Below are positions 1 to 64,000 of a stretch of DNA of 64,000 bases, one piece after another. Origin of the DNA: Candidatus Dormiibacterota bacterium (GTDB lineage Bacteria > Vulcanimicrobiota > Vulcanimicrobiia > Vulcanimicrobiales > Vulcanimicrobiaceae); assembly GCA_035532035.1 (NCBI GenBank), contig DATKRS010000004.1, positions 186,001-250,000 on the forward strand. Direction: 5' to 3'. Every line of letters begins with the position of its first letter. Position 1 is the stretch's first letter. The notes beneath the pieces were generated by a model, which was not told the DNA's origin, did not search any database, and saw only the letters and a list, made by a program, of their open reading frames with translations. The position numbers were made by a program, and so were the translations under genes.

Positions 1-927
1 TTGGTAACGGTTCTCGTAGTCGTTCTTGCGCGCCAATCGATAGGCGACGAATGCCGCGGCGAGACCGGCGACTTTCAGAATCGACGGAAGATGGCCGACG
101 ATTTGCACGGCGGCTGCGAGTAGGGCGAACGCGAGAAGCAGTACGCGAAAGAAATTCGTGCGCTTCTGAAGGCGATTGGCGACCGCGTCGGTCCTCTCGA
201 CCAGGGCATGAAGGCTCGCTCCGTCCGATGCGTGCGCCTGCAGCAGGTCGAGGTTGTACTGGTCGAGATGCCGTACGATCGTCTCGTATTCGCGCTCCAT
301 GCCGGTATCGTGCAGAAACCGTTGCGGAAAGATGCGTCTGAGCGCGTAGGCATCCGAGGGCGGCGTACCGGCCGAGCGGGGCGTGACGATGTGATAGACG
401 GGCCCGAGATCGGGGAGGTACGGAATCTCGGCGACATCCGCGTCGAGGCCCGGCAGGCTCGTCGTGCGCATCCGGACGACGTCGGCCGTGCCGCCTTCAC
501 CGCGCCCGGCGTCGCCGTCCCAAAACGCCACGAGCACGTGACTGTACTGCGCGAGAAAGGTCCCCGCTGCGAAGTACCCGTTCTCTCTTTGCGCCGACGC
601 GACGACGATGCGCGCGCACTTCTCGAGTAACCGGCGAAAGCGCGGAAGCTCTTCGGACGAGAAGTCTTTTTCGTATTCGTCGACGGGCATTGGGAGAACC
701 GCGATAACCGGAGCGCTTCGTGCCATCGCTTCCTCGGCCGCCAGGCTGTCCGCGCCGGTGGCAAGGCCGGAGAGGACCACGAGGGGAACGTGCGGGCACG
801 ACGCCGAGAGCTCGCGAAGCGCCGTGCGAAACGTCTCGCGCAGCGGCGCCTCGTCGCGTGGTGCGATGTCGCGGTGACCAGTCACGCCGATCACGAGCGC
901 AACGCGATCCGCCGGAATGTCAGACAT
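1..927 (-). CDS. SLOG-domain protein with C-terminal transmembrane hairpin (partial, runs off left edge)
   Basis: The frame is open from an ATG at 925-927 to the window edge (309 residues seen, C-terminus missing). The N-terminus has GVTGHRD (residues 14-20), LSGLATGAD (52-60) and GGTAD (145-149), the pattern of the SLOG (LOG/DprA/TRPM-like) nucleotide-binding superfamily. Residues about 259-278 and 281-298 form two hydrophobic helices followed by a charged YRLARKNDYENRYQ stretch, resembling the SLATT two-helix effectors known to pair with SLOG domains. The start overlaps the stop of the upstream patatin gene by 8 nt, so the two are probably one translationally coupled unit. By family knowledge SLOG domains bind or process nucleotide-derived signals in conflict systems. 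The specific ligand and any effector role are inference. The reading frame was checked codon by codon over 481-927. Confidence 0.8.
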   Translation of the reverse strand, partial: MSDIPADRVALVIGVTGHRDIAPRDEAPLRETFRTALRELSASCPHVPLVVLSGLATGADSLAAEEAMARSAPVIAVLPMPVDEYEKDFSSEELPRFRRLLEKCARIVVASAQRENGYFAAGTFLAQYSHVLVAFWDGDAGRGEGGTADVVRMRTTSLPGLDADVAEIPYLPDLGPVYHIVTPRSAGTPPSDAYALRRIFPQRFLHDTGMEREYETIVRHLDQYNLDLLQAHASDGASLHALVERTDAVANRLQKRTNFFRVLLLAFALLAAAVQIVGHLPSILKVAGLAAAFVAYRLARKNDYENRYQ

Positions 928-2047
928 TGGAATGCGTGAGGAAGCGTTCGAAGGGGCGCATCGAGACGCGCCTTTGCGCGAGGGCCGCGCCGACGAGCTT
1001 TAGCTCTTCGAGGTGGTCGATATTGTCGAGCGGCTGCACCGTCGCAGGATCGATGTGCTCGAGACCCAACGCGTCGAGGCCGGCCCGGGAGAGCTCGACG
1101 TCGTAGCGTGCGTACGTGAAGAGCTTTGCGCCGCCGGGGCTCGGGACGCCGGCGAGGTCGCCGAGCTCGAGATCGAGCGCCTCGCCGGCTTCGACGCGGC
1201 CGAACGCGCGGCACAGTACGTCTTGCTCGACCGACGCCGCGTGAATGAGCGCCGAGGGAATCGCAGAGGCGTTGTACAGCAACGTCATTTGCTCGGGCCG
1301 TAGCTCTGCGATGCTCTTCGGCCCGACGCCGGTTCCGACGGAGACGAGCAGCATGCGATCCTCTCCGACAGGCCACGCGACGCGGTACGGCTCGAGCGTC
1401 GCCATCAAGAAGAGCTGGAAAGCGGGGTTGTTGTAGACCGTGATCGCTCCGTCGACGAAGATGAAAGAGCGATCTCCGACGGTGATGACCTCGGGCGGAA
1501 AGTACGTTGGTGCGGCCGTGCTCGCGCGCACGAGCTGCCAGAGCGGCAAACGCAGATTGCAGTCGCGAAGCGTTGCGTCGTTGAACATCGCGCGCGGGTT
1601 GTTCGAAATCGGCCACGGCGAGTTTGTCGTGGCGTTGCGCATGACGAGCAAGAGCAGCGTCCGCAGATCGCCGCTCTCGAGCGTCGTCTGCTCCCCGATG
1701 ACGTTCTGAAGGATGGCGCGGAGGTTGTCGGCAGTAAACCGGTTGCGGAAGCGCTCCCGCATGCGAGCGGGAGCGAACATGGCAGCTCCGGATTCGAGGT
1801 AGAACGTGCGTATGCGCTCGACGGAAAATCCGAGCGCCAGGCAGGTGGCGATGATCGCGCCGGTGCTCGTTCCGCCGATGTAGTCGAAGTACTCGGCGAG
1901 TACGAGATCGGGTGCGGAGAAGCGCTCGCGAAGCAGCGCTTCGATTCGGGCCAAGACCTCGATGGCGATGATGCCTCGAATGCCGCCGCCATCGAGGGCG
2001 AGCAGTTTCTTGGGTCCGGGTGCATCGAGCTTATCGTGGAGAGACAC
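920..2047 (-). CDS. Patatin-like phospholipase (CapV-like)
   Basis: A 375-residue protein with a complete patatin catalytic set: oxyanion loop DGGGIRG (residues 19-25), nucleophile elbow GTSTG (59-63, Ser61) and the dyad aspartate in DGA (Asp199). It should hydrolyse acyl ester bonds of membrane phospholipids. The compact single-domain architecture is like bacterial CapV/CBASS effectors and the eukaryotic-type calcium-independent phospholipases; it has no signal peptide, so it is probably cytosolic. The start is GTG, with AAGGAG about 12 nt upstream. It is the first gene of a two-gene unit with the SLOG membrane protein, which suggests phospholipase activity gated by a nucleotide signal. A lipid-turnover housekeeping role remains possible. 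Confidence 0.88.
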   Translation of the reverse strand: MSLHDKLDAPGPKKLLALDGGGIRGIIAIEVLARIEALLRERFSAPDLVLAEYFDYIGGTSTGAIIATCLALGFSVERIRTFYLESGAAMFAPARMRERFRNRFTADNLRAILQNVIGEQTTLESGDLRTLLLLVMRNATTNSPWPISNNPRAMFNDATLRDCNLRLPLWQLVRASTAAPTYFPPEVITVGDRSFIFVDGAITVYNNPAFQLFLMATLEPYRVAWPVGEDRMLLVSVGTGVGPKSIAELRPEQMTLLYNASAIPSALIHAASVEQDVLCRAFGRVEAGEALDLELGDLAGVPSPGGAKLFTYARYDVELSRAGLDALGLEHIDPATVQPLDNIDHLEELKLVGAALAQRRVSMRPFERFLTHSNV

Positions 2048-2107
2048 GGTCGGCGGCGGCTCCTTGAAGCAGGCTCACAGCTGGTTGCTCCAGAATTTGC
2101 TTCAGCC

Positions 2108-2929
2108 ATGGGACGACTGCTCCTGGGACTCGCCGTCCTTTTGGCCTGCTTTTCCTCTGCAGCGTACGCGGCGGGAGGGAACGCAGCGCCGCCGCCGTCA
2201 CCCGCTCTTTCTGCGCTCAACCCGGAGTTCTTCGTAGCAACGTACGGCGCGTCGGGCGCCGATGCGTCGACGAGCTCGATGCTCTCTCTCGGCGTCGGAA
2301 CGGAACTCTACAAGGAAGTCGCGCGCCACGTCTCGCCCGCGGCGGCGCCGTGGATCATTCCGCAGCCGCAGTGGACTACCGACGATCTCGCGCGGCGCTG
2401 CGCGACCGATCCGCAGGCCATCGGCGGCGTTGCGATCGTCTACTATCAGGGCTATGCAACCCATTTCTACCTCTTATGGCAATCGGAGACGACGACGCTT
2501 GATCTCTTTGCCGAAGTGATCGTCTGCAATCACTCCGCCTCTCGGCCGCCGCCGGCGACCGGCATTGTGGTGGCGACGATCATGGAGCTTCCCGGCGCAA
2601 ACGGAACCGACTGGCAGGTCCGCCGCACGCAAGTCAGCATTCCGCTGATCACGCTTGCCGGCGCCGGGTCGGTACTCGCGAAAGGGTCTACCGCCAATAA
2701 AGGCGGCACAAACCTCACGACGAGCGTGCTCCTCGGTTCGATCTTCAATCAAGCCAGCTCGCGAGACATCCCCGGCTACAGCGATCCGATCAGGTTGCGC
2801 CATGCCGCGCAGCACGTGGGCGTCGACGTCGTCTTCGCGATGCATCATTTCTGCAACCCCGCGCAAGGCGAGCCGGCGCCGTCGCCGCAGCTCGCGAGCC
2901 TCTGTACCGCGCTCGGGCTCTCGCGCTAG
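2108..2929 (+). CDS. Secreted protein of unknown function
   Basis: The ATG at 2108 begins a clear signal peptide (MGRLLLGLAVLLACFSSAAYA, cleavage expected after AYA), so it is preferred to the in-frame ATG at 2036, which would bury it. The mature part is about 250 residues, starts with a Pro/Ala-rich linker, and shows no family I recognise. Three cysteines occur in the mature protein. It is transcribed divergently from the patatin gene, with only about 60 bp between them, and converges on the DUF2723 gene with a 4-bp overlap of the ends. No neighbour suggests a pathway. Confidence 0.7.
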   Translation: MGRLLLGLAVLLACFSSAAYAAGGNAAPPPSPALSALNPEFFVATYGASGADASTSSMLSLGVGTELYKEVARHVSPAAAPWIIPQPQWTTDDLARRCATDPQAIGGVAIVYYQGYATHFYLLWQSETTTLDLFAEVIVCNHSASRPPPATGIVVATIMELPGANGTDWQVRRTQVSIPLITLAGAGSVLAKGSTANKGGTNLTTSVLLGSIFNQASSRDIPGYSDPIRLRHAAQHVGVDVVFAMHHFCNPAQGEPAPSPQLASLCTALGLSR

Positions 2930-4455
2930 CGCCCGACGAACTCGTACAGGGAGCGGCCGAGCATCGGCCCGCCGACCGGACGAAAACGGGGATCGTTCAA
3001 CGTTTCTCCCGCGGCGGGGAGCGCGTAGACGGGCTCGCGCCGCGACCACGCCGCGTACCGTGACGCCAGAGAGAGCGGATGCGCGGCGACGATCGTGCGG
3101 GTGGCAAGACTCCCATCGGCGTAGGCCCCGTACGCAAGCGTCGTAGCGTCCGCCCACGGCGTGACGACGATTGCGTGCTGCGGAACCGACTGCGCGATCC
3201 AGGTGAGGAGCGGGCGGCTTGAGACGCTGCGCTGCATCGAGGCGACGTCCGCATTGGCAATGCCGAGGTGAATCGCATTGCCGATGAGCACGAGCGCCCA
3301 GACGATGCGTCGCGGATCGATCGTCCAGGTGAACTCGACGGTGATGGCACCGGCGAAAAGCGCTGCGATCCAGAGCGGAAGCATGAGGTAACGCGAGGGG
3401 TCGCCTTCGGCGGCAGCCAAGCCGAATGCGATGAAGCTTGCCGAGATCGCGCCGGCGATCAGCATGATGCAGATCGCGCTGCGCCGCTGCAGCAGCAGGA
3501 TGATTCCTAGGCCGGCCACGACCACGAAGACGATGTCGTACGTGGTGTGGATCGTCGCATAGAGTCCTTGCAGATACCCGAGCCAATGCTGTGGGTTGGC
3601 GACGTTCGCCCAGAGCGGTGCGGCGCCGAACGGCGCGCCCGAGACCTCGGTGACGAACCCCGCGCGCGTGCTCGGAGCATTCGCGTCCCAGTAGACGCGC
3701 GCGGCCGGCGGCGCGAGCATTTGCGTGGGGTCGATTGGATGTTGCTCGATTCCTGCCGCGCGTACCGGGAGATAGAGATAGGAGCACAGCACGAGCGCGA
3801 GCGCCATGAGCGACGCTCCGGCGTTCGAGAACGTCACGTGGCGTATGCGCGCGACGAGTGCGACCACGATGCAGGGGAGCAGCCACAGCGAAACGGGGTG
3901 CACGGCGAGCGCCGCTCCCCACGACGCGGCGGCGCCGACGATGTCGCGCGTTCGCTCGTGCTTGAGCCAACCGCATAAATAGTAGAGCGTCATCGCCTGG
4001 AAGAGCAGCGCGAGATCCTGTGTATCCGCTTGCGCGCCATGCATCCAAATGCTGCGCGCCCATGCGAAACACAGAAAAGCGCCGAGCGAGGTGACCGGCC
4101 CGATTCCAATGCGAATGGCGGTGATCACGCCCACGACGCAGGTGAGCGACATGCAGAGCGCGCCGAAGAGGTTCATGCGATAGGCAAGCGAGTCGACGGC
4201 CACGGCATGCGAGAAGAGCCAGCCGAGGAGCACGAAGATCGGATAGCCGGTGGCGTGAGGGATCCCGAGAAGGTACGGCACGCCCTGCATCTCGGCAAGG
4301 TCTCTCGAGGCGACGTCATGCGAGAGAGAAAAGACGTACGTCAGCATCGGTATGAGAAAGGCCAGCGCGACCACGATGCGATGGCGATGATGGTGCGCCG
4401 CTCGAACTGCGTGATAGCCGCCGTGGGCCATGCGCGCGTAGCCGAGGTACTCCAA
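2926..4455 (-). CDS. DUF2723-family polytopic membrane protein (putative protein O-mannosyltransferase-like)
   Basis: About 509 residues, mostly hydrophobic helices. After the first membrane segment it has an acidic luminal loop followed by a GIPHATGYPIFVLLGWLF-type motif, which matches the conserved LG-P-H-P-T-G-Y-P signature of the DUF2723/TMEM260-like family, a GT-C type glycosyltransferase fold in known relatives. The start chosen is the TTG at 4453-4455, because AGGAG lies 7 nt upstream; an ATG at 4429-4431 is an alternative, and the upstream ATG at 4549-4551 gives a low-complexity basic extension that looks non-coding. It is probably a cytoplasmic-membrane sugar transferase using a lipid-linked donor. 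The acceptor is unknown. Confidence 0.75.
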   Translation of the reverse strand: MEYLGYARMAHGGYHAVRAAHHHRHRIVVALAFLIPMLTYVFSLSHDVASRDLAEMQGVPYLLGIPHATGYPIFVLLGWLFSHAVAVDSLAYRMNLFGALCMSLTCVVGVITAIRIGIGPVTSLGAFLCFAWARSIWMHGAQADTQDLALLFQAMTLYYLCGWLKHERTRDIVGAAASWGAALAVHPVSLWLLPCIVVALVARIRHVTFSNAGASLMALALVLCSYLYLPVRAAGIEQHPIDPTQMLAPPAARVYWDANAPSTRAGFVTEVSGAPFGAAPLWANVANPQHWLGYLQGLYATIHTTYDIVFVVVAGLGIILLLQRRSAICIMLIAGAISASFIAFGLAAAEGDPSRYLMLPLWIAALFAGAITVEFTWTIDPRRIVWALVLIGNAIHLGIANADVASMQRSVSSRPLLTWIAQSVPQHAIVVTPWADATTLAYGAYADGSLATRTIVAAHPLSLASRYAAWSRREPVYALPAAGETLNDPRFRPVGGPMLGRSLYEFVGR

Positions 4456-4676
4456 GAGTCGTCTCCTTTCACGCCACCCGCGAGAAACGGTAAAACGCGG
4501 CACGCATGAGACGTGCCGGGGCCATCGCGTCGCATTGCCCGGCTGCCGCACCGGGTCCTGCTGGGTCGCCTCTCGGGCAAGTAGGACGTGGGCCGGTTTC
4601 GCGTTAGGCGTCCAGCGCTCGCCTGCCGAAAGGCGGCGCCTGACGTCGTTTCACCTGCGGTTCCGAAAATCTCTGT
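4456..4676. other. Non-coding stretch between divergent genes
   Basis: The 221 bases upstream of the DUF2723 gene contain its AGGAG site at 4463-4467. Beyond that I see no convincing gene, tRNA or terminator. There are short GC-rich inverted repeats, such as GCCGAAAGGC at 4624-4633, whose arms are too short to call. Confidence 0.4.
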
Positions 4677-4922
4677 ATGGGTACGTTGTACCGCATGAAC
4701 GAGCCGGTTCCGAGCATGCGAATTGACGCGCTCGAGGTGCAAACGCCGATCCTCGACGTTCGCCAACAGCCGCACGTCTATCAGATCCGCGGCGCCATCC
4801 GCCACGATCCAGAAGCATTGCTTGCCGTGGAGCATCCGCATGTACCGGTCGACAAGACCGAGCCCCGTGGCGTTGTGCGGAGACGGCGTGGCGCAGGAGT
4901 AGTTGCGAAAGGAGCCCTTGAG
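4677..4922 (+). pseudogene. Probable frameshifted rhodanese-like domain remnant
   Basis: The plus-strand frame leading into the metallothionein gene reads TPILDVRQQPHVYQIRGAI near its beginning, which is the usual N-terminal half of a rhodanese domain (D-V-R followed by G-A-I). A plausible active-site segment, VALCGDGVAQE, appears in a different frame about 40 codons later (around 4867-4899) and ends at a stop. I infer a rhodanese gene of about 100 codons broken by a frameshift. Alternatively the frame could be a real N-terminal extension of the metallothionein, but that protein has its own good ribosome binding site. Confidence 0.35.
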
Positions 4923-5096
4923 ATGAATGTGCCGGTCTGCGCTTGTGCGGCCTGCACGTGCGAGGTTCAACGCCAGGGCGATCGATGCTCGCAAACGTGC
5001 CGCGAGTGCGACGAACGCGCCGAGGTCTGTCTCTGCGCGCATCCGGGCTGCGCGGGCGGCGAGGTGGAAGAAGAGCTCTTTAGAGCTTCCTCATAA
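4923..5096 (+). CDS. Bacterial metallothionein (SmtA/BmtA type)
   Basis: A 57-residue cysteine-rich protein: Cys at 6, 8, 11, 13, 22, 26, 29, 36, 38 and 43, plus His40. The opening CACAACTCEV matches the C-x-C-x-x-C-x-C-x-V start of bacterial metallothioneins such as cyanobacterial SmtA and Pseudomonas BmtA, and the C-x-H-x-G-C ending also fits, though the last Cys of the usual C-x-C end is missing. It should bind zinc, cadmium or copper ions in a cytosolic cluster. The ATG has AAAGGAG about 8-9 nt upstream. The acidic tail EVEEELF is unusual. No SmtB-type repressor gene is adjacent. Confidence 0.72.
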   Translation: MNVPVCACAACTCEVQRQGDRCSQTCRECDERAEVCLCAHPGCAGGEVEEELFRASS

Positions 5097-5133
5097 GGAG
5101 GGAGAGCGACGGGCCGCGCCGCACGTCGGCTCC

Positions 5134-5949
5134 ATGCGCGCAGCCGTTGTCACGCTCTTCGTCCTGCTGCTCGTCGTGGCGTGTTCGCACGTGCAGCGCG
5201 TGCAGCAATCGGAGGCCGCGGCCACGGCAAGCGCACTCCCAACCGCTGCGCCGAGTCCGTCGCCGACCCCTGCGTACGTCGATATGCACGGCGTCGCGGC
5301 TGCGCCCTATATCGACCAGCTCACGCAACTGCAAGTGTTCTGGCCACCCGGCGGTCTCTTCGAGCCGGCCAAGCCGGTACTGCGGCGTGAGTTCGTCCGG
5401 TGGCTGATGCGAGCGGATGCAACGATCTGGGCCGCACATCCATCGGTAGTGCTGCATCCGGCGCAGCCGGGCGCGAAGCAGTATTTCAAAGACGTTGCAA
5501 CCGACGATCCGGATTTCGCCGCCATCGAGGGCATGCACGATGCCGGCATCGTCATTGGATATTCGAACCGAACATTTCGGCCCAACGTCGCGATTACGCG
5601 CGAAGAGGCGCTCGCGATCAAAGCGTACGTGGACTGCGGCGCACCGGATCCCATGATCGCCGACGACCTCGCGCAGGCGTATTACGAGCTTCCACGGTGG
5701 AAGGACGCGCATCGCATCTCGCACGCCTACGTCGCGGCAATCGCGAGCTGTCTCTTGCAAGACCAAGGAACGACGCAGGAGAATCGGCTCGACACGATCG
5801 CGCGAACGTTCGGGAGCATCTCGGCCCTGCAGCCGCAGCGTCCCCTCGATCGGGCGGAGGCGGCGGCGATGCTCTGGGAAATCGGTCAGCAGAAGCCGGA
5901 TTTGACGAACTTTCCGCCGCGTACGGCAGCCGAGGCGCTCGCTCCTTAG
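5134..5949 (+). CDS. SLH-domain lipoprotein
   Basis: The ATG at 5134 begins a lipoprotein signal peptide ending in LLVVAC (lipobox cysteine at residue 18). A Pro/Ser/Ala linker follows, then S-layer homology-type repeats: Y-I-D-Q-L-T near the first, F-x-D-V-x-x-x-x-P-D-F-A-A-I-E with G-Y-x-x-x-T-F-R-P-N-x-x-I-T-R-E-E in the second, and a weaker third near the C-terminus with R-P-L-D-R-A-E-A-A. Such proteins attach to cell-wall polymers and tether the outer layer in diderms with SLH proteins. Total length is 271 residues. The purine-rich SD-like sequence AAGGAGGGAGAG at 5095-5106 lies rather far from the start, so the exact start is moderately certain. Confidence 0.8.
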   Translation: MRAAVVTLFVLLLVVACSHVQRVQQSEAAATASALPTAAPSPSPTPAYVDMHGVAAAPYIDQLTQLQVFWPPGGLFEPAKPVLRREFVRWLMRADATIWAAHPSVVLHPAQPGAKQYFKDVATDDPDFAAIEGMHDAGIVIGYSNRTFRPNVAITREEALAIKAYVDCGAPDPMIADDLAQAYYELPRWKDAHRISHAYVAAIASCLLQDQGTTQENRLDTIARTFGSISALQPQRPLDRAEAAAMLWEIGQQKPDLTNFPPRTAAEALAP

Positions 5950-5994
5950 GGCGACGCGAGAAGCCTGACCGTTAGGAGCACGAACTCGTCGCGC

Positions 5995-6024
5995 GGCGGT
6001 GCTCGGCCAGCCGAGGCTGCCGCC
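5995..6024 (+). terminator. GC-rich inverted repeat after the SLH gene
   Basis: GGCGG (5995-5999) pairs with CCGCC (6020-6024) and CTCGG (6002-6006) with CCGAG (6011-6015), giving a hairpin with small internal bulges about 45 bp after the SLH stop. There is no long T tract, so this is a terminator candidate only. Confidence 0.35.
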
Positions 6025-6061
6025 TTGCCAGGGTGGCATTTCAGCGGCATCGTATGCGGGC

Positions 6062-6096
6062 GCGTTCATGTTGCGTTCATTTGTCCCGGGTACTCT
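6062..6096 (+). promoter_or_regulatory. Direct repeats (OmpR-type operator candidate) and -10 box of the efflux operon
   Basis: GCGTTCAT occurs at 6062-6069 and again at 6073-6080, an 11-bp period typical of tandem half-sites for OmpR/PhoB-family regulators. TACTCT at 6091-6096 is a possible -10 box, 9 nt before the GTG of the response regulator. The layout suggests autoregulation of the efflux operon; it is inferred from spacing only. Confidence 0.45.
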
Positions 6097-6105
6097 GGAT
6101 GAACG

Positions 6106-6780
6106 GTGCGCATTCTAGTCATCGAAGATGACGAGCCGCTACGAACGCTTCTGCGGCGGGGCCTGAGCGAGGACGGCCACGTCGTCGATGCGCTCGCCGA
6201 CGGCCGCGATGCCGACGCCTACCTGGCCGGCATGGCATACGACGTGCTCATCCTCGATTTGATGCTGCCGCACGAGGGTGGCCTCTCGATCCTGCGGCGC
6301 ATGCGCGCCTGCGGCGACCGGACGCCGGTACTGATTCTCACGGCCCGCGATTCGGTCGACGACATCGTTGCCGGACTCGACGCCGGCGCTGACGACTACA
6401 TGTGCAAGCCGTTTGCATTCGCAGAGCTCGAGGCGCGGCTGCGCTCGCTCGCACGGCGCCCGACGGATTGGGCCGGCGACGTGCTCAGCGTCGACGACGT
6501 GTCGTTCGACTGCGCGACTCGTGAGGCGCGGCGCGGGGACCGGCAGCTCGACCTGACGGCGAAAGAAGCGGCCTTCCTCGAAATCATGCTGCGCAACCCC
6601 GGTCGCACCGTCCCGCGCTCGATGCTCGAAGCGCGCTTGTGGGATCGTGAGACGGATCCTGAATCCAACGTTCTCGACGTCTACGCGCGGCGGCTACGCA
6701 TGAAGCTCAGCGCCGGCGGCGAGGTTCCTCTATTGCACACGATACGCGGTATCGGATTCCGGTTCGAGAAGCAGGAGTGA
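6106..6780 (+). CDS. OmpR/PhoB-family response regulator
   Basis: A 224-residue regulator with a receiver domain (acidic pair Glu7/Asp8/Asp9, phospho-acceptor Asp51 in LILDLMLP, conserved Lys in CKPF) and a C-terminal winged-helix DNA-binding domain ending in the typical IRGIGFRFE. The start is GTG. Its stop overlaps the kinase start as GTGA, so the two are coupled, and it presumably controls the downstream RND efflux genes. The direct repeats upstream at 6062-6080 are the likely autoregulatory site. It resembles the CusR/CopR/QseB group, but the inducing signal cannot be read from sequence. Confidence 0.92.
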   Translation: MRILVIEDDEPLRTLLRRGLSEDGHVVDALADGRDADAYLAGMAYDVLILDLMLPHEGGLSILRRMRACGDRTPVLILTARDSVDDIVAGLDAGADDYMCKPFAFAELEARLRSLARRPTDWAGDVLSVDDVSFDCATREARRGDRQLDLTAKEAAFLEIMLRNPGRTVPRSMLEARLWDRETDPESNVLDVYARRLRMKLSAGGEVPLLHTIRGIGFRFEKQE

Positions 6781-8078
6781 GCATACGGGCACGGCTGACC
6801 CGGACAGTCGTCGGCGTCGTGGTCTTGGCGATCGTCGTCTCCGGCGGTATCTCGTTCTTCGTCGTGGACCGTACGCTGCGCTCCAGCTTTCACGCACAGC
6901 TCGATACGCTCGTGCGCTCCGTCGCGGGCGCCGCCGACATTCGCGACGGACGTTTGAACCTCGACGCTCACGACATGCTCCAGATCTCTCTGGTGCACGC
7001 CGGGACGCCCTTCGCGCTTTTCGACCGCGCGCATCACCGGGTCGTCGGCGATCTGCTGCCGCCGCCCGCGGAGCGCGCAGGCCTCGCCGTTGCAACCGCG
7101 CCCGTGAGGCGAAACGGGATCCTCTACGGCTGGGCTGCCGCCTGGGAGCCCGAAGGCTGGATCGGCGCCTTCGATCGATGGGTGATCGGCGCGACGATCG
7201 CAATCGGGCTCGTCCTGGCGGCGGTCGGCATCGCACTCTCTCGCCGAACGGTCGGCGCGGTCCTCGCGCCCCTCGATGAGATCGCCTCCTTGGCGGAGCG
7301 CATCGAAGCTCACGACCTCTCCTCGCGGCTGCGCTCGACCGACGACGGTGAAGTCGGCCGCATTTGCGCTTCCTTCAACCGCATGTTAGATCGTCTCGAG
7401 CACGCGTTCGCACGCGAACGGCGATTCGTCGCGGACGTGTCGCACGAGTTGCGTACTCCGCTCGCCGTCATCACGGCGGAAGCGGAGCTCGCGTTGCGCC
7501 GAGATCGCGGCGGTCAAGAGTATCGTGAGGCGCTCGCTTCAATTCGGCGCGAGGCCGAACGCTTAGGCGAGCTAACCGGGGAGCTGCTCGAGGCCGCGCG
7601 TTCGCAAGTCGACGCGCAGGACGTGCAGAGGCTCGACCTGTCCCGCATCGTTACCGACGTCGCGAAGCGCGTGCACTCGGCGGCAGAGGTCCACGGCGTC
7701 ACGGTGCTCCTCGATGCCAACGGCGCGGAGCCCGCCCGTGCGAACGCCGCCACCGTCGAGCGGGCACTGCTCGCGGTGGTGCACAACGCAATCCAGCACG
7801 CGGGGAATACGGGCACGGTGCTGCTGCGCGTCTTTGCGACCCCGAGCGTCGCCTCAATCGCCGTTGCCGACAGCGGCCACGGTTTTAGCGACGAGGCGCT
7901 CGCCCACGCAACCGAACGTTTTTGGCGAGGCGACGCGGCGCGTGCGCGGGGCGGCACGGGGCTCGGCCTCGCGATAGCACGAGCGATGATCGAATCCGGT
8001 GGAGGCTCGATTACGCTGTCGAATCGCGCTGAGGGCGGAGCGCTCGTGACGATCTCCTTACCGCGGGGCGATGCGTGA
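6777..8078 (+). CDS. Sensor histidine kinase
   Basis: 433 residues: N-terminal membrane helix (about 9-30), short periplasmic sensor region, second helix (about 137-160), HAMP linker, dimerisation/phosphoacceptor domain with DVSHELRTP (His223), and an ATP-binding domain with N-box HNAIQHAG, G1 DSGHG and G2 GGTGLGLAIA. It starts with GTG in a 4-nt GTGA overlap with the regulator gene and overlaps the RND gene in the same way. It phosphorylates the upstream response regulator. The sensor loop of roughly 100 residues has no obvious metal-binding cluster, so an antibiotic or envelope-stress signal is as likely as a metal. Confidence 0.92.
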   Translation: MSIRARLTRTVVGVVVLAIVVSGGISFFVVDRTLRSSFHAQLDTLVRSVAGAADIRDGRLNLDAHDMLQISLVHAGTPFALFDRAHHRVVGDLLPPPAERAGLAVATAPVRRNGILYGWAAAWEPEGWIGAFDRWVIGATIAIGLVLAAVGIALSRRTVGAVLAPLDEIASLAERIEAHDLSSRLRSTDDGEVGRICASFNRMLDRLEHAFARERRFVADVSHELRTPLAVITAEAELALRRDRGGQEYREALASIRREAERLGELTGELLEAARSQVDAQDVQRLDLSRIVTDVAKRVHSAAEVHGVTVLLDANGAEPARANAATVERALLAVVHNAIQHAGNTGTVLLRVFATPSVASIAVADSGHGFSDEALAHATERFWRGDAARARGGTGLGLAIARAMIESGGGSITLSNRAEGGALVTISLPRGDA

Positions 8079-11000
8079 AGCTCGAAGATTTTTCGATTCG
8101 CCACGAGCGCGTCATCCTATTCGTCGTAGCGGTTCTGGTGGTTCTGGGCGTGTGGAGCTACACGCAGACTCGGGCGGCGATCTTTCCGACGATGACGTTC
8201 TCACGGATCGACGTCGTGGCAGATGCGGGCAACCTGCCGCCCGAGCAGATGCACGTCAGCATCGGGATTCCTTTGGAGCGGGCGTTCCTCGGCCTGCCGT
8301 TCGTGCAGCGCGTCCTCACGACGTCGGCGCAAGGCAGCACGGAGCTCGCCGTTCAGTTCGACCCCAAAACGAACGCGCAGACCGACCTGCAGTACGTGGA
8401 AGCGGCCGTGGCGCGTACCCGCTCTGCGCTTCCACCGGACGCGAACGTTCAAGCGAACATCATCTATCCTCAGAGCGAGCCGATCCTGGAGTACGGCCTG
8501 ACCTCCCGGACCTTCTCGCAGACGTTACTGAACGAATACGCCAGCTTGAATATCGTTCCGGAGATTTATGGCATTCGAGGATTGTACCGGGCCCTCGTGG
8601 TCGGCGGTCCGCAGCGAGAGTATCACGTCGAGCTCGATCCCGCCGCGCTCGCGTCCTCGAAGCTGACGCCAGCGAACGTGGTGAACGCCATCGCGGCGGC
8701 CAACGACATCGCTGCCGTCGGCATCTCGCAGGCGTACTCGCAGCGTAGCGCCCTGCTCGTGGACGCGCAACTCCGCAACGCCGCCCAGCTGGAGCGCATC
8801 GTCGTTCCGACCATCCAGGGCCCGGGCGTCACCGTCGGCTCGCTCGGGGCGGTGCGCCTTGGAACCGCTCCGGAGAGCGTCCAAATGTCGATCGACGCGA
8901 CCCACGGCGTCGGCCTCAACGTCTATGCGCTGCCGGGGGCGGATCAAGTTCGACTCGCGGACGCCGTGAAAGCGCGCGTGGCGCGCGTCGCGTCCAGGCT
9001 TCCGGCGGGCATAGGGATTCGCCGGTTCTGGGATTCGACGAAGATCATCGTCGACTCGCAGAAGAGTTTACGCGATGCAATTCTGATGGGAGCCTTGCTC
9101 GCCATCGGCGTAATATTCTTTTTCTTGCGTAACGCGCGCATCACTGCGGTTGCGGCGCTGGTGATCCCTGCGGCAATGGCGATCGCCGTGCTCGCGATTC
9201 ACCTGTTCGGCGAATCGCTGAATATCATGAGCCTCGGAGGCCTCGCGATCGCCGTGGGTCTGATCATCGACGACGCGATCGTCGTGGTCGAGGCGATCGC
9301 GCACACGTTACACGACGTTGCGCGGATCTCCGTGCAGGATGCGGTGAGAGCGGCGATGCGCAAGCTCGTCGCGCCGATGACCGCGTCGACGTTGGCTACC
9401 GTGGTGGTCTTTGCACCGCTCTCACTGGTCGGCGGCGTGCCGGGCGCGTTCTTTCAATCGCTCGCGCTGACGCTGACGTGCGCTCTGGTCGTCTCTCTTG
9501 GGCTCGCGCTCTTCGTAACCCCCAGCCTGTTTCGCCGCCTTTTGGCAACGCGCGTGCCTCGGCTCGAGAGCGAGGGCATTCATCGCGTCTTGGATCGCTA
9601 CGAGCCGGTTCTGCGCTGGGCGCTTGCAAATAGGCGCGTCGCGTATGCGATGGGCGGCGGCATCCTCCTGGTCACCCTCGCGCTTCTGATGACGTTGCCG
9701 ACAGACTTCTTGCCGAAGCTGGACGAAGGCCAGTTCGAAATGATCTACCGGATGCCGGTCGGCACGACGCTAGCCGCTTCCGATGCTGCAGCGCTGGCGG
9801 TGGAACGGATCGTGCTGCGCGATCCTGCGGTCGTCGCCGAGGGGCGTTTTACCGGCATCGACACGAACGGATACTCACCGACGCCTGTGCGCAACGGAAC
9901 GTTCCGCGTGATGCTCGCGCCGCTCGGGCAACGCAGCGCATTCGACGCGGTCGCAAATCGGCTGCGCGATGGGATCGCGGCCGCCGTACCGGCGATGCAG
10001 CTCGACATCCATCAGATCCTCGAAGATATGATCAACGACGTTTCGGGGGCGCCGGCTCCGATTCAGGTCGTGATCGGCGGCTCCGATCAAAACGTGCTCG
10101 TGCAGACGGCAACGCGCGTTGCGGCGACGATTTCGCGCGTTCCGGGCGTCGCAGACGTCTTCTCCGGCGTACGGAGAGACGACCCCACGATGCGCTTAGA
10201 GCCGAACTTCGCGCGCCTAGCGCGCATGGGCGCCGACACGCCCGCGCTGGCGCAGGCGTTGGCGGCGGGAGCGCAAGGCACGATTGCCACGCAGCTCCCG
10301 GAGCAGACGATGCTCGTTCCGGTCAGGGTCGCGATGGCCGGCGCCGCCGGCAACGCCGGTGCCGTTGCAAACGCCGTCAACGTCGCCGGGGATGCGATTG
10401 CGTTCACACAGATCGCCAGTGCACGGATGGATCGCTCAACGACCGACGTCACCGACATCAACGGCGTGCGATCGATGATCGTTACCGCAAACGTCGGAGG
10501 GCACAGTCTTTCCACCGTCGTGGCCGGGCTGCGTCGCGCCATAGCGGCGTCGAAGGTCCCTCCCGGCTATACCGTGCACATAGAGGGCGCCTATCAAGCG
10601 CAACAAGAGTCCTTTCGTCAGTTTGCAGAGGTCATCGGCATCGCGTTGGTTCTCGTTTTCAGCGCGATGCTCGCGTCGTTCAAATCTTTTCGGCAGCCGA
10701 TCGTCATCCTGACGGCGGTTCCTCTCGCGCCGATCGGGGTAGCACTCGGTCTCGTGCTGACCCATACGCCCTTCAACGTCTCGTCATTCATGGGCTTGTT
10801 GTTGCTGATCGGATTGGTCGTGAAGAACGGCATCCTGCTCGTCGATGCGGCCAATCGCTTTCGACGAGAAGGAAACGACGTGACCGAGGCGCTCGTGCTC
10901 GCCGGCCGGGAACGTTTGCGGCCGATCCTCATGACGACGTTCGCGACCATCGGTGGGCTCTTGCCGCTGGCCTTCGGAATCGGAGCGGGTGCCGCGATGG

Positions 11001-11116
11001 AACGGCCGCTCGCGATTGCCGTCGTCGGCGGGCTTTCGACGGCGACCGTCTTCACGCTGATTCTGATTCCGGTGATGTACGCTGCGCTGTGCACCGCAGA
11101 GGAGCCCGCGATATGA
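8075..11116 (+). CDS. RND efflux pump, inner-membrane transporter subunit
   Basis: 1013 residues with the AcrB/MdtB layout: first helix near residues 13-30, large periplasmic porter loops, twelve membrane helices in two halves. The TM4 proton-relay motif GLIIDDAIVVVE (about residues 393-404) has the Asp-Asp pair of drug-exporting HAE-type pumps rather than the pattern of CusA metal pumps. The second half contains the conserved GLVVKNGILLVD segment. It uses proton influx to expel substrates through the TolC-like partner. GTGA overlap with the kinase upstream and ATGA overlap with the porin gene downstream place it in the same operon. Substrate range is unknown. Confidence 0.92.
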   Translation: MKLEDFSIRHERVILFVVAVLVVLGVWSYTQTRAAIFPTMTFSRIDVVADAGNLPPEQMHVSIGIPLERAFLGLPFVQRVLTTSAQGSTELAVQFDPKTNAQTDLQYVEAAVARTRSALPPDANVQANIIYPQSEPILEYGLTSRTFSQTLLNEYASLNIVPEIYGIRGLYRALVVGGPQREYHVELDPAALASSKLTPANVVNAIAAANDIAAVGISQAYSQRSALLVDAQLRNAAQLERIVVPTIQGPGVTVGSLGAVRLGTAPESVQMSIDATHGVGLNVYALPGADQVRLADAVKARVARVASRLPAGIGIRRFWDSTKIIVDSQKSLRDAILMGALLAIGVIFFFLRNARITAVAALVIPAAMAIAVLAIHLFGESLNIMSLGGLAIAVGLIIDDAIVVVEAIAHTLHDVARISVQDAVRAAMRKLVAPMTASTLATVVVFAPLSLVGGVPGAFFQSLALTLTCALVVSLGLALFVTPSLFRRLLATRVPRLESEGIHRVLDRYEPVLRWALANRRVAYAMGGGILLVTLALLMTLPTDFLPKLDEGQFEMIYRMPVGTTLAASDAAALAVERIVLRDPAVVAEGRFTGIDTNGYSPTPVRNGTFRVMLAPLGQRSAFDAVANRLRDGIAAAVPAMQLDIHQILEDMINDVSGAPAPIQVVIGGSDQNVLVQTATRVAATISRVPGVADVFSGVRRDDPTMRLEPNFARLARMGADTPALAQALAAGAQGTIATQLPEQTMLVPVRVAMAGAAGNAGAVANAVNVAGDAIAFTQIASARMDRSTTDVTDINGVRSMIVTANVGGHSLSTVVAGLRRAIAASKVPPGYTVHIEGAYQAQQESFRQFAEVIGIALVLVFSAMLASFKSFRQPIVILTAVPLAPIGVALGLVLTHTPFNVSSFMGLLLLIGLVVKNGILLVDAANRFRREGNDVTEALVLAGRERLRPILMTTFATIGGLLPLAFGIGAGAAMERPLAIAVVGGLSTATVFTLILIPVMYAALCTAEEPAI

Positions 11117-12366
11117 GAGCGCGCCGAGCCGTCGCCCTGATTGCCGCGCTCATTGCCGGCGCGGGTGCGACTCCGACTAGAGGCGTGCCGGCATTCGCCG
11201 CGTTGTCGCTCGCGGGCGCGGAGTCGACGACCATCGCGCGCGACGTATCCGTCCAAGAAGCTTACGCTGTCGTCGCGCAGCGGTCCGCCCTGCTGCACCT
11301 TGCGCGCGTTCGGGCCTATCCTCATCTCGTCGGCGATTACAGCCTTTCCGCGCAAGCTGGGACCACGCCGAACTCCACGCTCGAGCAGCATCTATTGAGC
11401 GTAGGAGCGGGAATCTCTTTGAACGACATCCTCGCGAGCGCACAGGCGACTCGCTCCGCTGCCGGCGACGTGCTCGCGTCGCAACGACAGGCGGATGCCG
11501 CTGTGCTCGCCGCGCGCGAGCGGGCGGTGCGATTGTACTACGGTGCACTCTCTGCCGTGGCACTCGAGACCTTTCGGGCCGCCGAGCTTGCTGGCGCCCT
11601 GCGTGACCGGAACGCTGCTGCGCTTCGCGCGCGCAGTGGTGAAGCTCCCGAGCTCGACGTGATTCGAGCGGACGTCACGCTGGAACAAGCGCGAGCCGAC
11701 CTCGCGCTGGCAGCCGCGCAGCGCGTTGACGCCATCGGAGCGTTGGCGTCGGCAACCGGCGTCGAAGCAGCGAGCCTAGCGACAATCACGACCGAGCCCG
11801 GACCGCCAGCCACGCGCGGCGGAGTCGACGCGTACGTCTCTCGCGCGCTCGCACAGAGGCCTGAGATTGCCGCGCTCATGGCGTTGGTCGCGGCACGCCG
11901 AGCTGACGTCTCTCTCGCCAAACAGAGCGCGCTTCCGAGTGTGACGGCCAGCGGCGGAGTACAAGGAGGGGCAGACACCGGTCAACCCATTCACGGATCC
12001 GTGGCGGGGGTGCACGTCGATCTCCCGCTGGGATCGCCGGCCTCGTCGAATACGCAGATCGCGCGCGCGCAGTTCGATGCCGTCAGCGCGCAGCTTATCG
12101 ACGTTCGGAGAACGATCGCGCTGGAGGTTGCCGCCGCCTTCGGTGATGCTCACGCAGCGGATGCGTCGGCGCAAGCCGCCGCAGCGGCTAGCGAGCAGGC
12201 CGCGCGCGCGTTGCGCGCGGTCGAATTAGGATATCGCGAAGGTGCAAGCTCGAGCCTCGACGTTGCCGACGCGCGGCGCACGTACGTGCAAGCATCGGTC
12301 AACGCGGTCGTGGCGGAGTACCTACGGGCGCAAGCGCATGCAATCTTGGAGGTCATCGTTCCATGA
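11113..12366 (+). CDS. TolC-family outer-membrane efflux protein
   Basis: 417 residues starting at the ATG that overlaps the RND stop (ATGA). It has a signal sequence (about residues 1-30) and two repeats of long Ala/Arg-rich helices typical of outer membrane factor proteins, including the R-S-G-E-x-x-x-L-D-V-I motif in the first half and G-Y-R-E-G-A-S-S-S-L-D-V-A-D in the second. It forms the trimeric outer-membrane channel of the tripartite pump, which implies the organism has an outer membrane. The last gene of the operon, for the adaptor, overlaps it by 4 nt. Confidence 0.9.
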   Translation: MRARRAVALIAALIAGAGATPTRGVPAFAALSLAGAESTTIARDVSVQEAYAVVAQRSALLHLARVRAYPHLVGDYSLSAQAGTTPNSTLEQHLLSVGAGISLNDILASAQATRSAAGDVLASQRQADAAVLAARERAVRLYYGALSAVALETFRAAELAGALRDRNAAALRARSGEAPELDVIRADVTLEQARADLALAAAQRVDAIGALASATGVEAASLATITTEPGPPATRGGVDAYVSRALAQRPEIAALMALVAARRADVSLAKQSALPSVTASGGVQGGADTGQPIHGSVAGVHVDLPLGSPASSNTQIARAQFDAVSAQLIDVRRTIALEVAAAFGDAHAADASAQAAAAASEQAARALRAVELGYREGASSSLDVADARRTYVQASVNAVVAEYLRAQAHAILEVIVP

Positions 12367-13520
12367 AACGACCGTTCGTCATCGTCGCGGTCGCTGCTGT
12401 CGGCGTCGTTCTCATCACATGGCTGGTCGTGCGAAGTCATCGCGGCGTCGTAATGCCGGCCGCGCAGCAACAGGTTCCGGTCGCGATCGTACGCTACGGG
12501 AGCGTCGATGAGACGATCGAGCTCGCGGGTCGCGTGGGGCCGGCCGCCGGCACGCAGACGAAGCTCGCCTTTTCGATTCCCGGAACCGTCAGCGGCATCG
12601 ACGTAAGCCTCGGACAGCACGTGCAAAGCGGCACCATCTTGGCGCGGCTCGACGCGCGGCCTCTCGCGCTTGTCGCACAACAAGCGCAAGCCCAAGCGCA
12701 GGCCGCGGCGGCTCAGGAAGCGTACGCGCGCATCGACCGGATATCGGTGAGGTTGCGCGTAGACGAGGCCGAGCTTGCGCGTCAGCGCGTTCTTCTCGGC
12801 GCGGGCGTGGTTGCGCGCCGCGACCTCGAGGCGGTGCAAGCCACGGTTGCGAGCGATCGCGCGGACGTGCAGAGCGCGCGCGACGCGCTTGCGGCCGCCG
12901 AAGCGACGGCAGCCGCGGCAAGTGCTCGTGCGTCGTCCGCGCAGTACGATCTCTCGCGCTCGGCGCTGCGGGCGCCCTTCGATAGCGTGGTCGTCGGTGT
13001 CTACGCCCAACCGGGGCAAGTAGTAGACGCGACCGTTCCCATCGTTGCCGTCGCGGCGGCACAAACGTACGTCGCGACGCTCGACGTCCCGGTTACGGAC
13101 GTTCCACGCATTGCGAGTGGGGATCTCGTTCATGTGAACGCCGCCGGGAGAACGTTCGATGCGCGCATCGGTGCGGTGGCGCCGGCGGTCAATCCTGCGA
13201 CCGGTCTAGCAGAGCTCAGCGTTGAAGGCATTCCAAGCGACATCCCACCGGGAACCCCGATCGACGCGCGCGTCGTGTACGGCCACGCTCGCGGGCTCGT
13301 CGTACCGCAGAGCAGCCTCATCGCCGACCCGCAAACCGGGAAGCTGCTGACGTTCGTCGAGTCGCACGACCGGAGCGGCACTCAACGCTTCACCATCCGC
13401 AACGTGAGCGTCGGCGCGCAGGACGCGCGCTCTGCGATCGTCGGCGGCCTGTACGCCGGCGAGCGCGTTGCATCGCAAGGAACGATAAACTTACTGGCGC
13501 CGCCGTCAGGCGGCGATTGA
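12363..13520 (+). CDS. RND efflux membrane-fusion (adaptor) protein
   Basis: 385 residues, with an N-terminal anchoring helix (about 5-24), a barrel-sandwich lipoyl-like half (VSGIDVSLGQHVQSGTILARLD), an Ala/Arg-rich coiled-coil hairpin (about 95-200), the second lipoyl half (LRAPFDSVVVGVYAQPGQVV) and a beta-barrel domain. It bridges the RND pump and the TolC-like channel in the periplasm. It is the last gene of the five-gene operon. The order regulator, kinase, pump, porin, adaptor differs from the more usual adaptor, pump, porin order. Confidence 0.9.
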   Translation: MKRPFVIVAVAAVGVVLITWLVVRSHRGVVMPAAQQQVPVAIVRYGSVDETIELAGRVGPAAGTQTKLAFSIPGTVSGIDVSLGQHVQSGTILARLDARPLALVAQQAQAQAQAAAAQEAYARIDRISVRLRVDEAELARQRVLLGAGVVARRDLEAVQATVASDRADVQSARDALAAAEATAAAASARASSAQYDLSRSALRAPFDSVVVGVYAQPGQVVDATVPIVAVAAAQTYVATLDVPVTDVPRIASGDLVHVNAAGRTFDARIGAVAPAVNPATGLAELSVEGIPSDIPPGTPIDARVVYGHARGLVVPQSSLIADPQTGKLLTFVESHDRSGTQRFTIRNVSVGAQDARSAIVGGLYAGERVASQGTINLLAPPSGGD

Positions 13521-13688
13521 ACCCTGGATTCCGTTGAGGAGCGGACTCGATTTGGACTCCCAGCACGGCAGCCTTTCGGGCTTCCATGCCGCTCGCATAG
13601 GAGAATCCCTTTCCATCCGGTACAGCTTCTCAAGGCGGGGGCCGGTCCCACATGGTGTTACCCGATGCCCTCTGATGAAGGAGGAGCC

Positions 13689-14036
13689 GTGCGTTCGAAA
13701 ACAGCGTTCTGTCTCGCACTCTTCGCCGCGTGTACCGTGGCGGCATGGGCGGCGACGCCTGCCGAACGAGCTGCCGTAGCGGCGCTCGTGCACTACGAGC
13801 GCGCTCACTACGGCAACACGGATGTGGAGCAGCCCGTATGTTTCATCATCCAGAGTTGGGCGCAATGCTCGTTCGGAACGGGCCACGGAAACGCGGAAGT
13901 CAATGCTTGGCTTCGTTATAAGAGCGGCAGCTGGCGTTTCTTGGGCTCCGGTGGCGGCGTCACGAACGCGCAGATGTTGGAGAAGTCGTACGGCATTCCG
14001 CCGGCGATCGCGCGCGCGTTCCAAGCAAAGCAGTAA
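13689..14036 (+). CDS. Small secreted protein of unknown function
   Basis: A 115-residue protein. The GTG at 13689 is preferred because AAGGAGG lies just upstream (13678-13684) and the product begins with a clean signal peptide (SKTAFCLALFAACTVAAWA). The mature part is about 90 residues with two cysteines (VCFIIQSWAQCSFG), which may form a disulphide, and a beta-rich, tryptophan-containing segment. Its C-terminal half resembles small periplasmic proteins of unknown role found beside many unrelated genes. The 168 bases between the efflux operon and this gene show no clear terminator or riboswitch. Confidence 0.6.
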   Translation: MRSKTAFCLALFAACTVAAWAATPAERAAVAALVHYERAHYGNTDVEQPVCFIIQSWAQCSFGTGHGNAEVNAWLRYKSGSWRFLGSGGGVTNAQMLEKSYGIPPAIARAFQAKQ

Positions 14037-14090
14037 CCCGCCTCTCGAATATGCCGCCGCGCGAATGGCGCCAAGTATAGCGATGTCGGA

Positions 14091-14165
14091 TGGTGGGCGG
14101 TATTGGGATTGAACCAATGACCTCTTCCGTGTCAAGGAAGCGCTCTCCCACTGAGCTAACCGCCC
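14091..14165 (-). tRNA. tRNA-Val(GAC)
   Basis: Reading the minus strand, acceptor GGGCGGT pairs with ACCGCCC. D arm TTAGCTCAGTGGGAGAGC, anticodon loop TTGACAC (GAC) and T arm with GGTTCAATCC are all present. The 3' CCA is encoded (14091-14093). Confidence 0.95.
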
Positions 14166-14195
14166 GTCCTTCGACGCAGCCTGGACGACAGCGGG

Positions 14196-14627
14196 TTATT
14201 CGTAGTTCTGCGGCGGCCCTGCTTCGAAGGCCGCGATGGAGGAGCGCCATTCGTCTGGGACTCGAATGGAGTGCCCGTGGCGAAAGTCGTACGCGACGAG
14301 CACGGTCTTGCCGAGCGCTGCAACGTAGTCGTGGTCGCGGCTCCAGATCTCGTGGCTCATCTCGAAGGACTTGTTGCCGACGTGCGACACCTTGCAGCCG
14401 ACGGTGACCTCTTCATGGTACCGAAGCTGCTGCTGATACGTGAAGTCGAGCTGGGCGAGAATCATGCCGCGTTCGCCGTTGATCGGCTCTTGTACCACGC
14501 GCGTGAAGTACTCACACCGAATCGTTTCGATCCAACGGATATAGGCGACGTTGTTGACGTGCTGGAGCATGTCGACGTCCGACCACGGCACGGTGAAGGT
14601 CCAGAGCAGAGGGAAGCCGCTGATCAT
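14196..14627 (-). CDS. Acyl-CoA thioesterase, 4-hydroxybenzoyl-CoA thioesterase/YbgC-like hotdog fold
   Basis: 143 residues with the hotdog signature VPWSDVDMLQHVNNVAYIRWIE near residues 13-34; the Asp in SDVDMLQHVNN is the catalytic acid in the 4HBT family. It should hydrolyse acyl-CoA thioesters, releasing CoA and a carboxylic acid. YbgC-type members act near the Tol-Pal system, but no tol genes are present here. The gene stands alone between tRNA genes, with its own start ATG at 14625-14627. Confidence 0.85.
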   Translation of the reverse strand: MISGFPLLWTFTVPWSDVDMLQHVNNVAYIRWIETIRCEYFTRVVQEPINGERGMILAQLDFTYQQQLRYHEEVTVGCKVSHVGNKSFEMSHEIWSRDHDYVAALGKTVLVAYDFRHGHSIRVPDEWRSSIAAFEAGPPQNYE

Positions 14628-14725
14628 GGCGCGCGCATTCTCCGCTGGACAGATTGGGTCCGGCAGGGGTAGGATAACGCCTGTCCAAGACGAGGGGCTG
14701 CGCTGCTGAAAGTGGCCGGTGACGT

Positions 14726-14800
14726 GGGCGCGTAGCTCAGTGGGAGAGCATCCGCTTCACACGCGGGGGGTCGTTGGTTCAATCCCAACCGTGCCCACCA
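14726..14800 (+). tRNA. tRNA-Val(CAC)
   Basis: Acceptor GGGCGCG pairs with CGTGCCC through one G-T wobble. D arm, anticodon loop TTCACAC (CAC) and T arm GGTTCAATCC are intact and CCA is encoded at the end. It is the second valine isoacceptor within 700 bp. Confidence 0.93.
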
Positions 14801-14804
14801 CCGT

Positions 14805-14881
14805 GGCGCTGTAGCTCAGTTGGTTAGAGCGCCGCCCTGTCACGGCGGAGGTCGTGGGTTCGAGCCCCATCAGCGTCGCCA
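14805..14881 (+). tRNA. tRNA-Asp(GTC)
   Basis: Acceptor GGCGCTG pairs with CAGCGTC (one wobble). Anticodon loop CTGTCAC (GTC), T loop GGTTCGAGCC, CCA encoded. It is 4 nt after tRNA-Val(CAC), so they are probably co-transcribed. Confidence 0.95.
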
Positions 14882-14890
14882 GTTTGGTAG

Positions 14891-14918
14891 CGGGCGCACC
14901 GTACGAACGATGCGCCCG
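14891..14918. terminator. Hairpin between tRNA-Asp and tRNA-Phe
   Basis: CGGGCGCA (14891-14898) pairs with TGCGCCCG (14911-14918) around a 12-nt loop. There is no T run, so it may be a processing hairpin within the tRNA transcript rather than a terminator. Confidence 0.35.
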
Positions 14919-14932
14919 TGTACGGGAGCCGA

Positions 14933-15005
14933 GCCAAGGTAGCTCAGTCGGTAGAGCACGCGCCTGAAAAGTGCGGTGTCGGCGGTTCGATTCCGCCCCT
15001 TGGCA
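14933..15005 (+). tRNA. tRNA-Phe(GAA)
   Basis: Acceptor GCCAAGG pairs with CCTTGGC. Anticodon loop CTGAAAA (GAA), T loop GGTTCGATTCC. Unlike the valine and aspartate genes the CCA is not encoded. Confidence 0.95.
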
Positions 15006-15012
15006 CGCCGTC

Positions 15013-15039
15013 GCGAGCGCCCGCAATGCGGGCGCTCGC
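15013..15039. terminator. Strong hairpin after the tRNA cluster
   Basis: A perfect 12-bp stem, GCGAGCGCCCGC (15013-15024) with its complement at 15028-15039 around a 3-nt loop, lies 8 nt after tRNA-Phe and 7 nt beyond the stop of the opposing small gene. It could stop transcription from both sides. Confidence 0.65.
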
Positions 15040-15046
15040 TCATTCT

Positions 15047-15181
15047 CTAGCGGGCGAGCTCTGCGAGAGCCTGAAAGAGCTTGCGAAGTGCCACGACGAT
15101 CGCGACGCACGCGCCGATTGCGATGGCGATGCGCTCGATCTGCGCTTCCTTTTCTCGTGTCTCGTCAACGTTCTTCATCAT
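15047..15181 (-). CDS. Small single-span membrane protein
   Basis: A 44-residue protein from ATG 15179-15181, with a charged N-terminus (MMKNVDETREKEAQIERI) and one hydrophobic helix (IAIAIGACVAIVVAL). A GGAG sequence overlapping the stop of the upstream dienelactone hydrolase gene can serve as its ribosome binding site, and only 8 nt separate the two genes. No family is recognised. The context suggests co-expression with the hydrolase and the DUF5069 gene. It is short enough that chance cannot be excluded. Confidence 0.5.
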   Translation of the reverse strand: MMKNVDETREKEAQIERIAIAIGACVAIVVALRKLFQALAELAR

Positions 15182-15189
15182 CGATATCG

Positions 15190-15861
15190 TCACTCCAGCG
15201 TTCGGTGGAAGAAGTCCACCGAGCGGCGCCACGCCGTCTCCGCCTCCTCGTGTTTGTAATTTCCCAGACCCTTAGGATTGCAGAAGGCGTGTCCGGCATC
15301 GTACCGATAGAACTCGTATGGCACGTTGCCCGCCTTGAGTCGCTCTTCGAGCGCATCGACGGTCGCAATATTGAAGAACTCGTCGTGGAGCGCCCAGTGC
15401 CCCATCAAGGGAATGCGAATCTTCGACGGGTCGCCCGCTTCCGGCGGCGGGCAGCCGTAGTAGACGACGGCCGCGTCGAACTCCGGCACGTACATTGCAG
15501 CGAGAAGCGCGAGCGCGCCCCCCATGCAGTACCCGGTGACGCCGACCTTGGAACTGCGCTGTTTCAAGAACTGCGCCGCACCACGCGCATCCTGGTTCGC
15601 CGCGTCGCCGAAGTCCAGGCCCTGCATCAGATGATTGGCTTCGTCGCCCGTTGCAGCGACACGTCCGCGATAGAGGTCGGGGACCAAGGCCCTGAAGCCT
15701 TCGGAGGCGAGGCGCTCCGCGGTATGCTTCATCTGGTCGTTGACGCCCCACCACTCCTCGAGCATGACGACGCCCGGAGCGGCAGGCCGATCCGGCGGCT
15801 CGGCCAGATACCCGGGAGCGCGCTTTGCGTCGGGACGGGCGAACTCGATCATCGACCCCAT
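15190..15861 (-). CDS. Dienelactone hydrolase family protein
   Basis: 223 residues from the ATG at 15859-15861, which has AGGA about 8 nt upstream; longer in-frame starts would add a low-complexity tail overlapping the DUF5069 gene. The alpha/beta-hydrolase fold shows the characteristic cysteine nucleophile in GYCMGGALAL, the E36-type residue in VMLEEWWG and the catalytic histidine in DAGHAFCNP. Family members hydrolyse dienelactone in chlorocatechol breakdown, but most genomic members act on unknown ester substrates. It lies 10 nt downstream of the DUF5069 gene in one operon. Confidence 0.88.
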   Translation of the reverse strand: MGSMIEFARPDAKRAPGYLAEPPDRPAAPGVVMLEEWWGVNDQMKHTAERLASEGFRALVPDLYRGRVAATGDEANHLMQGLDFGDAANQDARGAAQFLKQRSSKVGVTGYCMGGALALLAAMYVPEFDAAVVYYGCPPPEAGDPSKIRIPLMGHWALHDEFFNIATVDALEERLKAGNVPYEFYRYDAGHAFCNPKGLGNYKHEEAETAWRRSVDFFHRTLE

Positions 15862-15871
15862 GAGGCGTCCT

Positions 15872-16219
15872 TTAGGCGACGCCTTCCTCGGCGTCCTGTC
15901 GATCCATGTTGGAGGCCTTGTCGTTCGTGAGCCAGGCGTTTGCGGCGCGGACGCCCTCGGCCGGAACGCGCTCTTCGAACCAGCGAAGAATCTCCTCGTC
16001 GGTCGTGTGCGCGCGTATCGCAGCATTGAACTGCTCGGGAGTCACTCCCCAGCGTTCCAGCACCCCGCGATCCATCGGGCACGGATAGATGTAGTCGTGG
16101 ATCGCGCCGGCCGCCGCTGCGCGCGCCTTGTCGAAGACGCGCAGGAGCCACAGCGCCCCTCCTGCAGACTCCCGACCTCGCCGTGGAAATGTCGTACCGT
16201 CGCGAAAATCAGTAGGCAT
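15872..16219 (-). CDS. DUF5069 family protein
   Basis: 115 residues containing the conserved DUF5069 elements DFRDGTTFPRRGRE near the N-terminus, GAIHDYIYPCPMD in the middle and H-x-x-D-E-E-I-x-x-W-F-x-E later. The function of the family is unknown. GGAGG lies 11 nt upstream of the chosen ATG (16217-16219); another ATG 9 nt further upstream would be only 2 nt from it. It is the first gene of a small operon with the dienelactone hydrolase. Confidence 0.75.
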   Translation of the reverse strand: MPTDFRDGTTFPRRGRESAGGALWLLRVFDKARAAAAGAIHDYIYPCPMDRGVLERWGVTPEQFNAAIRAHTTDEEILRWFEERVPAEGVRAANAWLTNDKASNMDRQDAEEGVA

Positions 16220-16285
16220 GCGGCCCATAACCTCCGGCGTTCGGAGCGGGTTGCCGCCGCCGAGCGCACGAATCCGCGGCGAGAG

Positions 16286-16954
16286 ATGAGCGTACTTCGG
16301 CTCGGGGACTCTTCACGCTGGCATGCGACGATCGCTGTTCTCGCAGCTGCAGCCCTCTACGCGCTGCTTCCTCCGAACTACACGATCGGGCCGGCGTGGA
16401 TCGCCCCGATGATGGTGCTGATCGTGCTCGTTCCGCTGCTGGTCATGCGTGTTCGCGGCGCGGAATGGAAGCTCCAGCGCGCGGCGTCGATCGTGCTCAT
16501 CGCGATCGTGAACTTCTTCAACGCCACGTCGGTCGTGCTGCTCGTCTACTATCTGCTCGCTGCCTCCCGCCATCAAACCGGTGCAGAACTCCTGACCGCC
16601 GGGGCGCAGATTTGGATCACGAACGTCCTCGTCTTCGCCCTTTGGTACTGGGAGCTTGACGGCGGTGGGCCGTACCCGCGGTCGCTGCATGCCTCGGCAC
16701 GCGAAATCGCCGACGCGGACTTCCTCTTTCCGCAGATGGCCGCCAACCCCGGACAGGCCGCGTGCATTGCAGCCGACTGGAAGCCGCAGTTCGTCGACTA
16801 CCTCTACCTCGCTTTCGTGACCGCAACCGCGCTCAGCCCTGCCGACGTTATGCCGCTCAGCCCTATGGCAAAGATGCTCATGCTCCTGGAAGGCTTGATC
16901 TCGCTCGTGACCCTGGCGCTCGTGCTGGCACGCGCGGTCAACGTCCTCGCATAG
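16286..16954 (+). CDS. Multi-pass membrane protein (DUF1345-like)
   Basis: 222 residues with about six hydrophobic helices. It carries an ITNVLVFALWYWELDGGGP motif between helices 3 and 4 and a DYLYLAFVTATALSPADVMPLS motif before the last two, a pattern seen in a conserved family of uncharacterised membrane proteins that resemble DUF1345. The ATG at 16286 follows a purine-rich GCGAGAG; the much longer upstream frame overlaps the opposite-strand operon and has no hydrophobic or domain signal. The two motif loops suggest a conserved active or binding surface. Function unknown. Confidence 0.7.
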   Translation: MSVLRLGDSSRWHATIAVLAAAALYALLPPNYTIGPAWIAPMMVLIVLVPLLVMRVRGAEWKLQRAASIVLIAIVNFFNATSVVLLVYYLLAASRHQTGAELLTAGAQIWITNVLVFALWYWELDGGGPYPRSLHASAREIADADFLFPQMAANPGQAACIAADWKPQFVDYLYLAFVTATALSPADVMPLSPMAKMLMLLEGLISLVTLALVLARAVNVLA

Positions 16955-17005
16955 CTTCCCTAGGATGGCCGGGCGAGCGGAACGAACCGAGGGGGGCCGT
17001 GGCGC

Positions 17006-17079
17006 GCGGGTATGATGTAATGGTAGCCTGCGACCTTCCCAAGGTTGATGCGTGGGTTCGATTCCCACTACCCGCTCCA
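17006..17079 (+). tRNA. tRNA-Gly(CCC)
   Basis: Acceptor GCGGGTA pairs with TACCCGC. Anticodon loop TTCCCAA (CCC), T loop GGTTCGATTCC, CCA encoded. Confidence 0.94.
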
Positions 17080-17085
17080 CGTTTC

Positions 17086-17157
17086 GGCGACGTAGCCAAG
17101 TGGTAAGGCAGAGCTCTGCAAAAGCTCCATCCGGCAGTTCGAATCTGCCCGTCGCCT
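17086..17157 (+). tRNA. tRNA-Cys(GCA)
   Basis: Acceptor GGCGACG pairs with CGTCGCC. Anticodon loop CTGCAAA (GCA), T arm with AGTTCGAATCT. CCA is not encoded. It is 6 nt after tRNA-Gly(CCC) and 22 nt before the reductase gene. Confidence 0.94.
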
Positions 17158-17179
17158 CAAACTCCCAGAAGTCCTCGAC

Positions 17180-18124
17180 ATGCGCGTCGCCGTAGTAGGC
17201 GCTGGGGCCATCGGCGGTTTTTTGGCAGCCGCGCTCGCTCGCTCGGGCATCTCGACTGCCGTGGTCGCGCGGGGCGAACACCTCGACGCGATCCGCGCGC
17301 AAGGCGTGCGCGTCGATAGCGATCTTGGCTCGTTCAGCGCGCGCGTCGACGCGGCAGCGGACCTGCGCGATCTCGCTCCGGCCGACGCGCTGCTGTTGAC
17401 CTTCAAGGCGCATCAGTGGCCGAGCTTTCTCGAACAACTCGCGCCGTACGCCGGCAGAAGCGCGCCCATCGTAACCATGCAAAACGGCATTCCGTTTTGG
17501 TTCGAGCGTAATCCGCCGCTCGAGTCCGTCGACCCCGGCGGGCGAATCGGTGCGCTCTTCGACGACGCGCAGACGATCGGAGGCGTCGTGCACGTCTCGG
17601 GGCACGTGGCCGAGCCCGGTCGCGTCGTGCAGAGCGGCGGCCTTCGCTACATACTCGGCGAGGCGATCGGAACAAACGGCACGCGCGTAGCGGAGATTGC
17701 GAGCGTGCTGCGTACTGCCGGCCTCGCCGTGGAGGTCGACGACGCTATTCGTCGCGCGCTGTGGTTCAAGCTCGTTGGGAATGCGAGCCTCAACCCCGTG
17801 AGCGCTGCGACGCACGAGACCATCGGGCAGATCGTGCGCGATCCGCCGGTTCTTGCGCAGGTGCGCGCGCTGATGTGTGAAGTGCTCGACGTCGGCAAGC
17901 GTCTGGGCTTGGTGGGCAACGTGGAAGAAGAGGCTGACGCGCGTATCGCGTATGCGTCGCGCCTCGACGATGTGAAGACTTCGATGCTGCAAGATCTGGA
18001 GGCGGGCCGCCCGCTCGAGCTCGATCCGATTCTCGGAGCGGCGATCGAGCTTGCAGATCGGCGCGGCATCCCGGTGCCGCGCCTGCGCGCCATCGCCGAG
18101 CAGCTGCACGAGCTCGCGTCTTAG
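17180..18124 (+). CDS. panE: 2-dehydropantoate 2-reductase family protein
   Basis: 314 residues with an N-terminal NAD(P)-binding [13 protein letters not shown] motif (residues 7-19), the conserved MQNGIP segment, a catalytic-type lysine in [15 protein letters not shown], and the helical C-terminal domain with S-x-x-x-D motif ([18 protein letters not shown]). PanE reduces ketopantoate to pantoate for coenzyme A synthesis. The family also contains related reductases, so the symbol is provisional. A link with coaD, 8 kb downstream, would be consistent. Its stop is 10 nt before hisF. Confidence 0.82.
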
Positions 18125-18134
18125 GCATTGCGCG

Positions 18135-18908
18135 TTGCTTGCCCGCCGCATCATCCCATGTCTGGACGTCAAAGACGGGCGCGTCGTCAAGGGCGTGAAC
18201 TTCGTCTCGCTGCGCGATGCAGGCGATCCGGTTGGGCTGGCAGCGCTCTACGAGAGCCGCGGTGCCGACGAGTTGGTCTTTCTCGACATCACCGCGACGA
18301 TCGAAGGGCGCAAGGCGACGCATGAGGTGGTACGGGCCGTGGCCTGCGATCTGTCGATTCCGTTTGCCGTCGGGGGCGGCGTTGATGGCGTGGAAGAGGT
18401 GCGCGCGCTGCTACGAGCCGGGTGCGACAAGGTGTCGCTCAATAGCGCTGCGGTTCGCGACCCGGACGTGCTGCGCCGCGCTTCGGCGGAGTTCGGCAGC
18501 CAATGCATCCTGCTGGCGATTGACGCGCGCCGGCGAGACGGCGGCTGGGATGTTGTGATCGACGGCGGCCGCACGCCGACCGGCCGCGACGCGATCGCGT
18601 GGGCGAACCAAGCCTGCGGGCAGAGCGGTGCGGGCGAAGTGCTGCTGACGTCGATGGATCGCGACGGGACGCGATCGGGCTACGATCTGGAGCTCACGCG
18701 CGCCGTTCGCGCTGCGGTTCCCGTGCCGGTCATCGCCTCGGGCGGCGCCGGATCGCTGGAGGACTTCGCGCGCGTCTTTATCGAGGCGGAGGCCGACGCC
18801 GCGCTTGCGGCATCGCTCTTTCACTTCGGCGAGATCGACATTCCCATATTGAAGGAAGCGCTGGCGAAGCGCGGCATTCCCATTCGACCATGGACCTCGC
18901 AGGGCTGA
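18135..18908 (+). CDS. hisF: Imidazole glycerol phosphate synthase, cyclase subunit
   Basis: 257 residues forming the HisF (beta-alpha)8 barrel: [19 protein letters not shown] at the start with catalytic Asp11, FLDITAT, VGGGV phosphate loop, and the second catalytic Asp in [10 protein letters not shown], then VIASGGAG. The start is inferred as TTG at 18135 because HisF proteins begin exactly at this motif and no ATG or GTG is available in frame. It makes imidazole glycerol phosphate and AICAR with the HisH glutaminase, which is not in the window. It overlaps hisIE by 19 nt. Confidence 0.93.
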
Positions 18909-19516
18909 AGTTCGACGATCGCGGTCTGCTCCCGGTGATCATCTCTGATGCGTGTACCGGTGACGTGCTGACGCTTGCCTGGGCAAACCGCGACGCCCTC
19001 GAGCGCACAGCGCAGACGCGCGAGGCGCACCTCTTCAGCCGTAGCCGAGAACGCCTGTGGCGTAAAGGTGAAGAGAGCGGGAACGTCCAGCACGTCGTCG
19101 AGATGGTGGCGGACTGCGACGGTGACGCCGTGCTCTATCGCGTCGATCCGAGCGGCCCTGCGTGCCACACGGGCGAGCGGAGCTGCTTCCATACGACGCT
19201 GCTGGAGCGAGAACGGGACTGCGTTGCAGGCGACTTTCTCCGCGCCGTCGCGTACCTGCAGCGCGTCCTTCACGAGCGGAAGACGTCCGCGCCGGCCGGC
19301 TCGTACGTCGCAACGCTCTACGCCGGCGGAGTCGATCGAATCGGGAAGAAGGTTGGCGAAGAGGCGACCGAGGTCGTCATCGCGGCGAAGAACGCCGCCG
19401 ACGACCCCGTTGTGTGGGAGGCCGCGGATTTGCTCTTTCATCTGTTCGTGTTGCTCCAAGCACGCAACATCTCCATCGACCGCGTCGGAGCGCATCTGCT
19501 CGAGCGTGCGCGGTAG
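18890..19516 (+). CDS. hisIE: Bifunctional phosphoribosyl-AMP cyclohydrolase / phosphoribosyl-ATP pyrophosphatase
   Basis: 208 residues. The HisI half (1-110) has the W-x-x-x-E-E-S-G-N core and the metal-binding cysteines in [13 protein letters not shown] and CHTG-x-x-S-C-F. The HisE half (about 115-208) has [17 protein letters not shown] and the D-L-L-F-H-L helix of the MazG-like fold. It performs the second and third steps of histidine synthesis. ATG 18890 lies inside the end of hisF and its own end overlaps the recG start, so the three genes are tightly coupled. Confidence 0.93.
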
Positions 19517-21593
19517 CGACCCGATCGCTGCGCCCACGGCAATCGACGAGTTGGAGGGCGTCGGTGAGAAGTCCGCGCGGCTCTTTCGCGCGCTCCGCAT
19601 CGAGAGCGCACGCGATCTACTCGACTATTTTCCGTTTCGCTACGACGATCTCCGCGAGCCGATGCCCGCCGCGAGTTTGCGCGACGTCGCGCCCGACGAG
19701 CATGCGGAGGTCAACGCGCTCGGCCGCGTCGTCGGCGTACGCGAACGGCGCGCCCGCAGTCTCGAGATCGTCGAGGTGCGGGCGGAAGACGAGAGTGGTG
19801 CGTTCATTGCGAAGTGGATTGGACAACGGCGGTTCGTCATCGGCCGCTTTCGCGAGGGGATGCGGCTCTTCGTTCGTGGTCGCCTCGAGCGCTCGCTGGC
19901 GGAGCCCATCGTGAACGTTACGCAGTATCGCATGCTTGGGGAGGACGAGCGGTACCGCGGCGAGTTGGTCCCCGTCTACCGCGCGAGCAAGGAGCTTCCG
20001 ACGCGCAAGATCGGGCTCGTAGTGAGGAAGAATCTCTCGCTTCTGCTCCAGCTCGCGGGCGAGGACGTGGTTCCAGCGGCTCTGGCGCAAGAGCGCAATC
20101 TCCCGCCCTTGCACGACGCCTATCGCGCGGTCCACGCACCGCAGACGCCCGAAGAAGCGGAACGCGCGCGCGCGCGTTTTGTCTTCGCGGAGTTTCTGGT
20201 GCTCGCTGCGGGCGCGCAACTGCGCCGCCTCCACCGAGAGCGGGAGCACGACGCGGCAGCACTGCAGCCTCCCGCGTCTTTACTCGACGAACTGGAGGCG
20301 ACGCTGCCGTTCGCGCTGACGAACGCGCAGCGACGCGCGATCGGTGAGATCTGGAGCGACATGTCGCGAGACGTTCCCATGAATCGTCTGCTGCAAGGCG
20401 ACGTCGGCAGCGGCAAGACGCTCGTCGCAGCCGCCGCGGTGCTGCTCGCGGCGCAAAACGGCTTTCAGTCTGCACTGATGGCGCCGACCGAGATTCTCGC
20501 GACGCAACATGCGCAGAAGCTGAGTCAGCTGCTCGTGCCGTTTCATATAAACGTGGAGCCGATCCTAGGAAGCCAAGGGCAGCGGGCACGTCAAACGGCC
20601 GTGGACCGCATTGCCGGCGGAGAAGCCGGGCTCGCCGTCGGGACGCACGCGCTGCTAACCGAGAACGTAGAGTTTTCACGACTGGGCCTCGCGATCATCG
20701 ACGAGCAGCAGCGCTTTGGGGTCGAGCATCGCGCGCGGTTGCGCGCAAAAGGCGTCGCACCGCACACGCTGCACATGACGGCGACGCCGATTCCGCGCAC
20801 CCTCGCGCGAGTGCTGTACGCGGACCTCGATGAGTCTCGTGTGGACGAGATGCCTCCGGGTCGGCTCGCGGTGAAGACGTTTGCGGTGCGGGCGTCTCGA
20901 CGCGACGACGTCTATGCGTTCGTGCGCGCGGTCGTGGCGCGGGGAGGCCAAGTGTACGTGGTCGCCCCGGCGATCGACGAGGCCGAAAATGGGGCGACCG
21001 GCGCTGTCGGTGTGTTCGAGCACCTGCAGCGCGACGTTTTTGCCGATCTGCGCTTGGGGTTGGTGCACGGCCGTCTCGGTGCGCGTGAGAAAGAAGCGAC
21101 AATGCAGCGATTCCTGCGCGGCCAGATCGACGTCCTCGTAGCGACAACGGTCATCGAGGTGGGCGTCGACGTTCCAAACGCCCAGCTCATGGTCGTGCTC
21201 GACGCCCAACGGTACGGGCTCGCGCAGCTGCACCAACTTCGCGGGCGCGTGGGACGCGGAGCTGCGCAGTCGTCGTGCGTCCTCGTCTATCCCGACGACC
21301 GCGACGAGACGCAGCGCTTGGCGATCCTCGCGCAAAGCAACGACGGCTTTGCCATCGCCGAAGCGGACTTGGAGATACGCGGATCGGGAGAGTTCGCGGG
21401 AACCGTGCAGTCGGGCAAAGACGCGTTACGGTTTGGAGACGTCGCGCGAGACTTCGCGATCTACGCCGAGGCTCGAACTGCCGCGGAGCAGATCATGCGT
21501 GACGACCCCGCGCTCGGGGAGCCTGCGAATGCGGGGCTGAGGGCCGCGCTCGACGCGACGCCCTCACTGCACGTGCTGCTGACGTCGTCCTAG
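19506..21593 (+). CDS. recG: ATP-dependent DNA helicase RecG
   Basis: 696 residues from GTG 19506, overlapping hisIE by 11 nt. The N-terminal wedge domain begins with the HhH-like IDELEGVGEKSARLFRALRI. Helicase motifs follow: LLQGDVGSGKT (Walker A), APTEILATQH, IIDEQQRFGV (DExx box), HMTATPIPRTLA, VATTVIEVGVDVPNA and QLHQLRGRVGRG. RecG remodels stalled replication forks and Holliday junctions. Length and motif order are normal. Confidence 0.95.
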   Translation: MRGSDPIAAPTAIDELEGVGEKSARLFRALRIESARDLLDYFPFRYDDLREPMPAASLRDVAPDEHAEVNALGRVVGVRERRARSLEIVEVRAEDESGAFIAKWIGQRRFVIGRFREGMRLFVRGRLERSLAEPIVNVTQYRMLGEDERYRGELVPVYRASKELPTRKIGLVVRKNLSLLLQLAGEDVVPAALAQERNLPPLHDAYRAVHAPQTPEEAERARARFVFAEFLVLAAGAQLRRLHREREHDAAALQPPASLLDELEATLPFALTNAQRRAIGEIWSDMSRDVPMNRLLQGDVGSGKTLVAAAAVLLAAQNGFQSALMAPTEILATQHAQKLSQLLVPFHINVEPILGSQGQRARQTAVDRIAGGEAGLAVGTHALLTENVEFSRLGLAIIDEQQRFGVEHRARLRAKGVAPHTLHMTATPIPRTLARVLYADLDESRVDEMPPGRLAVKTFAVRASRRDDVYAFVRAVVARGGQVYVVAPAIDEAENGATGAVGVFEHLQRDVFADLRLGLVHGRLGAREKEATMQRFLRGQIDVLVATTVIEVGVDVPNAQLMVVLDAQRYGLAQLHQLRGRVGRGAAQSSCVLVYPDDRDETQRLAILAQSNDGFAIAEADLEIRGSGEFAGTVQSGKDALRFGDVARDFAIYAEARTAAEQIMRDDPALGEPANAGLRAALDATPSLHVLLTSS

Positions 21594-21652
21594 GAATCAG
21601 CACTTGCCTGAGCGCGCAAGGTGCGGCGCCGCTTCGGTTTGAAAGCCGCCGT

Positions 21653-24328
21653 ATGCCCCGCGCCTTGATTCGCCTGCTGCTTTGCTGCTGCTCGCTCCTG
21701 CCGCTCGCGCTCTCGACGCGCTCGGCCGGTGCGCAAGGCGTGAGCGTCACGCGTGCGACGCTCGCAAACGGACTACAGGTGGTCGTCGTGCACGATCCGC
21801 TCGCCCCGGTGGTCACGGCGGTCATGAACTATCGCGTCGGCTCCGACGAGCAATCGTTGCCGGGCTTGGCGCACGCGACCGAGCACATGATGTTTCGCGG
21901 CAGCGCGACGCTGTCGTCCTCGTCGTTCATGGACGTCGTCAGCATGACCGGCGGCAACTTCGACGCGGACACGCGCAACGACGTCACGCAGTACTATTTT
22001 ACGGTTCCGGCACGGTATCTCGATATCGCGCTACGACTCGAGCGCGCGCGCGCGACCGGCCTCTCGATGGCGCAGAGTCAGTGGAACCAAGAGCGGCTCG
22101 CGATCACGCAAGAGGTTACTCAAGACAACTCCAATGCGATCTACCGGCTCTTCACGAAGATGTCGCAGCGCATGCTGGCCGGAACGCCATACGCGCACAA
22201 CACGCTCGGCACGATTCGCGCCTTCGCGAGAGAGATCAACCGGCCGCAGCTACTCTCGTTCTATCGCACGTGGTACCATCCGAATAATGCCGTCTACGTC
22301 ATTGCCGGCGACGTCGATGGCCCGAGTACGATCGCAGCCGTGCGGCGCATCTTCGGCGACGTGCCGGCGGCGCCGCTGCCGCGCCGCCCCACGGTGCGCC
22401 TGCGGCCGCTGACGGCGGTAACGTATCGCGAGTCGAGCGACCTGCCGGTAACCGTCGTCATGCTCGGCTACCGGATGCCCGGCTACCGCAGTCCCGATTA
22501 CGCCGCGGGACAGATTCTCGGCGACGTGCTGGCGAGCCAGCGCTCAGCTCTCTACGAGCTCGTGGCGCGCGGAAAGATGCTCTACACGACGTTCCAAGCC
22601 GACTCGTACGCGCGAACGTCGATCGGCGTCGTGTTTGGCGTCGTACCGGTAACGGCGAACGTGCAGGACGCTGCAGCGGAAATGCGCGCCGCCATAGATC
22701 GGTATCGCCGTAGCGGCGTGCCGCGAGACCTCGTCGCGGCTGCGAAGCGTCGCGAGATCGCGCAGCGCGAGTTCTCCCGCAGCTCGGTGCAAAGCCTCGC
22801 GTTCGATTGGAGCGACGCGCTCGCAGTGCAGGGCCTGCAGGCTCCCGACGACGCGATCGCCGCGTTCGGCCGCGTGACCGAGGCGGACGTAAACCGCGTC
22901 CTGCGCAGCGACCTCGCCGCCTCGCGTACGGTGAGCGCTTACGCGGTGCCGCACAACGCTGGTGCGCCCAGCATGGGATCGTCCGGTCTCGCTGCGGAGA
23001 CGAACCGCATCGCGCCGACGAGTCACGCGCAGCTTCCGCCGTGGGCCCGCAACATTCTCGCCCATCCGCGCGTTCCTGCGCAGACGCTCTCGCCTGCGTC
23101 GTTCACCCTCGCAAACGGTCTGCGGGTCGTCATTCAGCCGGAGACGAGCTCCCACAGCGTGACGCTGAGCGGAACGATCCGAAACGATCCGCAAGTACAG
23201 GAGCCGGCTGGAGAGGACGGCGTGGCCGGCGTAACGTCGGCGCTGCTGCCGTACGGCACGACGACGTATAGCCGTCTGGGCTACCAGACCGCGCTGGACG
23301 CGATCGCCGCCGACGTCAACACCGGTACGGACTTCTCGCTGCGCGTGCTCGCGTCAGATTTCGATAGAGGTGTAGCATTGCTCGCAGACGACGAGCTGCA
23401 CCCGGCGCTCTCTACGGCAGACTTCGCCATCGTCAAGCGGCAGGAGGCGCAGGCCCTCGTCGGCGAGGCAAACTCACCAGACCATCTGACGGACGTGGCG
23501 CTCGCCGACGCCCTCTATCCGCCCGGCGATCCAGCGCGCCGCTTCGCGACGGCAGCGAGCGTCGATGCGCTGACGCTGGACGACGTTCGCAACTGGTATG
23601 CGGCTGCGTACCGGCCCGACCTCACCACGATCGTGATCGTCGGCGACGTAGGCCCGCAGCACGCGCGCTCCGTGATCGAGCGATACTTCGGCGCGTGGCG
23701 ATCGGTAGGCCCCAAACCACGTACCGAGCCTCCGCCGGTCGGGCTCAACATGCCGTCGGCCATCGTCATTCCAGCGACGGGGCGCGTGCAATCGTCCGTG
23801 ACGCTCGACGAGACGTCGGGATTCGGCCGAACGTCGAGCGATTGGGCGGCACTCCAAGTCGCGAACACGGTCCTCACGGGCGGTTTCTATAGCTCCTTGC
23901 TCTATCACGACGTGCGGGAGGTGCACGGCTACGCGTACGCGGTGGGCAGCAGCATGGATGCGCGGCCGACGCGCTCCAGCGTCACGATTACGTACGCATG
24001 CGATCCGAAGAACATTCTGCCCGCGCAGGCTCTCGTCGTGCGCGACCTCCTGCAGCTCCAATCGCGCCCGTTGTCCGCCGATCGGTTGATGCTCGCCAAA
24101 GCGCTGTTGATGGGGCGCGTTCCGATCCTGGAGGCAAGCTACGACGGCGTCGCCGCGCAGCTCCTTGACGACGCGTCGCGCGGCCTTCCGCTGGACCAAA
24201 ATCTCATCGACGCACGCGCAGAACTGCGCGCGACGGCATCGCAGGTGCAGGCGGCGGTGCGGCGATGGATCCGGCCGCGCGATTTCGTGCGCGTCGTCAC
24301 CGGTCCTGGCCCGGGTCCCGGCGAGTGA
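21653..24328 (+). CDS. M16-family zinc metalloprotease with two tandem peptidase units
   Basis: 891 residues with a signal peptide (cleavage near AGAQG, about residue 28). The N-terminal unit carries the inverted zinc motif HATEH (H-x-x-E-H, about residues 74-78) with the downstream glutamate region; the C-terminal unit (from about residue 480, TLANGLRVVIQPETSSHS) lacks the motif, as is usual for the inactive half of M16 pairs. It is probably a periplasmic peptidase of the pitrilysin/PqqL-like type that degrades peptides in a closed chamber. It overlaps the HAD gene by 4 nt (GTGA). Confidence 0.9.
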   Translation: MPRALIRLLLCCCSLLPLALSTRSAGAQGVSVTRATLANGLQVVVVHDPLAPVVTAVMNYRVGSDEQSLPGLAHATEHMMFRGSATLSSSSFMDVVSMTGGNFDADTRNDVTQYYFTVPARYLDIALRLERARATGLSMAQSQWNQERLAITQEVTQDNSNAIYRLFTKMSQRMLAGTPYAHNTLGTIRAFAREINRPQLLSFYRTWYHPNNAVYVIAGDVDGPSTIAAVRRIFGDVPAAPLPRRPTVRLRPLTAVTYRESSDLPVTVVMLGYRMPGYRSPDYAAGQILGDVLASQRSALYELVARGKMLYTTFQADSYARTSIGVVFGVVPVTANVQDAAAEMRAAIDRYRRSGVPRDLVAAAKRREIAQREFSRSSVQSLAFDWSDALAVQGLQAPDDAIAAFGRVTEADVNRVLRSDLAASRTVSAYAVPHNAGAPSMGSSGLAAETNRIAPTSHAQLPPWARNILAHPRVPAQTLSPASFTLANGLRVVIQPETSSHSVTLSGTIRNDPQVQEPAGEDGVAGVTSALLPYGTTTYSRLGYQTALDAIAADVNTGTDFSLRVLASDFDRGVALLADDELHPALSTADFAIVKRQEAQALVGEANSPDHLTDVALADALYPPGDPARRFATAASVDALTLDDVRNWYAAAYRPDLTTIVIVGDVGPQHARSVIERYFGAWRSVGPKPRTEPPPVGLNMPSAIVIPATGRVQSSVTLDETSGFGRTSSDWAALQVANTVLTGGFYSSLLYHDVREVHGYAYAVGSSMDARPTRSSVTITYACDPKNILPAQALVVRDLLQLQSRPLSADRLMLAKALLMGRVPILEASYDGVAAQLLDDASRGLPLDQNLIDARAELRATASQVQAAVRRWIRPRDFVRVVTGPGPGPGE

Positions 24329-25029
24329 TTGCCGTGCAAACGTGCGCAATTGCCTTCGATATCGACCACACGCTCGCGATCGATAACAAGCTCGAGCGCA
24401 TCGCCTTTCTGCGGCTCCTCGCGCGTATCGACGGCGAAGGGGGAAGGCTGCTCGGAACGCTCGACCAAGAGACGAGCGCGATCGACGCATTGTTGGAGCG
24501 CCAGCGCAGCGGCGCCTTCACGATCGACGATGCGGTCCGCCGCTTCGTCAGCGAGCGTGGCGTCACGCATACCAAGCCGTTCGTCGAGCACTTTCGCGAG
24601 ATCGTTCTTTCGCTCGTCGACCACGTCGTCGTGCCGCTTCCGGGCGTACCACGAATGCTCGACGAGCTGCGCGCGCGCGGAATTGCGACGGCGGTGCTCA
24701 GCAACGGCTGGAGCCCGCTGCAGCAGCGCAAGGCGGAGCGCGCCGGGTTTGCCGGTCCCGTCCTCGCGAGCGCCGACGTCGGTGCGGCCAAGCCAGATCG
24801 CAGCGCCTTCGCCGCGCTCGTCGATCGTCTCGGCCTGCCGGCACAGTGCATTTGGTACGTGGGCGACAATCCACGCACCGACGTCGCCGGCGCACATGCG
24901 GCGGGATTACGCACCGCGTGGTACAACGCCGAAGGCCGCAGATACCCGGGCGATCTCACGCCGCCGGATGCGGTAATCGCCGACATCTGCGATGCGGTCG
25001 GTCTCGTCACGCTTGCGGTGGGCTCGTAG
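24325..25029 (+). CDS. HAD-superfamily hydrolase
   Basis: 234 residues from the GTG that overlaps the protease stop (GTGA); a second GTG 9 nt later is an alternative. Motif I is FDIDHTLAID (nucleophile and acid Asp), motif II the Ser of AVLSNGW, motif III the Lys of VGAAKPD and motif IV GDNPRTDVAGA. It has an alpha-helical cap of the YjjG/Gph type. It is a phosphatase of small metabolites, substrate unknown. The gene ends 3 nt before rsmD. Confidence 0.88.
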   Translation: MIAVQTCAIAFDIDHTLAIDNKLERIAFLRLLARIDGEGGRLLGTLDQETSAIDALLERQRSGAFTIDDAVRRFVSERGVTHTKPFVEHFREIVLSLVDHVVVPLPGVPRMLDELRARGIATAVLSNGWSPLQQRKAERAGFAGPVLASADVGAAKPDRSAFAALVDRLGLPAQCIWYVGDNPRTDVAGAHAAGLRTAWYNAEGRRYPGDLTPPDAVIADICDAVGLVTLAVGS

Positions 25030-25032
25030 CGA

Positions 25033-25581
25033 ATGCCGAAGATCACGGGAGGACAACTCGGAAGCCGTAAACTGCGCTCGCCCAAGGGCGGTACGGTGCG
25101 GCCGACGCCCGGACGCGTAAAAGAGGCCCTTTTTTCGATCCTCATGCAGCGGGTCGAGGGCGCAAACGTCCTGGACCTGTTTGCCGGGACAGGAGCCATC
25201 GGCATCGAGGCGGTCTCTCGCGGTGCGGCGCGCGTCGTTTGCGTCGAGGGGGATCGCGCTATCGCTCACGCGATCGAAGAGGCAGTAGAGGAGTTGGATA
25301 TCGATAAAACGCTGAGCGTCGTAGCCGCGCCTGCGGAACGCGCCCTCTATCGTATCGAGGGGCCCTTCGATATCGTCTATCTCGACCCGCCGTATGCGAG
25401 CGACGTGCCCCTGCATCTCCTGGGGCTCTTGCGCGACCGCCGCTTGCTAGCACCCGATGCAGTCGTCATCTACGAGCATGCGGCCCGCCGCATTCTTCCC
25501 GACATACCGGGGTATCGCTCTACCCGCGAAGAAGTCTACGGCGATGTGGCGCTGGCATTTCTCGCTGCAGAAGCATCGTGA
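25033..25581 (+). CDS. rsmD: 16S rRNA (guanine(966)-N(2))-methyltransferase
   Basis: 182 residues: RPTPGRVKEALFSIL near the start, SAM-binding VLDLFAGTGAIGIEAVSRGA, and the catalytic DPPY motif (YLDPPYAS). This matches RsmD, which methylates G966 of 16S rRNA. It overlaps coaD by 4 nt (GTGA), the common rsmD-coaD arrangement. Confidence 0.94.
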   Translation: MPKITGGQLGSRKLRSPKGGTVRPTPGRVKEALFSILMQRVEGANVLDLFAGTGAIGIEAVSRGAARVVCVEGDRAIAHAIEEAVEELDIDKTLSVVAAPAERALYRIEGPFDIVYLDPPYASDVPLHLLGLLRDRRLLAPDAVVIYEHAARRILPDIPGYRSTREEVYGDVALAFLAAEAS

Positions 25582-26093
25582 AGCTTAACGGGCGTGCGTC
25601 CGTTGCGACGCATGCCATCCTTCCCGGTTCGTTCGACCCGCCCACGAACGGGCATCTCGACGTCATCGAGCGCGCGGCGGCGTGCTTCGGCCGCGTAACC
25701 GTTGCCGTCGTCGTCAACCCGCAGAAGCGGCAGCCGATGTTCTCGCTCCACGATCGTGAAGCGATGCTGAAGGAGTGCACGGCACGCCTCCCCAACGTGG
25801 CGGTGGAACACTTTCGCGGCCTGCTTGCCGACTACGTGAAGCGGATGGAGGCCGACGTGATCGTGAAAGGGCTGCGCGCTGTTTCGGACTTTGAGAACGA
25901 GATGTCGACCGCGTTGATGAACCGATCGCTCTCCAACGTCGACACGTTCTTTCTGATGTCCGACCAACGTTACTCGTTCGTCAGCTCCAGCATCGTCAAA
26001 GAGGTCTTCTTTCTCGGCGGCGACGTCGCCGCGCTCGTACCCGAGCCCGTCCTGCGCATCATGAGCGCGAAGCGGGCCGCTCGCTCGACATAA
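25578..26093 (+). CDS. coaD: Phosphopantetheine adenylyltransferase
   Basis: 171 residues, GTG start. The nucleotidyltransferase motif GSFDPPTNGHLDVIERA contains the T/H-x-G-H signature; KGLRAVSDFENEM and the C-terminal ISS-F-V-S-S-S-I-V-K-E elements are typical. A ten-residue N-terminal extension precedes the usual start at about ATHAILPGSFDP. It makes dephospho-CoA, the penultimate step of CoA synthesis. Confidence 0.94.
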   Translation: MKLNGRASVATHAILPGSFDPPTNGHLDVIERAAACFGRVTVAVVVNPQKRQPMFSLHDREAMLKECTARLPNVAVEHFRGLLADYVKRMEADVIVKGLRAVSDFENEMSTALMNRSLSNVDTFFLMSDQRYSFVSSSIVKEVFFLGGDVAALVPEPVLRIMSAKRAARST

Positions 26094-26104
26094 CGGAGGT
26101 TCAG

Positions 26105-26671
26105 ATGTCGGTTTATCGCGTTTTGGACAAGCTCGAGGCATACGTGCGCGAGGGCACGTGGCTCCCTGCCGGGTACCGCATTCTCTCCGAGGAGCGGCTT
26201 TCGGAGTTCATCGAGAAGATGCGAGCGACGCTCCCTGAGGAAGTCGGACGGGCAAAGATCATCACGAAGGATCACGAGCGCATGTTGCGCGCGGCGCAAG
26301 AGAAGGCGCAGGCGCTCGTGGACGACGCGGCCACTAAACACGAAGAGATGGTCGATCAGCACGAGGTCGTTCAACGCGCGCGCCGCACGGCGGAGGCCGT
26401 TCTGCGCGACGCACAGGAGCGCGCGCAGCGGGTTCGCGAGGGTGCCGATCACTATGCAGCGTCGGTCCTCGGCGAGATGGAATCGCGTCTCTCAGGCGCG
26501 CTTGGTGCCGTGCGCAAAGGGCGCGATGCGCTCTCGTCTGAGGCGACGACCGGCACGACGAGCGCGCCGCAGCTCGCAGATGCCGCGGCAAAGAGCAAGC
26601 GCGCCGCATTCGATCAGGAGCATGCGCCTGCAGACGTCGAAACGGCGACGCTCGAGGCCGTCGAGAGCTGA
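26105..26671 (+). CDS. Conserved coiled-coil protein encoded next to coaD
   Basis: 188 residues with a good ribosome binding site (GGAGG 5 nt before ATG). After an N-terminal VYRVLDKLEAYVREG segment it forms a long charged coiled coil (about 45-150), rich in Ala, Glu and Arg with regular heptads, and ends in an acidic Ala-rich tail. Similar ATP-synthase-b-like or DivIVA-like coiled-coil proteins of unknown role follow coaD in several Terrabacteria. It may be a structural or cell-envelope scaffold. No enzymatic motif is visible. Confidence 0.72.
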   Translation: MSVYRVLDKLEAYVREGTWLPAGYRILSEERLSEFIEKMRATLPEEVGRAKIITKDHERMLRAAQEKAQALVDDAATKHEEMVDQHEVVQRARRTAEAVLRDAQERAQRVREGADHYAASVLGEMESRLSGALGAVRKGRDALSSEATTGTTSAPQLADAAAKSKRAAFDQEHAPADVETATLEAVES

Positions 26672-26681
26672 GCTAAGCTTC

Positions 26682-27629
26682 CTAGACCGGCGGCGCTTGC
26701 ACGTTGTGGGCGAAGGCCTCGAGCCTCGCCCGATCGATCGCTTTGACGCGTCCGCGATCGAGCTCTACCGCTCCCGCGTTCTTCAGGCGCAGCAGCGCGC
26801 GCGCCGCCATGTCTCGTACGGTTCCTGCGGCCGCGGCGATCTGTGCTTGCGAGAGATGTTCCACGCCGGGAAGGCCGCGGGTCATGCCGATCGAAGCGCG
26901 CGCGTAGCCCAAGAGAAACTTTGCGACGCGCTGCAGGACGTGGGCGAACGCAAGGTCGGCGATCGTGTCGATCGAGCGCCTTCGCGCCTGCGACGCGGCG
27001 ATGAGGAAGCCCAGCGCGAGCTCGGCATCGTTGCGACACGCGTGGATCACCGCTTCGCTTGAAATGGTGAGGAGCGTCGCCTGCGTGAGCGCTTCCGCGC
27101 GCGTGGTGGCGCCGCCGCCGTCGAAGGTGCCGCTCTCGTTGATCGTGTCGTGCGCGAGGCGCTCGCCGATCGTATGTGTCTTCCCGTCCGGCGAGAGCAG
27201 CGTGTAGATGATCTTGCCGCTGCGCACGATGCCGAGGTACGGCCACACTTCGCCTTCGTCGAAGATCGTCTCGCCCGCTTCATAGGATCGTTCTCCCGTC
27301 TGGCTTGCGAGCTCCTTGATCGTCGATGCCTTGGCCGTGGAGAAGGGCGGCACGTGCTGGAGGAACGACTCGACGTCGGCGTTCTCGTCGATGCGCTCGA
27401 GGCGCACGGTCCAGCGGTTCCCTCCGAAGTTGCGTGCGTCCCATGAAAAGCGGCCTGGGCGCAGCTGCATCATCTCGTTGCGCAGCGCGCGTGGATCGGT
27501 CTCCTCGACGATCTCCATGACGCCGCCGAGCTGGAGCTTGTCAAAGCTCTCCACGATGTGCTCCGTCCGCGTCGCAGCCGAGAGCGACCGGGCATCGAGC
27601 GTGATGGCGGCGGGACGGGTGAATGGCAT
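26682..27629 (-). CDS. DUF2249 domain fused to a Crp/Fnr-family regulator
   Basis: 315 residues from ATG 27627-27629, which has AAGGAGG 8 nt upstream. Residues about 10-85 are a DUF2249/SirA-like domain (LDARSLSAATRTEHIVESFDKL, then ETDPRALRNEM), about 105-220 a cyclic-nucleotide-binding-like fold (YEAGETIFDEGEVWPYLGIVRSG) and 240-310 a Crp-type helix-turn-helix (LSQAQIAAAAGTVRDMAARALLRLKNAG). DUF2249 proteins often accompany nitric-oxide, hemerythrin and denitrification genes, so the fusion suggests sensing of redox or nitrogen-oxide state. No such genes are adjacent. The effector-binding Arg/Glu of true cAMP receptors is not evident. Confidence 0.85.
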   Translation of the reverse strand: MPFTRPAAITLDARSLSAATRTEHIVESFDKLQLGGVMEIVEETDPRALRNEMMQLRPGRFSWDARNFGGNRWTVRLERIDENADVESFLQHVPPFSTAKASTIKELASQTGERSYEAGETIFDEGEVWPYLGIVRSGKIIYTLLSPDGKTHTIGERLAHDTINESGTFDGGGATTRAEALTQATLLTISSEAVIHACRNDAELALGFLIAASQARRRSIDTIADLAFAHVLQRVAKFLLGYARASIGMTRGLPGVEHLSQAQIAAAAGTVRDMAARALLRLKNAGAVELDRGRVKAIDRARLEAFAHNVQAPPV

Positions 27630-27704
27630 TCGCCAGGCCTCCTTAGGGGGCGCGTACGTCCGTGCCTGCCGGAAGGCTCCGCGCTCGCGGGGAAGCCTCA
27701 ATGC

Positions 27705-28904
27705 ATGTCCGTGAAAGACTCCGACGTCATCGTGGTTGCAGGCGCACGCACGCCGTTCGGCAATCTCGGCGGGGCTCTCTCCGAGCTCAGCGCTACGGAC
27801 CTCGGCGTGCTTGCGGCGGAAGCCGCAATCGCTCGCTCGGGCGTTCCGAGGGACCGAATCGACGACGTCGTCTTTGGCAATGTGATCCAGACGAGCGTGG
27901 ATGCAGCGTACATCGCACGCCATATCGGATTGCGTGCCGGGCTGCGCGTCGACGTGCCCGCGCTCGCGGTGAACCGTCTGTGCGGATCGGGTTTGCAGGC
28001 GATTCTTTCAGCGGCACAGTCGCTCGTGCTCGGTGACGCACGCTACGCCTTGGCCGGCGGCAGCGAGTCGATGAGCCAAGCGCCGCACGTGGTTCGCGGC
28101 GCGCGCAAAGGACTGCGTTTGGGAGCGGACGTTCGCTTCGAGGATTCGCTCTGGGAGGCGTTGACGGACTCGTACAACGGCATGCCGATGGCCATTACCG
28201 CCGAGAACCTCGCATCGCAGTACGACGTGACGCGCGCGCAGAGCGACGAGTTCGCGCTGCAGAGTCAGGAACGTGCGCTCTCGGCGCGGGCGTCGGGTTT
28301 CTTCGACGAAGAGATCGTGCCGGTACGCGTCTACGGCCCGAAGGGGGAATCGGTAATCGGTGCAGACGAGGGACCGCGCGCCGGGGTGACGCTCGAGCGT
28401 CTCGCCACGCTGCCGGCGCGCTTCAAGCCCAATGGCATCGTCACCGCGGGAAACGCGAGCGGTATTAGCGACGGCGCGGCTGCCGTCGTGCTGACGACGG
28501 TGCGCCAAGCGCGGGCGGACGGCATCGCGTGGCTCGGGCGCCTAGCGGGCGCAAGCGTGCTGGGCGTCGATCCCGACCTGATGGGCATCGGTCCCGCGTA
28601 CGCAATTCCGAGGGCACTGCAGAATGCGGGCATCGGAGATGAGGACCTGGCGGTGATGGAGATCAACGAAGCGTTTGCGCCGCAGGTGCTCGCCTGCATG
28701 CGCGAGCTGCGGCGCGACCCGTTCGCGCAAAACGTCAATCCGCACGGCGGCGCGATCTCACTCGGGCACCCGCTCGCCGCGTCGGGCGCGCGCCTCGCGC
28801 TGACGACGCTGCACGAGCTGCGCCGCCGGGGAGGCGGTTACGGCGTCGCGTCGGCGTGCATCGGTGGGGGCCAAGGAATCGCCGCGGTCTTCGCCGTGGA
28901 GTAG
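27705..28904 (+). CDS. Acetyl-CoA acetyltransferase (thiolase)
   Basis: 399 residues from the second of two nearby ATGs. Thiolase hallmarks: nucleophile Cys in NRLCGSGLQA, the ESMSQAPH loop, NEAFAPQ, catalytic His in GHPLAASGARL and the second Cys in SACIGGGQG. It condenses two acetyl-CoA or cleaves 3-ketoacyl-CoA. It fits with the enoyl-CoA hydratase and hydroxyacyl-CoA dehydrogenase 1-3 kb downstream on the other strand, making a dispersed beta-oxidation or butyryl-CoA set. It is probably co-transcribed with the TlpA-like gene 9 nt downstream. Confidence 0.93.
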   Translation: MSVKDSDVIVVAGARTPFGNLGGALSELSATDLGVLAAEAAIARSGVPRDRIDDVVFGNVIQTSVDAAYIARHIGLRAGLRVDVPALAVNRLCGSGLQAILSAAQSLVLGDARYALAGGSESMSQAPHVVRGARKGLRLGADVRFEDSLWEALTDSYNGMPMAITAENLASQYDVTRAQSDEFALQSQERALSARASGFFDEEIVPVRVYGPKGESVIGADEGPRAGVTLERLATLPARFKPNGIVTAGNASGISDGAAAVVLTTVRQARADGIAWLGRLAGASVLGVDPDLMGIGPAYAIPRALQNAGIGDEDLAVMEINEAFAPQVLACMRELRRDPFAQNVNPHGGAISLGHPLAASGARLALTTLHELRRRGGGYGVASACIGGGQGIAAVFAVE

Positions 28905-28912
28905 GCGGGCTC

Positions 28913-29440
28913 GTGTTAAACCGGCTTTGGGATCTGCTGGCGGTCGTCATCGTGCTTGCGATTGCGTGGAAGATATTTCTCGCTCCACGGTCGCTTTCGG
29001 TCGCCGCGGCATATCCGGCGCCGCACGCAACGTACCAGCGCCTCGACGGCGGGGAGTTTCGCGTAACGCAGGCGCGGGGAAGCGTGCTCTTCCTCGATTT
29101 CTACGCATCGTGGTGCGAGCCGTGCCGCGAAGAGCTGCCGAAGGTCGAAGCATACGCTCGTGCGCACCCGTCGGTGGAGGTGGTGCCGGTCGACGTCGGA
29201 GAGCCGCGCGTGGTGGCCGCGAGCTTTGCGCGCCGGTTGAATCTGCGTAACGTCGCTCTCGACCCCGAAGCCCTCTCCCGAGGGTTCTTTTCGATCTCCG
29301 GGTTTCCGACGATCGTGGCGATCGATCCGCGGGGGCGCGTTCGCGCTACGTGGGCCGGCTATGATCCCCTCGTCGAGAGTACGATGGCACATGCGGTCGC
29401 GACGCTCGCGCGCAGCGTAGAGAGCGTTACGCCCCGCTGA
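28913..29440 (+). CDS. TlpA-like membrane-anchored thioredoxin
   Basis: 175 residues, GTG start. An N-terminal signal anchor (LLAVVIVLAIAWKIFLA) precedes a thioredoxin fold with redox motif WCEPC and cis-proline segment SGFPTIVAID. It acts outside the cytoplasmic membrane as a thiol reductase or oxidase, for example in cytochrome c maturation, but no such genes are near. It converges with the enoyl-CoA hydratase gene, overlapping 14 bp at the 3' ends. Confidence 0.87.
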   Translation: MLNRLWDLLAVVIVLAIAWKIFLAPRSLSVAAAYPAPHATYQRLDGGEFRVTQARGSVLFLDFYASWCEPCREELPKVEAYARAHPSVEVVPVDVGEPRVVAASFARRLNLRNVALDPEALSRGFFSISGFPTIVAIDPRGRVRATWAGYDPLVESTMAHAVATLARSVESVTPR

Positions 29441-30218
29441 AGCGCGGCTTGCGCTTTTCGAGGAAGGCCCGGGCGCCTTCGCTGAAATCTGCCGTCGCGA
29501 CGAGCCGTGCAAACTCGGTCGCTTCGAGTTCCAAGGCGTCGTCGAGGCTGAGATGAGCGCCGCCGTCGATCGCGCGCTTGCACGCCGCGATGGCGAGCGG
29601 AGCCTTTGCGGCGATGAGCGCGGCGATCCGTCGTGCCTCGAGCATGAGATCGCCTTGCGGAACGACGCGCTCGACCAAGCCGATTCGCAGCGCCTCCTGC
29701 GCGTCGACGATCTCGCCGGTGAGGCATAGGTACATCGCGTGGGCCCGGCCGACGAGACGCGTGGTGCGCTGAGATCCGCCGTACCCCGGAATGATTCCGA
29801 GATTGACCTCCGGCTGCCCGAGCCGTGCCGTCTGGGAGGCGATGCGAATGTCGCAAGCCAACGCGAGCTCGCAGCCTCCGCCGAGCGCGAAACCGTTGAT
29901 CGCCGCGATGATCGGAACGCGCATCCGCTCCATCTGACGGGTGAGCGCCTGGCCGGTCCGAGCAGCAACCTTCGCCGCGACCGACGATTCCAGCGCCGCA
30001 AGCTCGGCGATATCTGCGCCGGCCGCGAAAGCCTTCTCGCCGCTTCCTGTGAGGATCACCGCGCGCATGGCAGGGTCGGCGTCGATGGCACGCAGCGCCG
30101 AGGAGAGCTCAGCGAGCAGTGCGCCGTTGAGCGCGTTGAGGACCGCGGGCCGATTCAACGTGACGACCGCAATGCCGCCGGCGCTCTCGATGACGAGGTT
30201 CTCGTATCGGTCAGGCAT
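29427..30218 (-). CDS. Enoyl-CoA hydratase/isomerase
   Basis: 263 residues from ATG 30216-30218; a longer upstream frame lies within the dehydrogenase gene and is non-coding. It has the crotonase oxyanion-hole segments FAAGADIAEL and INGFALGGGCELALACD, and the catalytic glutamates in the A-R-L-G-Q-P-E-V-N-L-G-I-I-P-G-Y-G-G region. It hydrates 2-enoyl-CoA in beta-oxidation. It overlaps the upstream 3-hydroxyacyl-CoA dehydrogenase gene by 8 nt and is surely co-transcribed with it. Confidence 0.92.
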   Translation of the reverse strand: MPDRYENLVIESAGGIAVVTLNRPAVLNALNGALLAELSSALRAIDADPAMRAVILTGSGEKAFAAGADIAELAALESSVAAKVAARTGQALTRQMERMRVPIIAAINGFALGGGCELALACDIRIASQTARLGQPEVNLGIIPGYGGSQRTTRLVGRAHAMYLCLTGEIVDAQEALRIGLVERVVPQGDLMLEARRIAALIAAKAPLAIAACKRAIDGGAHLSLDDALELEATEFARLVATADFSEGARAFLEKRKPRFSGA

Positions 30219-31065
30219 ACTCGTAGAATCCCTTTCCGCTTTTACGGCCGTAGCGGCCGGCGAGCACCAGGCGTTTGAGCAGCGGCGGCGGCGCCATCGC
30301 CGGATCTTTGAACTCGTCGAACATGATCTCCGCAATGTAATACGTCGTGTCGAGCCCGACGAAGTCGAGCAGCTCGAACGGGCCCATTGGATACCCGCAA
30401 CCGAGTTTCATTCCCTTGTCGATGTCCTCTTTCGTCGCCACGCCCTGCTCATAGCACCGGATCGCAGAGAGCAAATACGGGACGAGCAGGCGGTTCACGA
30501 CGAATCCCGGCGTGTCTTGCGCGAGTATCGGCTCCTTATCGAGCCTACGCGAGAAGGCGAAGAGCGTGTCGACGACCTCTTGCGATGTGGCAATCGTCTT
30601 CACGATCTCGACGAGCTTCATGATGGGCACGGGATTGAAGAAGTGCAAGCCGGCGACGCGGTTCGGGCGCGTGGTTTTTGCGGCAAGCTCGATGACGCAC
30701 AGGCTTGATGTGTTCGTGCAGAGGATTGCGTGCGGAGCGAGCAGCGCGTCGAGTCGCGCAAACAGTCCCGCCTTTGCCTCGGCGTTCTCGACGATTGCCT
30801 CGATCGCCAGATCGCACTCCTTGAGATCGTCTATTTGCGTCGTCGGGCGAATGCGAGCGAGAACGCGATCGCGCTCGGCTCGATCGATGCGCCCTCGCTC
30901 GACGAACCTGTCGAGAGAGGCCTCGATCGCGGACATCCCGCGCCGTAGTGGAGAGTCTTCGACTTCCGCCAGGGTGACGTCGTAGCCCGCCGCGGCGCAG
31001 GCTTGCGCGATGCCGTTTCCCATCAAGCCGGCGCCGCAGACGCCGACCGCACGAATCTCCGTCAT
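30211..31065 (-). CDS. 3-hydroxybutyryl-CoA dehydrogenase
   Basis: 284 residues: NAD-binding GVCGAGLMGNGIAQACAAAGYDVTL at the N-terminus, catalytic His in RVAGLHFFNPVPIMKLVEI and the C-terminal helical domain with GFVVNRLLVPYL and GCGYPMGPFELLDFVGLDT. It oxidises 3-hydroxyacyl-CoA with NAD or runs in reverse in butyrate synthesis. It heads a two-gene operon with the enoyl-CoA hydratase. A TAGAGT -10 candidate lies exactly 6 nt before the ATG, so the mRNA may be leaderless. Confidence 0.93.
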   Translation of the reverse strand: MTEIRAVGVCGAGLMGNGIAQACAAAGYDVTLAEVEDSPLRRGMSAIEASLDRFVERGRIDRAERDRVLARIRPTTQIDDLKECDLAIEAIVENAEAKAGLFARLDALLAPHAILCTNTSSLCVIELAAKTTRPNRVAGLHFFNPVPIMKLVEIVKTIATSQEVVDTLFAFSRRLDKEPILAQDTPGFVVNRLLVPYLLSAIRCYEQGVATKEDIDKGMKLGCGYPMGPFELLDFVGLDTTYYIAEIMFDEFKDPAMAPPPLLKRLVLAGRYGRKSGKGFYEYA

Positions 31066-31071
31066 GACGTG

Positions 31072-31104
31072 ACTCTACCACAAGCGCGCCCGATGACGTA
31101 TAAT
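31072..31104. promoter_or_regulatory. Overlapping divergent promoters, dehydrogenase and phoU
   Basis: On the minus strand TAGAGT (31077-31072) is 6 nt from the dehydrogenase ATG. On the plus strand the consensus TATAAT (31099-31104) is 6 nt from the phoU ATG at 31111. With only 45 bp between the two start codons, each expected -35 region overlaps the other promoter's -10. Neither -35 matches TTGACA well. Confidence 0.55.
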
Positions 31105-31110
31105 GCTTTC

Positions 31111-31746
31111 ATGCGAACGGTCTACCATGAAGCGCTCGAAGGGACGCGGCTCGACGTCGTGCGCCTGGGCGCGCTCGTCGGAGACGCACTGCGTGCGGCA
31201 GCCGACGCGCTCGAGCGGCGGAACGCGGCGACGGGGGCGCGCGTCGTGGCAGGCGACGACATCGTGGACGACTTGCGCCGCAAAATCGAGTCGAATTGCA
31301 TCGAGTTGATCTGGCGACAGCAGCCGGTCGCGGGCGAGCTGCGAGAGATCGCCGCGATGTTGAACCTGGCGACCGATCTGGAGCGGATCGGCGACTATGC
31401 CGTGGAGCTGGCAAAGAACGCGATCAAGCTCGCCGACATGCCCTTGCGGCCGCAGCGCGTCGAGATCGACCGAATCGTCGGCGTGGTCCACGGGATGTTG
31501 CTCGATGCGATGAGAGCCTACTCCGAGCGCGACGACGCCCTTGCAAGCTCGGTGATCGAGCGCGACGCGGAGGTGGATCGCCTGTACAAACGGAGCATCA
31601 CCGTCCTGCAAGAAGAGATGCAAGCCGATCCGGAGATCGTTCCTGCCGCGACGCGGTTTCTGTTCATCTTGACGTCGCTCGAGCGCGCCGGGGATAGGGC
31701 CGGCAATATCGCCTGGCACACCAAAGACATGCTCGGCCTCGGCTAG
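31111..31746 (+). CDS. phoU: PhoU-family phosphate signalling protein
   Basis: 211 residues made of two three-helix PhoU repeats, with the metal-binding-type motif LNLATDLERIGDYAVELAKN in the first repeat and ILTSLERAGDRAGNIAWHTK in the second. PhoU restrains the PhoR-PhoB response through the PstSCAB transporter. No pst or phoR/phoB genes are adjacent, so this is an orphan copy. The start at 31111 fits the protein family and follows TATAAT by 6 nt; another ATG at 31093 would put that promoter inside the gene. The stop codon TAG is the first part of the following repeat array. Confidence 0.88.
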   Translation: MRTVYHEALEGTRLDVVRLGALVGDALRAAADALERRNAATGARVVAGDDIVDDLRRKIESNCIELIWRQQPVAGELREIAAMLNLATDLERIGDYAVELAKNAIKLADMPLRPQRVEIDRIVGVVHGMLLDAMRAYSERDDALASSVIERDAEVDRLYKRSITVLQEEMQADPEIVPAATRFLFILTSLERAGDRAGNIAWHTKDMLGLG

Positions 31747-31996
31747 TTTTGTTCAGGCTGTTGTCGCCTCGGGGCTCGTTTACCATAGTAAACGTCGCCC
31801 GCTCGGCTCCTAAGCCTGAACAAAACTACCTCGAGAGCATGCTGTTGTCGCCTCGGGGCTCGTGTACCATAGTAAACGTCGCCCGCTCGGCTCCTAAGCC
31901 TGAACAAAACTACCTCGAGAGCATGCTGTTGTCGCCTCGGGGCTCGTTTACCATAGTACACGTCGCCCGCTCGGCTCCTAAGCCTGAACAAAACTA
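31744..31996. repeat. 84-bp tandem repeat array bounded by 16-bp inverted repeats
   Basis: Units start at 31757, 31841 and 31925, the last truncated (about 2.9 copies). The whole array is framed by TAGTTTTGTTCAGGCT (31744-31759) and its exact complement (31981-31996), so the left arm includes the phoU stop codon. Each unit holds a hairpin around GTTTAC-CATA-GTAAAC, extended by G+C-rich flanks. Units differ at one base on either side of that hairpin (GTGTAC in unit 2, GTACAC in unit 3). The period is a multiple of 3, so both strands stay open, but no coding evidence exists. Part of the unit recurs after rpoC. Confidence 0.93.
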
Positions 31997-32019
31997 GGTC
32001 GAAACCGGATCGAGAACGT

Positions 32020-33156
32020 GTGACGCCTTTGCCGCGATCTGAGTTTCTCGTTCCCGAGAAGCTCGTGTATCTGAATCACGCTGCCACGGGCATTCTGCCG
32101 CGTTGCACGCGCGATGCGTGTACGGCTTTCGTGCAGGCTCAAAGCGAAGGCGGTGTCCTGGGAACGTTTCCATACGAGCTGCGGATGCCGGAGTTTCGCA
32201 CGAAGCTGGCGGGGTTCATCGGAGCTCAAGGCGATGAGGTCGCCTTTCTGCGCAGTACGAGCGAAGCGACGAACGTTCTTGCGCTGGGCCTTGACTGGGC
32301 CCCGGGCGACGAAGTCCTTCTATGCGACAACGAGTTCCCTGCGAACGCGATTCCGTGGCTTGCGCTGCGTTCGCGCGGCGTCGTGGTGCGTTTCATCGAG
32401 ACCGCGCGCGAACGGATGACGCCGGAGGTGCTCCGGCATTCGCTCTCTGCGCGCACGCGCGTCGTGACCGTGTCATGGGTTTCGTTTGCGGACGGATACC
32501 GGCACGATCTCGCCGCACTTGCCGAGATCGCGCACGCGCGTGGAGCGTTTCTCTGCGTCGACGGCATTCAAGGTTTGGGAGTCTTCCCGATGGACGTGGG
32601 TGCTTGCAACGTGGACGCGTTCTATGGCGGCGGGCAGAAGTGGATGCTCGCACTACAAGGAATTTCGTATCTGTACGTGGGCGAAAGACTGCGCGAGCGG
32701 CTCAGCGTCGCGGCGCCCGGGTGGCGGTCGCTTTCGAACATGTGGGATTTTCTCGACTATGCTCAGCCCTACGCCGGGGACGTGTCGAGATTTGAAGGCG
32801 GAACGCCGAGTTTCATCGGCGCCCTCTCGCTGGCTTCATCGGTCGAGTTCTTGGAACGCTACGATCGTCGCGCGGTCGCGGAGCACGTGCTCGCGCTCAC
32901 CGATCGTCTCGTCGAAGGCATAGAGCGCGCCGGCGCCGAGACCGCCGCTCCGCGGGGGCCGGGCGTCTCTTCGGGCATCGTAACGATCGTTGCGAGCGGC
33001 GAGGATCCGGTCGAGCTCGGGCGCAGACTGCAGCGCGAAGGCATCGTCACCACGTATCGAGGCAACGGCATCCGCGTGGCGCCACACGGCTACAACACAT
33101 TCGAGGAGATCGACGCGCTGCTCGACGCAATCGCGCCTAGTATCCGCCTTCCTTAA
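32020..33156 (+). CDS. Class V aminotransferase (cysteine desulfurase/selenocysteine lyase-like)
   Basis: 378 residues, GTG start. The N-terminal LNHAATGILP region, the SEATN cofactor-phosphate segment, the aspartate in FLCVDGIQGLG and the PLP-binding lysine in YGGGQKWM place it in the fold-type I class V group. The closest subfamily seems to be isopenicillin-N epimerase or CsdA-like proteins; the cysteine of SufS/IscS loops is not obvious. The substrate is therefore open. It starts 24 nt after the repeat array, so its promoter must lie in or next to the array. Confidence 0.82.
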   Translation: MTPLPRSEFLVPEKLVYLNHAATGILPRCTRDACTAFVQAQSEGGVLGTFPYELRMPEFRTKLAGFIGAQGDEVAFLRSTSEATNVLALGLDWAPGDEVLLCDNEFPANAIPWLALRSRGVVVRFIETARERMTPEVLRHSLSARTRVVTVSWVSFADGYRHDLAALAEIAHARGAFLCVDGIQGLGVFPMDVGACNVDAFYGGGQKWMLALQGISYLYVGERLRERLSVAAPGWRSLSNMWDFLDYAQPYAGDVSRFEGGTPSFIGALSLASSVEFLERYDRRAVAEHVLALTDRLVEGIERAGAETAAPRGPGVSSGIVTIVASGEDPVELGRRLQREGIVTTYRGNGIRVAPHGYNTFEEIDALLDAIAPSIRLP

Positions 33157-34600
33157 CGACGCAGGGAGCCATGACCGCTTCCTTCATGCCGTGGATGAGA
33201 TGCTTATCCGACGGCGCGACCGTCGCCAGCACGCCGCCGAGCGTAACGTTCTGCTCCGCGGCTGTAGCCTGCCCTGAGCTCGTCGAAGGGACGAAATAAT
33301 AGGGGCAGAGCCGAACGCGCCCCTCGAAGTGCGCGATCTCGTCTTTAGCGCGATCGAAGTACGGCTGGCGCAGGCGCTTGCCTTTGTGGAAGCGCTGCAA
33401 GACATACGGCGTGCGTTCGTACGACGCGAGCGCGGTGTCCAGCGCCTGGGCCCACTCTTCCTTGGTGAGGTCGTTGGCAATCTTCACGCCGCGCGATCCC
33501 CAAGCAAGTTCTGAGAAGCCCGACGGTTTGGTGACGAAGGTGCGCTCGCTTTTGCCGAGGTCGAGCAGCTGCTTCCAATCGTTCACCGGCACGCCCGATG
33601 CCGTGAGATCGTCTAGCGACGCCTGCGGCGGGAGTGGGCGAGGATCGAGAACCCACGTGCGCGGCATGAGCGCGCGAACGCGATCGTACGCGCCGGATCC
33701 CATCTCGGCGCGCCAGAGCGCCGCGAGCGCCGGATGGTGCAGGAGCGCGAACGAGAGCTTCTCCTCGAGCTGCGCCTTCGGCGGAGGCGTCATCTTGACG
33801 CGGCCGTGACGAGCGGCGTAGAGCATCAGCTCTTGCTTGGGAATGTTGAGGAGATCGAAGAGCTCGAAGTTGCGATAGAGAACGTCGAGCTTCTCTTCGC
33901 GGCCGTCGGGGAGCCGAACAAAGAGTGCGTCCTCCGTGAAGACGATGTCTTGCGGAGCGCAGACGTAGACGTTTCCTGCGCGCAAGCGTCGCACTGCGTC
34001 GGCGATCCAGTTCATCTCGGCGCGGTAGTCTCCGGACTCATCCGAGACCACGACGGCGGTCGCCGGCTCGGCCACTCCGGATGCGGAGCGCAGCATGCCG
34101 GCAAACGCCAGCGGCATACCGTCGACGCCGCCGATCGACTCGATGCCGAGCTTGCAGTATGCTTCGGTCATCGCACCGACGAAGCCGAGGCCGCCCGGAA
34201 TGCTGTCGAGTTCGGTCGCGACGAACCCATCGTCGGTCAAGAGGAGATCGGGGCGAATGACGCCCGGTAGGTCTTGTTTGAAGCGGTTCTGCCTTGCGAG
34301 ACGCACGATGTGCTCAGGTTTGCCGAGGTCTAAATAGTCGGCGATGAACGCCGGTGCGGTTCCGCGCGCGCTACGCAGATAGAGCGCATTCAGCGCCCGG
34401 TAGAAGGCCAGAAGGTCGGCACCGATTTGCTCGATGCGCGCCGCGCTCTGCGGCGACAATGGAAACGGCTCGGGGCTGATGCGCCAGGCGATTCGTTCGT
34501 GCTCGTCCTCGACCCTGAAGAGCCCGGACGGAATCGTCTCGTACAGGAAATGCGCTTGCTCGCGAGCCGTGAGATTGGGTTGGACTGCCGTGCAGGCCAT
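33137..34600 (-). CDS. Circularly permuted ATP-grasp-like protein with in-frame repeat insertion
   Basis: 487 residues from ATG 34598-34600 with GGGAGA upstream. ATP-grasp-like elements include TELDSIPGGLGFVGAMTEAY in the first half and VTKPSGFSELAWGSRGVKI, followed by TPYVLQRFHKGKRL, in the second; this order suggests a circularly permuted ATP-grasp or glutathionylspermidine-synthetase-like ligase. The product is unknown. Near the C-terminus the stretch VPSTSSGQA is encoded by a dispersed DNA repeat (33270-33290) and looks like an in-frame insertion. The 3' end overlaps the aminotransferase gene by 20 bp. Confidence 0.65.
   Translation of the reverse strand: MACTAVQPNLTAREQAHFLYETIPSGLFRVEDEHERIAWRISPEPFPLSPQSAARIEQIGADLLAFYRALNALYLRSARGTAPAFIADYLDLGKPEHIVRLARQNRFKQDLPGVIRPDLLLTDDGFVATELDSIPGGLGFVGAMTEAYCKLGIESIGGVDGMPLAFAGMLRSASGVAEPATAVVVSDESGDYRAEMNWIADAVRRLRAGNVYVCAPQDIVFTEDALFVRLPDGREEKLDVLYRNFELFDLLNIPKQELMLYAARHGRVKMTPPPKAQLEEKLSFALLHHPALAALWRAEMGSGAYDRVRALMPRTWVLDPRPLPPQASLDDLTASGVPVNDWKQLLDLGKSERTFVTKPSGFSELAWGSRGVKIANDLTKEEWAQALDTALASYERTPYVLQRFHKGKRLRQPYFDRAKDEIAHFEGRVRLCPYYFVPSTSSGQATAAEQNVTLGGVLATVAPSDKHLIHGMKEAVMAPCVVKEGGY
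33270..33290. repeat. Dispersed GAGC/GTCGAAGGG repeat inside a coding region
   Basis: The 21-bp imperfect palindrome starts TGCCCTGAGC and ends GTCGAAGGG. A near-identical copy lies at 48609-48630 in the rpoC leader. Such short repeats are known as abundant dispersed elements in many genomes. Here it encodes part of the sequence VPSTSSGQA in frame. Confidence 0.8.
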
Positions 34601-34735
34601 TAGTCGTCTCTCCCGCGGCAACAGTCCGGAATTTTGGGGTCCTTGAAGGCGATATATCTGCGTCGCACGGTCCCCATAAGGTTCCCTGCCGGCCCCCGGG
34701 TTTCACCTGCTCGACCGGGGTTTGACGCGGCGGGG

Positions 34736-34741
34736 TATTCT
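34736..34741 (+). promoter_or_regulatory. -10 candidate for the HAD-moa operon
   Basis: TATTCT lies 7 nt before the GTG at 34749, so transcription would begin at or next to the start codon. No clear -35 box is present at the right distance. Confidence 0.35.
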
Positions 34742-34748
34742 AGGGGTG

Positions 34749-35561
34749 GTGTCCATAGATCTCATCGCCCTCGATCTCGACGGGACGCTGCTCGATTCGC
34801 ACGAGCAGGTCTCCGAAGCCAATCGCGCCGCCATCGCAGCCGCACTCGCGGAGGGCATCCGCGTCGTCCTCGTGACCGGCCGTGGCGTCGAAGCCCCGAC
34901 GCAGATCTCTCACAACCTCGGGCTGGCGTTGCCGGTCATCTGCTGTCACGGCGCGCTCACGAAAGACATTCAGACGGGGAAGACCATCGGCCACATTCCC
35001 GTTCCCGCGATGTATGCGAAGCCGATGCTGGAGTTTGCGGAGGCGAAGGGCATCGACGTCGCAGTGTATCTGGAGGAGCGCTTCTATCGCATGCCGGGAG
35101 CGCGCCGCTATATGAGCGACATGCGCGGCCCTGAGTGGCAGGAGATTGCGAGCTTTCGGGATCTCCCGCAGATCGCTCCGACGTTTCTGCGCTTCCTTGG
35201 TACGGACGCCGTCTCCACGTTACGCGCGACGTTCGGCGATCTGCCGTTGCACTTCAAGTACGAAACGTGGGGTGAGTTCGAAGAGTGCGCGGTGACGAGC
35301 CGTGACGCGACGAAGCGCAATGCGCTTACGAATCTGTGCGCGACGTACGAGGTTCCGCGCGAACGCGTGCTTGCGATCGGCGACTCGCGCAACGACGTGC
35401 CGATGCTGCGCTGGGCCGGCATCGGCGTGGCGATGGGGAACGCCGAGCCGGACGTCGCCCGCGCGGTCGGGCGCGTGACGGCGGGGAACGACGACGACGG
35501 CGTCGCGCGGGCCATCGAGCGATACGTGCAAAGAGCGCCGTATCGCGCGCGCAGCGCATGA
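34749..35561 (+). CDS. Cof-type HAD phosphatase
   Basis: About 270 residues from GTG 34749 (a second GTG lies immediately upstream). Motif I is ALDLDGTLLDS, the Cof cap domain follows, motif III is the lysine of DATKRNALTNL and motif IV GDSRNDVPMLRWAGIGVAMGNA. Relatives dephosphorylate sugar phosphates or flavin and pyridoxal phosphates. It begins the operon with moaD, moaE, hydrolase and moeB, overlapping moaD by ATGA. A role in cofactor metabolism is plausible from this context but unproven. Confidence 0.9.
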   Translation: MSIDLIALDLDGTLLDSHEQVSEANRAAIAAALAEGIRVVLVTGRGVEAPTQISHNLGLALPVICCHGALTKDIQTGKTIGHIPVPAMYAKPMLEFAEAKGIDVAVYLEERFYRMPGARRYMSDMRGPEWQEIASFRDLPQIAPTFLRFLGTDAVSTLRATFGDLPLHFKYETWGEFEECAVTSRDATKRNALTNLCATYEVPRERVLAIGDSRNDVPMLRWAGIGVAMGNAEPDVARAVGRVTAGNDDDGVARAIERYVQRAPYRARSA

Positions 35562-35803
35562 CGGTTCGCGTCGTCGCCTTCGCGCGCATTCGCGAGCTGC
35601 TCGGCGCTTCGGAGAGCCTGCTGACGCTTCCCAGCGCAGCGCGCGTGCGCGACGCATGGTTGGCGTTGGCGGAACGTACGCCTGCGCTCCGCGAGCTGAG
35701 CCCGTCGACGCGCATCGCGCGCAACGGACTGCTCGTGCCGCGCGACGAGCGGCTGCAGGATGGAGACGAAATCGCGTTGCTGCCGCCGAGCGGGGGAGGG
35801 TAA
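35558..35803 (+). CDS. moaD: MoaD-like small subunit of molybdopterin synthase
   Basis: 81 residues with the ubiquitin-like fold signature: VRVVAFARIRELLGASE at the start, LQDGDEIALLPPSGGG at the end. The C-terminal Gly-Gly is the site of adenylation and thiocarboxylation. It donates sulfur to precursor Z together with MoaE, encoded 1 nt downstream. It overlaps the HAD gene (ATGA). Confidence 0.93.
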   Translation: MTVRVVAFARIRELLGASESLLTLPSAARVRDAWLALAERTPALRELSPSTRIARNGLLVPRDERLQDGDEIALLPPSGGG

Positions 35804-35804
35804 C

Positions 35805-36221
35805 GTGTTCGCCATCGCGCGTGACGAAATCGACGTAGCCGCCGTGGAGGAGGCCGTGCGCTCGCCGGAGTGCGGAGCGATCGTCACGTTCGTGGGCGCC
35901 GTGCGCGGGCAATCGGACGACGGCCTTCCCGTCGCTGGTCTCGAGTACGAGGCGCACGAGCCGCTGGCCATCGAAGCGTTCGAGCACATTGCGCGAGAGG
36001 CGCGAGCGCGCTGGGGCGAGCTTCGCGTTGCCGTCGTGCATCGCTCCGGTGTGCTCGACGTGGGCGACGTTGCCGTCGTGGTTGCCGTCGCGGCGCCGCA
36101 CCGGTCGGAAGCGTTCTCGGCGTGCGCCTTTGCAATCGACGAGCTGAAGCAGCGCGCGCCGATCTGGAAGAAGGAGCGCTATCGGGAAGGCTCGGCAGAC
36201 CGCTGGCGCGAGAATCCGTGA
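35805..36221 (+). CDS. moaE: Molybdopterin synthase catalytic subunit
   Basis: 138 residues, GTG start preceded by GGGAGGG. MoaE features are GAIVTFVGAVR, the LEYEAHEPLA segment, VAVVHRSGVLDVGDVAVVVAV and the catalytic lysines in KQRAPIWKKERY. It converts precursor Z to molybdopterin with thiocarboxylated MoaD. The gene overlaps the next one by GTGA. Confidence 0.95.
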   Translation: MFAIARDEIDVAAVEEAVRSPECGAIVTFVGAVRGQSDDGLPVAGLEYEAHEPLAIEAFEHIAREARARWGELRVAVVHRSGVLDVGDVAVVVAVAAPHRSEAFSACAFAIDELKQRAPIWKKERYREGSADRWRENP

Positions 36222-36934
36222 GGCTCGAGCTGCTTCGCGTCGCGGCCACGCGTAACGAGATCGCGGTCCTGCGCTACGTGCCGCGCAGGCCCCGCGGCCT
36301 CGCGCTCGTCGTTGCGCACGGGTATTCATCGTCGAAGCAGAATCTCGATCCATTGTGCGCGTTTCTTGCCGCGCACGGTTTCGAGCTCTTCAGCCTTGAC
36401 TTTCCCGGCCACAAGCTGGGTGCTTCGGGAGGACGCCTGCACGATTTCGAGGAGTGCCTCGACACGATGGCGTCGGTCACGCGCTCCGCGCGCTCGGAGT
36501 GCGGCGATCCTATCTTGCTCGGGCACAGCCTCGGAGCGGTGACCGCGCTCGTCTGCGCAGCCCGCGATCCGGCGATTCCGGGAGTCGTCGCGATCGCAAC
36601 CGGGTATCGCCGGCCGGCCGCGCTCGACGCGCTGCAACGAAACGTCACCGTCGATCTGCGCGCTGCCTACGTGGACGGCCCGTCGTTACCCGAGCTCTTT
36701 GCGGGCGTCGATGAGCGCCTCGACGAGGCGCTCCCGCTGCTCGCGGGGCGACCCGCGCTCTACGTGGCGGCCGAACGCGACGCGATGGTTCCACCGTCGA
36801 GCGTGAAGGAGCTGTACGAGCGCGCGCCCGAGCCCAAGCGCTTTGCACGCGTCGAGAGCAATCACACCGCGGCAGGCGAGCACGCGCGAACGCCGGTGCT
36901 GCAATGGCTAAACGAGTTGCAGCCGCGCACGTGA
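36218..36934 (+). CDS. Alpha/beta hydrolase
   Basis: 238 residues, GTG start. The HG oxyanion region VVAHGYSSSKQNL, nucleophile elbow LGHSLGAVTAL (Ser), and the late Asp/His pair (ALYVAAERDAMV, VESNHTAAG) are in order for a serine hydrolase with a catalytic triad. It is sandwiched between moaE and moeB with 4-nt overlaps, which is not a standard molybdopterin gene neighbour; substrate unknown. Confidence 0.87.
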   Translation: MRLELLRVAATRNEIAVLRYVPRRPRGLALVVAHGYSSSKQNLDPLCAFLAAHGFELFSLDFPGHKLGASGGRLHDFEECLDTMASVTRSARSECGDPILLGHSLGAVTALVCAARDPAIPGVVAIATGYRRPAALDALQRNVTVDLRAAYVDGPSLPELFAGVDERLDEALPLLAGRPALYVAAERDAMVPPSSVKELYERAPEPKRFARVESNHTAAGEHARTPVLQWLNELQPRT

Positions 36935-38040
36935 GCTCGCTTCAGGCTGCCGAACTACGGCGATACAGCAGGCATCTGCTGATCCCGGAGGTTGGCCTTG
37001 CGGGACAAGAGCGACTCGCACGTTCGCGCGCGCTCGTGATCGGCAGTGGCGGCCTGGGCTCGCCGGCGCTGCAGTACCTTGCCGCCGCGGGCGTCGGGCG
37101 CATCGGCATCATCGACGATGACGTCGTCGACGAGACGAACTTGCAGCGGCAGACGATCTTTGCGACGAGCGACGTCGGAACGCCGAAGGCGCAAGCCGCA
37201 GCAGAGCGCGTTCACGCAATCAACCCGTTCGTCGCGGTGGACGCGCTGCATCTGCGGTTTGCGCAAGAAAACGCGCGGGAGCTCGTTGCACTCTACGACG
37301 TCGTGCTCGATTGTAGCGATCGCTTTCCCACGCGGTACCTCGTCAACGATGCATGCATTCTCGAAGCTAAACCCGACGTGTACGGTTCGATCTTCCGGTT
37401 TGACGGCCAGATCGGCGTCTTCACGAAGGGCGCGCCTTGCTACCGGTGCCTCTATCCCGAACCTCCTCCGGCGGGAAGCGTGCCGACCTGCGCGGAGGGG
37501 GGCGTCCTCGGCGTTCTCGCAGGCATCGTGGGATCGTGGCAGGCGAACGAGGCGCTCAAGCTGCTGCTGGGAATCGGCGAGCCGCTTGCCGGCCGCCTGA
37601 TGCTGATCGATGCGCTTGGCGCGCGAACGCGCGAGGTATCTTTCGCGCGAGATCCGGCGTGCGCGCTCTGCGGGGAAGAGCGCGTACTAGATGAAGCGCG
37701 GGAGATGGACTACGGGGCGCCGACCTTGGGCGCGGGGGAGGAGGTCGACGCGGCGGACCTGGATGCGGTCCTCGGTGAATGGACGCTGCTCGACGTGCGG
37801 GAGCCGCACGAAGCCGTCCTCGGAATCATCGCCGGCGCGGTTGCGATTCCGGCTAGCCAGCTCGAAGCGCGCCTGCACGAGCTTGACAGCGCGAAACCGT
37901 ATGTGGTTGCGTGCCGCGTGGGCGCGAAATCGCAGTGGGCCGTCCAGCGTATGCGTGACGCCGGCTTCACTCGCGTGCGTCACGTGCGCGGCGGGTTGCT
38001 CGTCTACGCCGCGCGGCACGACGAGTTCGCGTTCTTCTAG
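36931..38040 (+). CDS. moeB: MoeB/ThiF-type adenylyltransferase with C-terminal rhodanese domain
   Basis: About 369 residues from the GTG overlapping the hydrolase stop (GTGA); an ATG 27 nt upstream is an alternative. The E1-like domain begins RYSRHLLIPEVG, with nucleotide-binding GSGGLGSPALQYLAAAGVG, and has zinc-type Cys motifs CYRCLYP and CALCGEE. Residues about 265-369 are a rhodanese (LLDVREPHEAVLGIIAGA, active-site Cys in VVACRVGAKS). It activates MoaD by adenylation and probably supplies sulfur, as in fused MoeBR proteins. Confidence 0.92.
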   Translation: MSSLQAAELRRYSRHLLIPEVGLAGQERLARSRALVIGSGGLGSPALQYLAAAGVGRIGIIDDDVVDETNLQRQTIFATSDVGTPKAQAAAERVHAINPFVAVDALHLRFAQENARELVALYDVVLDCSDRFPTRYLVNDACILEAKPDVYGSIFRFDGQIGVFTKGAPCYRCLYPEPPPAGSVPTCAEGGVLGVLAGIVGSWQANEALKLLLGIGEPLAGRLMLIDALGARTREVSFARDPACALCGEERVLDEAREMDYGAPTLGAGEEVDAADLDAVLGEWTLLDVREPHEAVLGIIAGAVAIPASQLEARLHELDSAKPYVVACRVGAKSQWAVQRMRDAGFTRVRHVRGGLLVYAARHDEFAFF

Positions 38041-38051
38041 GAGCCCAGGCG

Positions 38052-38903
38052 ATGAAGCAGAGGCTCTTCGGAAAAACGGGCGTCGCGGTGCCCGTCATCG
38101 GTCAAGGAACATGGGATATTCCCGAGCGCGGCGACGGGCGCGCGCACGCGCTCGCCGCGCTCCGGCGGGGCATCGAGTTGGGCATGACGCACGTCGATAC
38201 GGCAGAGATGTACGGGGCTGGACGCGTGGAGGAGATCGTCGGCGAAGCGATCGCCGGCATTGCGAGAGACGGTCTCTTCATCGCGAGCAAAGTTCTCCCG
38301 AGCAATGCGAGCTTCGAGGGAACGCTTGCGGCATGCGATGCCTCCTTGCGGCGCTTGCGGCTCGACTATCTCGACCTCTACATGCTGCATTGGCCCTCGG
38401 AGTATCCACTGGCGGAGACGATGCGTGCGTTCGAGCGTCTGGTGCGCGACGGCAAGACGCGCTTCGTCGGCGTGAGCAACTTCGAGCTCGAGGAGATGCA
38501 GGAAGCGATGCGTGATCTTCGAGACGTTCCGCTAGCGTGCAATCAGGTGCTCTATCACCTGCGCGAACGCGGCGTCGAGCGGCGCCTAATCCCGGCGGCA
38601 CGCGATGCCCAAGCAGCCGTCGTGGCGTACACGCCGTTCGGTCGCGGAAGCTTCCCGCGCGCTCTCGCTGCGCCCGGCGGCGTTCTCGATCGGGTCGCGC
38701 GCAAGCACGGTGTGACGCCGCGAACGGTGATTCTCGCATTTCTGACGCGCGAGCCGAACGTGTTCACGATTCCGAAGGCATCGAGCATCACGCACGTGGA
38801 AGAGAACGCTCGTGCCGGCGACTTGCAGCTCGATGCCGAGGACGTCGCGGCGATCGACGCGGCATCGCCCATGGGCCCCGATGGACCGCTCGCAACGCTC
38901 TGA
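38052..38903 (+). CDS. Aldo/keto reductase
   Basis: 283 residues with the AKR (beta-alpha)8 fold. The catalytic tetrad is Asp and Tyr in HVDTAEMYGAGRVEE, Lys in FIASKV and His in YMLHWPS; the NADPH-binding FTIPKASSITHVEENA is near the C-terminus. It reduces carbonyl compounds with NADPH. It follows moeB by 11 nt in the same transcription unit. Confidence 0.92.
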   Translation: MKQRLFGKTGVAVPVIGQGTWDIPERGDGRAHALAALRRGIELGMTHVDTAEMYGAGRVEEIVGEAIAGIARDGLFIASKVLPSNASFEGTLAACDASLRRLRLDYLDLYMLHWPSEYPLAETMRAFERLVRDGKTRFVGVSNFELEEMQEAMRDLRDVPLACNQVLYHLRERGVERRLIPAARDAQAAVVAYTPFGRGSFPRALAAPGGVLDRVARKHGVTPRTVILAFLTREPNVFTIPKASSITHVEENARAGDLQLDAEDVAAIDAASPMGPDGPLATL

Positions 38904-39008
38904 GGCGCGGGATGCCGCGCTCGTGCCATCGTCGGGCACGGCCGGCCCGAGAAAGGCGAGATTCGTGCGCAGGTCGGCGCGGCGTTCGACTGGTTGATGG
39001 AGCGTTGA
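38904..39008 (+). pseudogene. Short 3' remnant of a lost gene between the reductase and queG
   Basis: In the frame of the reductase stop, 34 sense codons lead to TGA 39006-39008, including IVGHGRPEKGEIRAQVGAAF. That text looks like protein, not random sequence, but no usable start codon precedes it. Its TGA overlaps the TTG of queG as TTGA, the same coupling seen elsewhere in the window. I infer that a gene was deleted here, leaving its last codons. Confidence 0.35.
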
Positions 39009-40141
39009 CGAGAACGGTGGTTGCGAAGGAGGCCGTGGTCGAGCTCGTGCGCGATGCTGCAGCGGAGAACGGAGCGTGTGACGTGCGCATTGCTCCGGCA
39101 TTCGTCGACGAAACCACGCGTACGCGGCTGCGTGCGGCGTTCGCGCGCGGCGATTTCGCGACGTGGGGCTATGGCGACGACCGGGCCGTGCGAGCCACGG
39201 ACCCGGCGACGATTCTCGAGCGCGCAAGCAGCGTGCTGTGCGTTGCGTTCGCCTACGCGACCGCCGCGCCGAGTCGCGCGCCCTTGACAGGGCGCGTCTC
39301 GAACTACGCGTGGTCGCTCGACTACCACGAACGCTTGTTGCACGTGCTTCGAGCGGCGGCCCGTCGCATCGACGAGCTGGCCGGTGCGCCCGTGACGGCT
39401 ATCGCCTGCGACACGAAACCGATTGCCGAACGTGCGTACGCAGCACGTGCGGGGCTGGGTTGGACCGGCAAGCACACGAATCTGATCTCCCGCCGCCTGG
39501 GATCGTACGTCTTTCTGGGGGAGATCGTCACCACGCTCGAGCTCGAGCCGGACGCGCCGCTGCGTACCGGTTGCGGGGCGTGCTCGCGTTGCGTCGATGC
39601 GTGTCCGACGGGCGCGCTTCGCGGCGATTATACGATCGATGCGACGCGCTGCATCTCCGATTTGACACAGCGCACGGACGCGATTCCACGCGAGCTCCGT
39701 CCGCTCGTCGGCGAGTGGGTGTGGGGATGCGACATCTGCCAGAGCGTTTGCCCGCCGACGCAGCGGGCGGGCGAGCGCGGAGCGCGCGCGGACGCGGCGG
39801 TGAACGCATTCGCGGCCACGCCTGAACTCGTGCGCCTGCTGCGGATGCGCTCGAGCGAGTACCGCAGGTACATTGCACGTACGGCGATGGGCTGGCGAGG
39901 CGCCGCCGTGTTGCGCCGTAACGCGGCGGTGGCGCTTGGCAACGCGTTGGATCGTTCGACCGTTCCGGCGCTGGTGGAGGCCTTGGATCGCGACCCGCAC
40001 CCGATGGTGCGCGGGCACGCAGCCTGGGCCTTGGGACGCATCGGATCCCCAGCGGCGCTCGCGGCACTGCAGGCGCGGATGGAATGCGAACGAGACGGTA
40101 CGGTACGCGAGGAGATCGCAGCAGTGCTCGTGCGCACGTGA
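39005..40141 (+). CDS. queG: Epoxyqueuosine reductase
   Basis: 378 residues from TTG 39005; GTG 39017 is an alternative. QueG features: DTKPIAERAYAARAGLGWTGKH, two ferredoxin-type [4Fe-4S] cysteine sets (TGCGACSRCVDACPTGA and WGCDICQSVCP), and C-terminal HEAT-like repeats (LGNALDRSTVPALVEALDRDP, AWALGRIGSPAALAAL). It reduces epoxyqueuosine to queuosine in tRNA using cobalamin. It overlaps the photolyase gene by GTGA. Confidence 0.9.
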   Translation: MTRTVVAKEAVVELVRDAAAENGACDVRIAPAFVDETTRTRLRAAFARGDFATWGYGDDRAVRATDPATILERASSVLCVAFAYATAAPSRAPLTGRVSNYAWSLDYHERLLHVLRAAARRIDELAGAPVTAIACDTKPIAERAYAARAGLGWTGKHTNLISRRLGSYVFLGEIVTTLELEPDAPLRTGCGACSRCVDACPTGALRGDYTIDATRCISDLTQRTDAIPRELRPLVGEWVWGCDICQSVCPPTQRAGERGARADAAVNAFAATPELVRLLRMRSSEYRRYIARTAMGWRGAAVLRRNAAVALGNALDRSTVPALVEALDRDPHPMVRGHAAWALGRIGSPAALAALQARMECERDGTVREEIAAVLVRT

Positions 40142-41568
40142 TCGTCTGCCGATTCACGCGCGACCTACGCTTGGAGGATCACGCCGCACTCGCGACGGCA
40201 GCGGATCGCGGGCCCGTCCTTCCGGCGCTGGTCGTCGACGGCGAGCTGAACGCAAGTCTCCGCCGGTCGCCGCGCCGCGCGGCGTTCTTTGCCGGCGCGG
40301 TGCGCGCGCTCGATGAGGCGTTGCGCGAGCGTGGGAGCCGCCTCGTCGTACGTCGCGGCGAAGCCCCCGAAGCGTTGGTGCGCTTGGCGCGAGAGAGCGG
40401 GGCGAGCGGCATCGTCTGGAGCGCTCGATACGACGGCGCGGGCGCGCGCGCCGATCTATCGCTACGCGCGTCATTGGAAGAGGCGGGCGTGCACGCGCAA
40501 TGCGTTCACGATGCTCCGGCAATCGGCCCCGAAGAGATCGCACGCAGCCCGGACGGCGGTTATCGCGCGTTCCAGCCGTACTTCGAGCGCTGGCGATCGC
40601 TCCCGATCGCATCCTACGATCGTCCGATCCTCCTGCACTTTGCGCAGCCCGAGAGCGAGAGCGAGGCCTTGCCGGCAGCGCGAGAGTTCGGGGCAACGAG
40701 CGCGGCGGAGGACGCCGCACCAGCCCACGCGCTCGAGCGCCTCCAGGCGTTCCTTGACGGCGCCGCGCGCGGATATGCGGCAGATCGCTACCTGCCCGCG
40801 GTCGACGGAACGTCGCGCCTTTGCGCGCACCTTTCGTTTGGAACGCTCGCGCTGCGGACGGCGGTGCGCGCAACCCAACGCTGCCTCGAGAATCCCTTTC
40901 TGCTCAACGAGGAGCGCCGCTCCCTGCGCCTCTTCCTGCGCTCGCTTGCGTTGCGCGACTTCTTTCTGCAGCTCGCATGGTTCCATCCCGAGACCGACGA
41001 CGCGGCACTGCAGGTGCGCATGCGCGAGTTCGCGTTTGCACGGCAGCACCCGCATCTCGATGCGTGGAGAGAAGGCAGGACCGGATACCCGCTCGTCGAT
41101 GCGGGAATCCGGCAGTTGCGAAAGACGGGGTGGATGCATCCGCACGTCCGCTCGGTGGCTGCCTCTTTTCTCTGCTTCGATTTGGGAGTGGACTGGCGCG
41201 TAGGGCGGGAGACCTGGGATCGTTTCGAGGTCGAGGACGATGCGGCAATCGCGAGCGGAAACTGGCAATGGATTGCGGGCATCGGTGCAGATCTCGTGCA
41301 GTATCCGAGGATCTACAACCCTCGCCGCCAACAGCTGCGCTTCGACCCGCTGGGTGAGTACGTGCGGCGATGGATTCCGGAGCTGGCGCACGCGCCGTTG
41401 CACGGTGCACGCGAGCGCGTGCCGATGCTGCCGCTTTACGACGCAGCATCATACCCGTCGCCGGTGGTCGATCACGCGCGCGAAGCGCGCGCGTTTCTCG
41501 AGCGCTATCGCTCGTACGCCGCGCCCCGGCGGGGCGGCGCGCAAGGTTCCCCGGCGACGGGGGGGTAA
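40138..41568 (+). CDS. Divergent photolyase/cryptochrome-family flavoprotein
   Basis: About 476 residues from GTG 40138. The N-terminal Rossmann-like antenna domain (VCRFTRDLRLEDHAALATA) and FAD-binding C-terminal domain (GYPLVDAGIRQLRKTGWMHPHVRSVAASFLCFDLGVDWR, GNWQWIAGIGAD) identify the class I photolyase/cryptochrome family. By alignment to E. coli PhrB, Asn378, which faces flavin N5, is Ala, the Asn-Arg of the M-H-N-R motif is Pro-His, and Trp306 of the electron-transfer triad is Leu; Trp382 and Trp359 are kept. It could be a repair enzyme with altered flavin chemistry or a light or redox sensor. Confidence 0.85.
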   Translation: MIVCRFTRDLRLEDHAALATAADRGPVLPALVVDGELNASLRRSPRRAAFFAGAVRALDEALRERGSRLVVRRGEAPEALVRLARESGASGIVWSARYDGAGARADLSLRASLEEAGVHAQCVHDAPAIGPEEIARSPDGGYRAFQPYFERWRSLPIASYDRPILLHFAQPESESEALPAAREFGATSAAEDAAPAHALERLQAFLDGAARGYAADRYLPAVDGTSRLCAHLSFGTLALRTAVRATQRCLENPFLLNEERRSLRLFLRSLALRDFFLQLAWFHPETDDAALQVRMREFAFARQHPHLDAWREGRTGYPLVDAGIRQLRKTGWMHPHVRSVAASFLCFDLGVDWRVGRETWDRFEVEDDAAIASGNWQWIAGIGADLVQYPRIYNPRRQQLRFDPLGEYVRRWIPELAHAPLHGARERVPMLPLYDAASYPSPVVDHAREARAFLERYRSYAAPRRGGAQGSPATGG

Positions 41569-41579
41569 CCGGGTAACGG

Positions 41580-43325
41580 ATGACCCGCCGGGCGGTACTT
41601 CAGCGTCTTGCACGCGAGGCGCGACCCTATTACCCGCGCATCGGCATCGCGTTGGCGCTCGGAACGCTCGCCGGTGTGCTGAGCCTGGTCGCGCCGTGGG
41701 CCTTCGGCGCGATCATCGGGCGGGTGCTCGCTCCGCCCGCAGGACACCACCCCGACGTGCGCGTGCTCTATTTCGGCTTGGCAGCGACGTTTGCCGCGCA
41801 ACTCCTCGCCAATCTCGCGACATACTTTCAGACGTACCTGACGGCGTGGAGCGGCCAACACCTGATCGCGCGGTGGCGCGTCGCACTCTTTACGCGCGTG
41901 TTGAACCTCCCGCTCGGAGAGTTCGACAAGTGGCGTCCGGGCGAGCTCATCGCGCGTTTCAGCAACGATCTCCAGCTCATGACCGACGCGGTGAGCGTCT
42001 CCCTGCCGCAGTTCGTCGTTGCCGTGGTGACGTTTGCCGCATCCTTCGCGATGATGATCTACCTCGATTGGCTCCTGACGCTGACGCTCGTCGTCGTCGC
42101 TCCGATCGTGTCGTTTGCCGTGTCGAAGTTCCAGGGCCTGATCTCCACGAGCACGCTCAACACGCAGGAGCGCGTCGCGGACCTGTCGGCGAATCTCGCC
42201 GAGGTTTTAAGCGGCCAGCGCGTGGTCAAAGCGTTCGGTGGAGAAGAGTACGAGATTCGGCGTTTTCGCCGCTCGAACGACGACTTCTTCGGCGCGTATA
42301 TGAAGCTTACGCAGTTCATCCAAACGCAGCCGCTCGTCGTTTCGACGATCATGGTGCTGGCCGTCGTGATCATCATGTGGCTCTCGGTGCGGGAAGTACT
42401 CGTCGGGCGCCTGACGACGGAGCACGTCTTCAACTACTGGCTGCTCCTGGTCAATCTCGCCAACCCGCTGAATCGTCTAGCCGCGTTCGTCGGCGATCTC
42501 GCGAAGTCGGTCGTCGGCGCGGGGCGCGTTTTCGAGATTCTCGATCTCCCGGTCGAAGTAGCGGATCGCCCCGGAGCGCGGCCGCTCGAGGTAATGAAGG
42601 GGGCGATCGACTTCGAGAACGTCTCGTTTTGGTACAAGCTCGACGATCCGCCGGCGCTAACCGGCGTGAACGCGAGCGTTGCTGCAGGCGAGATCGTCGC
42701 GCTCGTCGGCCGATCGGGTGCGGGGAAGACGACCCTCGTGAATCTCGTACCACGTTTTTACGAACCGCAGCGCGGCGTCGTGCGAATCGACGGAACCGAC
42801 GTCGCGGAGATTCGGCTCGCGGATCTCCGTCGCGCGATCGGCATCGTGCCGCAAGATCCGCAGCTGCTGCGCGGCACGATCCTCGACAATATTCGTTACG
42901 GGCGCCTCGACGCGCCCGATGACGAGGCGCGCGCGGCGGCGCGCGACGCGAATGCCGACGAGTTCGTCGAAGCGTTGCCGGACGGCTATGCGACGCAGGT
43001 CGGAGAGCGCGGCATACGTCTGTCAGGCGGGGAGCGGCAACGCATCGCGATTGCCCGTGCATTGCTGCGCGACCCTCGAATCCTGATTCTGGACGAGGCG
43101 ACGAGCGCGCTGGACTCTCATTCGGAAGCGTTGATCCAGCAAGCGCTAGAGCGCCTGATGCAAGGCCGCACGACGCTCATCATCGCGCACCGCCTGTCGA
43201 CGATCCGCCGCGCGCATCGTATTCTCTACATCGAAGGAGGCCGGGTAGCCGAGATCGGCACGCACGACGAGCTGATCACGCGCGGCGGGGCCTATGCTTC
43301 CCTTCACTCTGCGCAGTTCGCGTAA
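41580..43325 (+). CDS. MsbA-like ABC exporter (membrane plus ATPase half-transporter)
   Basis: 581 residues. An N-terminal six-helix ABC transmembrane domain (about 20-310) is followed by an ATPase domain with Walker A VGRSGAGKTT, Q-loop VPQDPQLL, signature RLSGGERQRIAIARAL, Walker B ILILDEATSALD and switch His in IIAHRLST. It forms a homodimeric exporter of lipids, drugs or peptides. It starts 11 nt after the photolyase stop and is followed by a 62-residue membrane protein. Confidence 0.93.
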   Translation: MTRRAVLQRLAREARPYYPRIGIALALGTLAGVLSLVAPWAFGAIIGRVLAPPAGHHPDVRVLYFGLAATFAAQLLANLATYFQTYLTAWSGQHLIARWRVALFTRVLNLPLGEFDKWRPGELIARFSNDLQLMTDAVSVSLPQFVVAVVTFAASFAMMIYLDWLLTLTLVVVAPIVSFAVSKFQGLISTSTLNTQERVADLSANLAEVLSGQRVVKAFGGEEYEIRRFRRSNDDFFGAYMKLTQFIQTQPLVVSTIMVLAVVIIMWLSVREVLVGRLTTEHVFNYWLLLVNLANPLNRLAAFVGDLAKSVVGAGRVFEILDLPVEVADRPGARPLEVMKGAIDFENVSFWYKLDDPPALTGVNASVAAGEIVALVGRSGAGKTTLVNLVPRFYEPQRGVVRIDGTDVAEIRLADLRRAIGIVPQDPQLLRGTILDNIRYGRLDAPDDEARAAARDANADEFVEALPDGYATQVGERGIRLSGGERQRIAIARALLRDPRILILDEATSALDSHSEALIQQALERLMQGRTTLIIAHRLSTIRRAHRILYIEGGRVAEIGTHDELITRGGAYASLHSAQFA

Positions 43326-43336
43326 CAGGAGCCGCT

Positions 43337-43525
43337 GTGAAACTCATCGTCGAGCTGATTCTCTCGGTCATACTGCATCCCATCGCCGTGATCTTCGCAT
43401 GGATCAATCTCATCGGGCGCGACGACATGGACGGGTGGAAGAAGCTGCTATGGGCGCTGGTCTGCCTCTTGTGGCCGATCGGCGTGCTGCTCTACATTCT
43501 TCTGGGGGACGGCGCCCTGTGGTAA
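43337..43525 (+). CDS. Small two-helix membrane protein
   Basis: 62 residues from GTG 43337, with AGGAG 7 nt upstream. Two hydrophobic segments (LIVELILSVILHPIAVIFAWI and LLWALVCLLWPIGVLLYILL) flank a short charged loop GRDDMDGWKK, similar to the phospholipase-D-N-terminal-like (PLDc_N) membrane module. It is 11 nt after the ABC exporter and likely co-expressed. The 3' end overlaps the FecR-like gene on the other strand by 34 bp. Confidence 0.72.
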   Translation: MKLIVELILSVILHPIAVIFAWINLIGRDDMDGWKKLLWALVCLLWPIGVLLYILLGDGALW

Positions 43526-44625
43526 AGACGCGGCTCGGGCGGGGCCTGCAAACGAACGCCCGATGCTAGCTGCCCGAGTTGTGGCGATTGCACGCGAGAG
43601 AAGGCGCCCGAATAGAAGTCGGCTGCGTCGAGAAGCGCGATTCCGCCGGGGCTGCGCGCGTTGCGATAAGCGCCGAGCGCAGCGTGAAACGATTCTTCGG
43701 GAGCGCGCGCAACCCACCCGACGCTCTGCGTGCGGTCGCCGGCGACGACCGCGAAGAAGACGGCGTTTGCCGGATCCCACGCCGGCGCCGGCGTGGGATG
43801 CGGCGGGACCCAGCACCATCCGTACGTCGGATCGTCGATCCACGCGCCGTAATGATAGGGGATCCATCCCCACGATTCGCGCGCGATCCACGTCCAGCCG
43901 ATTCCCCGACGCCAGAACCAGCGCCCGTCGCGATAGGGCGCCCAGCGCGGGTATTCGTGCGGCTGCCACGTAAGTCCGTACGGCTTCAGCGTCCTCCACG
44001 TGCCGTACGCCGAGAACTCCGTGACGCCGCGCAGCGGCGGTGGTAGGCGCGTATCGTTGCGAGCGGCGATCTCGACGGCGTCACGCGTCTGGTTGAACCC
44101 GTCGAACGCGTCGCTCGGCGGCTGCGCCGCGTAGCGCAAGACGGGCTGCGACGCCGGACCGGCGATCGTCACATCCTCCCCGGGAGAGAGAACCTGCGTG
44201 CCGTTGGGGGTGATGATGCGTATCGTGCCGCGATGGGCGCCAACCGACGTCTGGCCGCCGGTAACGGCGATGCGGAAGAGGCCGGGAGCATCCGGCCCGA
44301 GGGCGATCGACGCCGTGTCGACGCGCGGTGAGTCGCCGTTGGGCTGCGACGAGACCTCGAGCGTTCCGCCGAGGAGCCGAACGTCTCGATGGTGCGGCGT
44401 GAGCGCGACGATCTGCAGCGTCGTGTTCTGATCGAGCCGCAGCGCGACGGTGGGGTCGAGTTGGAGCTCGGCCTGCGCGCCGGCGCGCGTTGCAAACGTG
44501 TCGCCGGCGAGGAGCGGTGCGTTGCGCAGCGCAACGACCTGCCCGCCCTCAGCGCGCGTTATCGTTGCGCCCCCTTGCAGCACGCTGATATGCGCGACGA
44601 GGGCCACCGCCGCTACTCCGACCAT
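43492..44625 (-). CDS. FecR-domain/DUF6600-like envelope protein
   Basis: 377 residues from ATG 44623-44625. It has a hydrophobic N-terminus (MVGVAAVALVAHISVLQGGA), a FecR-like beta domain (residues about 15-160: GDTFATRAGAQAELQLDP, G-T-L-E-V, S-P-G-E-D-V-T-I) and a W/Y-rich C-terminal region (GTWRTLKPYGLTWQPHEYPRWAPYRDGRWFW, then GWIPYHYGAW) typical of DUF6600 proteins. It is probably exported and envelope-associated, function unknown. It overlaps the Nudix gene by 13 nt. Confidence 0.78.
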   Translation of the reverse strand: MVGVAAVALVAHISVLQGGATITRAEGGQVVALRNAPLLAGDTFATRAGAQAELQLDPTVALRLDQNTTLQIVALTPHHRDVRLLGGTLEVSSQPNGDSPRVDTASIALGPDAPGLFRIAVTGGQTSVGAHRGTIRIITPNGTQVLSPGEDVTIAGPASQPVLRYAAQPPSDAFDGFNQTRDAVEIAARNDTRLPPPLRGVTEFSAYGTWRTLKPYGLTWQPHEYPRWAPYRDGRWFWRRGIGWTWIARESWGWIPYHYGAWIDDPTYGWCWVPPHPTPAPAWDPANAVFFAVVAGDRTQSVGWVARAPEESFHAALGAYRNARSPGGIALLDAADFYSGAFSRVQSPQLGQLASGVRLQAPPEPRLYHRAPSPRRM

Positions 44626-45062
44626 CGAATCGTCACCCCCGCATCGTGAAAACCAAAGTAGCGCTGCGCAGAGCCTCGGAGGTACGCGAGCAGCGGTTCG
44701 CGGACGACCGCGACGCGCATGCGCTCGGGCAGCGCCGCTATGGGCACCCACTGTGCTGCGACGACGTGGTCGTGGCTGGAGGGAACGCTCGGCTCGCCGG
44801 TCGTCTCGAGGAGAAACGTTAGATTCATCACATGCGTCGCGCCGTCGTAGCTTTCGCTCACATACGCGAAGTCGACGACGCGACCTTGCAATCCCGTCTC
44901 TTCCCGCAGCTCGCGGACGACGGTCTCACGAGCAAGCTCTGCGCCTTCCTGGCGACCGCCCGGCAGGGTCCAGAGTGGCTCCGGGTGATTAGCGTACGTG
45001 GAGGCGACGAGGAGCACGCAGTCGCCCCGGCGTGCGATGCCGGTAGCGATGCGGACGTTCAT
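44613..45062 (-). CDS. Nudix hydrolase
   Basis: 149 residues with a canonical Nudix box (G-x5-E-x7-R-E-L-x-E-E-T-G-L, seen as GRQEGAELARETVVRELREE and TGL). It hydrolyses nucleoside diphosphates linked to another moiety, using Mg2+. It overlaps the upstream glycosyltransferase gene as ATGA, so it belongs to that operon; a nucleotide-sugar substrate is possible. Confidence 0.9.
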   Translation of the reverse strand: MNVRIATGIARRGDCVLLVASTYANHPEPLWTLPGGRQEGAELARETVVRELREETGLQGRVVDFAYVSESYDGATHVMNLTFLLETTGEPSVPSSHDHVVAAQWVPIAALPERMRVAVVREPLLAYLRGSAQRYFGFHDAGVTIRWSE

Positions 45063-46087
45063 TGCAGGATGCCTTCGAAGACGTCGAGCGTTGCGGCGGC
45101 GGTTCTCTCCCAGGTCATCGTCGCCGCGCGTGCCAGGCCGCGGCGGCGCAGCTCGGCCGCGTACGCGGCATCATCGACGACGCGCCGGATGCCTTCGGCG
45201 AGCGCCTGCGGATCCTCCGGCTCCACGTAGTGCGCCGCATCGCCGCCCGCTTCCGGGAGCGAAGACGCTGTGCAGGTGACGACCGGCGTCCCGTAACTCA
45301 TCGCCTCCAAGATCGGAAGGCCGAAACCTTCGTACCGTGACGGAAAGGCGAAGAGCGCGCAGGCCCGGTAGAGCGCGGCTAGCGTTTGCTCGTCGACGTA
45401 TCCCAACGCGCGCACGGCGACCGCTATCCCCTCGATGCTTTTCGGGTCGGATTCGCCGGCGACGACGAGCGTGAGATCGGGACGCTCCCGCTGGACGAGC
45501 GACATCGCGCGAGCGAGCACGTCGATGCCCTTACGCCGCTCCATCGTGCCGACGAAGAGCACGAAACGCCCGAGTGAAGCGACGCCGGCGTCTTCGCGTG
45601 GCGGCAGCGGCGCAGAGACGCCAAGCGGTATCGGAACGAGCCGCTCCGGTGGAATTCGTAGCTCGCGAGCGAGCTCGGTTTGCGAGAAGCGCGAGAGCGT
45701 GAGGAGCGCAGCACATCGCGCCGCAGCGTCGCGAAAGATACGCTGCGCTTCGGGCGCATAACCCGGGACGACGAAGTTCGACGCGTCGCAGAGCGTCGCG
45801 ACGGCCGGCAGGGAGAACCTGGTCCAGCTGCAGCCGTTGAACGGAAACCAGAGTGCATCGAGGCCGGCGCGGCCGTGAAAGCGCCGCGAGACGACGGGAT
45901 ACGAGCGATCGACCTCGCGCCGGTAACGTTGCGCGACGGTCCAGGCGTGCCATTCGGGAACGACGAGCGTGACGTCGACGCGGTCGCGAAACCGCTCACT
46001 CCACGCGCGCAGAACGGCGCGAAGGTAGCGCCCGATGCCGCGACGATCGCCGGGGAGATTCCACGCGTCGACGCCGATGCGGATCAT
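45059..46087 (-). CDS. GT4-family glycosyltransferase
   Basis: 342 residues from ATG 46085-46087 (longer in-frame upstream sequence lies within the preceding gene). It has the GT-B fold of GT4 enzymes: MIRIGVDAWNLPGDRRGIGRYLRAVL for the acceptor domain, LFVGTMERRKGIDVLARAM for the donor domain and the E-x7-E motif SRYEGFGLPILEAMSYGTPV. It transfers a sugar, probably to an exopolysaccharide or lipid carrier. The gene overlaps a second GT4 gene by ATGA. Confidence 0.92.
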   Translation of the reverse strand: MIRIGVDAWNLPGDRRGIGRYLRAVLRAWSERFRDRVDVTLVVPEWHAWTVAQRYRREVDRSYPVVSRRFHGRAGLDALWFPFNGCSWTRFSLPAVATLCDASNFVVPGYAPEAQRIFRDAAARCAALLTLSRFSQTELARELRIPPERLVPIPLGVSAPLPPREDAGVASLGRFVLFVGTMERRKGIDVLARAMSLVQRERPDLTLVVAGESDPKSIEGIAVAVRALGYVDEQTLAALYRACALFAFPSRYEGFGLPILEAMSYGTPVVTCTASSLPEAGGDAAHYVEPEDPQALAEGIRRVVDDAAYAAELRRRGLARAATMTWERTAAATLDVFEGILQ

Positions 46088-47133
46088 CGCGCAGCAGCGT
46101 CGCGAAAGACGGCGACGTGCTGCTCGGCACTGCGATTCCATTGAAATGCTGCCGCGCGTTCGAAACCGCGCGCGATCAGTCGCGCGCGCTCGTCGCCGTC
46201 TTCTGTGATGCGACGCAGCGCCGCGCTCCAGGCCGCAACGTCGCGCGGCGGCGCGAAGAGTACCGCGTCGTCCCCGATCTCCGGTAAGGAGCTTGCCGCC
46301 GACGCGAGGACAGGTGTCCCGCACGCCATCGCTTCGACGAGCGGCATGCCGAACGTTTCGTGATAAGAGGGCACGACGACTGCCAGCGCTCCGCGATAGA
46401 GGTTGCGCAAACCGGCGCTCGTCTCGGAGGCAAGGTCGTCGGCGAAGTGTCCGGCGTGGACGACGCCTTCGCGCTGCGGCGCGTGTGTGCCGGCAACCGC
46501 GATGGGTGGTCCGTCTCCCTGCGGCCATGCGGCGCGGTGCGCTTCGTACAGCAGATCGAAGTTTTTGCGCGGCTCGGCCTGCGGATCGCCGACGAAGAGC
46601 AGGTACCCGCCGATTTCGAGCGGAGCGTGCGGCAGCGCTTCACCCGGCGTGAACGAGGGTGAGACGCCGTGATAGATGACGGCGATGCGCTCGCGCGGCA
46701 CCCCGAAGACCGCATGAATCTCGTCCGCGCCGAAACGGGAGACGGCGATGACCCGTACGGCTCGCTCGACCGATCGAAGAAACGGCAGTTGATCGCGGCG
46801 CCGGTGGCGGCGGTCTTCGTGCGGAAAGCGGAACGGTACCGCGTCGTGAATCGTCGCGACCGACGGACCGCGCCAGCGGAGAAAGGTGCCGTTCGCGGGA
46901 TTCCAGAGCACGTCGGCGTTACGCGGCACGCGCGCGCAGACGCGGAAGCGATGGCTCCCGACGGCGCGCTCGAGCGCCACGCGCATGCCCCAGCGCGATA
47001 AGCCCCCAACGACGAGCGTGAGGGCGACGTCGTCGCGCGGAGCGAGACGGCGCAGAATGGCGCGCAGGTAGCGCCCGATGCCGCGCGTGTCCTCGACTGC
47101 GGCGCGTGCGTCGACGGCGACGTGAAGAGCCAC
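46084..47133 (-). CDS. GT4-family glycosyltransferase
   Basis: 349 residues: VAVDARAAVEDTRGIGRYLRAIL at the N-terminus, LLFVGDPQAEPRKNFDLLYEA in the hinge, and E-x7-E motif YHETFGMPLVEAMACGTPVLAS. It is clearly related to the neighbouring glycosyltransferase, suggesting duplication. It heads the operon with that gene, the Nudix hydrolase and the FecR-like gene. The divergent GT2-type gene starts 51 bp away. Confidence 0.92.
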   Translation of the reverse strand: MALHVAVDARAAVEDTRGIGRYLRAILRRLAPRDDVALTLVVGGLSRWGMRVALERAVGSHRFRVCARVPRNADVLWNPANGTFLRWRGPSVATIHDAVPFRFPHEDRRHRRRDQLPFLRSVERAVRVIAVSRFGADEIHAVFGVPRERIAVIYHGVSPSFTPGEALPHAPLEIGGYLLFVGDPQAEPRKNFDLLYEAHRAAWPQGDGPPIAVAGTHAPQREGVVHAGHFADDLASETSAGLRNLYRGALAVVVPSYHETFGMPLVEAMACGTPVLASAASSLPEIGDDAVLFAPPRDVAAWSAALRRITEDGDERARLIARGFERAAAFQWNRSAEQHVAVFRDAAAR

Positions 47134-47183
47134 GAGGCGCTTTTCGGAGATGGAGCTGCCGAATACTCTGCGAAGGACCGAGG

Positions 47184-48086
47184 ATGGGCGTAGCCGCGCA
47201 TCTCATCCTCGGCGCACGCGAGGAGCCGTTCTTGCCGGCATTGCTCGCGTCGCTCGACGGCGTTGCCGGTATGCTTCTCGTAAACGACAACGCGCCGGGT
47301 GCGTCACCGCACGCGGAGGCGCTTTCGCAGAGTGCCTTCGGACGGATGGGGAAGCTGGTCGTCGATCGCACCGCATTCTCCGGCTTTGCCGACGCGAGAA
47401 ACGTCTGTCTGCGTCTGCACGCACGGGCCGCGGCGGGCGACTGGGTCGCGTTCGTCGACGCCGACGAGGTACACGGCGAAGCTGCGTCTCGTATCGCCTC
47501 GCACCTCGACGACGTGCCGCCGGAGATCGCGTTCGTCGACGGCTACACGTGGCATTTCTTCCAATCGTTCGCGTGGTACACGGCGATCGAGCGGCGGATG
47601 ATGTTCTTCCGCTTCCGCCCGGGGGCGCGGTGGGAGGGGCTCGTCCACGAGCGGCTGGTCGGCCTGGACGGCGGCCGGATCGCTCTTCCGTACGTTTACG
47701 CGCATTACGGCCACACGCTCGAGCCACGCCGCCACGCCGAGAAGGGCCGTCACTACTCCGCGCTCGGGGCGCCGGGGAACGTGCTCGGCGAGGAGGAGCT
47801 GCTTAGCTTCGACGTCACGCGGTACTTCGCGCCCGTCTACCACCTGCTGATGCGTTTCCACGGCAAGCATCCGGCCGCCGCCGCCCCGACCCTCGCACGG
47901 CTGCGCGCGCCTCTCGAGCCCTTTCATACCGTAACGGAGGGGGTGGCTCGGCGTCAGTCGCCCGTCGTCAAGGCCCTCAATGCAGTCCGGCGTCTAAACT
48001 ACGAGCTGCGCTGGCGCGGGCGGGCACTGAACCCGCTCGCTCGGCGTTTGCTCCAGGGGCCGAGGGCCCCCAAGCGGCGAAACTGA
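47184..48086 (+). CDS. GT2-type glycosyltransferase
   Basis: 300 residues from ATG 47184 with AAGGA upstream and TACTCT (47164-47169) as a -10 candidate. GT2-like elements are LLVNDNAPGA, F-A-D-A-R-N-V-C-L-R and the metal-binding AFVDADEVHGEAA, followed by RFRPGARWEGLVHERL, typical of SunS or beta-1,4-glucosyltransferase-like proteins. Together with the two divergent GT4 genes it forms a glycan-synthesis locus. Confidence 0.85.
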   Translation: MGVAAHLILGAREEPFLPALLASLDGVAGMLLVNDNAPGASPHAEALSQSAFGRMGKLVVDRTAFSGFADARNVCLRLHARAAAGDWVAFVDADEVHGEAASRIASHLDDVPPEIAFVDGYTWHFFQSFAWYTAIERRMMFFRFRPGARWEGLVHERLVGLDGGRIALPYVYAHYGHTLEPRRHAEKGRHYSALGAPGNVLGEEELLSFDVTRYFAPVYHLLMRFHGKHPAAAAPTLARLRAPLEPFHTVTEGVARRQSPVVKALNAVRRLNYELRWRGRALNPLARRLLQGPRAPKRRN

Positions 48087-48117
48087 GAGCGGGGCCCGCT
48101 GCCCTAATGGAGGACCC

Positions 48118-48522
48118 ATGATTCATATTTTCCGGTTCATCGTCGGCGCGGTCGTGCTGTACTGCATCGCGCGGTTCGGCTCGGCTCTCGGCTTCGATCC
48201 GGGCGTCACGGTACGGGACGCGGCCATCGTCGCGTTGATCTTCGGAGTGGTCAACGCACTGATCGGCCCCGTGCTGCGACTCATCGCCTGGCCGATCAAC
48301 TTCCTGACCCACGGGCTGTTCAGCATCGTCATCAACTACGTGCTCTTCATCATCACCGTAGACGTGGCGCCGCACTTCGCGCCGACGTTCCGGCTTTCAG
48401 GGACGGTCAACTGGTGGCTCGCCGACCTCTGGGGTGCGCTCATCCTGATGGTCGTGGGCACCCTCGTCCAGCAGCTCTGGCGCCATCCCTCGGAGCGAGG
48501 GGCAACGCAAGCTACCCCCTAG
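48118..48522 (+). CDS. Phage-holin-superfamily IV (YvlD-like) membrane protein
   Basis: 134 residues with four hydrophobic helices and the conserved VNALIGPVLRLIAWPINFLT segment, the hallmark of the PF04020/YvlD family. GGAGG lies 4 nt before the ATG. Despite the family name it is a chromosomal membrane protein of unknown role in many bacteria, not proof of a prophage. Confidence 0.88.
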   Translation: MIHIFRFIVGAVVLYCIARFGSALGFDPGVTVRDAAIVALIFGVVNALIGPVLRLIAWPINFLTHGLFSIVINYVLFIITVDVAPHFAPTFRLSGTVNWWLADLWGALILMVVGTLVQQLWRHPSERGATQATP

Positions 48523-48540
48523 CCTCGTTTCGAGTCCCCG

Positions 48541-48569
48541 TTGCAGTGGACGCAGGGCGGTGATACAAT
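48541..48569 (+). promoter_or_regulatory. rpoC promoter
   Basis: TTGCAG (48541-48546), a 17-bp spacer and TACAAT (48564-48569) form a strong sigma-70-type promoter. The predicted start near 48576 leaves a leader of about 125 nt before the rpoC GTG, containing a dispersed repeat copy. Confidence 0.75.
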
Positions 48570-48608
48570 ACCGCTCTGTGCCCCGCGCGGCCGTTCTCAG
48601 TGCGTAGT

Positions 48609-48630
48609 TGCCCTGAGCCGAGTCGAAGGG
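48609..48630. repeat. Dispersed GAGC/GTCGAAGGG repeat in the rpoC leader
   Basis: Second copy of the repeat at 33270-33290, beginning TGCCCTGAGC and ending AGTCGAAGGG, with one extra base in the centre. It lies in the untranslated leader and could fold as a hairpin. Confidence 0.75.
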
Positions 48631-48701
48631 GCCCTGCCGAGGCGACGGTGGGACCGCTTACGTGACCACGTGAGTCGTGCTCCCTGCGTAGGTGAAGGCA
48701 G

Positions 48702-52480
<3,779 letters not shown>

Positions 52481-52481
<1 letters not shown>

Positions 52482-52540
52482 AGAGCCCGCGCACATGTCG
52501 CCCGCTCGGCTCCTAAGCCTGATCGAAGCTGCGCGCTCTT
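52481..52540 (+). terminator. rpoC 3' hairpin carrying the array core repeat
   Basis: AAGAGCCCGCGCA (52481-52493) pairs with TGCGCGCTCTT (52530-52540) with a small bulge. The loop holds a 26-bp core (52497-52522, beginning GTCGCCCGCTCGGCTCC) that is identical to part of each 84-bp unit after phoU. It lies immediately after the stop codon. Confidence 0.6.
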
Positions 52541-52806
52541 CAGATTTCCAATGCCCGATAGAGTTCGAACTTTAGCCACGGGACTGCAGGGTGCGAGAAC
52601 TCCTCGCACCCTGCGTATTTTCTGAGCCCTTCGGGAGCGTGCGCGACGATACTGCGCGATGCTGGAGCGACGTCGAGCACGAGCACGCTGCCGTGGCTGA
52701 GATAGAGCGCGATCTTCTCCAGAATATCTCGTTCGCGATCTCCCGGTGAGCGAATATCAACGGCAACGTGTCTCCCTTGCAGGCCATCTTGGCCGGAAAC
52801 CCACAA
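52540..52806 (-). pseudogene. N-terminally truncated Uma2-family (DUF820) nuclease-like gene
   Basis: The 88-codon frame reads VAVDIRSPGDRERDILEKIALYLSHG, then VLVLDVAP, matching the second half of Uma2-family PD-(D/E)xK-like proteins (about 190 residues normally). A TGA stop lies two codons upstream of the only possible start (TTG), and no matching N-terminal half is visible upstream. I infer a decayed remnant. Uma2 genes are often multi-copy and mobile. Confidence 0.6.
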
Positions 52807-52922
52807 TTCTCATTGGACTAGATTCCGGGGCTCAAACCCCGGGTAGTCGCGGCGTACGAAGCCACAAGACGCTGTGCTGTGAGTTCAGGGAAAGGGTTCG
52901 GAGGTGACCTCTGCGGAGGGCC

Positions 52923-55900
52923 CTACGAGATTGCCGAAGCCACTTCTGCATATCTGCAAAGCAGGTTTACGAGCGCCATCTGTTCCGGCGTAGAACAGCG
53001 CGTGTCGAGTAGACGCGGCGAGCAAACCAATACGCTCATGCATTGTGCGCGCGAGATCGCAACGTTGAAGCGGTTCTTTTCGAAGAGAAAGCCGATGTCA
53101 CGTGGGATATCGTCGCCGCTGGAAGTCGCCATCGAGTAGAAGACGACCGGCGCCTCCTGGCCCTGAAACTTGTCGACGGTTCCGACCGCTACGCCGTGCA
53201 GTCCGGCGTCGGTCAAACGCTGCGCTATGAGCCGGCGCTGCGCGTTGTACGGTGAGACGACGAGCACGTCGCGCGGCGTGAAGGCTCTTGGCTTCGGCGT
53301 CGGATCGTCGGGCGCCGCGACCGTAACGGTTCCGTCGAGGAGCCGCGTTATCTGGCCGACGACGGCGTCGGCTTCCTCCCGCGATTCGCGGCGATTACCT
53401 TCGTGCTCGACGGCGAGATACCGCAGCCCGCTGCCGGTAAGGCCTTGTGATTCGACGCGGTTGGCGTACGTCGCTTCACTCGCCTGCAGGCGGCCTGCGT
53501 AGACGCTCTCCGAGATGAACGCGCAAATCTGCGGATGCATCCGGTGCGAACGGTCGAGAAAGACGCCGCGCTCGGGCGGAACGGTCGCATCGTCGCCGAG
53601 CAGATGCGCGAGCACCGAGAGCTCGACGCCGGGCGGATGCGCGCCCTGCGAGACCTGTGCGAGCTGCAGCGGGTCGCCCAAGAGAATGATGTTGTGCGCG
53701 CAGGGAGCGCACGCGATCGCGTTGGCGAGCGAGACCTGCCCCGCCTCGTCGATGACGAGATAGTCGTACGCGCCGGCAAGCTCCTCGCGCGAGAGAGCCC
53801 AGGCGGTGCCTGCTGCAAGGTCGTGCGGCTCGGACAACGCGTCGGCTGCAAACGAGGGCGTGACGAACGATTCTGCCAGCTTCGACTCGAAGCGAGAACC
53901 CTCGGTCGTGTTGCTGCAGCGCTGGATGCCGCGAAAGCTCTGCCCGCGACGCACCGCCTGCTCCTCGATCTTGTGGAGCAGGTTGTGGATGACCTTATGT
54001 GAGTTGGCGAGAACCGCGACGCGTTTGCCCGCGCGAAGCAAATCGAGCACGACGCCGGCACCCGTCGTACTCTTGCCGCTGCCCGGCGGCCCTTGAACGA
54101 AGAGATAACTCTCGTCGAGACGCTGCGCGATCTCGGCGATCGACTCCGCATCGGGAACCTCGGGCTGCAGGCTCTGCCCGAGCGTTCCGCCGAGCAGTCG
54201 TGGTAAGCGCCGAAGGAGCACGTCGGCGAGGGCGCGATGGCGAACTTCGAAGGTGCCGTCGAGATACGATTCGGCGACGCGCTGCAGCGCCGCGCGAATG
54301 GTCTCGGATGGGATCGCCGGGACCGGCGCGAGCGCGTCCAGATCCGCAGGCTCAACGCCCCCACGAAGCTTTACGTGGATTTCGAGCACGTCGTCGTCGA
54401 CGGCGACGATCGTTCCCGCTTCGTGTGGGCGTGCCGCATCGAGCACGTAAGCGCCGTCACCGGCTTGAAATCCGTGGAGCTGGTCGGGAAAAGCGAAGAC
54501 GTAGACGGGGTTCTGCCTGGGCGTCTGCCGGTACGGCGGGACGTCGCTGCGATGGCGAAGGCCCCCGATTGCTTTGCGATCGAACTCGACGAGCTCGTCG
54601 CGGTTTTCGCAGCGGTAGAAGTACGCCCACCAAGCCGGCTTGTCGTCGCGACGGTGATAGTCGAGCAGGTGGCCGAGAAGCCAGCGCGCGCGAAATCGCT
54701 CGTCGGCGTCGCGCAGGGCGATGGCGCTTTGGGGCGCGTCGAGCCCCGCGAGGAGCGCGTCGCGAAGCTGCGCGCGCTCGTCGTTTGCGTCCTGCGCGGT
54801 CTCTGCGCGCGGCTCGGGCGCTGGCTTCCATGGGAAATCGCCGTCGCGCCCAACGAGCTCGGCTCTGCGCGCGAGGAGCCAGTCGCGCAGCCGGAGCGTC
54901 GAGATGCAGTCATCGCGATTGTAGTTCTCGATGTCGACGAGAATGTTGTCATCGCCGTCGATCAGCCACGACTCGAACATGAGAATGGAGTCGTCGCCGC
55001 GTTGGGTCTTGGTCTCGCGGGCGAAGCCGTAAAACGGCTCGAGCTTCTTGATCGAGTACGACGGCTGCGAGATGCGCAGGCCTTGCCGGACCACGGCGTA
55101 CAGGTCGACGAAGGACTGCGCTCGGAGCAGGGTGTCGAGTTCCTCCTCGCGCGTTGCGTAGAAACCTGCGAGCCGTTTGAGCGCCGCCGTCTCGTACGGT
55201 GCGTAGTGGTAGACGTGCATGCCGGGATACTCGTCATGGCGGCGCGCGAGGAGATCGACGAGGGCCTCGAGGGCAGAACGCTCGTCGCGTCCGCTCTTGG
55301 CCCAGTACGCGACGTAACGCCTCTCCTTCGCAAAATAGACGCCGAAGAGATACTCGAGCCCGCGCTGCGGCGTGTAGAGCGGATCGCCTTCCATATCGAA
55401 GAAAACATCGCCCTCGTCCGGAGGCGGAAGCAGTGCGAAACCGCGCGACGGCTGCGCGGGAAGCAGTTCGTACGTCAGTACTCCCGTCGTGCGCTGGCCG
55501 TGCTGCAGCCGCGCTTGGTCGCACAAGCGCTCGAAGGTCTCGGGCGTCATGCCGTTGGGGCGTCGCTCTTCACCGGCAGTCGCGAGCTGCGCGATCGTCG
55601 TAATGCTCGCGCTGCCGAGCCGGCGAATATCGTCGCGGCGCATCAGCGCGACGAGCCCGAGGTAGTCGTCGGCATCGCGGCGCGCGTCGCAGACGGGGTT
55701 CCAGCGGCAGACGCGGCAGTGCGATACCTCGTGCGGGTAGGCGCCGTTGCGCCCTCCGTCGACGTGCGCGAGAAATCCCGCCTTGAGGTGGCGGTAGTAT
55801 GCGAGATAGCTTGCGAGTTCGTAGGGCGCTTCGACGTTGCTGCCCGGAACGACGACGATCCGCCGCGGCATGCCGCCCTGCAGGCGCGCGACGTGCTCGC

Positions 55901-56366
55901 TGTAGTTGCACAGTTGCACGAGAAAGTACGTCTTCGTCGCGAGCGCGAGCTTCGTGTCGAGCACCTCGTAGCTCCACGGCCAGCGGGCGCTCGGGGTATC
56001 GACGCGCCGCAGGAAGTCGGCGTGGCCCATGAACGTTCCGTCGAAGAACGTCGCTTGGTAGATGATCTCCGCCCCGCGCTCCATCGCCGCGAGCGTCGCG
56101 TGCTCGGCCTCGTAGAGGCCCTGCGCATCGTGCCGATCTCCGGCGGGAATCTCGCAGACCCCGAGACCCCGCGATCGCAGGATCTCCAGATAGCGGCGCT
56201 CGTGCTCGTCGCCTTTGCGCGCGAGCAGTTGCGCCGTTTCGTCCGGCTCGGGCCGTAGGCGCTGCCGCTCCGTCGCCTCGCGCTCGAGCTGCGTCAGGGC
56301 TGCGCACTCGAGAAACCCGTTTAGGTCGGACGCCGAGAAGACGAGACGACCGTCGATGCGCTGCAT
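52923..56366 (-). CDS. TM0106-type RecB-like nuclease fused to a superfamily 1 helicase
   Basis: 1147 residues in three parts. Residues 1-about 260 are a RecB/Cas4-like nuclease-type domain (YEVLDTKLALATKTYFLVQLCNYSEHV, then cysteines in HCRVCRWNPVCDARRD). The middle holds an RNase H/DEDD-like exonuclease region (VFFDMEGDPLY, later YNRDDCISTLRLRDWL). The C-terminal third is a DNA2/UPF1-like SF1 helicase: Walker A VQGPPGSGKSTTG, Walker B YLVIDEAGQV, LLGDPLQLAQV, DRSHRMHPQI, VGTVDKFQGQEAPVVFYSM and FNVAISRAQ. It probably processes DNA ends or foreign DNA; the physiological role of the family is not established. Confidence 0.88.
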   Translation of the reverse strand: MQRIDGRLVFSASDLNGFLECAALTQLEREATERQRLRPEPDETAQLLARKGDEHERRYLEILRSRGLGVCEIPAGDRHDAQGLYEAEHATLAAMERGAEIIYQATFFDGTFMGHADFLRRVDTPSARWPWSYEVLDTKLALATKTYFLVQLCNYSEHVARLQGGMPRRIVVVPGSNVEAPYELASYLAYYRHLKAGFLAHVDGGRNGAYPHEVSHCRVCRWNPVCDARRDADDYLGLVALMRRDDIRRLGSASITTIAQLATAGEERRPNGMTPETFERLCDQARLQHGQRTTGVLTYELLPAQPSRGFALLPPPDEGDVFFDMEGDPLYTPQRGLEYLFGVYFAKERRYVAYWAKSGRDERSALEALVDLLARRHDEYPGMHVYHYAPYETAALKRLAGFYATREEELDTLLRAQSFVDLYAVVRQGLRISQPSYSIKKLEPFYGFARETKTQRGDDSILMFESWLIDGDDNILVDIENYNRDDCISTLRLRDWLLARRAELVGRDGDFPWKPAPEPRAETAQDANDERAQLRDALLAGLDAPQSAIALRDADERFRARWLLGHLLDYHRRDDKPAWWAYFYRCENRDELVEFDRKAIGGLRHRSDVPPYRQTPRQNPVYVFAFPDQLHGFQAGDGAYVLDAARPHEAGTIVAVDDDVLEIHVKLRGGVEPADLDALAPVPAIPSETIRAALQRVAESYLDGTFEVRHRALADVLLRRLPRLLGGTLGQSLQPEVPDAESIAEIAQRLDESYLFVQGPPGSGKSTTGAGVVLDLLRAGKRVAVLANSHKVIHNLLHKIEEQAVRRGQSFRGIQRCSNTTEGSRFESKLAESFVTPSFAADALSEPHDLAAGTAWALSREELAGAYDYLVIDEAGQVSLANAIACAPCAHNIILLGDPLQLAQVSQGAHPPGVELSVLAHLLGDDATVPPERGVFLDRSHRMHPQICAFISESVYAGRLQASEATYANRVESQGLTGSGLRYLAVEHEGNRRESREEADAVVGQITRLLDGTVTVAAPDDPTPKPRAFTPRDVLVVSPYNAQRRLIAQRLTDAGLHGVAVGTVDKFQGQEAPVVFYSMATSSGDDIPRDIGFLFEKNRFNVAISRAQCMSVLVCSPRLLDTRCSTPEQMALVNLLCRYAEVASAIS

Positions 56367-56429
56367 GAGCCAATCGTATGCGCTTTCGATGCCATACGCC
56401 TGGCGCGATGCGCTCGAGTAGCTATACGA

Positions 56430-56499
56430 TTTCCTTACGTTTCCCTCGCCGTTTCCTTACGGACCGGCCCTATGCCGTGCGTGACGCCTGGCGTAGGTT
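56430..56499 (+). promoter_or_regulatory. Tandem repeats and -10 box upstream of the first peptide gene
   Basis: TTTCCTTACG occurs at 56430-56439 and 56452-56461, with a partial third copy TTTCCCTCG at 56440, so TTTCC recurs roughly every 11 bp on one face of the helix. TAGGTT (56494-56499) is a -10 candidate 6 nt before the ATG at 56506. The arrangement suits a tandem-binding activator such as an OmpR-family regulator. Confidence 0.45.
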
Positions 56500-56505
56500 G
56501 GAAGT

Positions 56506-56661
56506 ATGTTCACTTTCTTCCTCAGTCTTCTCATGGGCTTCGCGGGCGTGCACGGGATGGATACGGGCGTCGGCCCGACCGGGGCCGCCGTCCGCTCGAC
56601 CTCGATCCAGCCTCCCCATCACGCTCGCATCATGGACGTGGGCACGCTTCCGACCGGCTAA
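56506..56661 (+). CDS. Small hydrophobic peptide, putative secreted signal
   Basis: A 51-residue reading frame: MFTFFLSLLMGFAGVHGMDT, then a Pro/Gly/His-rich tail ending in VGTLPTG. The first 16 residues form a hydrophobic segment like a short signal sequence. It has no clear Shine-Dalgarno site but a -10 box sits exactly 6 nt upstream, which would fit a leaderless mRNA. It is 49 nt before the TPR gene of the amidase/regulator operon. The N-terminus resembles that of the 36-residue peptide at 61373 (M-F/L-T, then L-x-L and G-F-A with a nearby His). Too short for certainty. Confidence 0.45.
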   Translation: MFTFFLSLLMGFAGVHGMDTGVGPTGAAVRSTSIQPPHHARIMDVGTLPTG

Positions 56662-56710
56662 GGACTGCCGGCCCCAGGAGGGTGCCGCGCGCAGCGACAA
56701 GCCTTCGCAC

Positions 56711-58009
56711 ATGGCTGCGAAGGCCTCGACCCTGGGTCTGAGGATAGCACGCGAGGCGTTCCTACGCGCGGACTATGACGCGTGCGTCGAGATCCTTTGC
56801 GGGCGTCGCGGCGCCGAAAGAGACTTTCTCCTAGCCAGAACCTACCTTCGTATGCGGCGTCACGACGACGCGGAACGCGTTCTGCGCGCATCGCGAGCGA
56901 AGAAGCGCTCCACCTGGGCGGCGCTTGCGGGCGCAGCGATCGGGCGCCAAGGCGACACCGACGGCGCCAGGGCGCTCATCGAGGTCGCACTCGCAACGGC
57001 GAGAACGCTAGAAGAGCGCGCAGAGGCCCGCTATCAGCGGGCTTTGCTGCACTGGATGCTCCACGAGACCGACGCTGCGAGCGCGATCTTGGAGAACGAG
57101 GACTTCGGCACGTTCTCGGCAGTTGCCGAAGAGCTTCGCGCCTGGCTTGCCGTCGAGCGCGCGGATTACGCAAGCGCGATCAGGCGCTTCGAGCAGGCGG
57201 CGACCCTCGCGGGCGCAGATCTCATGGTGGTCACGGCATCGCTCTCGAATGCAGCGATCTACGCGCGCGAGATGTACATCCCGGCGGTGATGTCGGGCGT
57301 CCTGCATCGCGTGGAGAGCGTCGCTCGAACGCCGTATCTCGAGCTCACGCTCTACCAAATCACGCGCGCTGCAGCATGGTTTGCGGCAATCGACGGCGAT
57401 TTCGTTCGAGCGATGCAGCAGTTCAGCGCGCTGGAGTCGTTCCGCGTGGAGCGATCGTGGCACGTCTTCGCCCTTTGCGATCGCGCATATCTCTCGCTCG
57501 CGCTAGGTGAAGACGTCAACGGATGGCTCGTCGCCGATCAAGCCCTCGCGCTTGCGGACCAGCTCGAATGGGAGACGTTCAAGGGCAGCGAGCGCGTTGC
57601 GCTGCTCTATCTCGCAAACGTCTTCGCGCTGCATCGTCCTCTGCAGGCGCAGCGGTGCTGGCGCCGCTACAAAGCCGTTCCCGAACCAGGCCCATTCTCC
57701 GCGGCGTTTCGGCATGAGCCGCACGTGGAAGCGTGGGAACATTTTACGGCCGGCTTGGTGGAAAAGGGATTGGGCAACCCGCCGGCTGCAGCGGCGCACT
57801 TCAATCGCGCCTACTCGATTTACCGGCGACTCGGCTTCGAATGGCGTGCGGTGCTGACGCTCGTCGCGCAGCGCGGCGTCATTCCCGACGACCGCACCTA
57901 CGACGAGTACATCGACACGGTGCTGCGCCGCTTCCCCAACTCGTGGCTCGGCCTCATCGTGGACCGGGAGCGCCGCCACGCACGCGCGCCGGTGACGAGT
58001 ATCGCATGA
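56711..58009 (+). CDS. TPR-repeat protein
   Basis: About 432 residues from ATG 56711, almost entirely helical with TPR-like repeats (AREAFLRADYDACVEIL, DFLLARTYLRMRRHDDAERVLRAS, ALLHWMLHETDAASAIL, and further copies to the end). It resembles the TPR region of MalT/LAL regulators without their ATPase or DNA-binding domains. It overlaps the amidase gene by ATGA. TPR proteins of this kind can bind short peptides, as in the RRNPP regulators, so a peptide-receptor or scaffold role is possible but inferred. Confidence 0.75.
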   Translation: MAAKASTLGLRIAREAFLRADYDACVEILCGRRGAERDFLLARTYLRMRRHDDAERVLRASRAKKRSTWAALAGAAIGRQGDTDGARALIEVALATARTLEERAEARYQRALLHWMLHETDAASAILENEDFGTFSAVAEELRAWLAVERADYASAIRRFEQAATLAGADLMVVTASLSNAAIYAREMYIPAVMSGVLHRVESVARTPYLELTLYQITRAAAWFAAIDGDFVRAMQQFSALESFRVERSWHVFALCDRAYLSLALGEDVNGWLVADQALALADQLEWETFKGSERVALLYLANVFALHRPLQAQRCWRRYKAVPEPGPFSAAFRHEPHVEAWEHFTAGLVEKGLGNPPAAAAHFNRAYSIYRRLGFEWRAVLTLVAQRGVIPDDRTYDEYIDTVLRRFPNSWLGLIVDRERRHARAPVTSIA

Positions 58010-58623
58010 TCGCAGCTCTCGCGTCGGCTTCGGCGACGGCGCCGCTCGTGCGTGGGTACGACGTGCTGATCTCCGCCGGGCACGAGGGGCGGCCGCAGAG
58101 TTGCGCGCGCTTTCCGGAGCGTCACTGCTATCTTGGCACGGCGGGCGAGCGGGAATGGACGCCGATCGTCGCGGACGCGGCGACGCATGTCTTGCGCGAT
58201 TACGGCATTCGCGTCGTACGTCTTCCGGCAGATTATCCCGACGACTATGCCGTTCGTGTAGCCGTATTCATCCATTTCGACGGCTCGGCGGTGCCGTGCA
58301 GAAGTGGCGCATCGGTCGGCTACCCGAGCGCTAAGGACCGCTTCACGGCGGCGCTCTGGAAACGGCTCTACGGCAGGTTCTTTCGCTTCGGCTTTCGACC
58401 CGACAACTTCAGCATCGGTCTGCGCGAGTACTACGGCTACGACCAGGCGCGCACGGCCGACGGCGCGTACGTGCTGGAGCTGGGCGAGATGACGTGCCCC
58501 GCGCAGCGAGGGTGGCTCGCGCCGCGCTTGCGCTGGATCGGGGCGCTCGTCGCATTCTGGATCGGCCGCGTCATCGATCGTGACGTTCCGTTCCCACGCC
58601 GGCAAGCGGGTGATCCGAGATGA
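58006..58623 (+). CDS. N-acetylmuramoyl-L-alanine amidase-like (Amidase_3) protein
   Basis: 205 residues with the zinc amidase pattern: His26 in ISAGHEG, Glu48 in TAGERE, His90 in FIHFDGS and catalytic-type Glu161 in LELGEMT, spaced as in Amidase_3 enzymes. It lacks a convincing signal peptide, though the N-terminus is Ala-rich, and has a hydrophobic segment near the C-terminus (LRWIGALVAFWIGRVI). It should cut the bond between MurNAc and the stem peptide. It overlaps both neighbours by ATGA, so it is tightly coupled to the TPR and LuxR-type regulator genes. Confidence 0.72.
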   Translation: MIAALASASATAPLVRGYDVLISAGHEGRPQSCARFPERHCYLGTAGEREWTPIVADAATHVLRDYGIRVVRLPADYPDDYAVRVAVFIHFDGSAVPCRSGASVGYPSAKDRFTAALWKRLYGRFFRFGFRPDNFSIGLREYYGYDQARTADGAYVLELGEMTCPAQRGWLAPRLRWIGALVAFWIGRVIDRDVPFPRRQAGDPR

Positions 58624-61271
58624 TCCGCCCGGTCCGCCCCGACGGCCGCATCGAAACCGGCGGGACGTTCAAGCCGATCCCGCGGCCGCGCGTGGTAGAT
58701 CGCATCGCGGCTGCCGCCACGCAGCGCATCGCATTGATCGTCGCTCCTGCCGGATACGGGAAATCGGTTGCGCTGTCGCAGTTCTTGCGAGAGCTCGACG
58801 AATCGTGGCTGCGCTTCGACTTGCGTCCCGAGCACGACACGCTGCCCGGTGTATTGCGCGGCTTCGCCGAGGCGATTGAGGAGGCCGCGCCCGAAGCTCG
58901 GCGCACCCTCGCGGGCGCATACGAACGCAACCGCGCATCGCCCACCGCCGGCTCCGATCTCGCACTCTGGATGTACCAGCATCTGAAGGCGTGGCGTGGA
59001 ACGATCGCCGTCGACGACCTGCACGTCGCTGAGAAGGACCCCGAGGTCGTCCGCTTCTTCGTCGCGCTCATCGAGCGAACGAAGACGCACATTCGCTGGA
59101 TCGTCTCGACGCGCAGCGCCGCCGGGCTCCCGGTCGGGACGTGGCTCGCGTACGGCGATTGCGACCTCATGATCGACGAGCGCGATCTCTGCTTCACGAC
59201 CGAGGAGGCGAAACAAGCTGCTGCGGCGTTCAAGCTGGGCGTACGTGAAGAAGAGCTGCGCTCGCTGCTGGATCTCACCGAAGGATGGCCGACGGCGCTG
59301 AGCTTCGCGCTGCGCACGTCGACGCGCTCGGTGGATCTGCGATCGATCACGACGATGACGCGCGAGATGATCTATCAGTACCTCGCGGAGCAGGTGTACC
59401 GTTCCCTCAGTGCTGAGGAGCGTGAGTTTCTCGAGGCGATCTCGCTGCTCTCGGAGATCGACGTCGACGTGATGGTGGCGATCGGCTTCGACCGCGCGAG
59501 GAAGCTCATCAGCGATCTGCGCGAGCGCGTTGCTTTTCTCTATGAGGTGCGACCGGGCGTCTATCGCTGTCACGACCTCTTCCGCGACTTCGTCCTGCAC
59601 CAGTTGTCGCTGGAGGGAGAAGCGGCGACGAACCGTTTGCGCTGCGTGATTGCGGGCGCGATGGAGACGCTCTCGCGACCGAACGTCGCGCTTCGGCTGT
59701 ACGCCGATGCCGGAGCGGAGGCATCGGTACTGCGCTTGGTCGAAGCGCACGGCTTCGATCTCCTCGCAACCGGTCATACGGACCTCGCGCTCACCGCAAT
59801 TGCGGCGCTCACCGAGCAGCACCGCCGCGAGCATCCCGTCGTGCTCGCCCTGCGCGGCGTGCTCGAGTCATCGATCGGCCGCTTCGCGGAAGCGGAGCCG
59901 CTGCTGATGCGCAGCCTCGAGCTCGGCCAAGACGCGGGGCTGCGTGCGGCTACTGGGATGCGCCTCGCGCTGCTCTACGTCAATCAGGGTAGGGACGCTA
60001 CCGGCGTGCTGGATCCGCTGACGGCGGACGATCGCATTCCGGCTCCGCTGCTGGCCGAGGCGCTCGCGCTGCGCGCCGTGGTCGCCGCACGGGCCGGTGA
60101 GGCGGAACGCGCGACGGAGCTTCTCGACCGGGTCGAAGCGGTCGTGCAGATGTTCGAGGAGAGCGATTCGCTCGCGCGCACGCTGCAGCGCGTCGGCGTT
60201 GCAGCCTGGGAGCTGCGCCAGGATCAGCGGGCGCGGTTCGCGCTCGCGCGCAGCGCGGAGATGGCAAACCGCCTCTCGCTCCACAGCCTCGCCTGTCTTG
60301 CGTTGGACACGCTTGCTCTGGAGGCATGGTATTGCGAGAACGACGTGCCGTACGCGTTATGGTACGCGCAGCAGGCCGCATCGGCGGCGGCGAAGTCGGG
60401 CGACATCTTCAGCATGCAGACGACGGCGCTGCGCCTGCTCGCGATCGAAACATGGCGCGGAAACGTCGAGCGCATGGTGGCACTCGAGCGCCAAGCCGGC
60501 GAGCTGCGCACGAGCGACGCCTCCCGCGGCGTGTACTTGGTCGGGAGCCATGCGTACCGTCACGCGTGGGAGGGGCGCTTTGCCGAAGCGCACAGCGCGC
60601 TCGCTACCGTGCTCGACCGCGTGACGCACGGCTTCGACAGGATCATGGCGCGAGCGGTCTACACGCTCTGCCTCTCCCTGGACGGCAAGTTCAAAGAGTC
60701 GAAGGATGAGACGGCGGCTCTGATGGAGGCCATCGACGCCGAGAAGCCGCAGCGCGACGGTTTCGCGTCGCTCGGCCTCGAGATCGCGCAACTCCTAGGC
60801 ATCCTGGCCGAGGTCGTCGCCGGCCGCAGGACGGTGGCGGCGAACCTGCTGAAGCGCCGGCCCGCGCTCTCGGGCCGCCCCAGCGCCGAAGCGCTGAGGG
60901 AAGGCGTCACCAAGCTCTTGCGCAGCGTTGAGCGCCAGCCGTACCGTCCGGCGGAGATCGAGGACGCGCTCGGGCAAGCCTCGGAGCACGCGCTCGGCGG
61001 ATTCGCCCGGCTCCTCGCGGTCGCCCAGGAGCACCTAAAGAGGAGCGGCGGCGAGGAGAGCGAGCGCGAGCGGCTGACCGAGGCGGAGATCAAAGTGATC
61101 CGGCTTCTGGCCGAGGGGCTGAGCCCGAAGGAGATCGCCGCGCAGACCGAGCGCTCGGTCTTGACCGTCCAGACGCACATCAAGCACGCCATCGCCAAGC
61201 TCAACTGCAGCGGAACGGCCGAGCTGGTCACCGCCATCCACCATCGGGGGCTCGAGGCGCTGCTCGGATAG
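58620..61271 (+). CDS. MalT/LAL-type LuxR-family transcriptional regulator
   Basis: 883 residues. An N-terminal STAND-type ATPase has Walker A APAGYGKS (residues 42-49) and Walker B TIAVDDLH (Asp132-Asp133). A long TPR-like helical region (about 340-800) probably binds the effector, and the C-terminus is a LuxR-type helix-turn-helix (LTEAEIKVIRLLAEGLSPKE, then SVLTVQTHIKHAIAKL). Such proteins are ATP- and ligand-dependent activators. It is the third gene of the TPR-amidase-regulator operon, and a peptide gene with a palindromic site lies just downstream. Confidence 0.92.
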   Translation: MIRPVRPDGRIETGGTFKPIPRPRVVDRIAAAATQRIALIVAPAGYGKSVALSQFLRELDESWLRFDLRPEHDTLPGVLRGFAEAIEEAAPEARRTLAGAYERNRASPTAGSDLALWMYQHLKAWRGTIAVDDLHVAEKDPEVVRFFVALIERTKTHIRWIVSTRSAAGLPVGTWLAYGDCDLMIDERDLCFTTEEAKQAAAAFKLGVREEELRSLLDLTEGWPTALSFALRTSTRSVDLRSITTMTREMIYQYLAEQVYRSLSAEEREFLEAISLLSEIDVDVMVAIGFDRARKLISDLRERVAFLYEVRPGVYRCHDLFRDFVLHQLSLEGEAATNRLRCVIAGAMETLSRPNVALRLYADAGAEASVLRLVEAHGFDLLATGHTDLALTAIAALTEQHRREHPVVLALRGVLESSIGRFAEAEPLLMRSLELGQDAGLRAATGMRLALLYVNQGRDATGVLDPLTADDRIPAPLLAEALALRAVVAARAGEAERATELLDRVEAVVQMFEESDSLARTLQRVGVAAWELRQDQRARFALARSAEMANRLSLHSLACLALDTLALEAWYCENDVPYALWYAQQAASAAAKSGDIFSMQTTALRLLAIETWRGNVERMVALERQAGELRTSDASRGVYLVGSHAYRHAWEGRFAEAHSALATVLDRVTHGFDRIMARAVYTLCLSLDGKFKESKDETAALMEAIDAEKPQRDGFASLGLEIAQLLGILAEVVAGRRTVAANLLKRRPALSGRPSAEALREGVTKLLRSVERQPYRPAEIEDALGQASEHALGGFARLLAVAQEHLKRSGGEESERERLTEAEIKVIRLLAEGLSPKEIAAQTERSVLTVQTHIKHAIAKLNCSGTAELVTAIHHRGLEALLG

Positions 61272-61273
61272 AG

Positions 61274-61289
61274 TGCCTGAAAACAGGCA
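61274..61289 (+). terminator. Short hairpin after the LuxR-type regulator
   Basis: TGCCTG-AAAA-CAGGCA (61274-61289) forms a 6-bp stem with a 4-nt loop just after the stop codon. It is weak as a terminator, with no T run, and lies directly against the palindrome that follows. Confidence 0.4.
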
Positions 61290-61335
61290 TACCCAAATTT
61301 GGGTAGAGACAGTAGCCGAGCCGCTCGGCTATTCT
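61290..61335 (+). promoter_or_regulatory. Palindromic operator and promoter of the second peptide gene
   Basis: TACCCAAATTTGGGTA (61290-61305) is a perfect 16-bp palindrome. GAGACA (61306-61311), an 18-bp spacer and TATTCT (61330-61335) form a promoter candidate. The palindrome centre would lie about 44 bp before the predicted start, where LuxR-type activators usually bind. A second inverted repeat, TAGCCGAG/CTCGGCTA (61313-61331), overlaps the -10 box and could bind a repressor. Confidence 0.55.
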
Positions 61336-61372
61336 GATGGCGAGAACCTCTCTACCCAGGAGAACCAACAAC

Positions 61373-61483
61373 ATGTTAACTGCCATGCTCGCCCTCGCCG
61401 GGTTCGCAATGCACATCCTCGGAGGAGTCGCCGCGCTCCCCGGCCTCGTCGTGGAGATCTCACCGCCGGCTGGCGTGGGCTAA
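61373..61483 (+). CDS. Small hydrophobic peptide downstream of the LuxR-type regulator
   Basis: A 36-residue reading frame: MLTAMLALAGFAMHILGG, then VAALPGLVVEISPPAGVG. AGGAG (61358-61362) lies 10 nt before the ATG, giving decent translation evidence. The whole sequence is hydrophobic except one Glu and one His, like a secreted or membrane peptide. Its N-terminus resembles that of the 51-residue peptide at 56506. It is preceded by the palindromic operator and promoter. A role as a signal sensed by the LuxR/TPR proteins is conjecture. Confidence 0.5.
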   Translation: MLTAMLALAGFAMHILGGVAALPGLVVEISPPAGVG

Positions 61484-61528
61484 AGCCACCTCGAAGAGTT
61501 CGCGGCATGAGAGAAAGGGACGTCTCTG

Positions 61529-62515
61529 GTGCCGGATCCAGAAATTACAATTACCACGCTCGGCGAGGTCCTGGGACGGGACCTCGGAACGCTGAAACGC
61601 AGCGCGATCGAGCAACTAACGCTCCCTGAGCTGAGCGGCGATACCGCGACCGACGCGGCGCTGGAGACGCTCTTGGATCGGATGTGCCTCTCGCTCGCAC
61701 TCGCGAAGCCGATCGGGTTGGTGACGTGGGCGGAGCGTGAGGCGCGCCGGGTCGGGCGCGCGGGGGTGAGCGATATGCTCTCCGCCGCAGCGCATGCGAT
61801 CTCGGTTGCTGCAGGATCGTACTCGATAGATCGCCCGCGGGTCGTGGCCTCTCTCGACCTTCTTGCAGCCGAGGCGCAGCGCGCCGTGTTCGGGACGCCC
61901 TCCGAGGCGACGACGCAGACGGAGGTGGACCGAGCGGCGGACGTGCTGATGGCAATGCTTGCCGAGCGCGATGCGGCGACGAGTTGTCACTCGAAGGCTA
62001 CCGCGGTGTGGGCGCGCCGTCTCGCGACGGCACTTGGATTGGATGCCGACGGCGTTGAGTTCGTCGAGCTGTGCGGTCTCTTGGCCGACGTCGGCAAGAT
62101 CGCAACGCCTGACGCGATCCTGAACAAGCCCGGACCTCTGAGTCCGGACGAGTGGACCGTGATACAGGCGCACTCCGCGGGCGGAGCGCGGATCCTCGAG
62201 CAGATTCCTTCGCTGCGCCGCTGTGCGTTCGTCGTTCGTTCCCACCACGAGCGGTTCGACGGAAAGGGCTATCCCGACCGGCTGAACGGCAATGCGATCC
62301 CGTTCGAGGCGCGGATCGTCGCGGTGGCCGATTCCTTCCACGCGATGGTGACCGAGCGTCCGTATCGCAACGCCATCTCACCTCGAGCTGCGATGAAAAT
62401 CCTCGAAGAGGGGCGCGGCACCCAGTGGGATCCGAAGATCGTGGACGCCTTCCTCGCCCTCTTCGAGCGCAAGGAGCCTGTCGCCAAGCCGCGGATGCTG
62501 CACGCCGCCGTCTAG
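61529..62515 (+). CDS. HD-GYP-type protein with degenerate HD motif
   Basis: 328 residues, GTG start with AAGGGA upstream. The C-terminal domain has His154, the HD position reading Ala186-Asp187 instead of His-Asp, His215 and an intact HHERFDGKGYP (residues 239-249), then VADSFHAMVTERPYR. HD-GYP proteins hydrolyse cyclic di-GMP with two or three metal ions; loss of the HD histidine removes a metal ligand, so activity may be lost or altered. The N-terminal 130 residues are helical and unrecognised. Confidence 0.85.
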   Translation: MPDPEITITTLGEVLGRDLGTLKRSAIEQLTLPELSGDTATDAALETLLDRMCLSLALAKPIGLVTWAEREARRVGRAGVSDMLSAAAHAISVAAGSYSIDRPRVVASLDLLAAEAQRAVFGTPSEATTQTEVDRAADVLMAMLAERDAATSCHSKATAVWARRLATALGLDADGVEFVELCGLLADVGKIATPDAILNKPGPLSPDEWTVIQAHSAGGARILEQIPSLRRCAFVVRSHHERFDGKGYPDRLNGNAIPFEARIVAVADSFHAMVTERPYRNAISPRAAMKILEEGRGTQWDPKIVDAFLALFERKEPVAKPRMLHAAV

Positions 62516-62584
62516 GAGCCTCCTAGGGCCTTTCTGGCCGCGACTCAGGCCGGGCACAGGGTTCGGCAGCAGGATGCAGCGTAG

Positions 62585-63271
62585 ATGAATGGGGTGACGC
62601 ACGCGCGTGTCGCGGTGGTCGACGACGACCGCATGATTCGGGAGATGCTCGAGCTTGGGCTCTCTCGCGAAGGCTTCGAGGTTGCCACGGCTGCAGACGG
62701 GCAGGCGGCGCTCGAACTCGTGCGGCGCTTCGACCCCGAGGTCATCATCCTAGATATCATGATGCCGAAGATCGACGGCTTGGCGCTCTTGCCCATGCTG
62801 CGCGAGATCAGCCACGTCCCGATCGTGATGCTGACAGCGAAGGGCGCTCTCGAAGACAAAGTGCGCAGCCTGGGTGCCGGCGCCGACGATTATCTCGTCA
62901 AGCCGTTCATCTTCGAAGAGTTGATCGCGCGCATTCAGGCAAAGCTGCGCAGGCCGCAGTTGATCGAGGAGCAAGTGCTGCACTGGCACGACCTCTCCCT
63001 CAACACCGACACGCGCGAGGTTCGCCGGGGCAAGGATCCGATCGAGCTCACGCACCGAGAGTTCGATCTTCTCTCCGTCTTCATGCGCGAGCCGCGCCGC
63101 GTGTTCAGCAAAGACCACCTTCTCGAGCTCGTCTGGGGGCACGACTTCGAAGGTGGACCGAACATCGTAGAGACGTACATCTCGTACCTGAGAGCGAAGA
63201 TCGATCGAGCGGGCGAACCCGGTTCCTTCATTCGCACGGTGCGCAGCGTCGGCTACGGCCTCTCGCAATAG
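62585..63271 (+). CDS. OmpR/PhoB-family response regulator
   Basis: 228 residues: receiver domain with DDD (residues 13-15), phospho-acceptor Asp57 in VIILDIMMP and Lys in LVKPF, then a winged-helix domain ending RTVRSVGYGLS. It overlaps the downstream kinase start by 1 nt (TAGTG) and forms a two-component pair with it. Tandem TTTCC repeats upstream of the peptide gene at 56430 would suit a regulator of this class, but a link is speculative. Confidence 0.93.
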   Translation: MNGVTHARVAVVDDDRMIREMLELGLSREGFEVATAADGQAALELVRRFDPEVIILDIMMPKIDGLALLPMLREISHVPIVMLTAKGALEDKVRSLGAGADDYLVKPFIFEELIARIQAKLRRPQLIEEQVLHWHDLSLNTDTREVRRGKDPIELTHREFDLLSVFMREPRRVFSKDHLLELVWGHDFEGGPNIVETYISYLRAKIDRAGEPGSFIRTVRSVGYGLSQ

Positions 63272-64000
63272 TGTTCCAGCGCTCCGTCGCGTCGCGACTC
63301 GCGTTGCTGTACGCGACGATCTTCGGCGTGACGATCCTGCTCGTCGTGCTCGCATCGGCGATTGCGCTCATCGCCGAGCTCAGTCACTTCGAGCTCGAGC
63401 TCATGATCGGCAAACAACAGCAGGCGCGATTCATCGCGCAAGGGTACGAGGACGCAGGCCTCTCGCTGCGGCAAGCTGCGCCCGCGATCGTCAACGAGCT
63501 GAGCAACCTCGGAACGCGCGTTGCGGTCTTCGATCAGGAAGGCGCATATGTCGCGGGCGACCGCACACTCCATCCGCCCGGGTTGGACCGGATGCTCGCG
63601 CTGCGCATTCATCAATTGGAAGCGTTGAACCCGGTGACGCGCTTTCCGCGCGTCTTCGTCATGCCGCCGGGACAGACCGGACCGCCGCTGCCCATCGGGC
63701 ACGGGCCTCCGACGCGCAGCGTCACCGCGGTTGCCGGCGGATTCGTCGGGATTGAGACGTCGCTCTGGCTCTTGCTCGGGTCGCTCATGCCGTACTGGTT
63801 CGTCGTTCTCGGGCTCGCGCTCGGAGCGACCGTGCTCTCGTGGTTCGGCGGCCGGCTCGTCGCCGCGCAGGCGCTGCGGCCGCTCAACGACGTGACGGAT
63901 TCGTTGCTGGCTCTCGCGGACGGCGATTACACGCAACGCCGGTTCGTCATGGCCGGTGGTGACGAGATCGCGACGCTGACGGGCGCGTACAACGATGCGG
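63271..64000 (+). CDS. Sensor histidine kinase, N-terminal part (runs off right edge)
   Basis: 243 codons from GTG 63271, open to the window edge. It has membrane helix LLYATIFGVTILLVVLASAIALIAEL near the N-terminus, a periplasmic region of about 130 residues, a second helix (PYWFVVLGLALGATVLSWFG) and the start of a HAMP domain (ALRPLNDVTDSLLALADGDY). The phosphoacceptor and ATPase domains lie beyond the window. Paired with the response regulator just upstream. The sensor region has no recognised fold. Confidence 0.85.
   Translation, partial: MFQRSVASRLALLYATIFGVTILLVVLASAIALIAELSHFELELMIGKQQQARFIAQGYEDAGLSLRQAAPAIVNELSNLGTRVAVFDQEGAYVAGDRTLHPPGLDRMLALRIHQLEALNPVTRFPRVFVMPPGQTGPPLPIGHGPPTRSVTAVAGGFVGIETSLWLLLGSLMPYWFVVLGLALGATVLSWFGGRLVAAQALRPLNDVTDSLLALADGDYTQRRFVMAGGDEIATLTGAYNDA

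Follow-up and report, generated by a model that had tools for sequence, protein, structure and literature searches.

The window, by which we mean the entire stretch of 64,000 nucleotides analysed (from genome G000), carries an array of short tandem repeats between phoU and a class-V aminotransferase gene, and a decayed copy of the repeated element directly after the rpoC stop codon (Table 1). Tandem Repeats Finder returned a single strong array for the window (31757-31996; period: 84; copies: 2.9; match: 98%; score: 466), far above any other in score, in agreement with an earlier note that had described nearly three 84-bp units from the letters alone. We give the array span as 31754-31996, with units starting at 31754, 31838 and 31922. 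The internal hairpin that the same note had placed in each unit was recovered three times (Table 1), and the exact inverted repeats said to frame the array proved to be slightly longer than claimed (17 nt instead of 16 bp; 31743-31759 and 31981-31997; 100% complementary). The left arm does supply the phoU stop codon, as proposed: the TAG (31744-31746) lies within the left arm of the hairpin, and the PhoU domain was confirmed by Pfam.

Two features go beyond the earlier note, namely that the left arm is missing from units 2 and 3 and that the core recurs elsewhere in the genome. The left arm (consensus across the family, from an alignment of 21 copies: TTTCGTCCATGCC) and the right arm of each unit are complementary for 16 nt or more. 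Units 2 and 3 open instead with CATGCTG after a spacer of 9-10 nt, and the tandem unit is composed of the core, the right arm and about 9 nt of downstream flank. A single unit was predicted to fold as RNA into one long hairpin (-44.8 kcal/mol; z = -8.0; 0/200 shuffles). When the array is folded as a whole (-110.7 kcal/mol; z = -6.1), the left arm is predicted to pair with the unit 3 right arm, which closes a long-range structure. Chance is excluded as an explanation.

Table 1. Coordinates of the array, its neighbours and the related copies referred to in the text (positions in the window, or in the named locus)
Feature	Position	Strand	Evidence or remark
phoU coding sequence, 211 aa	31111..31746	+	PF01895 PhoU, E 2.6e-38
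Left arm, 17 nt, CTAGTTTTGTTCAGGCT	31743..31759	+	sequence; single occurrence, ahead of unit 1
Unit 1, complete (left arm, conserved core, right arm)	31744..31828	+	105 bits to covariance model R1
Inner hairpin of unit 1, GTTTAC CATA GTAAAC	31778..31793	+	equivalents at 31862-31877 and 31946-31961
Right arm of unit 1, AGCCTGAACAAAACTA	31813..31828	+	repeated at 31897-31912 and 31981-31996
Unit 2, core and right arm without left arm	31838..31912	+	73.5 bits to R1; GTGTAC at 31862-31867
Unit 3, core and right arm without left arm	31922..31997	+	74.4 bits to R1; GTACAC at 31956-31961
Class-V aminotransferase gene, downstream of the array	32020..33156	+	PF00266
Decayed element directly after the rpoC stop	52485..52535	+	right core half CATGTCGCCCGCTCGGCTCCTAAGCCTGA inside AAGAGC..GCTCTT stem; intact copies at the orthologous positions of G002, G005 and G001
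Copies adjoining tRNA genes	L029:1486-1585, L078:1501-1599, L035:1097-1154		tRNA-Trp in two genera; tRNA-Val
Element-encoded C-termini	L083, L091, L099 (G018), L112 (G106)		EKL, AGKL, AGKS ends

Units 2 and 3 each carry a one-base change in the inner hairpin: T to G at 31864 in unit 2 (giving GTGTAC opposite GTAAAC) and A to C at 31959 in unit 3 (giving GTACAC opposite GTTTAC). The two changes are complementary to each other exactly as had been claimed, and the accompanying idea, that one unit was copied from the other by inversion or gene conversion, held in part. An exchange between arms is intelligible, because the whole-array fold joins CGUGUAC, from the 5' arm of unit 2, to GUACACG, from the 3' arm of unit 3, and because 9 of the 21 aligned family members have U-A in this column and another 9 have G-C. 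Reading unit 3 as an inverted unit 2 failed, and inversion of a unit was rejected, since all three units share one orientation and a single arm base differs. Templated copying between the arms of neighbouring units (template switching) and compensatory change both fit the complementary bases, two differences being too few to decide between them.

A covarying hairpin repeat within one order of Eremiobacterota

The phoU array is a tandem triplication of a scattered hairpin-forming repeat and not a local oddity. A unique and strain-invariant array, one of the possibilities that the earlier note had set against its own reading, was rejected: the core is repeated in the genome, copies occur across the order, and copy number at phoU differs between species. 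A second copy of the core lies after rpoD in the same genome (94% identical to the phoU copy by BLAST), and sister genomes hold many copies. The alignment of 21 copies defined a conserved core of about 66 nt, roughly GTTGTCGCCTCGGGGCTCRTKTACCRTAGTAMACTTCGCCCGCTCGGCTCCTAGGCCTGAACGAAA, inside a long hairpin whose internal loops are conserved and asymmetric and whose stems are variable. The stems covary strongly, with 17 of 26 pairs changed on both sides and 91.9% of cells paired. None of 500 shuffles reached any of five covariation measures, and sliding the pairing partner lowered pairing from 92% to about 40% or less.

Searches with the covariance model found ten copies in G000 in addition to the remnant after rpoC. 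The phoU array accounts for three, rpoD and bamA are each followed by one, and the C4 23S rRNA gene contains two; the other three, which are weaker, lie in the C35 operon between the 16S and 23S genes. Matches were obtained in 65 of 149 Eremiobacterota genomes, all within two families of one order. Copy number ranged from 0 to 13 per genome within one genus, and G018 held at least 67 copies.

Rfam 15 gave nothing at the gathering score or with E below 0.01 at the elements, and a known RNA family was rejected, the matches being at chance level. Carriage by phages or plasmids is not supported, as two core patterns had no exact match in IMG/VR and the phoU region had no match among plasmids. An exact-pattern scan of public genomes returned two Eremiobacterota loci and two probably accidental matches (Pseudanabaena and Xenorhabdus), and a search of the literature on Eremiobacterota repeats found nothing relevant.

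Placement at stop codons and beside stable RNAs

Gene context was assigned to 83 copies by using a simple codon-statistics gene finder. Because this gene finder mis-called the phoU strand and called one run of N as coding, we base placement on many loci and not on single calls. A same-strand stop codon was found -8 to +14 nt from the first modelled stem pair in 57 of the 83 copies (which are not independent), and the expectation for the same distance was 1.1% at random positions in G018 and 5% at intergenic positions. Sense-only placements outnumbered antisense-only placements by 50 to 4 (p = 4e-11; 83 copies, not fully independent). In G018 alone 22 of 27 copies were sense and none was antisense-only at that distance. 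The stem extended outward past the model by 7.2 bp on average, compared with 3.6 bp for mismatched flanks, and in 32 of 40 well-aligned copies it extended as far as the stop codon.

The stop codons fell into two distance groups. At about 6-10 nt the stop, mostly TAG, stands at the outer edge of the left arm; at -3 a TGA lies within the arm motif CTGATTT, and the last 2-3 residues of the protein together with its stop are read from the left arm (proteins ending ..EKL, ..AGKL and ..AGKS; Table 1). TAG was in excess before the element in G018 (14/22 vs 95/320; p = 0.0017). Taken together, the distance groups, the element-read C-termini and the TAG excess indicate that the element, or its target, in part makes the stop codon. 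Upstream genes share no obvious function, and some copies lie within co-directional gene pairs (tuf-rpsJ and bamA-ompH). Unrelated long hairpins also start at the tuf stop codon (L205 ~1130-1330 in G018; L195 in G006), and these sites may thus be shared by two or more palindromic families.

Copies near stable RNAs, whether in rRNA operons or next to tRNA genes, were all antisense to those transcripts. Some abut tRNA 5' ends (tRNA-Trp in G005 and G086; tRNA-Val in G007). In the C4 23S rRNA gene, one copy has taken the place of a GTAA hairpin loop, and the C35 23S gene keeps this hairpin intact; the two genes thus form an independent pair of filled and empty sites. The C4 and C35 rRNA operons (L102 and L104) are only ~78-90% identical over aligned 23S stretches. 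This divergence is either genuine or due to a contig end of foreign origin, and about 2.5 kb of the C4 operon is a run of N. An insertion of about 800 nt was also seen in the 23S rRNA gene of L102 (~9490-10292; G000:C4:309490-310292); its open frame reads like a LAGLIDADG homing endonuclease (GTLLGDG.., FMDDGS..), and the insertion is probably a group I intron; Rfam flagged no intron.

Gain, loss and tandem amplification

The phoU-aminotransferase junction was empty in G002, G004, G006 and all other genera checked, and at element-free sister loci the aminotransferase start was mostly close to, at, or overlapping the phoU stop. Copy number at phoU was 3 in G000, 1 each in G003 and G007, and 0 in G002, G004 and G006; in G001 the copies lie 11 nt further downstream and the contig ends inside the array. 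With sister species empty or single-copy at this site, we conclude that the insertion was gained and then tandemly amplified in the G000 lineage.

Other sites were variable as well. At the rpoC 3' end the element was present in G002, G005 and G021, in two tandem copies in G001 (126-bp unit) and in decayed form in G000 and G009, and in most relatives this position is occupied by an ordinary terminator. Between tuf and rpsJ it was found in G015, G029, G016, G018, G009 and G079 and was absent elsewhere. A tree of 102 copies placed every G018 copy but the one at tuf in one clade, brought the tuf copies of G016, G018, G009, G015 and G079 together, and joined the units of the window with the G003 phoU copy and the G000 rpoD copy, a topology that indicates bursts within genomes and long retention at some sites.

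Tandem arrays are not confined to phoU. A three-copy array in G018 (L094:2593-2842; 87 bp) likewise carries the left arm only at unit 1. Further tandem or near-tandem copies were seen in G018 (L085:372-583), where units after the first lack the left arm or have another sequence in its place, and both units of the G001 rpoC tandem (L022) have kept it.

Interpretation and comparison with known repeat systems

We interpret the array, with a probability of about 0.72, as a tandemly amplified copy of a palindromic repeat that is interspersed, non-autonomous and MITE/REP/YPAL-like and is confined to a single order of Eremiobacterota. A DNA palindrome of about 100 nt with an asymmetric conserved core would spread within genomes through some mobilising mechanism. 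Surviving insertions would be those at gene 3' ends or in loops of structured RNAs, because little harm is done there, and some would supply the final codons and the stop. A sense insertion at a stop codon would be transcribed as a long hairpin that starts the 3' UTR and would most likely stall exonucleases, invite RNase III or slow terminating ribosomes. Judging from REPs close to stop codons, from ERIC and from NEMIS (PMC12306157, PMC2229807), the element probably affects mRNA 3'-end decay or terminating ribosomes. At phoU, one insertion entered ahead of the aminotransferase gene in the G000 lineage, and two rounds of duplication of the core, the right arm and about 9 nt of flank followed, with replication slippage at the hairpin as the probable cause.

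The RAYT/Y1 transposase family (PF01797) was absent from G000 and 14 relatives including G018, and only G007 gave partial matches (two, at G007:C191:2926-3155, split by a frameshift or stop, and the only ones in the genus). A RAYT-mobilised REP was rejected on the lack of a Y1 transposase in these genomes; a RAYT is not required for CGTC REPs (PMC3733652). Among the arm ends listed for G018 in a search for a parent transposon (61 forward, 66 reverse), pairs stood ~80 bp apart and no gene-flanking pair was seen. The sites gave no clear target-site duplication, many flanks being mirror images and not direct repeats; CTAG stands on both sides at phoU, L062 and L114, as a duplication or as part of the palindrome, and other sites show mirror images only.

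The sense bias and the conserved asymmetric loops are the point that a symmetric selfish palindrome explains least, and the combination of a strong sense bias with an asymmetric core keeps a functional-RNA reading alive. Such an element could be a selected and not primarily selfish cis-acting RNA of the 3' UTR, a stop-codon hairpin to which a protein or the terminating ribosome binds, which controls mRNA 3'-end stability or translation termination and which was recruited to new genes because it is useful; we consider this possible, at well below even odds. The 50:4 orientation, the covarying stems with conserved asymmetric loops, the reach of the stem to the stop codon and the grouping of tuf copies by locus across genera all speak for it, as does the down-regulation of translation by E. 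coli REPs lying <16 nt from a stop codon (PMC12306157). It accords poorly with the erratic presence of the element within one genus, with its free loss or replacement at phoU, rpoC and tuf, with antisense copies inside 23S rRNA and beside tRNAs, and with upstream genes that have no obvious function in common. Retention of the tuf copy in several genera suits a functional element equally. More speculatively, the element may be a transposable RNA hairpin directed at translation stop codons, inserting in a single orientation and in many cases providing the stop itself. Its conserved asymmetric loops would then be the contact for a host factor, either at the terminating ribosome or at the 3' end of the mRNA, and the element would be a portable 3'-end module that is kept for long periods downstream of essential genes, tuf among them.

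A special form of intrinsic transcription terminator is unlikely. Its location just 3' of genes, the ordinary terminators at orthologous rpoC sites without the element, and the T-runs that end the rpoC copies of G002 and G005 and one G081 copy would be expected of a terminator, but the 8 nt after the stem contain a mean of 2.2 T (at least 5 T in 7 of 83 copies) and the array itself has no terminator-like site. Copies also lie inside co-directional pairs, and presence in probable operons (phoU-aminotransferase, bamA-ompH, tuf-rpsJ) argues against strong termination. A U-tract terminator was rejected, with no T-run after the stem and none at the array. An assembly artefact, in a metagenome-assembled genome, is also an unlikely source of the three copies: short reads cope poorly with 84-bp tandem repeats and the G001 contigs break inside its phoU array, but the three units differ in sequence and flank and similar arrays occur independently in G018 and G001. 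Integron attC sites are hairpins with conserved unpaired features and a variable stem, placed in one orientation right after stop codons, an anatomy that the Eremiobacterota element shares. A structured DNA recombination site of that sort, or a target of a site-specific integrase, as distinct from the REP/MITE kind, is nevertheless highly improbable, since inspection of the 21-copy alignment found the GTTRRRY / RYYYAAC boxes absent from the conserved ends, and copies are scattered after housekeeping genes (one is inside rRNA) and not in cassette arrays.

For the mobile palindromic repeat, the best reading is an apparently undescribed family of YPAL/ERIC/REP-like repeats and not a new kind of system, because YPAL/RU-2 offers the nearest description, REPs differ, Rfam gave no match and no paper on repeats of the phylum was found. 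For a phylum that has received little study, this is a clearly delimited repeat family, and its placement rule (stop codon, sense strand), which known palindromic repeats show only weakly, is unusually tight. Its covarying stems and conserved loops offer a natural test between selfish palindromes kept symmetric by template switching and RNA elements under selection.

According to the parts of PMC2229807 used here, YPAL (RU-2) of Yersinia is a palindromic non-autonomous repeat of ~100-170 bp with filled and empty sites; its targets span or adjoin dyad symmetry, it is co-transcribed with upstream genes, and it makes target duplications of 3-26 bp. The Eremiobacterota element resembles YPAL in its empty and filled orthologous sites (phoU, rpoC, tuf and the 23S rRNA loop) and in its targets of dyad symmetry, here rRNA hairpin loops and terminators. 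Unlike YPAL, it does not clearly show target duplications, and those parts of the same source do not describe for YPAL the stop-codon anchor or the sense bias. This comparison is one of descriptions, no sequence relation being known, and Rfam, which gave no significant match, may not hold YPAL.

REPs are 20-40 bp long with an unpaired GTAG/CGTC tag at one end, and CGTC REPs have no dedicated transposase (PMC3733652); translation is affected by REPs that lie up to 15 nt from a stop codon (PMC12306157). Our element is like REP/BIME sequences in consisting of short interspersed palindromes beyond stop codons. It is unlike REPs in its length of ~100 nt, in a stem base that is paired, variable and runs into host sequence, and in having no conserved tag outside; CGTC occurs only inside the stem (TTTCGTCC), which sets it apart from tagged REPs. 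In the parts of PMC2229807 and PMC2759123 used here, ERIC (RU-1), NEMIS/Correia, RUP and other MITEs form hairpin RNAs that alter neighbouring mRNAs via RNase III or RNase E and can supply C-terminal codons, as can the Eremiobacterota element. Terminal inverted repeats, by which MITEs are recognised, are present (G018 ends: GGGAAGC.CTGATTT / AAATCAG.GCTTCC), and these ends vary between species. ERIC, NEMIS/Correia, RUP and the other MITEs differ in their TA termini and target duplications, neither a parent transposon nor a clear duplication having been found here. Finally, the element is like the 23S rRNA IVS in being a long hairpin inserted into a 23S rRNA hairpin loop, and unlike it in that the family also stands after protein genes.

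Follow-up and report, generated by a model that had tools for sequence, protein, structure and literature searches.

The island analysed here, part of a 64,000-nucleotide window from a 2.25-Mb genome (G000) whose named relatives are Candidatus Eremiobacterota assemblies, is probably a double peptide-pheromone module. Two tiny genes, pepA and pepB, would encode precursors of exported signals that return to the cell and are bound there by a TPR protein and a STAND/LuxR protein, respectively. As judged by sequence comparison, both peptide frames are genes and both are conserved.

Organization of the island

On the + strand, a direct repeat (TTTCCTTACG) is followed by pepA, the TPR gene, the amidase-like gene, the LuxR gene, a palindrome, a −10 element, pepB and, downstream of it, genes for an HD-GYP-type protein and a response regulator of the OmpR type (Table 1). 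On rechecking of the coordinates, the two peptide frames, the TPR, middle and LuxR genes and the palindrome lie where the original prediction had put them. The claim that all genes overlap by ATGA holds for the TPR/amidase and amidase/LuxR pairs but not for pepA, which stops 49 nt before the TPR start; 101 nt separate LuxR from pepB.

Table 1. Features of the island and its downstream neighbours, by position in the window
Feature	Position	Strand	Basis or remark
Direct repeat TTTCCTTACG, 22-bp period	56430-56439 + 56452-56461	+	Ahead of pepA; kept upstream of pepA in 4 congeners
CTATGC, possible −10	56470-56475	+	Sequence
pepA, 51-aa multi-copy precursor	56506-56661	+	Hydrophobic leader MFTFFLSLLMGFAGVHG, then two units; orthologues at this position carry 2-4; codon test
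pepA unit 1, MDTGVGPTG, candidate mature peptide	56557-56583	+	Repeat inside pepA
pepA unit 2, MDVGTLPTG, candidate mature peptide, C-terminal	56632-56658	+	Repeat inside pepA
TPR protein, 432 aa, candidate pepA receptor	56711-58009	+	Pfam TPR_12, AF2 model, GerE-ending relatives
Amidase-like protein, 205 aa	58006-58623	+	Invariant H/E residues across 10 homologues
MalT-like STAND/LuxR regulator, 883 aa, candidate pepB receptor and activator	58620-61271	+	GerE, AAA_22, MalT profile and fold matches
Operator candidate, palindrome ATACCCAAATTTGGGTAG, 18 bp	61289-61306	none	Position conserved, half-sites vary among relatives
pepB promoter −10 element, TATTCT	61330-61335	+	32 nt from palindrome centre
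pepB Shine-Dalgarno, AGGAG	61358-61362	+	Sequence
pepB, 36-aa precursor, hydrophobic N terminus	61373-61483	+	Conservation and codon tests
pepB C-terminal SPPAGVG, candidate signal	61460-61480	+	Within pepB
HD-GYP-type protein, likely co-transcribed output gene	61529-62515	+	HD_5 1.1e-40
OmpR-type response regulator, conserved neighbour	62585-63271	+	Domain match and synteny

pepB is conserved behind LuxR

Orthologues of the LuxR protein occur in all seven congeners at 65–94% identity and in further genera at 36–49%, and in every syntenic locus examined first an ORF of 20–45 aa stands between LuxR and the next gene. These ORFs have a hydrophobic N terminus and a Pro-rich, mostly Gly-ending C terminus of the PPxxG type, as in ISPPAGVG, TPPGSVG, DIPPSIG, VFPPTGG, VPPMGG and TPPDPF. 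GC-rich DNA often contains small ORFs, and the window's pepA alone has a pN/pS of 0.70 on 14 differences only, as might be expected if both frames had arisen by chance and neither were a gene. The probability of this reading is close to nil, and the results refute it: under a strict rule, a pepB-type ORF lies directly behind the orthologous LuxR in 41 of 49 genomes, whereas 100 dinucleotide shuffles of these regions averaged 0.43 and never exceeded 2, and the antisense strand had 0; the 18 differences between pepB and its nearest congener are spread 3/3/12 over the three codon positions, with a pN/pS of 0.20; and the repeat units described below are under selection at the peptide level. A divergent form of the peptide is present at four more orthologous LuxR loci (L041, L042, L125 and L133), and among the 49 loci a peptide ORF was looked for and not found at L136–L138 and L145. 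The start pattern M-F/L-T and the GFA motif that the two peptides had been proposed to share are not conserved among orthologues; conservation lies instead in the hydrophobic leader, which in many cases is closed by a His, and in the C-terminal units.

LuxR/GerE-type class II activators bind at about −43. Most of the loci have an 18-bp palindrome a short distance past the LuxR stop, centred 31–32 nt before a −10-like hexamer and hence at approximately −43. The half-sites differ by genus (CTACCC...GGGTAG, CTAGTGA...TAACTAG, CTCGTCC...GGACGAG) and the geometry is constant. The palindrome of the window has no other match in its genome at up to 3 mismatches, and a search made without regard to LuxR, with the pattern CTACCCN{5,7}GGGTAGNGAC, returned 8 sites in 99 genomes, of which 5 are flanked by a LuxR HTH end on one side and a precursor peptide on the other. 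Because the spacing between the palindrome and the −10 element is fixed across loci, pepB is very likely a target of a LuxR-type activator, as the original prediction held from the sequence of the window.

pepB lies directly upstream of the HD-GYP gene in many genera, is hydrophobic and has PP near its stop codon, features that would also suit an unexported product, either a membrane microprotein or a regulatory leader that controls the HD-GYP gene, for example by Pro-Pro stalling. We consider this very unlikely. Genus g46 keeps the peptide without any HD match (L139–L142, L144 and L146), which argues against pepB as a mere HD leader, and the same holds at L105; LuxR paralogues elsewhere (L062, L071 and L077) bear such peptides too; and the multi-copy or lipoprotein-type precursors that occupy this position at L042, L066, L160 and L090 would be needless for a leader or an anchor. 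Where pepB would stand, L042 carries three copies of SVVPVGGA that differ pairwise by 18 synonymous and 0 non-synonymous changes, and L066 carries five of ADSAGGYVK, one of them with Ile. Behind LuxR paralogues, lipoprotein-like leaders precede PFPVSI[QEG] ×4 plus AFPVS (L160) and arrays of MAIPSSQ/TAIPSSM (L060), IPVSNSA/IPVSLDA (L090) and AGAYPAS (L191). PGN/SPG-repeat ORFs, which are convergent and lie behind clade-2 LuxR paralogues, were not counted, as their frames are irregular and their leaders inconsistent.

Tandem units upstream of TPR genes

The units of pepA have the form MDxGxxPTG, with two in the window and 2–4 in congeners. One congener encodes DSGSGPAG three times in copies that differ by 22 synonymous and 0 non-synonymous changes, another encodes DVQSGSPA three times plus a variant (17 synonymous and 2 non-synonymous over the three units compared), and others carry DVG[IA]GPTG ×3 or MDSIGGPL ×2. 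The window's pepA by itself gives a weaker codon signal (4/6 for its units, in addition to the pN/pS above), so the case for this gene rests on orthology: the proposed conservation check comes out in its favour for the repeat units, leader and position, which are kept among orthologues, and not for its own pN/pS.

Relatives of the TPR protein are present in 65 of 99 family genomes. The four longer relatives scanned (507–525 aa) all end in a GerE HTH, so that the window copy, in which an HTH is absent, is an HTH-less form. TPR-GerE matches extend to 71 of 148 phylum genomes; apart from a few in two other families, these belong to the family of the window. The window's own genome has two further TPR-GerE genes (C29 and C4), the former with an upstream ORF that ends in MDGGGIPADGGGTGGGGN. 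Upstream of TPR-GerE genes we identified precursors with a hydrophobic or lipobox-like leader and up to 13 GGGP-like units, including DSVGGGPVP ×5 at L203 (pS 0.57 and pN 0.04 between units), VVGGGPTPAG ×9 at L209, SVGGGPP ×13 at L210, DSVGGGPP ×4 at L211 and ×7 at L220, DSVGGGLP ×3 at L225 (12 synonymous and 0 non-synonymous between units), D[TS]SGGPM ×3 at L244, EGSLPGVSGG/EGSLTNLSGG at L201 and a single MDGNGGGP in genus g25. Differences between units at TPR-GerE loci are almost all synonymous, as again at L218 (12/0), and the precursors of genus g46 have a common conserved promoter with GTACTAGTATATTCGTACTAC.

A strict motif rule places precursors before 33 of 53 TPR-GerE loci, a count under a rule framed after seeing examples that misses pepA in most congeners, rather than a full census, so that the weight is carried not by this rate but by the controls, in which the rule picks out 6 of 556 regions ahead of other long ORFs, nothing on the antisense strand and 0.23 in shuffles. 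At some TPR loci no peptide was found upstream. A search with one precursor, blind to the receptor, gave six matches below 1e-8 (query included), all directly upstream of a TPR-GerE gene.

The strongest evidence that this analysis obtained, absent from the earlier reading of the window, comes from the tandem units of pepA relatives and from TPR-GerE systems of like anatomy across the family.

The peptides could instead be secreted products in their own right (antimicrobial, structural or metal-binding repeats), with the TPR and LuxR proteins as their regulators and not their receptors. Adjacency alone does not separate a regulator from a receptor, Gly/Pro-rich repeats are known in structural proteins too, and some of the precursors are lipoprotein-like; none matched a known repeat or lipoprotein family above cut-off in Pfam or NCBIfam. 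We nevertheless regard secreted products as improbable, because short identical units, diverged spacers and mostly synonymous differences have the look of a multi-copy pheromone precursor, because the unit type tracks the receptor class (GGGP-like with TPR, PPxxG-like with STAND-LuxR) and because some pepB forms, at only 20 aa, are too short for a structural repeat protein.

Candidate receptors and neighbouring genes

The LuxR protein has AAA_22 and GerE domains, with a Walker A motif, APAGYGKS, at residues 42–49. Its profile matches include MalT (8bob, 2.7e-27), the TPR domain of RapH (3e-7) and RapJ (4e-6), although kinesin light chain and other TPR proteins match the sensor region equally well as RapH and RapJ. 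The AlphaFold2 model (pLDDT 88) has MalT as its best PDB match (TMt 0.79), predicting a MalT-like STAND fold. The protein is not MalT itself, since it scores 135.5 bits, below the 537-bit cut-off of the NCBIfam MalT equivalog. For the TPR protein, which matches Pfam TPR_12 at 1.1e-5, the AF2 model predicts a TPR solenoid (pLDDT 90); a fold search with this model returned generic TPR solenoids and not Rap in particular, and its profile matched no PDB sequence, RRNPP proteins included. Both proteins are natural receptor candidates for peptides, in agreement with the first proposal.

The middle gene had been read as a zinc amidase and as part of the response. Its residues H26, E48, H90 and E158/E161 are invariant in 10 homologues, an H...E...H...E pattern that fits an N-acetylmuramoyl-L-alanine amidase, but the protein has no Pfam, NCBIfam or PDB-profile match. 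Its place in the response is not supported: in other genera the gene is located elsewhere, and nothing links it to the signal. The HD-GYP-type protein contains HHERFDGKGYP; its HD motif reads AD in the window and is intact in every relative where the motif was found. Eight OppA-like binding proteins are encoded in the genome.

Proposed mechanism

Export, cleavage points, re-import, binding and the direction of regulation are inferred in the following scheme. The products of pepA and pepB would start out as precursors that bear a hydrophobic leader for export, a feature assessed by hydrophobicity only (both leaders lack the basic residues that mark a classical signal peptide), and would then be secreted and trimmed to peptides of about 6–10 residues, the two units in the case of pepA and a C-terminal piece around SPPAGVG in that of pepB. 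After re-entry via oligopeptide transporters, the peptides would bind to superhelical TPR domains in the cytosol, the pepA product to the HTH-less TPR protein and the pepB product to the STAND/LuxR protein, a pairing based on gene adjacency in genomes that are nearly all metagenome assemblies. From the palindrome, which overlaps the −35 region, LuxR would activate the pepB promoter in a positive feedback loop and would also switch on the likely co-transcribed HD-GYP gene; as this gene is downstream of pepB, c-di-GMP turnover is probably part of the output. Systems of this kind would span the family, each joining a multi-copy precursor to a TPR-GerE or STAND-LuxR receptor, and the island would be one case of them.

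Comparison with known systems

RRNPPA systems have been described from Firmicutes, multi-copy propeptides included (PMC9765709, PMC10075063, PMC11343458); some of their precursors hold several copies of the mature peptide (PMC9765709), up to 8 (PMC11343458). The island resembles the RRNPP(A) group (Rap, Rgg, NprR, PlcR, PrgX, AimR, ComR), and especially Rap-Phr with its duplicated propeptides, in having a small precursor beside the gene for a cytosolic TPR protein, with export predicted here, in its multi-copy precursors and in receptor forms with and without an HTH. Propeptides of that group measure 10–100 aa and adjoin their receptor, as do pepA and pepB; its receptors, of approximately 250–500 aa with peptide-binding TPRs, are matched in size and predicted fold by the TPR protein, whereas the LuxR protein is outside this range. 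Homology to a known RRNPPA receptor subfamily was looked for and not found (the TPR profile is without a PDB match and the fold is generic), and the HTH, N-terminal or absent (Rap) in RRNPP(A), is a C-terminal GerE domain in the relatives and absent from the window copy. The host, a member of Candidatus Eremiobacterota, the unit motifs DSVGGGP and PPxxG, and the LuxR/GerE or STAND-LuxR receptors differ as well. RRNPP(A) propeptides leave the cell through Sec or PptAB, and the peptides return through Opp; their counterparts here would be the hydrophobic or lipobox-like leaders and the OppA-like proteins, read from sequence alone. As neither RRNPPA homology nor an N-terminal HTH was found, we describe the module as a peptide pheromone with a cytosolic helical-repeat receptor, not as a member of RRNPP.

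As in MalT and other LAL regulators, the LuxR protein combines an N-terminal STAND ATPase with Walker A, a helical sensor domain and a C-terminal GerE HTH, but its proposed ligand is a peptide encoded next to it and not maltotriose. The streptococcal SHP and ComS precursors are short and hydrophobic, with a C-terminal active part and positive feedback on their own promoter. The pepB type is similar in its length of 20–36 aa, its hydrophobicity, the expected C-terminal active part and the feedback proposed here, and differs in the mostly missing basic N terminus, the PPxxG end, a STAND-LuxR in place of Rgg or ComR, and members that are multi-copy or lipoprotein-like.

A literature search found papers on RRNPP and none on peptide signalling in Eremiobacterota, although most subscription papers were beyond its reach and such absence is no proof. 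The conserved tiny genes, together with the strings of near-identical peptides beside regulators in relatives, point to an undescribed form of bacterial peptide signalling. We think it probable that Eremiobacterota, in at least one family and with a few receptor matches in two others, have a peptide-pheromone language of their own, independent of Firmicutes, with multi-copy Gly/Pro-rich precursors, two non-RRNPP receptor classes (TPR-GerE and MalT-like STAND-LuxR) and several systems per genome. Since the sequence itself gives the candidate mature peptides, the operator and the promoter, the system is directly testable in a laboratory host. Cytosolic peptide-pheromone receptors have so far been described as a feature of Firmicutes; if the proposal is true, the same principle has been invented independently, at least some of the many MalT/LAL regulators with unassigned signals would have a likely ligand class, and synthetic peptides would offer a route into these hard-to-grow bacteria.

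Genes and promoter elements of the island

The amidase-like family is well conserved among relatives, with invariant H/E/H/E residues, and had no match in Pfam and NCBIfam searches. On the flank, the gene for the large RNase_H_2/superfamily-1 helicase protein keeps its neighbouring position in congeners. Immediately upstream of the Shine–Dalgarno sequence of pepB, the operator half-site CTACCC is repeated in most congeners (CTACCCAGGAGAACC), and this copy is perhaps a second site for feedback. Downstream of pepB, the HD-GYP-type protein of the window genome has AD (LLADVGKI) in place of the HD dyad. The nearest congener (L034) reads LLHD, as do the other relatives with a detectable motif, and the window protein may have lost catalysis recently.

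Features of the island, its flank and the window genome (G000)
Feature	Position	Strand	Remark
Large RNase_H_2 + superfamily-1 helicase protein	52923-56366	-	divergent from island
Amidase-like protein	58006-58623	+	
CTACCC half-site	61352-61358		
HD-GYP-type protein	61529-62515	+	
L212 TPR-GerE gene	G000:C29:37000-40500		upstream precursor-like ORF ending in MDGGGIPADGGGTGGGGN
L213 TPR-GerE gene	G000:C4:17500-21000		upstream short ORF containing VLDGGGMP

Related precursor and receptor loci

TPR-GerE genes, the longer relatives of the window TPR protein with a C-terminal GerE domain, number two more in the window genome. In genus g46, a promoter block, GTACTAGTATATTCGTACTAC, is strongly conserved upstream of DSVGGGP-type precursors (L203, L209, L211, L216, L218, L220, L225, L229 and L232), and a possible hairpin (GGCGCC...GGCGCT) precedes the precursor start.

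Behind clade-2 LuxR paralogues (L054, L056, L058, L061, L161, L166 and L177), opposite-strand ORFs carry SPGxA-, PGNAAAPS- or PPGSPV-like repeats with inconsistent frame and leader, and these could be a further precursor type or GC-rich simple repeats. In genus g25, a tandem pair of LuxR genes lies upstream of pepB (L129, L130, L134, L099 and L102), with 33–35% and about 45% identity to the window LuxR, perhaps representing two receptors for a single peptide.
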